Origin: Lachnospiraceae bacterium
GTDB taxonomy: Bacteria > Bacillota > Clostridia > Lachnospirales > Lachnospiraceae
Reading direction: 5' to 3'
Length of the DNA stretch: 38,566 nt
Assembly (NCBI GenBank): GCA_017521195.1
Contig: JAFXGP010000081.1
Span: 1-38,566, forward strand
The translations under genes were made by a program, and so were the position numbers. The notes under the pieces are model-generated. The model was not told the DNA's origin. It saw only the letters and a list, made by a program, of their open reading frames with translations, and did no database searches. This document shows, piece after piece, positions 1 through 38,566 of the stretch. Each line of letters starts with the position of its first letter. Position 1 is the first letter of the stretch.

Positions 1-1
1 A

Positions 2-988
2 CAGAAAATAAAATTATATGACAATAAACATTTAAAAGTGACAGATGCTGCTATTCAGGCTAATTTCCCGAATGATGGATTTTTCCCAAAGCGTGGTAAA
101 GAGCTTAACTTTACTGTAGATGGAATTAAAAAGATTGTCCGCGGAGAAGTCGGGGAAGGTGCACAGATTCTTGTGAATGGAAAACCGGCAAATATTCATA
201 CAAGAATTAATAAAGAAGATATTATTTATGTTGAAGAATCCACAGCAGGTGCCCCGGCTAAAATGGAAATTTCCCAATTACCTGAAAGTGGTGGTTCTTT
301 AGTTGTTGAAATTAATCAGAAAAAGGTTCAGTTACCTAAATTTGCATCTGTAAACGGCAAACTAGAGTCTGCTTATTATAAGATTCAGGATGGAGATGAT
401 ATTGAATTCTTAAAATACTATACCATAGAACAGATTTTACAGTTTATGGACGTTTCTGCAGATACCTATAATACATATTATGTAAACAATAATAAGGCTA
501 ACATGCAGACAAAAGTATATGAAAACTTTTCCGTACTGATGTCTAAAACAGAAATGGCAACAACCTATGCAGAACTTTTTGAAGAAGATGATGATGTAAC
601 AGTATCCGAAGATAGTAATGAGATGTCTGAAAATGAAAGTGATTTTATGTCAGCAACGGAAATGTCTTCTTATGAAACTACATTGGAAGATTCTGCAGAT
701 AAAAAATCAGATACAAATCTTGACAATAAACAGGATAAGGGTGTAGATAATAAGAATGTAACAGAAGTTCCTTTGGAAAATAAACGAATGATTGTTATGG
801 TTAATCGTAAACCGGTGGTATTACGAGGAAAGCCGAAATATGTTTTTGTAGATATTTTTGATTTTATTGATTTTGATTTATCCAAACCTCAAGGAGCTAT
901 TGTAACTAACCTAAACGGTAATCAGGCGCAGTTTATGGAAGAACTCCATGAAGGTGATATGATAGAAGTTTATTGGAAAACAATCTAA
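2..988 (+). CDS. C-terminal part of a large protein, possibly FtsA-like (5' end outside window)
   Basis: The frame is open from position 2 with no stop, so the GTG at 38 is probably internal and the gene begins upstream of the window. What remains is about 328 residues: a beta-grasp-looking segment (ILVNGKPANIHTRINKED), a second beta-rich stretch, a helical part, a low-complexity acidic and Asn/Lys-rich linker (roughly residues 185-250 counted from the GTG), and a second beta-grasp-like end with RKPVVLRGKPKYVFVDI. From memory, this layout resembles the tail of long Lachnospiraceae proteins annotated as cell division protein FtsA (actin-fold ATPase plus extra domains). The ATPase core is not in view, so that name is an inference. 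It ends 19 bp before the next gene, whose Shine-Dalgarno AAGGAGAG lies in the gap, so the two are probably cotranscribed. Confidence 0.5.
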   Translation, partial: QKIKLYDNKHLKVTDAAIQANFPNDGFFPKRGKELNFTVDGIKKIVRGEVGEGAQILVNGKPANIHTRINKEDIIYVEESTAGAPAKMEISQLPESGGSLVVEINQKKVQLPKFASVNGKLESAYYKIQDGDDIEFLKYYTIEQILQFMDVSADTYNTYYVNNNKANMQTKVYENFSVLMSKTEMATTYAELFEEDDDVTVSEDSNEMSENESDFMSATEMSSYETTLEDSADKKSDTNLDNKQDKGVDNKNVTEVPLENKRMIVMVNRKPVVLRGKPKYVFVDIFDFIDFDLSKPQGAIVTNLNGNQAQFMEELHEGDMIEVYWKTI

Positions 989-1007
989 GAAGGAGAGAGC
1001 ATTATAA

Positions 1008-1808
1008 ATGGAGTTATGTAGTATTGCCAGCGGAAGCAGTGGAAACTGTATTTACGTGGGAACCGATGCTACACATCTGTTAGTAGATGTTGGAATCAGT
1101 GGTAAAAAAACAGAAGGCGGTCTTAACAGTATTGGACAATCTCTCACGAATATTGATGGAATTCTGATTACTCATGAGCATTCAGATCATATTTGCGGAT
1201 TGGGTGTGCTTAGCAGAAAATATCATATTCCCATTTATGCAACTTGCGGAACCATTAATGCAATTAAAAATAGTTCCTCAGTAGGTAAAATAGAAGAAGA
1301 GTTATTTGTACCGGTTAAGGCTGATGAGAGTTTTCGAATTAAAGATATTACCGTAGATCCTATGCGTACTTCTCATGACGCAGCGGAACCGGTAGCATAC
1401 CGTATGAAATATGGAAATAAAAAAATTGCTATTGCTACGGATTTGGGGACTTATAATGAATACACTGTGGAATGTTTAAAAGGAATGGATTTATTGTTTT
1501 TAGAAGCGAACCATGATGTAAACATGTTACAAGTTGGTCCATATCCATATCAGTTAAAAAGAAGAATTCTGGGTGACAGGGGACATTTATCCAACGAATT
1601 ATCAGGGCAGTTACTAAAAAGAATTGCTCATGAAAAACTTCAGGGAGTTGTTTTAGGTCATCTGAGTAAGGATAATAATATTCCTGAATTGGCTTATGAA
1701 ACAGTTCGTGTAGAATTAGCAATGGGAAGTGACATATACAATGAAGTTCAATTCCCAATAACTGTAGCAAAAAGAGATGAAGTATCTTCTGTGATAAAAA
1801 TAGCATAA
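1008..1808 (+). CDS. MBL-fold metallo-hydrolase, YycJ/WalJ type
   Basis: A 266-residue cytosolic metallo-beta-lactamase-fold hydrolase. The metal-binding motif THEHSDHICG gives His56, His58, Asp60 and His61. Further ligand-type residues are seen in RTSHDAAEPV, in LFLEANHD and in VVLGHLSKDNN near the C-terminus. The start MELCSIASGSSGNC is typical of the YycJ/WalJ group, members of which have been described as exonucleases that link cell division and DNA metabolism in Bacillus-type bacteria. Here it is not beside walRK; it follows the possibly FtsA-like gene by 19 bp, so a role at division is suggested only by context. The substrate cannot be read from the sequence. The start is supported by the Shine-Dalgarno AAGGAGAG. 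Confidence 0.85.
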   Translation: MELCSIASGSSGNCIYVGTDATHLLVDVGISGKKTEGGLNSIGQSLTNIDGILITHEHSDHICGLGVLSRKYHIPIYATCGTINAIKNSSSVGKIEEELFVPVKADESFRIKDITVDPMRTSHDAAEPVAYRMKYGNKKIAIATDLGTYNEYTVECLKGMDLLFLEANHDVNMLQVGPYPYQLKRRILGDRGHLSNELSGQLLKRIAHEKLQGVVLGHLSKDNNIPELAYETVRVELAMGSDIYNEVQFPITVAKRDEVSSVIKIA

Positions 1809-1890
1809 ACGCAGACGTATATTTATAGAAGATTAAAATTGTAATATTAAAAAATAAAAATTGTATGCATTAGCAAATGTGGAGGAAATT

Positions 1891-2163
1891 ATGAAAAAGA
1901 CAATTATTACAGTAGTAGGAAAAGATACCGTTGGTATTATTGCTAAAGTTTGTGTATATTTAGCTGAAAACAATATTAATATTTTAGATATTTCCCAGAC
2001 TATCGTTCAGGGATATTTTAATATGATGATGATTGTAGACAGAACAGAAAGCACAAAACATTTCAAAGAAACAGCAGAAGATCTTGCGAAATTAGGTGAA
2101 GAAATCGGTGTTATTATCAGATGTCAGCGAGAAGATATTTTTAACAGTATGCACAGAATTTAA
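1891..2163 (+). CDS. ACT domain-containing protein
   Basis: A 90-residue protein that is a single ACT domain: [18 protein letters not shown], then helix [10 protein letters not shown], then strand [11 protein letters not shown] domains bind small ligands, often amino acids, and usually work as dimers. The ATG at 1891 is preceded by GGAGG at 1881-1885 with a 5-nt gap, so the longer frame starting with TTG at 1861 is not needed. It sits 44 bp ahead of the UPF0210 gene. This ACT plus UPF0210 order is conserved in many Firmicutes and archaea, which implies that the ACT protein senses or controls something connected with the partner. The ligand is unknown. Confidence 0.88.
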
Positions 2164-2207
2164 TTTGTTACAAAATTACTATATCAAAAGAAAGGCATGA
2201 AGATAAA

Positions 2208-3572
2208 ATGTTAAACATATATGAAGTTGCTGAAACTAATAAGATGATTGAAAAAGAAAATCTGGATGTAAGAACTATTACTTTAGGTATCAGTCTTCTG
2301 GACTGTATAGATTCAGACTTAGATAAATTAAATGAAAAGATATATAATAAAATTTATGAGGCAGCTAAGAATTTAGTTTCTACAGGCGAAGATATTGCCA
2401 GAGAATTCGGTATTCCCATTGTAAATAAAAGAATCTCTGTAACACCCATTGCATTGATTGGTGGTGCAGCTTGCAAAACAAGTTCTGATTTTGTAACTAT
2501 TGCAAAAACCTTGGATAATGTTGCAAAAAAAGTGGGTGTTAATTTTATTGGCGGGTATTCTGCCTTGGTTTCTAAAGGGATGACAAAAGCAGATGAATTA
2601 TTGATTCGTTCTATCCCTGAGGCATTGGCGAATACAGAAAGAGTTTGTAGTTCTATTAATTTAGGTTCTACAAAAACCGGTATTAACATGGATGCAGTAC
2701 GACTTATGGGTGACATTGTAAAAGAAACAGCAGAATATACCAAAGAATCTGATTCTTTAGGATGTGCTAAATTAGTAGTATTTTGTAATGCACCTGATGA
2801 TAACCCATTTATGGCAGGAGCTTTCCATGGTGTAACAGAAGCAGATTATATTATTAATGTTGGCGTAAGCGGACCGGGTGTTGTTAAAACTGCTCTTGAA
2901 AAAGTAAAAGGTGAAAGTTTTGAAGTAATGTGTGAAACTATTAAGAAAACTGCCTTTAAAGTAACTCGTGTAGGTCAGTTGGTAGCCAAAGAAGCATCCA
3001 GACGTATGGGCGTTCCGTTTGGTATTGTAGATTTATCCTTAGCTCCAACACCGGCGGTCGGAGACTCTGTAGCAGATATTTTGTGTGAAATGGGATTGGA
3101 ATATGCAGGGGCACCGGGAACAACAGCTGCATTAGCAATTTTAAATGATCAGGTAAAAAAAGGCGGAGTTATGGCTTCTTCCTATGTAGGTGGCTTAAGC
3201 GGTGCATTTATTCCTGTCAGTGAAGATCAGGGAATGATTGATGCAGTTGTGGCAGGAGCATTAACATTAGAAAAATTAGAAGCAATGACTTGTGTATGTT
3301 CCGTGGGATTAGATATGATTGCGATTCCGGGTGATACCAAAGCAACTACTATTTCCGGTATTATTGCAGATGAACTTGCCATCGGTATGATTAATCAGAA
3401 AACAACTGCCGTACGTATTATTCCTGTTATCGGCAAAGGAGTAGGAGAAACTGTAGAATTTGGTGGACTTTTAGGTTATGCACCTATCATGCCTGTAAAT
3501 CAGTTCTCTTGTGATGCTTTTGTAAACCGTGGCGGAAGAATCCCGGCACCGATTCATAGTTTTAAAAACTAA
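2208..3572 (+). CDS. PFL family protein (UPF0210/DUF711)
   Basis: A 454-residue soluble protein of the UPF0210 (DUF711) family, which has a pyruvate-formate-lyase-like or anaerobic-reductase-like fold but no established reaction. The full-length family pattern is present: N-terminal [14 protein letters not shown], the glycine-rich [43 protein letters not shown] and the C-terminal [20 protein letters not shown]. Several cysteines are present, but no glycyl-radical motif was recognised. The length is normal for the family. A weak ribosome site AAAGG lies 12 nt before the ATG. It is paired with the ACT-domain gene upstream, and the two probably form one transcript. Confidence 0.85.
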
Positions 3573-3613
3573 GAAATCTAAAAAAAAATATAGGAAAAAC
3601 TAAGATTTCAAGG

Positions 3614-3674
3614 TATAATGTATATATACTATAAAGGGGATTTTACCATAAAAAAGTAAGTTTTAATTATGGTA
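3614..3674 (+). promoter_or_regulatory. Possible promoter and leader hairpin ahead of the small phage-like gene
   Basis: TATAAT at 3614-3619 is a perfect -10 hexamer, but there is no convincing -35 at 17 bp, so the promoter call is weak. Downstream, TACCATAA (3644-3651) and TTATGGTA (3667-3674) form an 8-bp inverted repeat with a 15-nt loop that ends just before the ribosome site of the next gene. A stable hairpin here could influence translation start. Confidence 0.4.
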
Positions 3675-3690
3675 GGAAATGGAGGTTGCT

Positions 3691-3981
3691 ATGAAATATA
3701 GACGAACACCGATTGAAGCTGATGTTATAAAATATGAAGCAGGTAAAGAATTAGAAGATGGATTTGAATTGTTAGCGGATGTGGTAGTAAAAGGTTGGAT
3801 TGTAACAGACTTCCTTGTGAAAATTACGAAAGAAAATGGTGATATTGTATGTCCTTACATTACTCATCGCAGAGGTCGTACTTTTATCGGCGAAGATGAT
3901 TATATAATCCTTGAAGCAGATGGCACAAAACATGTGTGCGGTGCAGATAAAATCTGGAAACGTTTTGAATTGAATGAATAG
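3691..3981 (+). CDS. Small phage-type protein (GDYI-like motif)
   Basis: A 96-residue protein that starts MKYRRTPIEADVIKY and ends with DDYIILEADGTKHVCGADKIWKRF. Small proteins of tailed phages and prophages often begin MKYRKKPVVIEA and end with [20 protein letters not shown]; the first and last thirds here match that pattern. Their function is not established. The ATG at 3691 is chosen over the in-frame ATG at 3679 because GGAGG (3681-3685) lies 5 nt before it. No other phage gene is nearby, so it is a lone relic or a domesticated gene. The coding frame is intact. Confidence 0.65.
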   Translation: MKYRRTPIEADVIKYEAGKELEDGFELLADVVVKGWIVTDFLVKITKENGDIVCPYITHRRGRTFIGEDDYIILEADGTKHVCGADKIWKRFELNE

Positions 3982-4009
3982 TTCTAATTGAAAATTTAAT
4001 TAAGAAATG

Positions 4010-4068
4010 AGGCTGTTGTAGAAGTTGAATTCTGTGCTAGAAAACAACTGATTATGACAGTCTTTTTT
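4010..4068 (+). terminator. Probable terminator after the phage-like gene
   Basis: AGGCTGT (4010-4016) can pair with ACAGTCT (4057-4063), with inner TTGT/ACAA pairing, and TTTTTT follows at 4063-4068. The loop is long, so confidence is moderate. Confidence 0.5.
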
Positions 4069-4082
4069 AAACATGGTACAAT
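4054..4082 (+). promoter_or_regulatory. Sigma-A-type promoter for the TPR/DUF4037 gene
   Basis: ATGACA (4054-4059), a 17-bp spacer and TACAAT (4077-4082) with an extended -10 TG at 4074-4075. The -35 lies inside the 3' arm of the upstream terminator. Transcription would start near 4089, about 28 nt before the ATG. Confidence 0.6.
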
Positions 4083-4116
4083 TAATTCTTATAAATCATG
4101 GTATGAAAGGTAAAGT

Positions 4117-6528
4117 ATGAGAAGTGTAGATGAAATTCTGGCAGGATTAGATAAATTATTTGAAGAGCAAAGAATGGCTGAAGTAGAACCATATTTACAG
4201 GAAGCACTTAAAGAAGCCATGGAAATAAATGACGATTCTACAGTAATAACTATCGTAAATGAGTTGATTGGTTTTTATCGGGATACCAGTCAATATGAAA
4301 AATCTATATATTACTGCGAACAAATTTTACCATTTATGGAAAATAAAGGATTGAAAAACAGTATTCATTATGCCACAACATGTCTGAATGTAGCTAATGC
4401 CTACCGTGCTGCAGGAGAATGGAATGTTTCTTTAAAATACTATGAAGAAGTAAAAACGATATATGATAAAATGCTTGCTCCTACAGATAGTTTGTATGCC
4501 AGCTATTTTAATAATTTAAGTCTTTTATATCAGGAAATGGGAGATTTTGCAAAAGCGGCAGAATGTTTAAAAACTGCATTAGCAATTATTGAAACTTATG
4601 GAGATATTATTAAAGTTGCTATTACATGTTCCAATTTAGCAGCTTCCTTATTACGAATTGGAAGACAGCAACAAGCAGAAGAATTCTTGAATCGTTCATT
4701 GCAAATTTTTATAGATGATGGTGAACAAGATTTCCATTATGGTGCAGCATTATCTGTTATGGGAGAATTGCAATTTCAAAAAGGAAATGATGAGGATTCA
4801 AAATACTATTATCAGAAAGCATTGGCAGAACTGGAAAAGCATGTAGGAAAGACGGAGTACTATTATCGTACATTAGATAATCTGGAACAGGTTGAGAAAA
4901 TGTTTGAAAGAAATCAGAGTAGTTCTGATATGGGAACAAAAGCTAATAAAAATTTATCAGGAAATTTAAAAAATAGTTTAAGATATCAGATGTTTGAGGA
5001 TTTTTATTATGAATATGGGGAACCCATGCTTCAAAAAAAATTTCCGGCATTTGTAGATAAGATTGCTATAGGAAAAGCCGGAGAAGGTTCCGAGTGTTTT
5101 GGTTTTGATGATGAATTTTCTCTGGACCATGATTTTGGACCGGGATTTTGCATGTGGGTAACGCGGGAAACTTATGAACAGATTGGAACATTTTTACAGG
5201 CAGAATATGATAAATTGCCCACGTCTTTTCGTGGAATCACTAGAAATAACCTGGAAACCGGAAAAGGCAGAGTAGGTGTCTGCATAATTGAAGATTTTTA
5301 TCAAAGAATTCTGGGGATGGAAAAAGCACCGGAAACGTTGGAAGAATGGACTCATGTAGAAGAGTTTGCTCTTGCTACAGCAACCAATGGCTGGGTGTTA
5401 AAAGATGAAGAAGGAAAATTCAGTAATATCCGCAGTCAGTTATTAGCTTATTATCCGGATGAAATCTGGCTTTCCAAAATTGCTCAAAGTTTATATTCTA
5501 TTTCCCAATACGGACAGTATAATTACGGAAGAATGGCAAGAAGAGCAGATATAGTAACTGCAGAACAATGCCGCAGCAATTTTATGAAAAGTGTAATGGA
5601 ACTTGTTTATCTTCTGAATCGTACTTATGCACCATATTATAAATGGATGTTTAAAGGAATGGAAAAATTGGAGGATTTTGGAGTTTCTGAAAAATTATGT
5701 CAATTAGTCTTAATACCAATTATGAATATAGAAGAAAATGAAACTTCTATGGAAGAAATTTGTATTTTGTTGTTGGAACAGATGGAGAGAAAAGAGTTCC
5801 TTAAGAGAATTCCTCAGACAACATATTTGGAACATTATATAGGACAGGTGCTAAACTATTCAGCTTATCATCAAAACAATGATAAGGCAGAAAAAAATAG
5901 TAAGAAAAATAGAAAAGAACAGCTTGTAAAAGAACTTGTAACGTTAGAATGGCAAAATTTTGATAAAGTAAAAAATGAGGGCGGCAGAGCGGATTGTCAG
6001 GATGACTGGGGAACTTTTTCCATTATGCGGACCAGTCAGTATTTAACCTGGAGTGAGGAAATGCTTGAAAGCTACATTCAGGATTTTAAAGAAGCTATGT
6101 CAAAAAATTGGAATCTGATTACGGAGAAATATGGAAGAATGATGGAGTCCACAGCACCCAAACGTTTTGAAGAAATGAAAGAGAATTTCCCCTATTTATC
6201 AGAAGAGAAAAAGGTGATTATTGATGAAATTGTAAAAATTCAGGTTGCATGGATGGAAGAATTTGCTTCTGAATATCCTTATATGGCAGGAAACAGCAGG
6301 GTAATTCATACTTATGAGGATACCATATATTCAACTTCTTTTGAAACTTATCTCAGGGGAGAAATGAGAACTTATTCTGATAAAACTCTTGATTTGTATG
6401 GAAGATTTATTGTGTCATATTTACAGGCAGGGAAGAATCTGACAAAAGAAATTATGACTAACACTGCACTTTTGTATGGATATGAAAGCCTGGAAAAGGC
6501 AGAAGAATTATTGGCAATGCAAAATTAA
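4117..6528 (+). CDS. TPR-repeat protein with nucleotidyltransferase-like DUF4037 and DUF4125 domains
   Basis: An 803-residue cytosolic protein of three parts. Residues about 1-270 are tetratricopeptide repeats (for example YASYFNNLSLLYQEMGDFAK and ITCSNLAASLLRIGRQQQ). Residues about 288-520 match DUF4037: GEGSECFGFDDEFSLDHDFG near residues 322-341 looks like a minimal nucleotidyltransferase signature, with a G-x-G-S loop and an Asp337-x-Asp339 metal pair. Residues about 570-790 are helical and match DUF4125, with the stretch LVTLEWQNFDKVKNEGGRA followed by DDWGTFSIMRTSQY. The substrate is unknown; NMP or nucleotide transfer to a protein, RNA or small molecule is an inference from the motif. 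It appears to be transcribed alone from the promoter at 4054-4082, with the DUF523 gene 70 bp downstream possibly cotranscribed. A ribosome site (GAAAGG) precedes the ATG. Confidence 0.8.
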   Translation: MRSVDEILAGLDKLFEEQRMAEVEPYLQEALKEAMEINDDSTVITIVNELIGFYRDTSQYEKSIYYCEQILPFMENKGLKNSIHYATTCLNVANAYRAAGEWNVSLKYYEEVKTIYDKMLAPTDSLYASYFNNLSLLYQEMGDFAKAAECLKTALAIIETYGDIIKVAITCSNLAASLLRIGRQQQAEEFLNRSLQIFIDDGEQDFHYGAALSVMGELQFQKGNDEDSKYYYQKALAELEKHVGKTEYYYRTLDNLEQVEKMFERNQSSSDMGTKANKNLSGNLKNSLRYQMFEDFYYEYGEPMLQKKFPAFVDKIAIGKAGEGSECFGFDDEFSLDHDFGPGFCMWVTRETYEQIGTFLQAEYDKLPTSFRGITRNNLETGKGRVGVCIIEDFYQRILGMEKAPETLEEWTHVEEFALATATNGWVLKDEEGKFSNIRSQLLAYYPDEIWLSKIAQSLYSISQYGQYNYGRMARRADIVTAEQCRSNFMKSVMELVYLLNRTYAPYYKWMFKGMEKLEDFGVSEKLCQLVLIPIMNIEENETSMEEICILLLEQMERKEFLKRIPQTTYLEHYIGQVLNYSAYHQNNDKAEKNSKKNRKEQLVKELVTLEWQNFDKVKNEGGRADCQDDWGTFSIMRTSQYLTWSEEMLESYIQDFKEAMSKNWNLITEKYGRMMESTAPKRFEEMKENFPYLSEEKKVIIDEIVKIQVAWMEEFASEYPYMAGNSRVIHTYEDTIYSTSFETYLRGEMRTYSDKTLDLYGRFIVSYLQAGKNLTKEIMTNTALLYGYESLEKAEELLAMQN

Positions 6529-6598
6529 AAGTTTATTTTGTTGAAAATATATATTCAATTACCTATACCTAAGATAAATGAAAGGAATTATAAGTAAT

Positions 6599-7015
6599 AT
6601 GAAAATTATGGTCAGTGCTTGTTTATTAGGGGAGAATTGTAAGTATAATGGCGGAAATAATCTTAGCAAGAAGGTTTTGGAATTTATAAAAGGTCATGAA
6701 GTAATTTCCGTATGCCCCGAGGTTATGGGCGGTTTACCAATTCCCAGAATTCCCGCTGAGATAGTAAATGGTGTAGTAACTACGAAAGATGGACATAATG
6801 TAGATAAAGAATTTAGGATAGGGGCTGAAATGGCATTACAAATTGCCAAAGAGAATCAGGTTGATTTAGTGGTTTTGCAATCCAGAAGTCCGAGTTGCGG
6901 TCTAAAACAGATTTATGACGGCAGTTTTTCCGGTAAACGAATTGACGGGCAAGGTATATTCGCTAAAATGCTTATTGAAAATAGGTTTCAAGTAGTAGAT
7001 ATGGAAGAGTTATAA
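6599..7015 (+). CDS. DUF523 domain-containing protein
   Basis: A 138-residue single-domain DUF523 protein. The start MKIMVSACLLGENCKYNG is the family's usual N-terminus, and conserved cysteines occur in SACLLGENC and in SRSPSCG. CPEVMGGLPIPRIPAE is another family hallmark. The cysteines suggest metal or cofactor binding, but the function is not known. The ATG at 6599 is preferred over 6578 because the protein family starts there and AAAGGA (6581-6586) precedes it, although its 12-nt gap is long. It may be cotranscribed with the large gene upstream. Confidence 0.82.
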   Translation: MKIMVSACLLGENCKYNGGNNLSKKVLEFIKGHEVISVCPEVMGGLPIPRIPAEIVNGVVTTKDGHNVDKEFRIGAEMALQIAKENQVDLVVLQSRSPSCGLKQIYDGSFSGKRIDGQGIFAKMLIENRFQVVDMEEL

Positions 7016-7155
7016 AATGTTAGATTTTTAAAAAATCATATTGATTCTGACCTAACGTCATAGCTTATGTTAATATTACACACGGTAGATAATTTTTAGT
7101 AAGTAATATTTATGTTTTCTACGAAAAGAGTTAAACTATAATTTATTAAGACAAG

Positions 7156-7189
7156 AAAAAGAATCTGTTAAAAGAGCAGGTTCTTTTTT
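7156..7189 (+). terminator. Intrinsic terminator
   Basis: AAAAAGAATCTG (7156-7167) pairs with CAGGTTCTTTTT (7177-7188), with one G-U pair, a 9-nt loop and a T run. It lies 140 bp after the DUF523 stop and directly before the -35 of the polymerase promoter, so it insulates the SOS unit from upstream transcription. Confidence 0.75.
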
Positions 7190-7190
7190 A

Positions 7191-7219
7191 TTGGCAAGAA
7201 CATGTGTTTGGGGTATAAT
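7191..7219 (+). promoter_or_regulatory. SOS-type promoter: LexA-box-like sequence inside a sigma-A spacer
   Basis: TTGGCA (7191-7196), exactly 17 bp, then TATAAT (7214-7219). The spacer starts with AGAACATGTGTTTG (7197-7210), which matches the Gram-positive LexA (DinR) box CGAAC-N4-GTTCG closely: GAAC and GTTTG half-sites separated by 4 bp. A repressor bound there would cover the region between -35 and -10. The gene downstream is a Y-family polymerase, a common LexA target, which supports the call. Confidence 0.8.
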
Positions 7220-7294
7220 GAATTATATTATTTGAATAAATGGAAATAACAAATATTACGTTATTATAGAAGTTTTCAAGAAAGGAGGCAGAAA

Positions 7295-8818
7295 ATGGAA
7301 CAAAAAACATATATTGCAATTGATTTAAAATCTTTTTATGCCTCCGTGGAATGTAGGGAACGAGGGCTGGACCCTTTAACTACAAACCTTGTTGTGGCGG
7401 ATGTCAGTAGATCACAGAAAACTATTTGTCTGGCTGTTTCCCCTTCTTTGAAAGAATATGGAATTCCGGGACGCCCCAGATTATTTGAAGTAGTTCAGCA
7501 GATAAAAGAAGCTAATGCCAGAAGAATCAGAAAATCTCCAGAAGGGAAATTTGTCGGAAAATCTTCTGACGCCATAGAATTAAAAAATAATTCGTCTTTG
7601 GAAATAGATTTTATAGCAGCACCACCACAAATGGCAAAATATATAGAGTGGAGCACTAAAATTTATAATGTATATTTGAAATATGCCGCACCGGAAGATA
7701 TTCATGTATATTCTATTGATGAAGTATTTATTGATATTACATCATATTTAAAAAACAGTGGTCTTTCTGCCAGAGAATATACAAAACAGATTATACGTGA
7801 TGTAGATAAAACAACTCATATTACAGCAACCGCAGGAATCGGAACAAATCTGTATTTGTGTAAAGTAGCCATGGATATTATGGCCAAGAAAGTCGATGCA
7901 GATGAAGATGGTGTAAGAATCGCTGAATTGGATGAAATGTCTTACAGAAAATTATTATGGAATCATAGACCACTTACAGATTTTTGGCGTGTAGGAAAAG
8001 GTTATCGAAAAAAACTGAAAGAGAACGGTCTTTTTACCATGGGTGATATTGCAAGGTGTTCCATCGGAAAAGCCAACGAATATCATAATGAGGATTTACT
8101 GTATAAATTATTTGGAATCAATGCGGAATTGTTGATTGACCATGCCTGGGGGTGGGAACCATGTACCATTGCTGATGTAAAAGCCTATAAACCGGAAAAT
8201 AATTGTATCGGTTCCGGTCAGGTATTACATTGTCCTTATACATTTGAAAAAGCAAGAATTATTGTCATGGAGATGACGGATTTGCTGGTGCTAGATCTGG
8301 TAGATAAAGGTCTGGTAACAGATCAGATGGTATTAACGATAGGATATGATATTGAAAATTTAAATGATGCCATAAGAAATAGCGAATACAAAGGTGAAGT
8401 AACCATAGACCATTATGGACGAAGAGTTCCTAAACATGCCCATGGAACAACCAATCTTACACGAAAAACTTCCTCTACCAAAATAATTACGGAAGCAGTT
8501 ATGGAACTTTATGATCGTATTGTAAATCCAAGTCTTCTGGTTAGACGAGTAACACTTACGGCAAATCATGTAACAGATGAAAAAAGTGTAGTAGAAGAAA
8601 ATTCATATGAACAGATGAGTTTATTTACTGATTATGATGTTAGTATTCAAAGGCAACAGCAAGAGGCAGAAGAATTGGAACGTGAAAGAAGAATGCAAAA
8701 GGCTGTACTTAGTATTAAGAAAAAGTATGGAAAAAATGCAATTTTGAAAGGAATGAATCTGCAGGAAGGTGCTACTACAATGGAGAGAAATAATCAAATT
8801 GGAGGACATAAAGCTTAA
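7295..8818 (+). CDS. Y-family DNA polymerase (UmuC/DinB/UvrX-like)
   Basis: A 507-residue lesion-bypass polymerase. Catalytic acidic residues are seen in YIAIDLKSFYASVE (Asp10) and in VYSIDEVFIDIT (Asp142, Glu143). The little-finger domain follows, with typical LTRKTSSTKIITEAVMELYD and LLVRRVTLTANHV. A charged coiled stretch (QRQQQEAEELERERRMQKA) lies near the C-terminus. It is longer than DinB (about 350-400 residues) and resembles the UmuC/UvrX-like branch common in Firmicutes mobile and SOS loci. AAAGGAGG (7281-7288) sits 6 nt before the ATG. It is read from the LexA-box promoter and followed closely by a YolD-like gene, the usual partner. It synthesises DNA across damaged templates at low fidelity. 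Confidence 0.92.
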   Translation: MEQKTYIAIDLKSFYASVECRERGLDPLTTNLVVADVSRSQKTICLAVSPSLKEYGIPGRPRLFEVVQQIKEANARRIRKSPEGKFVGKSSDAIELKNNSSLEIDFIAAPPQMAKYIEWSTKIYNVYLKYAAPEDIHVYSIDEVFIDITSYLKNSGLSAREYTKQIIRDVDKTTHITATAGIGTNLYLCKVAMDIMAKKVDADEDGVRIAELDEMSYRKLLWNHRPLTDFWRVGKGYRKKLKENGLFTMGDIARCSIGKANEYHNEDLLYKLFGINAELLIDHAWGWEPCTIADVKAYKPENNCIGSGQVLHCPYTFEKARIIVMEMTDLLVLDLVDKGLVTDQMVLTIGYDIENLNDAIRNSEYKGEVTIDHYGRRVPKHAHGTTNLTRKTSSTKIITEAVMELYDRIVNPSLLVRRVTLTANHVTDEKSVVEENSYEQMSLFTDYDVSIQRQQQEAEELERERRMQKAVLSIKKKYGKNAILKGMNLQEGATTMERNNQIGGHKA

Positions 8819-8826
8819 TAAATAAT

Positions 8827-9039
8827 ATGAAAATAAACAACAAAGATAATATATATGAAGATATAATTAATCTTCCGCATCACATATCCCAAACCCGACC
8901 ACAGATGGATATTTCAGACAGAGCTGCACAATTTTCTCCCTTTGCGGCATTGACCGGTTATGATGCAGCTATTGAAGAAACAGGACGTATACATGAGGAA
9001 AATTTCGAAAGGAATTCTGAAATAAGGAGCCGTTTGTAA
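8827..9039 (+). CDS. YolD-like protein, short form
   Basis: A 70-residue protein with the N-terminal signature of Lachnospiraceae YolD-like proteins: YEDIINLPHHISQTRPQM, then DRAAQFSPFAALTGYDAAI. Family members placed after Y-family polymerases usually run to 100-140 residues and carry a further beta-rich domain; that part is absent and the protein stops after FERNSEIRSRL. It starts 8 bp after the polymerase stop. The ribosome site GGAGGA (8801-8806) lies about 20 nt upstream inside the polymerase gene, so translation probably depends on coupling. The role of YolD proteins is not settled; they are thought to assist or regulate the polymerase by analogy with UmuD. A terminator overlaps its stop codon. 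Confidence 0.75.
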   Translation: MKINNKDNIYEDIINLPHHISQTRPQMDISDRAAQFSPFAALTGYDAAIEETGRIHEENFERNSEIRSRL

Positions 9040-9054
9040 AGCGACTCCTTATTT
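9020..9054. terminator. Bidirectional terminator between the YolD-like gene and the AraC gene
   Basis: AAATAAGGAG (9020-9029) pairs perfectly with CTCCTTATTT (9045-9054). The A-run and T-run flanks allow function in both directions, which fits two convergent genes. The YolD-like stop codon (9037-9039) lies in the loop. Confidence 0.75.
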
Positions 9055-9068
9055 AAAGAGCATTTTTC

Positions 9069-10013
9069 TTACATTTCTCCCTGTTGTTCCCGAAACTGCC
9101 TTGGTGAAATTCCATACTCACTTTTGAATGCTCTGTAAAAAGAAGAATAGTCCGAAAAACCAACTTTACCTGCAATAATTTCCATTGGAATATTTTCGAG
9201 AATTAAATTTTTGGCAGCTACCAAACGTCTCTGAGTGACATATTGATAAAAGCTGATACCCATTTCCTTACGGAAGGTATTACTGATAGTACTGCGACTA
9301 ACAAAGAAACGTTTCCCGGTATCATCCAGTGACAAATTTTGTTCCAGATTAGATTCTATAAAGGTAAGAATCTTTTCCAAAAGTTCCGGTTTTTCTGATT
9401 TTAACTGCATGGATTTCTTGTCTACGGTGGCACGGTAGAGCATCGTGATTAATTCTAAAGTATTGCCATATACAAGAGCATTCCAGCCCGGTTTTTTCTG
9501 CTCTGCTTCTAAGATACCTGCATGGAATTTATCTTTCAGAACCGCCCATTTTGTTCCGGCAGTACGAAATAGTCTTGGCTTTGAAAAATCATAATCAGGA
9601 AACAAAGGTATAACGGCCTTCATAAACAGAGGACTGAGCCAAAGTACATAACGTCGATAGGTAGTATTGTGTAAATCAGTAAAAATAGGCTGATGCCCAA
9701 CACCCGGAGGAACGATAATAATATCTCCCGGCTGAATCTGATAACGTTCTGTTTTTATCAGATATTGAATATTTCCGTTGCAAATATATAATATTTCATA
9801 AAAAACATGACTGTGAAGATTAATACCTTCCGGTGAAATACCGGGATCTTCATGGGTATCCACGTAAGTATCATCCATTTCCATTTCCTGATAAACATTA
9901 TCAAGTTGAATTCCTGTCCTTTCGGCAATTAACCGGATTTGTTCTACTAATTCCAAGTTGTTAGGAAGAGTTTTCAGTTGTTGGTTTAGATAATTTACTT
10001 GAGATAATTTCAT
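9069..10013 (-). CDS. AraC family transcriptional regulator with cupin sensor domain
   Basis: A 314-residue regulator. Residues about 70-140 form a cupin-type sensor (LHSHVFYEILYICNGNIQYL, then YQIQPGDIIIVPPGVGH). The last 100 residues are a double helix-turn-helix AraC domain: FFVSRSTISNTFRKEMGISF and MEIIAGKVGFSDYSSFYRAF, ending in YGISPRQFREQ. Proteins of this type bind a sugar or related small molecule and activate a neighbouring operon. It is divergent from the transporter gene with a 201-bp shared upstream region that carries an inverted repeat, so it very likely controls the transporter-hydrolase-esterase operon and possibly itself. The start is supported by AAGGAA 7-12 nt upstream. 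Confidence 0.9.
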   Translation of the reverse strand: MKLSQVNYLNQQLKTLPNNLELVEQIRLIAERTGIQLDNVYQEMEMDDTYVDTHEDPGISPEGINLHSHVFYEILYICNGNIQYLIKTERYQIQPGDIIIVPPGVGHQPIFTDLHNTTYRRYVLWLSPLFMKAVIPLFPDYDFSKPRLFRTAGTKWAVLKDKFHAGILEAEQKKPGWNALVYGNTLELITMLYRATVDKKSMQLKSEKPELLEKILTFIESNLEQNLSLDDTGKRFFVSRSTISNTFRKEMGISFYQYVTQRRLVAAKNLILENIPMEIIAGKVGFSDYSSFYRAFKSEYGISPRQFREQQGEM

Positions 10014-10107
10014 ATGCCATTCCTTCGTATAACATTGATAACAATTCAGAGCAAGCTAAAAATGTTTATAATTTATTCTTCTAAACAAAAAATAACATTA
10101 TTTTAAC

Positions 10108-10173
10108 CGATTTGCAATGTTTCATAATATTTTAACAATCAAATTTGCAAATCGTTTCTGTTATACTCATAAT
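10108..10173 (+). promoter_or_regulatory. Candidate AraC operator and promoter of the transporter operon
   Basis: CGATTTGCAA (10108-10117) and TTGCAAATCG (10145-10154) are perfect inverted copies, 37 bp apart from start to start. The downstream copy includes a -35-like TTGCAA (10145-10150), followed after 17 bp by CATAAT (10168-10173). A site overlapping the -35 of a weak promoter is how AraC-type activators usually act. That the AraC protein binds here is an inference. Confidence 0.55.
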
Positions 10174-10214
10174 CACAATAAAATAATAAACGCAAAAGAG
10201 AAGGAGATTTTGTT

Positions 10215-11603
10215 ATGGCAAAAATTGATACTTCTGTCCGCAAATTTAGCGGCAAAGATGAATGGGGCTATATTTTCGGTGATATGGCCGGTAGCTACGT
10301 TAACTTATTTGTTGACGCTTACTTTTTAACATTCTGTACATATGTACTTGGAATCAAAGCTACATGGATGGCAGGTTTATTCTTATTTGCACGTCTCTGG
10401 GATGCAATTAATGACCCGATTATCGGTTCTTTCCCTGACCGTTGGCATTTAGGAAAGAGTAAAGATAAATTTACTCCATGGATTAAATTATTTATGGTTC
10501 CTTTAGGATTATCCGGCGTTCTTTGTTTTGCCAATGTTCCTTTTGAAGGAATTGTACTTCATGCTTGGGTAGCATTTTCTTATATTTTCTTTGGCATGTG
10601 CTATACAGGAACAAGTATGCCATTTGGGGCAATGGCTAACGTTGTAACAGTTGACCCATTGGAACGTTCCAAATTGTCCCGTGCACGTAGTGTGGGTGGT
10701 GGTATTGTAGGTGGTGTTGCACTTAGTATGGTTCCATTAGTTTGCTTTGATGCAGACAATAATATTATTCCTGAAAGATTTACATTACTTGCAGTGATTT
10801 TTGGTATTCTTTGTGTTATTAGTTACATTTTATTAATTACATTAACAAAAGAACGTGTACGTGAAGATTTTACTCAGAAAGAAAAATTTGATTACGGTAA
10901 AGTTTTAAAAGCAGCTTTCTCTAACCGTCCTTTAATTGGTGTAATGGTTGCAACAATCGGTTCCATGTTAACAATCACAGGTTCCAGCCAGACATACAGC
11001 TACATTTACAAAGAAGTTTACCACAATACAGATATGATTACGATTTCTACAGTAGCAGCAATGCCATTTATGATCGTAGTATTCCCATTAATTCCTAAAA
11101 TGGTTAAAAAGTTCGGTAAACGTAACGTAATCCTTTACACAAGTGCTTTCAGTTTGATTATCAGTGTACTCAAATTAGTATTCTATATTGAAGACGTTGT
11201 AGTTTACACAGTATTAAATATCCTTACATTATTAGGACAGACAGCATTTACCATGTTAATCTGGGCATTAGTTTCTGACTGTCTTGATTACAGTGAATGG
11301 AAAACAGGTATGAGAAGTGACGGTAGTATGTACAGCTTATATACCTTCAGCCGTAAAATCGGTTCTACAGTAGCTTCTACAGGTATTGCAGCTTCTCTTG
11401 GTCTTGTAGGATATGTTTCCGGCCAGAACGTTACACAGACTGCAGAAGCAGTAAAAGGTATCTATTATGTATGTAATGCGATTCCAACCTTATGTTACTT
11501 ATTATGTATCATCGGTATCGGATTTATCTTCAATCTTGATAAAAAGAAAACAGACCAGATGTATGCTGAAATGGCAGAACGTCGTGCAAAAGAAATGCAC
11601 TAA
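10215..11603 (+). CDS. MFS transporter, glycoside-pentoside-hexuronide:cation symporter type
   Basis: A 462-residue membrane protein with about 12 hydrophobic segments and no signal peptide. FLFARLWDAINDPIIGSFPD near residues 54-74 is the characteristic loop of GPH (MelB-like) symporters, and the start DEWGYIFGDMAGSYVNLFVD is also typical. These proteins carry sugars or glycosides into the cell with Na+ or H+. The exact substrate is not visible. AAGGAG lies before the ATG. It is the first gene of the AraC-controlled operon, and the two enzymes that follow suggest that it imports an esterified or lactone-bearing compound. Confidence 0.9.
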   Translation: MAKIDTSVRKFSGKDEWGYIFGDMAGSYVNLFVDAYFLTFCTYVLGIKATWMAGLFLFARLWDAINDPIIGSFPDRWHLGKSKDKFTPWIKLFMVPLGLSGVLCFANVPFEGIVLHAWVAFSYIFFGMCYTGTSMPFGAMANVVTVDPLERSKLSRARSVGGGIVGGVALSMVPLVCFDADNNIIPERFTLLAVIFGILCVISYILLITLTKERVREDFTQKEKFDYGKVLKAAFSNRPLIGVMVATIGSMLTITGSSQTYSYIYKEVYHNTDMITISTVAAMPFMIVVFPLIPKMVKKFGKRNVILYTSAFSLIISVLKLVFYIEDVVVYTVLNILTLLGQTAFTMLIWALVSDCLDYSEWKTGMRSDGSMYSLYTFSRKIGSTVASTGIAASLGLVGYVSGQNVTQTAEAVKGIYYVCNAIPTLCYLLCIIGIGFIFNLDKKKTDQMYAEMAERRAKEMH

Positions 11604-11627
11604 TTAAAACATATTTGATTTTTAAGC

Positions 11628-11655
11628 AGCTCTGTACAATTTTTGTACAGGGCTG
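11628..11655 (+). other. Intercistronic hairpin
   Basis: CAGCTCTGTACAA (11628-11640) pairs with TTGTACAGGGCTG (11643-11655) with one G-U pair. No T run follows, so full termination is unlikely. It more probably protects the 3' end of the transporter mRNA or reduces expression of the enzymes downstream. Confidence 0.6.
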
Positions 11656-11696
11656 TCTGAGTCCAATGTACTAGGAGCGAAAGGATAAATTTTAGT

Positions 11697-12557
11697 ATGA
11701 AAAAAATAGATATGCATCTTCATCTGACCTTACGTCAGATTCCTAAAATTGGGAAAATGAATCTTACCAGTGGAAAAAATATGCTTCCGCATTTGGAAGA
11801 ACTGGGGATAGGGAAGGGCGTTCTTATGTCCAGCGGAGAAAAGAAAGTTCCTTTCGGCAATAACAAAGGAAATAAAGCTATCTGTGAAAAATTCCCTGAA
11901 AATTATGCATGGATGTGTAGCTTTGATGCAGTAAATCCTGAAACAGTATATGAGAGAATGTCATTATACAAATCTCAAGGAGCTATCGGAATAGGAGAGT
12001 TAACTATTAATAAACCTCTTACAGATCCAATGTTACAGGCGATTTTTGCAGCTGCAGAAAAACTGGATATGCCGGTAACTATTCACATGAGTCCCGAAGT
12101 AGGTTATAGTTATGGTGTAGTAGATGAACCGGGGCTTCCTATGTTAGAGAGTGTATTACAGAAATATCCTAAATTAAAAGTATTAGGACACAGCCAGACT
12201 TTCTGGATTGAAATGAGCGGTGATGCACCGACAGAAAAGGAAAAACGTAACAGTTGGGGAGAAGGTCCTATCGTCCCCGGTGGACGAGTACCGGAATTGT
12301 TTGCAAAATATCCAAACCTGTATGGGGATTTAAGTGCCAATAGCGGCGGAAATGCTATTATGCGTGATCCCAAGTTTGGTTTGAAGTTTTTAGAAGATTA
12401 TGCAGACAGATTATTCTTTGCAACTGATATGGTAAACAAAGATATGGTATTTCCTCTGGGAGCATGGTTGGATAAACAGGTTGAATCCGGTGCTTTAAGT
12501 CGGGAAACTTATGAAAAAATCTGTTGGAAAAATGCACAGAGAGTATTTGGATTATAA
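11697..12557 (+). CDS. Amidohydrolase family protein (amidohydrolase 2 / TIM-barrel metal-dependent hydrolase)
   Basis: A 286-residue cytosolic TIM-barrel hydrolase. The metal site is seen as DMHLHL at residues 4-9, a His in MPVTIHMSPE, a His in VLGHSQTFW and the catalytic Asp in LFFATDMVNK. This is the amidohydrolase-2 pattern, which includes lactonases, decarboxylases and amidohydrolases acting on small organic acids. The substrate cannot be assigned. It is the second gene of the operon, between a GPH symporter and a carboxylesterase, so it probably acts on the imported compound or on the product of the esterase. A ribosome site AAAGGA lies about 13 nt upstream of the ATG. Confidence 0.85.
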   Translation: MKKIDMHLHLTLRQIPKIGKMNLTSGKNMLPHLEELGIGKGVLMSSGEKKVPFGNNKGNKAICEKFPENYAWMCSFDAVNPETVYERMSLYKSQGAIGIGELTINKPLTDPMLQAIFAAAEKLDMPVTIHMSPEVGYSYGVVDEPGLPMLESVLQKYPKLKVLGHSQTFWIEMSGDAPTEKEKRNSWGEGPIVPGGRVPELFAKYPNLYGDLSANSGGNAIMRDPKFGLKFLEDYADRLFFATDMVNKDMVFPLGAWLDKQVESGALSRETYEKICWKNAQRVFGL

Positions 12558-12617
12558 GTCGCAAGATTTATTCTGAATAGTTACTATAATTCGAAAAAGA
12601 AAGAGGGAACGAAATTT

Positions 12618-13994
12618 ATGCCAAATACAATTAAAACAAAATGCGGAGAAATCCGTGGAACTACATGCCAGTGGGATGGTGTTGTTGCGTATAAAGGAAT
12701 CCGTTATGCTACAGCAGGAAGATGGGAATATCCTCAAATCGTGACTCACTGGGATGGTGTATATGAAGCTGATAAATATGGTAACTGCAGCTATCAGCCA
12801 AGAGCTTTTTACAACGAAGAAGAAGTGGTAGAAAAGGCATTTTATTATAATGAATTCCGTAAAGGTGAAACTTATACTTATGATGATGATTGTCTATTCT
12901 TAAATATCTGGGTACCTGAAACAGCTACTCCTGAAAGCAAACTTCCTGTTATTTTCTATATCCATGGTGGCGGATATACCGGTGGATGTGGACATGAAAA
13001 ACACTTTGACGGACCGGTTTGGCCAACCAAAGGTGTAATTGCCGTAACCTGTAATTATCGTTTAGGACCTATGGGTTATTTATGTCTTCAGGAATTGGAA
13101 AAAGAAGCAGGACATACCGGCAATTATGGAATGTTCGACCAGATTACTGCATTACAGTGGGTTAAAAATAACATCGAAGCTTTCGGTGGAAACCCTGAAA
13201 ATATTACTCTTATGGGACAGAGTGCCGGAGCTATGAGTACCTTAAATATTTGTATTAGCCCTTTGACTGACGGACTGTTTGCAAAAGCTGTGATGAACAG
13301 TGGTGGTGGTGTTCATAAATTAATGGACAGTAAAGCAACTGTAAATGATAGATTTGAATTCTGGCAGATGGTAATGGATGACCTTGGCATCGAAACCGTA
13401 AAAGAATTACGAGAATTAGAAGTAAGTAAATTATTTGCTTCCTGGCAGAAAATCAAGAAGACAAGTCCTAAATACGGTATGATTGCATCTCCATGTATTG
13501 ACGGAATTGCTTTGACGGAATCAGGACTTGCCATTGCAGGAAAAGGCGGACAAAAAAATATTCCTTACATGATGGGTTCTACCAGTCAGGATATTGTGCC
13601 TCCAATTGTACACGGAATGGCAAAAAACTGGTGTATTATGCAGGATGAACAGAAAAAACAGCCAAGCTATTGCTGGTTCTTCGACCGTAAATTACCGGGA
13701 GATGAACATGGAGCATGGCATTCCAGTGAATTATGGTATTTCTTCGGTACTTTGAAAAATGGTTGGAGACCATTCACAGAACATGATTATAAAATCAGTG
13801 AAGCTATGGTAAATGCTCTTTGCAATTTTGCCAAAACGGGTAATCCAAATGATGAAGGGAAAAACGAATGGAAACCTACAACTTCTAATCAGAAACAACT
13901 TATGTTATGGGGAGAAAATATGCCTCATATGGGTAAACCAAGCCAGTTGAAATTATGGTATACTATGTTTACCAATAAGGCAGTTGGGGAGTAA
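12618..13994 (+). CDS. Carboxylesterase/lipase family protein (type B)
   Basis: A 458-residue alpha/beta-hydrolase of the type-B carboxylesterase family. The oxyanion-hole motif FYIHGGGYTGG and the nucleophile elbow GQSAGAMS (Ser202) are clear, as is NYRLGPMGYL. The likely catalytic His is in HGAWHSSELWYFFG. The acid residue is less certain, perhaps in MGSTSQD. No signal peptide is seen, so it is intracellular and hydrolyses an ester after uptake. Third and last gene of the AraC-controlled operon, 60 bp after the amidohydrolase, with GAGGGAA as ribosome site, and followed by a strong terminator. Confidence 0.88.
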   Translation: MPNTIKTKCGEIRGTTCQWDGVVAYKGIRYATAGRWEYPQIVTHWDGVYEADKYGNCSYQPRAFYNEEEVVEKAFYYNEFRKGETYTYDDDCLFLNIWVPETATPESKLPVIFYIHGGGYTGGCGHEKHFDGPVWPTKGVIAVTCNYRLGPMGYLCLQELEKEAGHTGNYGMFDQITALQWVKNNIEAFGGNPENITLMGQSAGAMSTLNICISPLTDGLFAKAVMNSGGGVHKLMDSKATVNDRFEFWQMVMDDLGIETVKELRELEVSKLFASWQKIKKTSPKYGMIASPCIDGIALTESGLAIAGKGGQKNIPYMMGSTSQDIVPPIVHGMAKNWCIMQDEQKKQPSYCWFFDRKLPGDEHGAWHSSELWYFFGTLKNGWRPFTEHDYKISEAMVNALCNFAKTGNPNDEGKNEWKPTTSNQKQLMLWGENMPHMGKPSQLKLWYTMFTNKAVGE

Positions 13995-14030
13995 GTTGAT
14001 TAATCAATATCCAATTATATTCCTGTGAAG

Positions 14031-14079
14031 AGGGTGTCCTAAAAGTCATGAAAAATGACTTGAAGGATTACCCTTTTTT
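14031..14079 (+). terminator. Terminator of the AraC-controlled operon
   Basis: AGGGTGTCCT (14031-14040) pairs imperfectly with AGGATTACCCT (14063-14073), with an inner perfect stem AAGTCAT/ATGACTT (14043-14049 and 14055-14061), followed by TTTTTT (14074-14079). Confidence 0.8.
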
Positions 14080-14461
14080 GTCTACCAACCTTATTTGTGT
14101 CAAAACCGGAGCTGATTTCATGATTAATTCTATGTACTCCATTTTCTCTACTATAATATTGGAAAATATTTTTTCTTCTTTAATAATTGGAGCAAAAATA
14201 TACAATATTTCATAAAATATCCATTATTAACAAAAGCGGAAAGAAATATAAGCTTGAATTGTGTTAAGAATCAATTAAAGATAAATATTTTTCATGGAAA
14301 AATTATTTAAATCATGATACGATGAATTAACGTGATAAAACATTGAAATGTCAGAAAATTAATCAGTTGTTGAATGGAGAGTAAAATAATTTTTAAATAC
14401 TGAAAATAACAGATAACTTCATAAAATATGCAAAGAGAAAACAGGAAAGATAAAAAAAGAA
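14080..14461. other. Stretch without a recognised gene
   Basis: About 380 bp, very AT-rich. No open frame with a ribosome site was found on either strand, and no clear promoter, repeat or RNA structure. A short open stretch without a start codon exists on the minus strand near 14070-14210, but its ending overlaps the terminator, so it is not called. Confidence 0.5.
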
Positions 14462-14645
14462 ATGGGAACAATACATACAATCAAAAATGAGTCCGGTACT
14501 TTTCATATTAATGAAAATGGTATAATGCTGGAATACGTATGTAATCCCGAAAATATTTTTCGGAATACCGAAGGAAGACCGTAACTGTTGGAAGTGCAAT
14601 GCTTCCGGAGTCTGTCAGACCTGTCATGGTAGCGGAAAACGTTAA
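14462..14645 (+). pseudogene. Frameshifted small gene with a DnaJ-type zinc-knuckle tail
   Basis: From the ATG at 14462 the frame reads MGTIHTIKNESGTFHINENG and on to NPENIF, then ends at a TAA (14582-14584). If one T of the T5 run at 14556-14560 is removed, the frame continues as GIPKEDRNCWKCNASG, then VCQTCHGSGKR, to a TAA at 14643-14645. That tail has two CxxC pairs with Gly-rich spacing (CWKC, CQTCHGSG) as in DnaJ zinc knuckles. The +1 shifted frame has no start codon of its own between its previous stop (14523-14525) and the knuckle. It looks like a recently broken 60-residue gene, or a sequencing error in a homopolymer. The gene 36 bp downstream is an exported protein. Confidence 0.6.
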
Positions 14646-14681
14646 ATAAGAAATTAACTTGTTACTGAGAGGAAAAGAACA

Positions 14682-15800
14682 ATGAAAAAGTTTTTAGGAA
14701 AATTATTTACACTTGCACTTTATGCCTTTGTAATCGGAGCCATAGCAAAAGCCGGGTATGACATTTATAACAGTAAAGCAGAAGCTGATAAGACTATGGA
14801 ATTGGCAGCCAGATTTGAAAATTATGTACCGGAAGAAGTAGCACCTTATGTAGAAAATCCGGATTATGCCGAATATTATTATAAATCAATCGGCGGTGAG
14901 TTTTATTACGGACAGAGGTATGAAATGGAAGGAATACCTTCTTACGTAACAATGTCAGGTGATGGTTTCGAAGAACAGGATATTACAGAACATTTTTTCT
15001 ATGACGAAAAAGTACATACATTCATAATAAAAGAAACATTATTAAGTACTCTTGGAAATGGTTATCATCATTTTAAAGTTTATTATGAGGATGGTACATT
15101 GGATGAATTTGGTTTACATGTGGAAGATGAATTAGTGAATAATGTGCCGGCATTAATACAATATCGTCCGGATGCAAGAACTAACCGTATTTATAATAAT
15201 TTATCTGATGTGCAAGAGATTTCTTTGTATTATTCCAATGTTGGTGATAATCGCATTGTAGATGTATTGAAATATAACGAAGGCTCATCATTAGGATTAC
15301 TTGATCCTGATAATTATATAGTTGCACCATCTGGAAACAAAGTAACCCTTAAGAAAGAATACTTACAAACTTTGAAGCCAAATACCAAAATAGAATATGG
15401 AGTAAGATTGGCAGACGGAACCATTATTTATGAGCCATGGACAAATTTCTGGACAATTGAAGATGAATGGGCAGGATGTGATTTTAAGGATGCCAGAGAT
15501 TATTCCTTATCAGAAGGTGGAGATTATGTTATTAATCTTAAAAGGAATGATACACAGAAAATTCTTATGTTTAAAATTTTAAACAAAGAAGATGAAGATA
15601 CAGAATATTTATTCATAGATATTCCGGATTGGCATGGCCATGAGTATATGGAGAAATGGGGAAATACCATAACCATTCCGGAAGATGTGATGAAAACACT
15701 TCCTGTGGATGAAGAATTGATTTTGTATATGTATTATTATTTTGATTATGATAACAACGTGTGGTGCGATGAGAGAGTAACATTCAAAGTGATTCCATAA
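14682..15800 (+). CDS. Exported/membrane-anchored protein with X2- or Ig-like beta domains
   Basis: A 372-residue protein. Residues 1-25 (KKFLGKLFTLALYAFVIGAI) are a signal peptide or a membrane anchor; no cysteine lipobox is present. The rest is beta-rich and extracellular by inference. Two stretches, about residues 85-150 and 180-265, look alike: a short strand, DITEHFFYDEKVHTFIIKET or DPDNYIVAPSGNKVTLKKEY, followed by LLSTLGNGYHHFKV or LQTLKPNTKIEYGV. This strand-loop-KxYLxxL pattern resembles X2 (Ig-like) modules of cell-surface polysaccharidases. It is likely a partner of the GH5-like lipoprotein 79 bp downstream. GAGAGGAAA precedes the ATG. Its function is unproven. Confidence 0.6.
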   Translation: MKKFLGKLFTLALYAFVIGAIAKAGYDIYNSKAEADKTMELAARFENYVPEEVAPYVENPDYAEYYYKSIGGEFYYGQRYEMEGIPSYVTMSGDGFEEQDITEHFFYDEKVHTFIIKETLLSTLGNGYHHFKVYYEDGTLDEFGLHVEDELVNNVPALIQYRPDARTNRIYNNLSDVQEISLYYSNVGDNRIVDVLKYNEGSSLGLLDPDNYIVAPSGNKVTLKKEYLQTLKPNTKIEYGVRLADGTIIYEPWTNFWTIEDEWAGCDFKDARDYSLSEGGDYVINLKRNDTQKILMFKILNKEDEDTEYLFIDIPDWHGHEYMEKWGNTITIPEDVMKTLPVDEELILYMYYYFDYDNNVWCDERVTFKVIP

Positions 15801-15879
15801 GTAGTTAAATTTTGGGATTTGTGTGAAGGCGTTTAGATAGCATACATATATAATAATTTGATGAAAGCAAGGAATGATT

Positions 15880-18183
15880 ATGAAATACGGACGAATCATT
15901 AGTTTACTACTTAGTTTAGCTTTAGCTCTGTGTACATTATCAGGATGTGGTAGTAAAACGAATACTAAAACAGATTCTGAATCCGTAGATATTACGGATG
16001 AAAATTCAACTCCATTAGAACAGGAAACATCTGTATCAGTGGAACCAAATGCAGAACTGCTTCGTGCAATCTCTGCCGATATGATGCCGGAAGAATGGTG
16101 TGCGCAGTTAGAGGATACTATTACATTTAAGCAATTTACCGACGTGCTTACCCGTGTTGTAGAACTGTGGGATTCTGAAAAATTACCTGAATGGCAGGAG
16201 ATTACTTCCTTGGCATCGGAAGCTGAAGAACCTATGAAACGTGAAGACGGCTTGTTAATGCTTTCTTATCTTTGGATTTTGATGGGGAGGGGTTCTGAGT
16301 TCCCTATGTTTTTTATTGATGAAGAAGTGAATCCGGATTTACGTTTTACAGATGAAATGCGAGAGGCACAAATGTCGGAACCATCTTGGAATTATCCCTA
16401 TTTTCCGGATTGGGAAAAAGAAGTTTATGAAATCACTCACTGTAATTATATGTGGGGAGCTGTAGGTGTATTTCCAATCATGTTATCTCCGGTCAGTGGG
16501 GAGCCTGTCATTCAGTGGGATGAAAATAATTCACTTCGTTTAAAAGATGCACTGACCTATGAAGATGCTGTCTACATGGCGATTCGATTTACAGATTATT
16601 GCAAGATTGAATTAGATTCTGAATGGCATGAATATGTTTCGGTGTCTGAAGTTGGAACATACAATAAAGAAATTATTACAGATACACTTTTAAATGCACC
16701 TTCTGATTTACCGGAGGTTACTCAGAGCAAACTACCTTCTGAATGGAAAGGTTCCGGAATTAGCGCAAGAAAAAGTTTTGTTGAACAATACTTACATTTC
16801 CAAGAAAGTGATATTGCATTTTTAAGTGAAAATGGTTTTAATTTTACACGTTTGTTTTTGAATTTTCCGACTTTCCGATATCCGGACTATCCTGATGACC
16901 CATATATGGTCAATGTTATGGAATTGGAAGAGTTGGATCAACTTCTGGCATGGTGTATGGAGTATGGTGTTCATCTTCAGATTACTATGCAACGATATAT
17001 GTATGAAGATGGTAACCATGCACAAGAAGATCCTTATGATATGCCGGCAAGTGATGAAGCCTGGGCTCTTACGCAGGCTTATTGGACAATGTTAACCAAA
17101 AGATATGCCGGTATTTCAAGCAAATACTTATCCTTTGACCTTTGTAATGAAACAGAACCAACTCAAAATAACATTCAAATGCAGAAGGCAAAGCTTGAAG
17201 AACTTGTTAATTCTATGCGAAAGGCGGACCCGGAACGTGTACTTTTATATTCTCAAGGAAATAAGGGGAATATTGCATGGACGGAAGCTTTTGCCTCTCT
17301 TGGAGTTGCTGTAGGATGCCATCCTTATGTACCAACTTTTACCACATCCGGAGATTTACACTATTTGCAGCAAAATCCGTATGCGAAAGCTGTTTGGCCA
17401 CTGGCATATTTTCCAATGGGCAAAATTATGGAAGGTAAAGCAGCTCTACAGATAAGTGGAGATATAAGTGGTGCAAAAATAGGTATCCACATTTGGAATT
17501 CCGGCAGTTCTCCTGTGATTGGTATTTATGCAGATGGACAGCTGGTTGAAAAAATCAAACCGGAAGGTATTCCAAACGAGTGGGGCGAATACAATTACAA
17601 TGATATTATCTATTATGTTCAGCTTCCTGAAAGTGTAGAAAATATCAGTATCAAAATAGAGGATGAGTTCGCACAAATTGATACCGTCCTTATTGAGAAG
17701 AATGGTATTACTACCACAATTGTACCAAGCGATACCCTTGATTATCCGGATTATACAGATCCGCTGCCATTAATTGTGAATGGTGATGGAACTTATACCA
17801 ATAGTGAAAGTTTGATGTATGATCCGGAGTTGATTTATAAAGAAGCTATCGAACCTTATCAGAAAATTGCAGAGCAGTATGATGTTGGCTTTATGGTAAA
17901 TGAGTTTGGAATGTTTGGTACCAGTGTTCATTGGGATATTGATACGGTTACTGCTTTCCATAAAACTTATCTGGAACTTTTGGAAGAGAAAAATATCCCT
18001 TGGTGCTACTGTGAAATGTTTAATCTTTTCCCAAAACATCTTGTGATACTTTACGGAAATGAATCCCAGTGGACAAATGCCACGGAAGAGGATATTACCT
18101 ATACACTGAAAGATGGTGGTGAGGTTACATTAAAAGTTTGCAAGGAACTTTTGGATGTATTCCGTGAATATACTTTGAAATAG
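15880..18183 (+). CDS. Lipoprotein with GH5-like glycoside hydrolase motifs
   Basis: A 767-residue surface lipoprotein: the signal peptide ends at lipobox LSGC with Cys23. The ATG at 15880 is preferred over 15874 because CAAGGA (15868-15873) lies 6 nt before it. Residues about 45-260 form a helical region with D-x-(I/A)-(T/L)-(F/Y) repeats that recall S-layer-homology-like motifs. The catalytic part shows FNFTRLFLNFPTF, FDLCNETEP (Glu424, likely acid/base), VGCHPYVPT and FMVNEFGMFG (Glu675, likely nucleophile), which is the order of clan-A glycosidases such as GH5. Between the two Glu residues a beta-rich domain of about 100 residues (ISGDISGAKIGIHIWNSG onward) is inserted. The substrate is unknown, perhaps a beta-glucan or mannan. 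Paired with the exported protein upstream. Confidence 0.7.
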   Translation: MKYGRIISLLLSLALALCTLSGCGSKTNTKTDSESVDITDENSTPLEQETSVSVEPNAELLRAISADMMPEEWCAQLEDTITFKQFTDVLTRVVELWDSEKLPEWQEITSLASEAEEPMKREDGLLMLSYLWILMGRGSEFPMFFIDEEVNPDLRFTDEMREAQMSEPSWNYPYFPDWEKEVYEITHCNYMWGAVGVFPIMLSPVSGEPVIQWDENNSLRLKDALTYEDAVYMAIRFTDYCKIELDSEWHEYVSVSEVGTYNKEIITDTLLNAPSDLPEVTQSKLPSEWKGSGISARKSFVEQYLHFQESDIAFLSENGFNFTRLFLNFPTFRYPDYPDDPYMVNVMELEELDQLLAWCMEYGVHLQITMQRYMYEDGNHAQEDPYDMPASDEAWALTQAYWTMLTKRYAGISSKYLSFDLCNETEPTQNNIQMQKAKLEELVNSMRKADPERVLLYSQGNKGNIAWTEAFASLGVAVGCHPYVPTFTTSGDLHYLQQNPYAKAVWPLAYFPMGKIMEGKAALQISGDISGAKIGIHIWNSGSSPVIGIYADGQLVEKIKPEGIPNEWGEYNYNDIIYYVQLPESVENISIKIEDEFAQIDTVLIEKNGITTTIVPSDTLDYPDYTDPLPLIVNGDGTYTNSESLMYDPELIYKEAIEPYQKIAEQYDVGFMVNEFGMFGTSVHWDIDTVTAFHKTYLELLEEKNIPWCYCEMFNLFPKHLVILYGNESQWTNATEEDITYTLKDGGEVTLKVCKELLDVFREYTLK

Positions 18184-18266
18184 GAGAACTAAGAATTAAG
18201 AACAGATAGAAATAAATTAATCCGGGTGAATAGAAAATATATAATTTCATATACTATAACATATAC

Positions 18267-18315
18267 TTGACGTACGGTTTTCTGTACATTATAATTAAAG
18301 TACAGAAAACCGTAC
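18267..18315 (+). promoter_or_regulatory. Promoter and inverted-repeat operator of the YefM-YoeB module
   Basis: TTGACG (18267-18272), a 17-bp spacer and TATAAT (18290-18295). A perfect 16-bp inverted repeat brackets the -10: GTACGGTTTTCTGTAC (18272-18287) and GTACAGAAAACCGTAC (18300-18315), 12 bp apart. A TGTACA core lies at 18283-18288; TGTACA is known as the core of the E. coli YefM operator. Binding of the antitoxin or complex here would shut off the module. Confidence 0.8.
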
Positions 18316-18336
18316 AGAACAAGGGAGTTGGTGAAT

Positions 18337-18603
18337 ATGTTAGCAGTAAATTATACAAATCTTCGTGATAATATGAAAGCATATATGGATAAGGTGACTG
18401 ATGATTATGAGACCATGATTGTTACCAGAAAAGATAATAAAAATGTTGTGATGATTTCAGAAGAAGCATACAACAATCTTATGGAAAATGTTCATGTTAT
18501 GGGCAACAAATCCAATTATGATTGGTTAATGGAATCTAAGGCACAGCTTGAAAGAGGGAATGTAGTAACGCATGATTTGATTGTGGCAAATGCGGATGAA
18601 TAA
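18337..18603 (+). CDS. Type II antitoxin, Phd/YefM family
   Basis: An 88-residue antitoxin with the Phd/YefM N-terminal DNA-binding fold: MLAVNYTNLRDNMKAYMDKV, then TMIVTRKDNKNVVMISEEAYNNLMENVH, shown here in part. The C-terminal MESKAQLERGNVVTHDLIVA is the toxin-neutralising tail. The ATG at 18337 is chosen because AAGGGAG (18321-18327) precedes it by 9 nt; an in-frame TTG exists at 18328. The gene overlaps the toxin start by 8 nt (ATGAATAA), which couples translation. It represses its own promoter by family analogy, using the inverted repeat just upstream. Confidence 0.9.
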   Translation: MLAVNYTNLRDNMKAYMDKVTDDYETMIVTRKDNKNVVMISEEAYNNLMENVHVMGNKSNYDWLMESKAQLERGNVVTHDLIVANADE

Positions 18604-18859
18604 AGTGTTTACTGAGAATGGATGGAAAGATTATCTTTATTGGCAGACGGAAGATAAAAAGACTCTTAAAAAGATAAACAGTCTTATAGAAGACATTTGT
18701 AGAAATGGGAATGTAGGAATCGGTAAACCGGAACCGTTAACAGGGAATTTGTCAGGATTTTGGAGTCGTCGTATTAACGACAAGGACAGATTAATTTATA
18801 AGATTGATGAAGTTAATGTTTATATTTTAGCTTGTCGATATCATTATGGAGATACATAG
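18596..18859 (+). CDS. yoeB: Type II toxin YoeB (mRNA interferase)
   Basis: An 87-residue RelE-fold toxin of the YoeB group. Catalytic residues fall at the same positions as in E. coli YoeB: Glu46 in KPEPL, Arg65 in DRLIYK, His83 and Tyr84 in CRYHY. Conserved WKDYLYWQ and GFWSRRI are also present. YoeB binds the ribosome and cuts mRNA in the A site. It starts within the last codons of the antitoxin gene. All key residues are intact, so the toxin is probably active. Confidence 0.93.
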   Translation: MNKVFTENGWKDYLYWQTEDKKTLKKINSLIEDICRNGNVGIGKPEPLTGNLSGFWSRRINDKDRLIYKIDEVNVYILACRYHYGDT

Positions 18860-18868
18860 GATAGATTA

Positions 18869-18904
18869 AATATGCTCCGTGAGTTATTCACGGAGCATAT
18901 TTAT
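18869..18904 (+). terminator. Terminator after yoeB
   Basis: ATATGCTCCGTGA (18870-18882) and TCACGGAGCATAT (18888-18900) form a perfect 13-bp stem with a 5-nt loop, followed by a short TTTATT. Confidence 0.75.
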
Positions 18905-18958
18905 TGGTTTGATGTACTTAATTGACTTTTGTTAACACCGGAATACATTCCAATATAT

Positions 18959-19924
18959 TTAAGATGTAGAATATCTTTCGAAAATATTCTTTTTTATTTT
19001 TGAAACAAATCTTTCAAATTTCTCACCTTTTAACTTCAATTTATCCTTAGCAGTTTCAATAATAATATCCCTATTTTCCAAATATATGGATTTTATCTCA
19101 TTTAACATCCAGCAATCCGTATCATAGCGGGTGAACATTCGACCGCTGATAGTTTCGCCACAGGCAAGTAGTCTTTGGTTAGTAACTACGAGCACAGCAT
19201 GCCAGGGACCGGGAGAATCGTTAATGGAATATTCATCAGCCAACATGGTAAAAACAGCATATTCATCATGCCCAAGATTGGAAGTGATTTCTTTAAAAGC
19301 TTGTTTGTGCTGCTTGAGAATATTGGTTTGATTTTTCCTTGCAAACTGAATCATCTCATCTGCAGTTCTTAATTGAATATTATTTTCATCTTGCAGTAAA
19401 AAATTCAATTCTTCAGGCGAAAATTCTTTATGTTTATTATTAAAGTATAAACCGGCAACTTCTGTTATAAGTACAACAAGAAAAATTACAATGGTCTGCA
19501 TTTTGTTCAAAAATGGAATTTCAATAATATCAAACGTAAGAAGTATGGTTTGTAAAAGGATAACTCCTAAAAAAAGAAATCCTAAAGAAAAATAAAATGT
19601 CACAGCCTTCGTCTTTTGTTTGGATTCATTCTTGGAAAGTTCCAGTATGATATTAGCAACTTCCTTTGTTTTCAATATTGCTTTTTCTTCTGTGTTTGCT
19701 TCATTGGGTACAGAATTTTGTCTTTCGCCATTTATAAGTTCCGAAATTGAAATATCAAATTCATCACAGATACATTTCATAAGTGCAATATCCGGCAGAG
19801 TGGTTCCGTTTTCCCAACGTGATACACTTCTGTTGGATACTCCTAATTTTTCTGCCAGTTGTTCTTGGGTAAGATTATTTTCTTTACGTAATTGATGGAT
19901 AAAAGAACCTGTTTTTTTGTTCAT
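18959..19924 (-). CDS. XRE-type regulator with two membrane segments and a C-terminal PH-like domain
   Basis: A 321-residue protein. Residues about 5-60 are an XRE helix-turn-helix (FIHQLRKENNLTQEQLAEKL, SNRSVSRWENGTTLPDI). Two hydrophobic segments follow (AVTFYFSLGFLFLGVILLQT and TIVIFLVVLITEVAGLYF), so the DNA-binding head should sit at the membrane. The last 130 residues include YAVFTMLADEYSIND, then AVLVVTNQRLLACGE, a strand pattern seen in bacterial PH-like domains. The start MNKKTG matches the usual N-terminus, and AAAGGTGG lies upstream; an in-frame ATG 15 bp earlier is less likely. Targets are unknown. It may sense a membrane-associated signal. It is convergent with yoeB. Confidence 0.78.
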   Translation of the reverse strand: MNKKTGSFIHQLRKENNLTQEQLAEKLGVSNRSVSRWENGTTLPDIALMKCICDEFDISISELINGERQNSVPNEANTEEKAILKTKEVANIILELSKNESKQKTKAVTFYFSLGFLFLGVILLQTILLTFDIIEIPFLNKMQTIVIFLVVLITEVAGLYFNNKHKEFSPEELNFLLQDENNIQLRTADEMIQFARKNQTNILKQHKQAFKEITSNLGHDEYAVFTMLADEYSINDSPGPWHAVLVVTNQRLLACGETISGRMFTRYDTDCWMLNEIKSIYLENRDIIIETAKDKLKLKGEKFERFVSKIKKNIFERYSTS

Positions 19925-20033
19925 AATATGCGGAACCACCTTTCCTTATGTGAGATTGATTTTGGCTAAGTTAAGGATAAGAATACAAAAAGAAAATTAC
20001 CACGACACAAACTGAGAAAAAGTAGAAGAGTGT

Positions 20034-20535
20034 TTGAAATCATTAAACTGGCGGTTAGATTTCAATATTAAAAATGCATAAAATTCAAGCATTTAGGTCG
20101 CGGGGAGAATTGATATTATGATTTCAATCTTGTTCGCGGGAAGCTTTTACAGTCTACAGGCTTGCGTAAGGGTAGACTAACTGTAATGATTTCAACAGAT
20201 AAGCACTTGGAAGAATTATGGTACAGTTTCAAGGCTACAACAGTGCTGTTAGGCGGTAATTTCTTCAACAGATAGCTATTCTCCGCAGAAAATTTACAGT
20301 TTAATTTGCCACGAAATATCTGTTAGGCTGTAATAAAGTGGATTTCCGCGATCTAAAGCCCAAAATATACAGTCTATAGGTCAATATAATAGCCAATGAA
20401 CTGTAAATAGACTTGCTTTTGACAAAATTAAGGATAAAAAGTACATTTTTACATCTTTCATTTACTGAAAATACCCGGAAAGCTTCTCGCAAGCAAGAAA
20501 TTTTATAAAAACAAACAGTAATTGCCGCGACCTGG
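20034..20535. repeat. Degenerate tandem array of 73-74-nt hairpin units with inverted flanking motifs
   Basis: The 676-bp gap between the XRE gene and tmcAL is not coding but is highly patterned. Four consecutive units start at 20111, 20184, 20257 and 20331 (lengths 73, 73, 74, 73). Each has TACAGT 37-38 nt from its start and ends in ACTG, GCGG, GCTG or ACTG, followed by TAA or TAAT. Near copies include CTGTTAGGCGGTAAT (20246) and CTGTTAGGCTGTAAT (20320), and TTTACAGTCTACAGG (20146) and TATACAGTCTATAGG (20366). Outside the array, AGGTCGCGG (20095-20103) and GCGGGAAGCTTT (20136-20147) recur inverted as AAAGCTTCTCGC (20479-20490) and CCGCGACCT (20524-20532), with similar spacing. A hairpin TTGAAATC/GATTTCAA (20034-20065) lies at the left edge. 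Either a structured RNA or a non-autonomous repeat element; no matching gene nearby. Confidence 0.6.
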
Positions 20536-20600
20536 GAAAACATAAACTTTTTCAACAAATTCATGCTGTCAAATGCTACTTAGCTCACGTAACCAATAGT

Positions 20601-21926
20601 TTAAACAATCACCAACTGCCTTTGAAATTCATTTTTGAATGCTTGGCCGAACTTATCAGCCACAACACTTTCATAAATATGAGCAGCCTGAATATCCTTT
20701 TCCAACATAGATAATGCAACACCATCTAACTCTTTGACGGAATCTGATACTTTAGAAATCAAAGGAATAGAAGAGTGCTTCTTGATTTCATGTAACAATG
20801 GAGAGGCTTCCTTTCGAAATCCCAAGATACGTGCATACTGTCCCCAATTACTATTTCCGTGTTGGACAGAACCATTTTCAATATTTACTTTTGAAAAAAA
20901 AGAATAATCCTCTTTTTTGATGTCCAATAAAATATGAAGTAAACTTCTGGAAATTCGTGTATGAGTCATTTCCTTTGTTTTTAATAATTCGCAGAAGGAG
21001 TCGAAATCTTTATAAAAATTCAAATTGTTATAAATTCTGTCTGCTAAATCAGAAGTAATATCCAGATATTGAACTAAAGTTTCCCGCGTTTCTAATAATA
21101 ATTTGTATTTTAATAAAAGGGAAAAGTCATCATTACAAACAGGAGCGGAAATTCCCCAATTTTCTTTTAAAATATCCAAACTGTTTTCAGGCATATGGTC
21201 TGTTAAGGCAGCAAAAGAAATCTGGTTCCAATCCATAGATGAAACTGAAGATAATTTTGTATTGCAAGGAAGCTCTTTCTCCAACAATACCTTCCTAATC
21301 GCCGTAGCAGAAGATAATTTCCCCGTTTCTGCAAGTTTTTCATCATTATACAAATTGTCTTTTCTGGCAATGGTCATAGGAACAATAGAAGAATTAAACT
21401 GCTTCAAAGCCCTGCAATATTCAATCCCAAGTATATTATTAGAGGATGCCAAAAAATCTTTATCTAAGTCAGGAAAGATTTCATGCAAAGCATTCGCTCT
21501 GGCTTTTGGAAAAGAAAGTCCCTGTTTTAAATAAACTTGAAGTTTTTTCTTGTATTCTGGGGTTTCATCCGTCAAAAAATCAGCCACCTTCTTAATACAA
21601 TCAATGTCTCCACATTCACTGCCAAATACAAGAGAATCTACAGCACCAAGTTTATCTAAGATAGAAACTGCACCAAAAGCAAACCTCTCTGCAGAAGCAG
21701 TAGCAAAACATACCGGAAGTTCCAAAACCAAGTCGGCACCATTCAATAAAGCCTGCTTCGTACGGACATATTTATCGATTATAGCGGGGGTTCCTCTTTG
21801 GGTAAAATCACCGCTCATAATTACAACAGTATAGTCGCTATTCGTAATTTTTTTGGCATTTTCCATATGATATTTGTGACCTTCGTGAAAAGGATTGTAT
21901 TCAGAAATTATAGATGTTATTCTCAT
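20601..21926 (-). CDS. tmcAL: tRNA(Met) cytidine acetate ligase (nucleotidyltransferase family)
   Basis: A 441-residue cytosolic enzyme. The N-terminal ISEYNPFHEGHKYHMENAKK is the HxGH-type nucleotide-binding motif of the TmcAL (YlbM) family, and VVIMSGDFTQRGTPAIIDKY and GADLVLELPV follow as in the family. TmcAL activates acetate with ATP and makes N4-acetylcytidine at the wobble position of elongator tRNA(Met). A Shine-Dalgarno GGAG lies 9 nt before the ATG. Its position directly divergent from pta-ackA, the acetate-forming pathway, is common in clostridia and may reflect shared use of acetate. Length is normal. Confidence 0.9.
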   Translation of the reverse strand: MRITSIISEYNPFHEGHKYHMENAKKITNSDYTVVIMSGDFTQRGTPAIIDKYVRTKQALLNGADLVLELPVCFATASAERFAFGAVSILDKLGAVDSLVFGSECGDIDCIKKVADFLTDETPEYKKKLQVYLKQGLSFPKARANALHEIFPDLDKDFLASSNNILGIEYCRALKQFNSSIVPMTIARKDNLYNDEKLAETGKLSSATAIRKVLLEKELPCNTKLSSVSSMDWNQISFAALTDHMPENSLDILKENWGISAPVCNDDFSLLLKYKLLLETRETLVQYLDITSDLADRIYNNLNFYKDFDSFCELLKTKEMTHTRISRSLLHILLDIKKEDYSFFSKVNIENGSVQHGNSNWGQYARILGFRKEASPLLHEIKKHSSIPLISKVSDSVKELDGVALSMLEKDIQAAHIYESVVADKFGQAFKNEFQRQLVIV

Positions 21927-22115
21927 TTATGGTACTCCGTTTAGTTTGGAAATTTATTAGTAATTATCATAAAATATATAGTCACTTTTTGCTTTAAATT
22001 TAAGTGGAAGAAGTACTTTTTGTCAATAGAATAAGACAAAAATAAATGCGTAATTAAATAATGAAAAATAACAGCAGATGTCTAAAATTTTATACAATTT
22101 TTTTGGTATAAAATA

Positions 22116-22144
22116 TTGTATACAAATTTCAAATTCGGTATAAT
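22116..22144 (+). promoter_or_regulatory. Promoter of pta-ackA
   Basis: TTGTAT (22116-22121), 17-bp spacer, TATAAT (22139-22144). The -35 lies in the right arm of an inverted repeat TATACAAT (22091-22098) / ATTGTATA (22115-22122), a possible operator. The predicted transcript starts near 22151, at the edge of a G-rich patch. Confidence 0.65.
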
Positions 22145-22209
22145 ATAAGTATATGGGGGCGCGTGGGGTGCCGTCAAAATAGAAGTATTTCAAATTGGGA
22201 GGGATTACT

Positions 22210-23211
22210 ATGTCATACATAGACTTAATCAAAGACAAAGCAAGAGCAGATGTAAAAACAATTGTATTACCTGAAACAAGGGACAAAAGAACTTTGATTG
22301 CAGCTTCTAAGATTATTGAAGAAGGTCTTGCAAACATTATCATGGTTGGTAATGAAGAAAAGATCATGGATGGTGCCGGCTGGTTGGAAGTAGACTTAGA
22401 TGGCGTTACAGTTGTAGATCCTGCAAATTGTGAAAAATTTGAAGAGTATGTAACTCTTTTATATGAAACAAGAAAAGCTAAAGGTATGACAATGGAAAAA
22501 GCAAGAGAAATCTTATTAAAAGATTATCTTACTTTCGGTGTTGTTATGGTTAAGGCAAATGATGCAGATGGTATGGTTGCAGGTGCATGTCATGCAACAG
22601 CAGATGTATTAAGACCATCTCTTCAGATTTTAAAAACAGCTCCTGGTTCCAAATTAGTATCCAGTTTCTTTATTATGGACGTGCCGGATTGCAAAATGGG
22701 TGCAGACGGAACATTCCTTTTTGGAGACTGTGGTTTGAATCAGAATCCTAATGCAGAAGAATTAGCAGCAATTGCAGATTCCTCCGCTAAGAGTTTTAAA
22801 CAGTTAGTTGGTGCTAAACCTATCGTTGCTATGTTAAGCCATTCCACAAAAGGTAGTGCTAAACATGCATTAGTAGATAAAGTAGTAGAAGCAACAAGAA
22901 TCGCTCATGAACAGTATCCTAGTCTTACTGTTGACGGTGAATTACAGGCTGATGCAGCTTTAGTTCCATCTGTAGCTAAATCCAAAGCTCCGGGAAGTGA
23001 TGTTGCAGGAAAAGCAAACGTGCTTATTTTCCCTAACTTAGACTGTGGTAACATTGGTTACAAATTAGTTCAGAGACTTGCAAAAGCAGAAGCCTACGGA
23101 CCAATGCTTCAGGGTATGGCGAAACCGGTTAACGATTTATCACGTGGATGTAGTTGGGAAGATATCGTAGGTGTAGTTGCTTTAACAGCTGTACAGGCTC
23201 AGTTAGTATAA
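22210..23211 (+). CDS. pta: Phosphate acetyltransferase
   Basis: A 333-residue short-form phosphotransacetylase, which converts acetyl-CoA and phosphate to acetyl phosphate and CoA. Family features: IVLPETRDKRTLIAA at the start, DGMVAGACHATADVLRPSLQ, SSFFIMDVPD, FGDCGLNQNPNAEELAAIA, MLSHSTKGSAKHALVDKV and VLIFPNLDCGNIGYKLVQRL. The ATG at 22210 follows GGGAGGG (22197-22203) with a 6-nt gap; the in-frame TTG at 22195 is not needed. It forms an operon with ackA 32 bp downstream, so together they give acetate and ATP in fermentation. Confidence 0.96.
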   Translation: MSYIDLIKDKARADVKTIVLPETRDKRTLIAASKIIEEGLANIIMVGNEEKIMDGAGWLEVDLDGVTVVDPANCEKFEEYVTLLYETRKAKGMTMEKAREILLKDYLTFGVVMVKANDADGMVAGACHATADVLRPSLQILKTAPGSKLVSSFFIMDVPDCKMGADGTFLFGDCGLNQNPNAEELAAIADSSAKSFKQLVGAKPIVAMLSHSTKGSAKHALVDKVVEATRIAHEQYPSLTVDGELQADAALVPSVAKSKAPGSDVAGKANVLIFPNLDCGNIGYKLVQRLAKAEAYGPMLQGMAKPVNDLSRGCSWEDIVGVVALTAVQAQLV

Positions 23212-23243
23212 TATATTTTTAAATTTGAAAGGAGCAAAAAACA

Positions 23244-24443
23244 ATGAATGTATTAGTTATCAACTGTGGAAGTTCTTCTTTGAAATTCCAGCTTATTGAT
23301 GCAGAAACAGAAAACTTAATCGCAAAAGGATTATGCGAAAGAATCGGAATTGAAGGAAGCAGATTAGTATACTCTCCAACAGGTGGAGAAAAAATCACTA
23401 TTCAGGATGATATGCCTGATCATACAAAAGCTGTACAGATGGTATTAGACGCTTTAACAAACGCAGAATATGGCGTAGTTAAGAGCTTGGATGAAATCGG
23501 TGCTGTAGGTCATCGTTTAGTACACGGTGGAGAAAAATTTGCTTGTTCAACAATTATTACAGATGAAGTTATTGAAGCAATCAAAGAATGTAATGATTTG
23601 GCTCCTCTTCATAACCCTGCAAACTTAATCGGTATTGATGCTTGCAGAAAACTTATGCCAAACGTACCAATGGCAGGTATTTTCGATACAGCTTTCCATC
23701 AGACAATGCCTGAAGAAGCATACCTTTACGGTATTCCTTATAGCTATTATGAAAAATATTGTATCCGTCGTTACGGCTTCCATGGTACAAGCCACTTATA
23801 TGTATCTCAGAGAGCAGCCGAAATGCTTGGAAAAACTCCTGAAGAATGCAAAGTTATCGTTTGCCACTTAGGAAATGGTGCATCCATCTCTGCTGTTAAA
23901 AATGGTAAATCCGTAGATACTTCTATGGGTATGACACCAATTGAAGGTCTTATCATGGGAACAAGATGCGGTGACATTGATGCCGGTATTATAGAATTTA
24001 TCGCTCATAAAGAAGATAAAAACATTGACGATATTATGAAGATTCTTAACAAAGAATCCGGTGTATTAGGTGTTTCCGGCGGATTATCTTCCGACTTCAG
24101 AGATCTTGAAGATGCATATGCACAGGAAGGTGATGTTGTAGGTCACAGAACATTAAGAACATTCTCCTACAAAGTTGCTAAATATGTAGGTGCTTATATG
24201 GTAGCTATGAACGGCGTTGATGCTATCTGTTTCACAGCAGGTGTTGGTGAAAATGGTCCTATCGTTCGTGATATGGTATGTGAATACTTAGGATTCATGG
24301 GCGTTGAATTAGATGCTGAACTTAACAGCAAACGTGGACAGGATTTAATCATTTCCAAAAACGAAAACGGACCAAAGGTTATGGTTATCGGAACTAACGA
24401 AGAATTAATGATTGCCAGAGACACATATAAATTAGTTAAATAA
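23244..24443 (+). CDS. ackA: Acetate kinase
   Basis: A 399-residue ASKHA-fold kinase of normal length that turns acetyl phosphate and ADP into acetate and ATP. Motifs: VINCGSSSLKFQL at the start, GHRLVHGGEKF, FDTAFHQTMPEEAY, RRYGFHGTSHLYV with catalytic-type His and Arg, CHLGNGASISAV, MGMTPIEGLIMGTRCGDID and CFTAGVGENGPIVR. AAAGGAG lies before the ATG. Second gene of the pta-ackA operon, followed by a stable hairpin. The codon choice suggests high expression. Confidence 0.97.
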   Translation: MNVLVINCGSSSLKFQLIDAETENLIAKGLCERIGIEGSRLVYSPTGGEKITIQDDMPDHTKAVQMVLDALTNAEYGVVKSLDEIGAVGHRLVHGGEKFACSTIITDEVIEAIKECNDLAPLHNPANLIGIDACRKLMPNVPMAGIFDTAFHQTMPEEAYLYGIPYSYYEKYCIRRYGFHGTSHLYVSQRAAEMLGKTPEECKVIVCHLGNGASISAVKNGKSVDTSMGMTPIEGLIMGTRCGDIDAGIIEFIAHKEDKNIDDIMKILNKESGVLGVSGGLSSDFRDLEDAYAQEGDVVGHRTLRTFSYKVAKYVGAYMVAMNGVDAICFTAGVGENGPIVRDMVCEYLGFMGVELDAELNSKRGQDLIISKNENGPKVMVIGTNEELMIARDTYKLVK

Positions 24444-24470
24444 TTATAATGTAAATAAGTTGTATATTAT

Positions 24471-24500
24471 CGCAGAGTAGAAGATGATTTCTACTCTGCG
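24471..24500 (+). terminator. Hairpin after ackA
   Basis: CGCAGAGTAGAA (24471-24482) and TTCTACTCTGCG (24489-24500) form a perfect 12-bp stem with a 6-nt loop. Only ACTTTATG follows, so it could be a weak terminator or a processing/stabilising stem. Confidence 0.65.
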
Positions 24501-24562
24501 ACTTTATGCTTACAAGTTATTGAAGAATATTTATTATAAAAAAGATGCAAATGGAGGATGAC

Positions 24563-25066
24563 ATGAATTTAACAGAAATCTTTAATCAGGAAAACAAAAG
24601 AGAAGAACTGCGAATGCCGTTTCCATTTAAAGAATATCAGGGTGAGGAGATTAAAAACACTCCAACACTTGATTTGACATTAACTAATATCGGTAAGGGG
24701 AAAGCGCTTGTTGTTGGTCAAACAGCACTTGATTTTACTCTTTCTTGTGACCGTTGTCTGAAACCGGTGGAACAGAAAGTTACTCTTGATTTTGAAAGAG
24801 AAATTCTTGCACCTGAATTTTTGACTGATGACGACACGAAGGAAGATCAGCATTTTGTTGATGAGTATGAATTAGACATAGAAGCTCTTTTAATGGAAGA
24901 ATTACAGATGGCATGGCCTACAAAAATTCTTTGCGATGAAGAGTGTAAAGGAATCTGCAAAAAATGTGGTGCAAATTTAAATGACGGCAATTGTGAATGT
25001 GATAATTTTGTTCCGGATGTACGTTTGGCAAATTTAATGGATATTTTTAATGCAGCGCAAAAATAA
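24563..25066 (+). CDS. YceD family protein (DUF177)
   Basis: A 167-residue DUF177/YceD protein. Cysteine motifs are visible in LSCDRCLKPVEQ, in CDEECKGICKKCGANLND and in CECDNF, which together form likely zinc sites. The gene is nearly always directly before rpmF in bacteria, as here, and in E. coli and plants the family has been linked to 23S rRNA accumulation or processing. The ATG at 24563 follows GGAGG (24553-24557) by 5 nt. rpmF has its own promoter 60 bp after this gene. Confidence 0.9.
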   Translation: MNLTEIFNQENKREELRMPFPFKEYQGEEIKNTPTLDLTLTNIGKGKALVVGQTALDFTLSCDRCLKPVEQKVTLDFEREILAPEFLTDDDTKEDQHFVDEYELDIEALLMEELQMAWPTKILCDEECKGICKKCGANLNDGNCECDNFVPDVRLANLMDIFNAAQK

Positions 25067-25125
25067 CCATTAAATCTATATTCAGAAAATTAAATAGAAT
25101 TTCAACAAAAATTGTAAAAAGATTG

Positions 25126-25259
25126 TTGACAAACCCCTATCTAGTATGTATAATAATCCAAGTGTGGTGTAGAAATTTTATCCACACACTAAATATATGA
25201 TTATAAGAGAATGATAAAGTCATTTTCTTCAAATAGAATTGTTGTAAGGAGGTGTAACG
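25126..25259 (+). promoter_or_regulatory. Consensus promoter and structured leader of rpmF
   Basis: TTGACA (25126-25131), a 17-bp spacer and TATAAT (25149-25154) are a perfect sigma-A promoter. The roughly 100-nt leader that follows holds a GTGTGG/CCACAC hairpin near 25162-25188 and a stem GAGAATGA (25207-25214) / TCATTTTC (25220-25227), then GTAAGGAGGTG as ribosome site before the rpmF ATG. Leader folds of this sort often allow autoregulation of ribosomal protein genes; that is inferred. Confidence 0.7.
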
Positions 25260-25439
25260 ATGTCTATTTGTCCAAAAAATAAATCTTCCAAATCAAGAAG
25301 AGATAAAAGAAGAGCAAACTGGAAAATGAGTGCTCCTACATTAGTTAAATGTAGTAAATGTGGTGCTTTAATGATGCCTCATAGAGTTTGTAAAAAATGT
25401 GGTTCTTACAACAAGAAAGAAATCATTGCTGTAGATTAA
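25260..25439 (+). CDS. rpmF: 50S ribosomal protein L32
   Basis: A 59-residue protein that reads MSICPKNKSSKSRRDKRRAN, then WKMSAPTLVKCSKCGALMMP and a tail with VCKKCGSYNKKEI. This is L32 of the zinc-binding kind: Cys31, Cys34, Cys44 and Cys47 form two CxxC pairs. It is a component of the large ribosomal subunit. A strong AAGGAGG lies 6 nt before the ATG. Directly after the yceD gene, in the order usual for bacteria, and followed by an intrinsic terminator. Confidence 0.95.
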   Translation: MSICPKNKSSKSRRDKRRANWKMSAPTLVKCSKCGALMMPHRVCKKCGSYNKKEIIAVD

Positions 25440-25450
25440 TATGAATTGAA

Positions 25451-25483
25451 AGTCAAGGGTTAAATATAATCCTTGACTTTTTT
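25451..25483 (+). terminator. Terminator of rpmF
   Basis: AGTCAAGG (25451-25458) pairs with CCTTGACT (25471-25478), followed by a run of T residues to 25483. Confidence 0.85.
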
Positions 25484-25533
25484 CTTTGTTATATATTTTT
25501 TGAATTAGTGCGAAAGCACACCCCATTTTTTAC

Positions 25534-25562
25534 TTGATTTTTATATATTGGTTTAGTATATT
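25534..25562 (+). promoter_or_regulatory. Promoter of plsX-acpP
   Basis: TTGATT (25534-25539), 17-bp spacer, TATATT (25557-25562), 34 bp ahead of plsX. No clear FapR or FabT operator was recognised. Confidence 0.6.
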
Positions 25563-25596
25563 ATGATAGAGAGCAGTAAAGAAAGAGGAAATACAA

Positions 25597-26607
25597 ATGG
25601 TAAAAGTTGCTTTAGACGCAATGGGCGGGGATAATGCACCTATTGCGATTGTTCAGGGAGCTGTAGATGCTATAAACACAAGTAAAGATATTAAAGTTTT
25701 TCTTGTAGGGAAAGAAGCTCTTGTAAAAGAGGAATTGGCAAAATATAACTATAATTCTGAACAGGTTGAGATTGTTGATGCTACAGAAGTAATTGAAATG
25801 GCAGAACCACCGGTTATGGCCATCAGAAAGAAAAAAGATTCTTCTATTGTAAAAGCACTTCATTTAGTAAAAGATGGAAGTTGTGATGCATTTGTATCTG
25901 CCGGAAGTTCCGGTGCTGTACTTGTTGGAGGGCAATTAATAGTTGGTAGAATTAAAGGTGTAGAGAGACCACCATTAGCTCCACTAATCCCAACAGAGAC
26001 AGGTGCTTCTCTTTTAATCGACTGTGGTGCCAATGTTGATGCAAGACCGTCTCATTTAGTACAATTTGCAAAAATGGGCTCTGTGTATATGGAAAATGTT
26101 ATGGGTATTAAAAATCCTAAGGTTGCCATTGTAAACATTGGTGCAGAAGAAGAAAAAGGAAATGCATTGGTAAAAGAAACATTTCCACTGTTAAAAAATA
26201 CTCCTGAGATTAACTTTATCGGAAGCATTGAAGCAAGAGATATCCCTAAAGGATATGCAGATGTTATTGTGTGTGAAGCTTTTGTAGGAAATGTTATCTT
26301 AAAGTTATACGAAGGTGTTGGAGGAACCCTTATTAAGAAAGTAAAAGAAGGTATGATGACAAGTTTAAGAAGCAAAATAGGTGCACTTTTAGTAAAGCCG
26401 GCTCTTAAAGCATGTTTGAAATCTTTTGATCTGGAAGAATATGGCGGAGCTCCTTTGCTCGGCTTAAAAGGTTTGGTTGTAAAAACTCACGGCAGTTCCA
26501 AAGCTGTGGAAATAAAAAATACAATTTTACAGTGCCAGACTTTTAAAGAGCATAACATAAATGAAAAAATCAAAAATGTCATTGTAAAAAATGAAGATAT
26601 GGAATAA
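25597..26607 (+). CDS. plsX: Phosphate acyltransferase PlsX
   Basis: A 336-residue cytosolic enzyme that makes acyl phosphate from acyl-ACP and phosphate for phospholipid synthesis with PlsY. The start [20 protein letters not shown] is diagnostic. [51 protein letters not shown] and [18 protein letters not shown] are further family motifs. Followed by acpP 53 bp downstream, which supplies its acyl carrier, so one operon is likely. GAAAGAGGA is the ribosome site. Confidence 0.96.
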
Positions 26608-26660
26608 AAGCAGGAATAATCTTTAGGTTTACAGTGAAAAAAGAGAAAGGAACAAAAATA

Positions 26661-26891
26661 ATGGAATTTGAAAAATTAAAAAAAGTAATTGCAGAAGTAT
26701 TAAGTGTTGATCCTGATGAAATCACAATGGAAACTACATTTGCTGATGACTTAGGGGCAGATTCTTTAGATGTTTTTCAGATTATTATGGGATTAGAAGA
26801 AGAATTTGATATTGAAATTGCACCTGAAAATGCAGAAAATATCACAACTGTTGAAGAAGCTGTAGAATTAATTAAAGCTGCTATTAACTAG
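26661..26891 (+). CDS. acpP: Acyl carrier protein
   Basis: A 76-residue acidic four-helix carrier. The phosphopantetheine site is Ser35 in [31 protein letters not shown] is the usual helix III-IV region, with one difference (P/E in place of the common DEEAE). The ATG at 26661 follows AGAAAGGA (26643-26650); a longer frame from a GTG at 26634 is unlikely. It carries growing fatty acids and supplies PlsX. A hairpin terminator follows immediately. Confidence 0.95.
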
Positions 26892-26899
26892 TTATTTTT

Positions 26900-26926
26900 A
26901 GAAAATCTCCTACGGAGATTTTCTTT
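26900..26926 (+). terminator. Terminator of plsX-acpP
   Basis: AGAAAATCTCC (26900-26910) pairs with GGAGATTTTCT (26914-26924), with a 3-nt loop and TTT at the end. Confidence 0.75.
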
Positions 26927-26947
26927 ATATGTAATTAAAAATATAAG

Positions 26948-27010
26948 CTCGAAATACCTGAGAGGGGATTTTAGGTTACTGTTCAGAAGTGAATAGTAAC
27001 CTTTTTCGAG
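26948..27010 (+). other. Attenuator-like hairpin in the acpP-rnc gap
   Basis: AGGTTACT (26973-26980) pairs with AGTAACCT (26995-27002), with inner TTCA/TGAA, followed by TTTTT (27002-27006), which is an intrinsic terminator form. An outer stem CTCGAAA (26948-26954) / TTTCGAG (27004-27010) and an alternative ACCT (26956-26959) / AGGT (26973-26976) pairing could compete with it. The arrangement is that of a small attenuator or of a second terminator. No known riboswitch class was recognised. Confidence 0.5.
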
Positions 27011-27011
27011 T

Positions 27012-27056
27012 TCAAACGCTAGTATATTAGTAATTTATTATTATATTAGCGTTTGA
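27012..27056 (+). other. Long hairpin just upstream of rnc
   Basis: TCAAACGCTA (27012-27021) and TAGCGTTTGA (27047-27056) are perfect complements. Pairing continues inward through GTATA/TATAT and TAGTA/TATTA with one mismatch, giving a stem of about 20 bp with a very short loop, 30 nt before the rnc start. As RNA this is long enough to be an RNase III substrate. As DNA it is also a candidate operator. Confidence 0.6.
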
Positions 27057-27086
27057 CCTTGTTTTACACTTATTAGGAGGTAAACT

Positions 27087-27791
27087 ATGGCAACAGGTCA
27101 TGCACTTGATGAATTAGAAAAAGAGATAGGATATATTTTTCAAAATAAAGCTGTTTTAAAACAAGCTCTTACTCATAGTTCCTATGCAAATGAGCAAAAA
27201 ATCAGAAAGAATGGGGATTATGAACGTTTGGAATTTCTTGGAGATGCTGTATTAGAATTGATTTCCAGTGAATTTCTTTTCAAAGAACACCCGGATATGA
27301 CAGAAGGCAAATTAACTAAGCTCAGATCCAGCTTAGTATGTGAACCTGCATTGGCACAGTGCGCAAAAGAAATTAATCTTGGTTCCTATATGCTTTTAGG
27401 AAAAGGTGAAGAAGCCACAGGTGGACGCTACAGGGAATCCATCACATCCGATGTAATGGAAGCTTTAATAGGAGCACTATATTTAGATGGTGGTTTTCAG
27501 GCGGCCCGTGATTTTATATATAAATATGTATTGTCGGATATTGAAAAACGAATTTTATTTTATGATAGCAAAACAGTATTACAGGAAATCATCCAGACAA
27601 GACCAAATCAAAAACTTATATATGAATTAATTGACGAAATAGGACCTGATCACAACAAAGAATTTATTGTGGAAGCACTTTTAAATGGGAAAAAAATTGG
27701 CTGTGGTCAAGGAAAGACCAAGAAAGCAGCTGAACAAAAAGCAGCATATGAGGCTATTCTTGCAATTCGTGAAACAGACGAATTTAACTAA
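27087..27791 (+). CDS. rnc: Ribonuclease III
   Basis: A 234-residue endonuclease for double-stranded RNA, needed for rRNA maturation. The catalytic domain shows LTHSSYANEQ, the signature ERLEFLGDAVLELISSEFLF and DVMEALIGALYLDGGF, with the acidic residues intact. The C-terminal double-stranded-RNA-binding domain runs from QEIIQTRPNQKLIYELIDEI to GKTKKAAEQKAAYEAI. TAGGAGG precedes the ATG. First gene of rnc-smc-ftsY, a conserved Firmicutes order. A long hairpin in its leader may be a self-target. Confidence 0.97.
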   Translation: MATGHALDELEKEIGYIFQNKAVLKQALTHSSYANEQKIRKNGDYERLEFLGDAVLELISSEFLFKEHPDMTEGKLTKLRSSLVCEPALAQCAKEINLGSYMLLGKGEEATGGRYRESITSDVMEALIGALYLDGGFQAARDFIYKYVLSDIEKRILFYDSKTVLQEIIQTRPNQKLIYELIDEIGPDHNKEFIVEALLNGKKIGCGQGKTKKAAEQKAAYEAILAIRETDEFN

Positions 27792-27841
27792 AAATTTTTT
27801 ATCATTATAAATATATTTTGTTATAGAAACGGAAGAATCAG

Positions 27842-30800
27842 ATGTATTTAAAAAGTATTGAAGTTCAAGGATTTAAATCCTTTGCAAATAAGATAAATTT
27901 TCAATTTCATAATGGTATTACCGCTATTGTAGGACCTAACGGAAGCGGAAAAAGTAATGTCGCTGATGCAGTTCGTTGGGTACTTGGTGAGCAAAAAATT
28001 AAACAGTTACGTGGTTCCTCTATGCAGGACGTAATTTTTTCCGGAACAGAAATGCGCAAACCTTTGAGTTATGCATATGTAGCTATTACCTTGGATAACA
28101 AAGATCATCAATTAGCCATTGATTATGATGAAGTTACTGTAGCCAGACGTTTATATCGTTCCGGTGAAAGTGAATATCTGATTAACGGTGCTACCTGTCG
28201 TTTAAAAGATGTATATGAACTTTTTTACGATACAGGTATCGGTAAAGAGGGATATTCTATTATCGGACAGGGACAGATTGATAAAATTTTAAGTGGAAAA
28301 CCGGAAGAAAAAAGAGAATTATTTGATGAAGCAGCAGGAATTGTTAAATTTAAAAGACGAAAAGCTGCAGCTCAAAAAAAACTGGAAGAAGAAAAACAGA
28401 ATTTACTTCGTGTGAATGACATTCTTTCTGAATTAGAAAAACAGATAGGCCCTTTGGAGAAACAATCCGAAAAAGCTAAAATTTATCTGAAGAAAAAGGA
28501 AGAATTAAAGACACTGGATGTAAATGTATTTTTATTAGAAAACACACGAATCAAAGAACAGTTAGATAAAGTAGAATCATCTTTGGAAATCGCTTCCGAT
28601 GAATTGGACAAATCTAATCGTAAGTATGAGAATATCAAAGAAGAATATAATCAGATTCAAACCACAATTGAAACTTTAGAAGAACAAATCGAAACATCCA
28701 GAACCAGCCTTACAGATACCAGTGTTTTAAGGGGAAAACTGGAAGGTGAAATTAAAGTTTTGGAAGAGCAGATTAAATCTGCCACTTCTAATGAAGAACA
28801 TCTTCAGAACAGATTTACTTCTGTTTCAACTGTAATTTCTGAAAAAGAGCAGGAAAGAGATAATTTGCTCTCGGAAAAGCAAAAGATTGATAAAGAAGCA
28901 GATGAAATTCTCAAATTAAAAGAAAATGCTACTGCATTATTAATTTCTTTACAAAATAAAATAGAAGATATTAATAACAATATTGAAGCAGGAAAAAATA
29001 CAATTATAAATGCCTTGAATGAACGAGCAACTATTAAATCCAATGTTGGTCGTTTAGAAACTATGCTTGAACAGGCAAATATTCGTAAGGCAGAATTAAC
29101 CTCGAAAATTGTTTCCGTAAAGTCTGATGAAGCTAAACAGGAACAGGAAATTTCACGTTTGGAAAATGAATTTCAAAAAGTAAATGATTCTATTGTTTCT
29201 TTAAATAATGCGCAGGCAAAAAAAGAGGAAGAATTAGATGAAATCAGAGAAAACCTGACAGCTTTAGACCAGAAACTTCGAGATACCCAGGTTTTATATC
29301 ATCAGGAAAAGTCAAAATTAGAGGCTTTATCCAACTTAACCGAACGTTATGAAGGTTATGGTGGCTCTGTTAAAAAAGTCATGGAGCAAAAAGATAACGA
29401 AAAAGGTATTATCGGTGTAGTTGCAGATATCATTAAGGTGGATAAAAAATATGAAACTGCAATCGAAACTGCTTTAGGCGGTAACATCCAGAATATTGTT
29501 ACTGATGATGAAGATACTGCCAAGAAAATGATTCAGTATTTGAAGAAGAATAAAAGTGGACGTGCAACTTTCCTGCCCCTCACCAGTATTAAAAATCCTC
29601 AAGAGTTTAAGACTCCACAGGTTCTGGAAGAAAAAGGTGTGGTAGGAATGGCTGACAGTCTGGTTTCTACAGAAGACAGATATTCTGACGTTGCAAAAGC
29701 AATGTTGGGAAGAATTGTAGTGATTGATAATGTTGATAATGCTGTGGAAATTGCCCGTAAATATGAATATGGTATTCGTATGGTTACCATCGAAGGTGAA
29801 CTTCTTGTTCCCGGCGGTGCAATCAGCGGTGGTGCTTTCAAAAACAATAGTAATCTTCTTGGACGTCGTCGTGAGATGGAAGAGCTTGAGAGTAAAGTTA
29901 AGCAATATTTAAAAGAAATTGATAAACTTTTAAATAATATAGAAGAAACCAAGGATGAACGAAGCAAAAAGCGACTGGAATTGGAACAGATTAAATCCAA
30001 TCTTCAGGATGAATTCATTCACCAGAATACAGCCCGACTGAACATAATTACTGCAAGAGAAAAGATGGAGGAAACCTTAAGCGGTGCAGATCACCTCAAA
30101 AATGAAGCGAAGGAAATAGAAGAACAAATTCTTGCAATTAATAAGGAAAAACAGTCCACACTTACAGAATTAACTACTTCAGAAGAATTAGAAAAAAATG
30201 TTGAAAAACAGATTTTAGAATTCCAGACACAATTAGAGGAATTACGTAAAAAAGAAAGTGAACAGACCGCCATTGTTTCTGAATCAGAAGTAGAAGCCGA
30301 AAAAATCTTACAACGTATTGGCTTTGAACAGCAGAATCTGGATCGTATTACTGCGGAAGTGGAACGTTCTAATGCTGAATTAACTGAAATCAAAGAGAAT
30401 ATAGAAAAGACGTTGAAAGATGCAGATGAAAAACGTCAATCTATAGAAGAAATCAAAAAGACCATTGATGCTTCTGAAACTTTCCAGTCAGATGCAGAAA
30501 TTAAATTAAAAAATATGATTATTGAAAAAGAACAACTGACAGAAAAACAAAAGAACTTTTTCAAAAATCGTGAAGAAATGGCAGAAAAAATTACTGCTTT
30601 GGATAAGGAAGTATACCGTCTTACCAATCAGAAAGAACGTCATGAAGAATCTATTAAATCCCAGATTGAATATATGTGGAACGAATATGAAATTACACTG
30701 CATGATGCTGCCAATATGAGAAATGCCGAATTAACTGATCTTACAGTTATGAAACGTGATATCGCAGCTTTAAAAGATGCTATCAGACGTTTAGGTGATG

Positions 30801-31402
30801 TTAACGTTAACGCCATTGAAGATTATAAAAACATTATGGAACGTTATACATTCTTAAAAACTCAGCATGATGATTTAGTAGAAGCAGAAAAGAGCTTGAA
30901 TGATATTATTACTGAACTGGATACTGCTATGAGAAAACAGTTTAAAGAAAAATTTGCACAGATTTCCCATGAATTTGACAAAGTTTTCAAAGAATTATTC
31001 GGTGGCGGAAAGGGTACTCTGGAACTTATGGAAGACGAAGATATTTTGGATGCCGGCGTACGTATCATTGCCCAGCCACCGGGAAAGAAATTGCAAAATA
31101 TGATGCAGTTATCCGGTGGTGAAAAAGCCCTGACAGCCATTGCATTGTTATTTGCCATCCAGAATCTTAAACCGTCGCCATTCTGTTTATTAGACGAAAT
31201 TGAAGCTGCTTTGGATGAAAGTAATGTAACACGTTATGCAAAATATTTACATAAACTCACAAAACATACACAGTTTATTGTAATCACTCATAGACGTGGA
31301 ACTATGGAACGTGCAGATCGCTTGTATGGTATTACCATGCAGGAAAAAGGAGTATCCACTTTAGTAAGTGTGAACTTGATTGAAGGGGCTATCGAAGATT
31401 AA
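27842..31402 (+). CDS. smc: Chromosome segregation protein SMC
   Basis: A 1186-residue condensin ATPase, the usual length. Walker A is GPNGSGKSN at residues 31-39 and QGQIDKILSGKPEEKR follows. Two long coiled coils (about 170-500 and 670-1000) surround the hinge (EGYGGSVKKVM to VPGGAISGGAF). The C-terminal head carries signature LSGGEKALTAIALLFAIQ and Walker B CLLDEIEAALDESN. SMC dimerises at the hinge and with ScpA/ScpB organises and segregates the chromosome. No ribosome site of full strength is visible; GAAACGGAAGA lies before the ATG. Gap to rnc is 50 bp and to ftsY 43 bp. Confidence 0.97.
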   Translation: MYLKSIEVQGFKSFANKINFQFHNGITAIVGPNGSGKSNVADAVRWVLGEQKIKQLRGSSMQDVIFSGTEMRKPLSYAYVAITLDNKDHQLAIDYDEVTVARRLYRSGESEYLINGATCRLKDVYELFYDTGIGKEGYSIIGQGQIDKILSGKPEEKRELFDEAAGIVKFKRRKAAAQKKLEEEKQNLLRVNDILSELEKQIGPLEKQSEKAKIYLKKKEELKTLDVNVFLLENTRIKEQLDKVESSLEIASDELDKSNRKYENIKEEYNQIQTTIETLEEQIETSRTSLTDTSVLRGKLEGEIKVLEEQIKSATSNEEHLQNRFTSVSTVISEKEQERDNLLSEKQKIDKEADEILKLKENATALLISLQNKIEDINNNIEAGKNTIINALNERATIKSNVGRLETMLEQANIRKAELTSKIVSVKSDEAKQEQEISRLENEFQKVNDSIVSLNNAQAKKEEELDEIRENLTALDQKLRDTQVLYHQEKSKLEALSNLTERYEGYGGSVKKVMEQKDNEKGIIGVVADIIKVDKKYETAIETALGGNIQNIVTDDEDTAKKMIQYLKKNKSGRATFLPLTSIKNPQEFKTPQVLEEKGVVGMADSLVSTEDRYSDVAKAMLGRIVVIDNVDNAVEIARKYEYGIRMVTIEGELLVPGGAISGGAFKNNSNLLGRRREMEELESKVKQYLKEIDKLLNNIEETKDERSKKRLELEQIKSNLQDEFIHQNTARLNIITAREKMEETLSGADHLKNEAKEIEEQILAINKEKQSTLTELTTSEELEKNVEKQILEFQTQLEELRKKESEQTAIVSESEVEAEKILQRIGFEQQNLDRITAEVERSNAELTEIKENIEKTLKDADEKRQSIEEIKKTIDASETFQSDAEIKLKNMIIEKEQLTEKQKNFFKNREEMAEKITALDKEVYRLTNQKERHEESIKSQIEYMWNEYEITLHDAANMRNAELTDLTVMKRDIAALKDAIRRLGDVNVNAIEDYKNIMERYTFLKTQHDDLVEAEKSLNDIITELDTAMRKQFKEKFAQISHEFDKVFKELFGGGKGTLELMEDEDILDAGVRIIAQPPGKKLQNMMQLSGGEKALTAIALLFAIQNLKPSPFCLLDEIEAALDESNVTRYAKYLHKLTKHTQFIVITHRRGTMERADRLYGITMQEKGVSTLVSVNLIEGAIED

Positions 31403-31445
31403 TTCGATTTATTTCCCATAAGAGGGAGAAAGGAAGAACTTTAAC

Positions 31446-32375
31446 ATGGAAAAACAGGGTTTTTTTAGTCGTTTAAAACAAGGACTAACCAAAACAAGAG
31501 ATAATATTGTAAAAAGTATCGATACATTATTTTATGATGCATCATGCATTGATGAAGATTTCTTCGAAGAATTAGAAGAAACCCTCATTATGGGAGATAT
31601 CGGAATTAATGCGACACAGTCCATTATTGACAAATTACGTGTAGAAATAAAAGCAAATCTGTTAACAAATCCTGCAGATTGTAAGGAACTTTTAATTAAG
31701 ACAATTAAAGAACAGATGAAGGTAGAAGATACTGCCTACGATTTTGAAGAAAAACAATCTATCGTAATGGTAATTGGAGTAAATGGTGTTGGTAAAACAA
31801 CAACTGTTGGTAAACTTGCCGGCAAATTAAAAGGACAGGGACGGAAAGTCTTAATTGCAGCCGCTGATACTTTCCGTGCTGCGGCGGGAGAACAGTTAGA
31901 AGAATGGTGCCACCGTGCCGGTGTAGACATGATTGGCGGTAAAGAAGGCGGAGATCCGGCCAGTGTTGTTTATGATGCTGTAAATGCGGCAAAAGCACGA
32001 AAAGCGGATGTTCTTTTATGTGACACTGCCGGAAGACTTCATAATAAGAAAAACCTTATGGAAGAATTGCGTAAAATGAACCGCATCATCGACCGAGAAT
32101 TCCCGGATGCCCACAGAGAAAATCTGGTAGTATTAGATGCAACTACCGGACAGAATGCTTTAAACCAGGCAAAAGAATTCGGAAGTGTTGCAGATTTAAC
32201 AGGAATTGTGCTTACCAAAATGGATGGCACGGCAAAAGGAGGAATTGCTATAGCTATTCAGTCTGAACTTGGTGTCCCGGTAAAATATATCGGTGTAGGA
32301 GAAAGTATTGAAGATTTACAAAAGTTTGATTCCGATCAATTTGTAGATGCATTATTTGATGTAAAAAATGAATAA
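31446..32375 (+). CDS. ftsY: Signal recognition particle receptor FtsY
   Basis: A 309-residue SRP-type GTPase. The N domain is followed by the G domain: GVNGVGKTTTVGKLAGKLK (P-loop), ADTFRAAAGEQLEEW, DTAGRLHNKKNLMEEL, VVLDATTGQNALNQAKEF and LTKMDGTAKGGIAIAI. It lacks the long acidic A domain of enterobacterial FtsY and is close to the length of Bacillus FtsY. It docks the SRP-ribosome complex to the membrane translocon. AGGGAGAAAGGA precedes the ATG. Last gene of the rnc-smc-ftsY group. Confidence 0.96.
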   Translation: MEKQGFFSRLKQGLTKTRDNIVKSIDTLFYDASCIDEDFFEELEETLIMGDIGINATQSIIDKLRVEIKANLLTNPADCKELLIKTIKEQMKVEDTAYDFEEKQSIVMVIGVNGVGKTTTVGKLAGKLKGQGRKVLIAAADTFRAAAGEQLEEWCHRAGVDMIGGKEGGDPASVVYDAVNAAKARKADVLLCDTAGRLHNKKNLMEELRKMNRIIDREFPDAHRENLVVLDATTGQNALNQAKEFGSVADLTGIVLTKMDGTAKGGIAIAIQSELGVPVKYIGVGESIEDLQKFDSDQFVDALFDVKNE

Positions 32376-32389
32376 TATATGTTGAAAGG

Positions 32390-32431
32390 ATATAACTATT
32401 TCTTATATATTGAGATTTAAAATAGTTATAT
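32390..32431 (+). other. Inverted repeat between ftsY and the threonine ammonia-lyase gene
   Basis: ATATAACTATTT (32390-32401) and AAATAGTTATAT (32420-32431) are perfect 12-bp inverted copies with an 18-nt loop. No T run follows, so it is not a normal terminator. It begins right after an AAAGGA (32385-32390) and ends 15 nt before the chosen start codon, so it may affect translation or act as an operator. Confidence 0.55.
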
Positions 32432-32445
32432 ATGGTTATCCTAAG

Positions 32446-33669
32446 ATGAATACAGAAATGTTAACACTTGAAAAATTTGAAGCTGCATCAGAAGAAGTAA
32501 AAAAAGTAACTTCTGAAACAAAATTAATCTACAGCGATTATTTTAGTGCTAAAACAGGAAATAAAGTTTATTTGAAACCGGAAAATATGCAGTTTACCGG
32601 TGCTTACAAAGTTCGTGGCGCTTATTATAAAATGAGTACCTTAACAGAGGAAGAACGTCAAAAAGGTATTATTACGGCATCTGCCGGCAATCATGCTCAG
32701 GGTGTGGCATATGCTGCAAAGTGCTATGGTGTAAAAGCAACCATCGTAATGCCTACTACAACTCCTTTGATGAAAGTAAATCGTACTAAAGGATATGGTG
32801 CCGAAGTTGTATTATATGGAGATGTTTATGACGAAGCATGTAACCATGCATATGAACTTGCTGATAAATATGGTTATACCTTTATCCATCCATTTGATGA
32901 TGAAGCAGTAGCTACCGGTCAGGGAACTATTGCTATGGAAATCTTCAAAGAGTTACCCTTGGTAGATTATATTTTATGTCCAATCGGCGGCGGCGGATTA
33001 GCTACAGGGGTTTCTACTTTGGCCAAATTATTAAATCCGAAGATTAAAGTAATCGGGGTAGAACCTGCCGGTGCAAATTGTATGCAGAAATCTATCAAAA
33101 ATGGTAAAGTAACTACTTTACCTAGTGTAAATACCATTGCTGACGGTACTGCCGTAAAAACTCCGGGAACCAAGATTTTCCCGTATATCCAGAAAAATCT
33201 TGATGACATTATTACTGTAGAAGACAGCGAACTTGTAGTTGCCTTTCTGGATATGGTTGAAAATCATAAAATGATAGTAGAAAACTCAGGGCTTCTTACT
33301 GTTGCTGCATTAAAGAAATTAGACATAAAAGGCAAAAAAATTGTTTCTATCCTTAGCGGTGGAAATATGGATGTTATTACTATGTCTTCCGTTGTACAGC
33401 AAGGATTAATCTTAAGAGACCGTATTTTTACAGTATCCGTATTACTTCCTGATAAACCGGGTGAGTTAAGCCGTGTTTCCGGTGTAGTTGCCCGTGAAAG
33501 CGGAAATGTAATTAAACTGGAACATAATCAGTTTGTTTCCATCAACAGAAATGCTGCAGTAGAGCTTAGAATTACTCTGGAAGCATTCGGAACAGAACAT
33601 AAGAACCAAATTATTGAAGCATTAAGTAAAGAAGGTTATCAGCCAAAGGTGGTAAGAACTAATATATGA
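32446..33669 (+). CDS. ilvA: Threonine ammonia-lyase (threonine dehydratase)
   Basis: A 407-residue pyridoxal-phosphate enzyme that deaminates threonine to 2-oxobutanoate. The PLP lysine is in FTGAYKVRGAYYKM, the phosphate-binding glycine loop is in CPIGGGGLATGVS and SAGNHAQGVAYAAKCYGV is conserved. A single C-terminal ACT domain (VSVLLPDKPGELSRVSGVVA onward) matches the shorter, catabolic/TdcB-like architecture rather than the two-ACT biosynthetic form, so either symbol could apply. The ATG at 32446 is chosen; the ATG at 32458 (MLTLEKF) is equally possible, and neither has a strong ribosome site. The stop overlaps the start of yitT by 4 nt. Confidence 0.9.
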   Translation: MNTEMLTLEKFEAASEEVKKVTSETKLIYSDYFSAKTGNKVYLKPENMQFTGAYKVRGAYYKMSTLTEEERQKGIITASAGNHAQGVAYAAKCYGVKATIVMPTTTPLMKVNRTKGYGAEVVLYGDVYDEACNHAYELADKYGYTFIHPFDDEAVATGQGTIAMEIFKELPLVDYILCPIGGGGLATGVSTLAKLLNPKIKVIGVEPAGANCMQKSIKNGKVTTLPSVNTIADGTAVKTPGTKIFPYIQKNLDDIITVEDSELVVAFLDMVENHKMIVENSGLLTVAALKKLDIKGKKIVSILSGGNMDVITMSSVVQQGLILRDRIFTVSVLLPDKPGELSRVSGVVARESGNVIKLEHNQFVSINRNAAVELRITLEAFGTEHKNQIIEALSKEGYQPKVVRTNI

Positions 33670-34538
33670 TACAGGAAAAGAAAAGTATAAAAACACATGC
33701 TAAAGATTATCTCATCATAACTATTGCCAGTTTTTTTTATGGTTTAGCCATCAGTCGGTTTTTAGATCCCAATGATATTGCTCCGGGAGGTGTTTCCGGT
33801 TTAGCAATGATTATTAACCGAATTGTACACATTGAAGTTGGTACACTTATTTTAATAATGAATATCCCGATTTTATTGTTGGGATTGTATAAATTCGGAT
33901 TTAAATTTATTATTTCTACTATTTATGCAACTTTTATGGGATCTATATTTACCAATATTTTAGCCCAATATCCTCCTGTGACCACAGATCCTTTATTGGC
34001 AACAATTGCCGGCTCTGCACTTGCTTCTATTGCGATAGGTATTATTTTCAAAGCCGGAGCAACTACCGGAGGTACAGACATTATTGTTAAAGTTTTACGA
34101 CTAAAATTTCCACATTTAAAGACAGGACGATTGTTTTTAATTTGTGATATGGCAGTAGTATTAATGTCTGCTTTTGTATTTGATGATACAGACTCGGCAC
34201 TTTATGCAGCCATTGGTGTTTTTCTAATGAGTATCGTATTTGATATTGTACTTTATGGTGCAGATGGTGCTAAATTGATTTACATTATCAGTAATGAATG
34301 GCAGAACATTGCCACAAGACTTCTTGTAGAACTGGATGTAGGAGTAACTTATCTGGAGGGAGAAGGTGCATATAGTAATGAAAAGAAACGTGTTATTATG
34401 TGCGTTGTAAGAAAACAGATTGCCCCCCATGTAGAAGAAATTGTAAAAGAAGAAGATGGAACAGCTTTTATGATTATCTCCAGTGCTGCTGAAATTTATG
34501 GTGAAGGCTACAAAAATATTTTTAGTGAAAAAATATAG
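33666..34538 (+). CDS. YitT family membrane protein
   Basis: A 290-residue protein with about 5-6 transmembrane segments (YLIITIASFFYGLAISRFL, TLILIMNIPILLLGLYKFG, LATIAGSALASIAIGIIFKA and others), the motif GGVSGLAMIINR and GATTGGTDIIVKVL. A cytosolic DUF2179 domain forms the C-terminal 100 residues (WQNIATRLLVELDVGVTYLE onward). The YitT/DUF161 family is widespread in Firmicutes; its substrate, if any, is unknown. The start ATGA overlaps the stop of the threonine ammonia-lyase, so translation is coupled. Confidence 0.9.
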   Translation: MIQEKKSIKTHAKDYLIITIASFFYGLAISRFLDPNDIAPGGVSGLAMIINRIVHIEVGTLILIMNIPILLLGLYKFGFKFIISTIYATFMGSIFTNILAQYPPVTTDPLLATIAGSALASIAIGIIFKAGATTGGTDIIVKVLRLKFPHLKTGRLFLICDMAVVLMSAFVFDDTDSALYAAIGVFLMSIVFDIVLYGADGAKLIYIISNEWQNIATRLLVELDVGVTYLEGEGAYSNEKKRVIMCVVRKQIAPHVEEIVKEEDGTAFMIISSAAEIYGEGYKNIFSEKI

Positions 34539-34546
34539 TATTACAT

Positions 34547-34581
34547 TTTCATGTTATATGTAATTTAGTAATAACATGAAA
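34547..34581 (+). other. Hairpin after yitT
   Basis: TTTCATGTTAT (34547-34557) and ATAACATGAAA (34571-34581) are perfect 11-bp inverted copies. A shorter alternative stem TTACAT (34541-34546) / ATGTAA (34558-34563) overlaps it. No T run follows. It may serve as a terminator-like or stabilising stem or as an operator in front of the SEC-C gene. Confidence 0.5.
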
Positions 34582-34668
34582 CACTGGACTTTTGGTATAT
34601 TTTCATGTATACTACAAACGTTTATAAGAGAAAAATTTATATTTTAAAATACAGAAAGGACAAAAATT

Positions 34669-35172
34669 ATGGCATTATTAAAAAAATGGCGTGATACCGC
34701 ATATTCTGAAACAGCAAACAAAGGTGATTTACAGAGATTCTGGAATACTTATTTCGAAGCAGAAACAGAAATCTATGCATCTCTTTTGAAAAATCCTGAT
34801 GAAGTAGTAACAGGTACTGTAAAAGAATTAGCAGACAAATACGAAGTAAGTGTTATGACTATGACAGGTTTCTTAGATGGAATCAACGATAGTTTAGTAA
34901 ATCCAAATCCTATCGATGATATGGAAGAAGATACTGTTGTTAACTTAGGTTTCGACAAAGCACTTCTTTACAAAAACATGGTAGCAGCGCAGGCTGACTG
35001 GTTATACGGATTAGAAGAATGGGAAGCTATTTTTGATGAAGATACAAGAAAAGCTTTATACAAAGAACAGAAATCTTCTACAACTATTGTAAAAGAAGAA
35101 AAAGTATATCCAAATGATCCATGTCCTTGCGGAAGCGGAAAAAAATATAAAAAATGCTGCGGTAAAAACTAA
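34669..35172 (+). CDS. SEC-C metal-binding domain protein
   Basis: A 167-residue cytosolic protein. The last 25 residues contain a SEC-C zinc motif: [18 protein letters not shown], with Cys-x-Cys and a Cys-Cys pair, as at the C-terminus of SecA. The first 140 residues are helical, with KLADKYEVS-like ([20 protein letters not shown]) sequence, a domain found in Lachnospiraceae proteins of unknown function. No membrane segment. AGAAAGGA precedes the ATG. A weak promoter with TATACT at about 34609-34614 lies upstream. Followed by a strong bidirectional terminator. Confidence 0.85.
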
Positions 35173-35180
35173 GCATAGCG

Positions 35181-35203
35181 AAAGCCCCAAATCTTGGGGC
35201 TTT
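35181..35203. terminator. Bidirectional terminator between the SEC-C gene and mazG
   Basis: AAAGCCCCAA (35181-35190) pairs with TTGGGGCTTT (35194-35203), with a 3-nt loop, followed by T residues; A residues on the other side serve the minus strand. It separates two convergent genes. Confidence 0.9.
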
Positions 35204-35206
35204 TTA

Positions 35207-35899
35207 TTATGGTTCTAATGAATTAATCACAGTATCAATATTTTTCATCAAACATTCTTCCAGATTAATATTTTCCTGCCAGGCTACATTAGTCATATGA
35301 TAGAGCATAGAAGTCATAAGTTTTTCTTTTTTCTCTTTAGATGTAACCTTTTCTAATTGATTTGCCAAAAGAGCAATCTGAGAAACCGAAAACTCTACAT
35401 CCATTTTATGATGATAGTTTACAGCGGCCTTTTTCTGAACTTTGGCAGAGCGCAGAAGAGCAGGCAATGCTTTTGGTATGCCGTGAAGCAAAGGAGTAGT
35501 ATCCTTAGATTTTTCTTCAGCTTTTAATTCTTCCCAAGTCTTTTTATTTTCATCCTGATTGTCACGATTAAATACATGAGGATGTCTGTGAATCATTTTT
35601 TCAGTAATTTCGTTCACCACATCTTCCAAGGTAAAAATATGTTCTTCTTCAGCAATCACACTATGCAACACTACCTGCAGAAGGATATCACCTAATTCTT
35701 CACGCAGATTATCAATTTCGCCTTTAGTTTGATAATTCAACATAGCATCTGCCGCTTCGTAGGCTTCTTCGATTAATTGCATACGAAGGGATTCATGGGT
35801 CTGGGCTTTGTCCCAGGGACATCCGTGTTCGCTGCGAAGTTCTTCACAAACTAAAATGAATTTTTTTAAAGCTTCTAATGTTTTTGATTCGTTCAGCAT
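35207..35899 (-). CDS. mazG: Nucleoside triphosphate pyrophosphohydrolase MazG
   Basis: A 230-residue enzyme that converts NTPs, including aberrant ones, to NMP and pyrophosphate. The Mg2+ site EExxE-x-D is seen in LIEEAYEAADAML and in LREELGDILLQVVLHSVIAE. CPWDKAQTHESLRMQLIEE is the family's N-terminal motif and HRHPHVFNRDN lies in the middle. The second half (AVNYHHKMDVEFS onward) is shorter than in E. coli MazG (about 260 residues). GGAG lies 8 nt before the ATG. It reads towards the SEC-C gene and shares its terminator. Confidence 0.93.
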   Translation of the reverse strand: MLNESKTLEALKKFILVCEELRSEHGCPWDKAQTHESLRMQLIEEAYEAADAMLNYQTKGEIDNLREELGDILLQVVLHSVIAEEEHIFTLEDVVNEITEKMIHRHPHVFNRDNQDENKKTWEELKAEEKSKDTTPLLHGIPKALPALLRSAKVQKKAAVNYHHKMDVEFSVSQIALLANQLEKVTSKEKKEKLMTSMLYHMTNVAWQENINLEECLMKNIDTVINSLEP

Positions 35900-35953
35900 G
35901 TTTTTTACTCCAATTTATATTTACTCTTTCTTTTAAATAAATATTTTATCATA

Positions 35954-36787
35954 CTATTTATTTAACATATATAATAACTCTTCAAACACAACACCTTCAG
36001 GCTCAGGAACACCTAAATCAATAGAGTGTTGAATACATTTTTTAATAAAATGTGCTGCCTTTCGTACAGATTCTTTGAACTCCACACCATTTACAGCATC
36101 AGACGCAATCATAGAGGTGAAGATATCCCCGGTTCCATGTCTTCCCGTACCAATTCTATGGGTACTGATAAATACCGGTTCTTCATCCCTTACAAAACAT
36201 AAATTTGTAATATATGTTTTCTGATTTATTCCTGTAATAACAACTTTAGAAGGGCCGGCGGAGGATAACTTCTCAGCAATTTCTATGATTTCTTTTCTTT
36301 GCCAACTATTTTTATAAGGAGTATCTGTCAAAATACAAGCCTCCGTAATATTAGGTGTCAAAACGTCTGCATATTTTACCAATTCTTTCATCTTTAAACA
36401 CATTTCAGATGTATAAGCAGAGTACGTCTTTCCGTGATCCCCCATAATCGGATCGATAATGACGCAAGTATTTTCCTTTTTGAAATCTTTAATAAAATCA
36501 GCGACAATATCTATCTGTTCCTTAGAACCTAAATAACCGGAAATAATTCCGTCAAAAGAGAAATTCAGTTTTTTCCATTGTTCCATATAAGGAATCATCT
36601 CATCGGTTAAGTCCTTAAAATGAAAACTTGGATAACCTGTATGATTAGAAAATACAGAAGTTGGGATAGGACAGGCCGCAACACGCATGGACGATATAAT
36701 TGGAATAGATACGGTTAATGCACATTTTCCATATCCTGCAAGGTCATTTATAATTGCAATTTTTTTCTGAGTATAAGTTGTAGTCAT
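35954..36787 (-). CDS. Pyridoxal/pyridoxamine kinase (PdxK/PdxY type)
   Basis: A 277-residue ribokinase-like (PfkB/ThiD) kinase. IINDLAGYGKCALTVSIPII is the typical N-terminal strand-loop with the substrate-binding region. VIIDPIMGDHGKTYSAYT and TPNITEACILTD are family motifs, and GTGRHGTGDIFTSMIASD carries the anion hole and the catalytic Asp. It phosphorylates pyridoxal or pyridoxamine to salvage vitamin B6. An all-AT hairpin overlaps its 3' end. It is divergent from leuS, with 177 bp between, and is probably followed by mazG in one transcript on the minus strand. Confidence 0.88.
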   Translation of the reverse strand: MTTTYTQKKIAIINDLAGYGKCALTVSIPIISSMRVAACPIPTSVFSNHTGYPSFHFKDLTDEMIPYMEQWKKLNFSFDGIISGYLGSKEQIDIVADFIKDFKKENTCVIIDPIMGDHGKTYSAYTSEMCLKMKELVKYADVLTPNITEACILTDTPYKNSWQRKEIIEIAEKLSSAGPSKVVITGINQKTYITNLCFVRDEEPVFISTHRIGTGRHGTGDIFTSMIASDAVNGVEFKESVRKAAHFIKKCIQHSIDLGVPEPEGVVFEELLYMLNK

Positions 36788-36876
36788 ATAATATTCGCTT
36801 TCTTAATTATTAGAATGTCTCTATCATACCACATTTATTTTATTGTGAAACCATTCTTTTAAAATAATCCATTTAC

Positions 36877-36905
36877 TTGACATCAAATTGGGAAAGGATT
36901 ACAAT
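36877..36905 (+). promoter_or_regulatory. Promoter of leuS
   Basis: TTGACA (36877-36882), 17-bp spacer, TACAAT (36900-36905). Transcription would start near 36912, leaving a leader of only about 53 nt. This is too short for the T-box leader that often precedes aminoacyl-tRNA synthetase genes, and no T-box sequence was seen. Confidence 0.75.
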
Positions 36906-36964
36906 AGCAAAGACTATATTTTTAGACTTATTAATAGATAAAATAGGTAGAAAGAAGGATACAA

Positions 36965-38545
36965 ATGGCACAACCATACAATCACAAAGAGTTGGAAGTG
37001 AAATGGCAGAAAGTTTGGGACGATGAAAAAGCTTTCGAAACTTCCAATGATTATTCCAAACCAAAATTTTATGCATTGGTAGAATTCCCATATCCATCAG
37101 GACAGGGACTTCATGTAGGTCATCCAAGACCATATACAGCATTAGATATCGTAGCGCGAAAAAGAAGAATGCAGGGATACAACGTATTATATCCAATGGG
37201 ATGGGATGCGTTCGGTCTTCCTACAGAAAACTATGCGATTAAAAATCATATCCATCCAAAGATTGTTACTAAAAATAATGTAGAAAGATTTAAAAACCAG
37301 CTTCATTCTTTAGGATATTCTTTTGACTGGGATAGAGAAGTTAATACCACAGATCCAAACTACTACAAATGGACACAGTGGATTTTCTTAAAATTATTCA
37401 ATGCCGGACTTGCATACAAATCTGAAATGCCAATCAACTGGTGTACAGAATGTAAAGTTGGTCTTGCCAACGAAGAAGTTGTTAATGGTGTTTGTGAACG
37501 TTGCGGTGCAGAAGTTGTTCGTAAAGTTAAGAGTCAGTGGATGTTAAAAATCACAGAATATGCTGACAAATTAATTCAGGACTTAGATGATGTTGATTAC
37601 ATTGAGAGAGTAAAAGTTTCCCAGAAAAACTGGATTGGTAAATCTCAAGGTGCAGAAGTTGACTTTGCAATCGCAGGAAAAGAAGATAAATTACGTGTAT
37701 ACACTACAAGACCGGATACATTATTCGGTGCAACCTACATGGTAGTATCTCCGGAACATCCAATCATTGAAAAATATAAAGATGAATTAAAAAATTATGA
37801 TGCATTAGTTGAATACAGAGAAATGGCATCCCGTAAATCTGATTTTGAACGTACAGAACTTGCCAAAGACAAGACCGGTGTTATGATTGACGGTTTATGT
37901 GCAATCAATCCTGTAAACGGCAAAGAAATTCCAATCTGGATTTCTGACTATGTATTAATGACTTATGGTACAGGTGCTATTATGGCAGTTCCGGCTCATG
38001 ATGAAAGAGACTGGGATTTCGCTAAGAAATTTAACATGCCTATTATTGAAGTAGTAGCAGGCAGTGATGTAAGTGTACAGGAAGCTGTTTATACAGATGT
38101 TGCTACAGGTACACTTGTAAACTCAGACTTTTTAAACGGTCTTTCTGTAGCAGAAGCTAAGGAAAAAATCATTGCTTTCTTAGAAGAAAAAGGAATCGGA
38201 ACTGCAAAAACCAACTTCAAACTTCGTGACTGGGTATTCTCCAGACAGCGTTATTGGGGAGAACCTATTCCGATTGTAAAATGTGAAAAATGCGGTTATG
38301 TCGCCCTTGATGAAAAAGAATTACCATTAGAACTTCCTGAAGTTGACAGCTATATGCCAACTGACAACGGAGAATCTCCATTAGCAGCTATGACAGATTG
38401 GGTAAAAACAACTTGTCCATGTTGTGGAGGTCCTGCGGAAAGAGAAACAGATACCATGCCTCAGTGGGCCGGTTCTTCTTGGTATTTCTTAAGATATACC
38501 GATCCAACAAATGAAGAAGCATTAGCAAGCAAAGAAGCATTATAA
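36965..38545 (+). CDS. leuS: Leucyl-tRNA synthetase, N-terminal 526 residues, ended by an in-frame TAA
   Basis: Class I synthetase that charges tRNA(Leu). The HIGH-type motif [17 protein letters not shown] (residues about 41-57) is intact, as is the editing domain ([35 protein letters not shown]), and [19 protein letters not shown] and [13 protein letters not shown] are conserved. The family normally runs to about 800 residues and continues YW(L/M)PVDWY after this point, carrying the KMSKS loop. Here a TAA at 38543-38545 comes directly before YWLPVDW in the same frame. The rest of the gene is beyond the window. Either a real nonsense mutation or a base error. AGAAAGAAGGA precedes the ATG. Confidence 0.9.
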
Positions 38546-38566
38546 TACTGGTTGCCTGTTGACTGG

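Follow-up and report, generated by a model that had tools for sequence, protein, structure and literature searches.

A TAA codon within the frame of leuS at the end of a Lachnospiraceae draft contig, probably a wrong or non-representative base

Results

A leuS gene cut by the contig end

The window, by which we mean the whole 38,566-nucleotide stretch analyzed here, is contig C76 of a Lachnospiraceae bacterium draft genome that totals 2,536,438 bases over 133 contigs, with a completeness of 81.71% and a contamination of 4.72%; to judge by its completeness and fragmentation, it is probably a metagenome-assembled genome. Its last gene on the forward strand is the 5′ part of leuS, which runs from an ATG at 36965 through 526 sense codons to a TAA and then continues in the unchanged frame for seven codons (TAC TGG TTG CCT GTT GAC TGG) to the last base of the contig (Table 1). 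The original prediction had described this same arrangement, an in-frame TAA after residue 526 followed by YWLPVDW, and the window sequence bears it out. In a profile search, the 526-residue product matches TIGR00396 (leuS_bact) at 729.9 bits over profile positions 1–515 of 843, a score that exceeds the curated cut-off of 548.4 bits with the N-terminal part of the protein alone, and it contains matches to the editing domain PF13603 and the class I core PF00133. This part of the gene covers the start, the editing domain, WYFLRYTDP and EAL; the remainder of LeuS, with KMSKS and the anticodon-binding and C-terminal domains, falls past the contig end and outside the window sequence.

Table 1. Coordinates of the leuS features in the window
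Feature	Position	Strand	Evidence
leuS 5′ part (leucine--tRNA ligase), 526 codons	36965..38542	+	TIGR00396, PF13603, PF00133; 97% identity to G004
In-frame TAA of leuS; sense codons in relatives	38543..38545	+	Codon comparison, pattern search
YWLPVDW, final seven codons of the contig, the normal LeuS continuation	38546..38566	+	Frame, motif in relatives

Elsewhere in the window, at 18328–18859, two small overlapping genes form what we take, from their translations, to be a YefM/YoeB-type toxin–antitoxin candidate.

Relatives carry a sense codon and an open frame

We compared the site with 86 relatives, comprising 6 loci of the genus and 80 of 581 confirmed loci. The motif YW.[PS][VI][DN]WYNGG, presumably a conserved part of the LeuS catalytic region, is present in all 86, which argues that the leuS frame 3′ of the TAA is genuine. 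None of the 86 has a stop at the codon matching 38543–38545; they read GAA (24), AAA (14), GAC (10), GAT (10), AAT (8), GAG (8), AAC (5) and AAG (3), with CGG, GCG, CAG and CAA seen once each. The two closest relatives, G004 and G005, both have GAA, and 39 of the 86 have GAA, AAA or CAA, so that a single substitution suffices to produce the TAA, as had been proposed from the window alone.

A pattern search across 397 genomes of the family gave the same picture, with no instance of TAA, TAG, TGA or TGG preceding YW-x-PVDWYNGG. The control pattern, GAN or AAN before the same motif, was found in 101 of the 397, making the effective denominator about 101; the other genomes lack a match to the exact pattern, and the 397 include the window's own genome, whose contig ends too early to hold it complete. 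From the motif onward, the frame stays open for at least 250 codons in 80 of the 86 loci, and four others reach a contig end without a stop. The remaining two are L053, with unknown bases, and L049, with a lone TAG farther on.

Within the genus, all six other genomes encode LeuS, five of them as one open frame of 809–827 amino acids and the sixth, G005, cut by contig edges. The 526-residue part in the window is 97% identical to that of G004 and 86–97% identical across G001–G004 and G006. In G005 itself, leuS lies on two contigs, C118 and C25 (loci L012 and L013), whose ends both cover residues 227–300 at 98% and 96% identity to the 526-residue query, as if the assembly had broken on strain variants.

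TAA is the usual terminator in the window

Among 31 other genes of the window, TAA is the stop of 24, TAG of 6 and TGA of 1, a count that depends on our choice of genes by hand from 52 open reading frames, with overlapping and antisense frames omitted. When 32 window genes were compared with the DNA of relatives, 16 were matched and 16 were unmatched, and three of the matches (23–47% identity) were dropped as not orthologous. Twelve of the 13 orthologous genes end within two residues of the G004 endpoint, eight of them with TAA, and leuS is the only one to stop early, by 277 codons. Reassignment of TAA, one of the options raised in the original prediction, is contradicted by these stops of the window's genes, and we rejected it.

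A suppressor tRNA had also been suggested as something to look for. Scoring 150 of 152 candidates in the incomplete assembly yielded 32 tRNA genes with ordinary anticodons and no TTA, CTA or TCA among them; the list is itself incomplete, and Met, Ile, Ala and His tRNAs are missing from it. The genome carries two RF-1-family genes. A separate instance of an open frame after a TAA occurs at 11697–13994, where one gene stops with TAA at 12557 and the following one begins at 12618 in the same frame, with 478 open codons past the TAA; these are probably just neighboring genes, which we take to be metal-dependent hydrolase-like and carboxylesterase-like.

The TAA lies in the final 24 bases of the contig

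The extracted leuS locus of the window (L001, length 3102) has 1500 bases 5′ of the match and just 24 on the 3′ side, whereas locus L007 has 1500 on each side. Those final 24 bases, which contain the TAA, differ from G004 at two positions, one inside the TAA and one a synonymous TTG/TTA change, and are otherwise undamaged, a point against an error at the edge. A chimeric tail was considered and rejected, as the last 24 bases keep the LeuS frame with only these two differences. We likewise rejected a repeat or an overlapping contig at the edge: the final 167 bases have a single copy in the assembly, their 19 other matches are 14–33 bases long with E values of at least 0.368, and no other contig of the assembly continues or overlaps them.

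On a contig of 38,566 bases, a stop placed at random would lie 24 bases or less from one of the two ends with a chance of about 0.12% (48/38566), a figure calculated after the fact. As a control, we examined 40 of the 133 contig starts for reading frames broken near an edge; a reference match lay near the edge in 7 and was absent in 33. The left edge of the window itself had no reference match. At three of the seven, the reference frame itself terminates before the edge, and at the four testable loci (L171, L175, L177 and L178) the frame runs unbroken up to the edge, in L171 apparently only because the gene starts there with its own start codon. The control lends edge errors no support, and four testable edges are too few to argue for or against them.

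Searches for a second leuS and a detached C-terminal half

The original prediction had raised the possibilities of another leuS copy and of a split enzyme. With the 526-residue query, no second leuS was found in the approximately 82%-complete assembly, other matches reaching at most 50% identity; the 277-residue C-terminal part of G004 LeuS gave weak matches only, at 40% identity or less, in an assembly missing about 18% of the genome. We took the weak matches to both queries to be other class I synthetases, judging by similarity and the length of their open frames. Neither option thus gained a candidate gene from this assembly, within the limits of its completeness. Nor did the six other genomes of the genus, themselves 72–89% complete, contain a second high-identity leuS.

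Discussion

We consider it probable that the window holds an ordinary leuS truncated by the end of the contig, and that the TAA is a wrong or non-representative base. Most probably, the base would be either a single-base mistake in the consensus at the contig end or a minor-strain variant. Of the options set out in the original prediction, a wrong base fares best, given that the stop falls within 24 bases of the edge of a draft contig. As read depth falls away toward such an edge, the consensus may depend on very few reads or even one, and a single read error or the base of a minor strain is then not outvoted. We infer that thin coverage, combined with a read error or a mixture of strains, could have acted in this way at 38543.

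A comparable base is found in the draft genome of Lachnospiraceae bacterium isolate SUG327, where leuS (L049) has a single in-frame TAG at 1707–1709 of 5647 and an open frame to either side of it. This lone TAG indicates that nonsense bases do turn up singly in draft consensus sequences of this kind, and its position away from the contig edge indicates that they are not confined to edges. Taken together with the contig-start control, in which no broken edges were seen, it keeps a real nonsense allele live as an explanation, though a less likely one.

Such an allele would be a truncated leuS in the strain or in a sub-population, lethal or decaying and perhaps covered by a second LeuS that was not assembled. 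The assembly does read TAA, and at 81.7% completeness it could lack a further leuS copy. However, leuS is normally essential, no second copy is present in the assembly, the comparison with G004 shows no shortening in the 12 other genes, and the site lies at a contig edge. The remaining protein would, moreover, be without KMSKS and the anticodon-binding domain, both of which the G004 protein has. On balance, we regard a real nonsense mutation as unlikely.

A variant with a much lower probability is that a second leuS on a missing contig has left this copy free to decay. The completeness estimate leaves room for it, with about 18% of the genome missing, but five of the six other genomes of the genus show one uninterrupted leuS and G005 one edge-cut leuS, and the 526 residues, at their level of identity to G004, show no drift. 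We therefore think this very improbable.

Slightly less probable again is a split enzyme or a translated stop, whether as a two-subunit LeuS, reinitiation at the TTG at 38552, read-through or a reassigned TAA. A split LeuS does exist in Aquifex aeolicus (PMC4975002), and the in-frame TTG lies 6 bases past the TAA. Against this stand the use of TAA as the terminator of most of the window's other genes, eight of them at G004 endpoints, the incomplete set of tRNA genes found, none of which has a suppressor anticodon, the two RF-1-family genes and the single frame maintained across the site in relatives; by inspection of the sequence, there is also no obvious ribosome-binding site 5′ of the TTG. 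A split, recoded or read-through LeuS has no support here, and its narrower form, a real stop with LeuS made in two pieces, for example by TTG reinitiation, or read through, is the least probable of all, with a split point unlike that of Aquifex.

We return, then, to an ordinary leuS with one wrong or non-representative base, a reading that carries a caution for the annotation of draft genomes: a lone nonsense codon within one read length of a draft contig end should not be taken as a sign of recoding or of a split gene. A genuine stop would imply that an essential synthetase is produced in an unusual way, but nothing here points there.

Three known systems place the gene in context. PDB chains named 'subunit alpha' are, we presume, Aquifex LeuS. 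The alpha/beta LeuS of Aquifex aeolicus resembles the window in that the LeuS frame here also ends ahead of the C-terminal part, and differs in that no second gene was found in the incomplete assembly and the genus shows no sign of a split. The split points differ as well: in Aquifex, it lies at the tRNA-binding domain, according to PMC4975002, whereas the stop in the window lies just 5′ of a conserved catalytic-region motif. The leuS of L049 resembles it in having one nonsense codon inside an otherwise open gene of an uncultured Lachnospiraceae, although at another codon position and away from a contig edge. The third system is bacterial LeuS as modeled by TIGR00396, which the 526 residues follow from profile position 1 to 515 and from which the window gene departs by a TAA 24 bases from the contig edge, with the KMSKS, anticodon-binding and C-terminal domains of the family lying past that edge.
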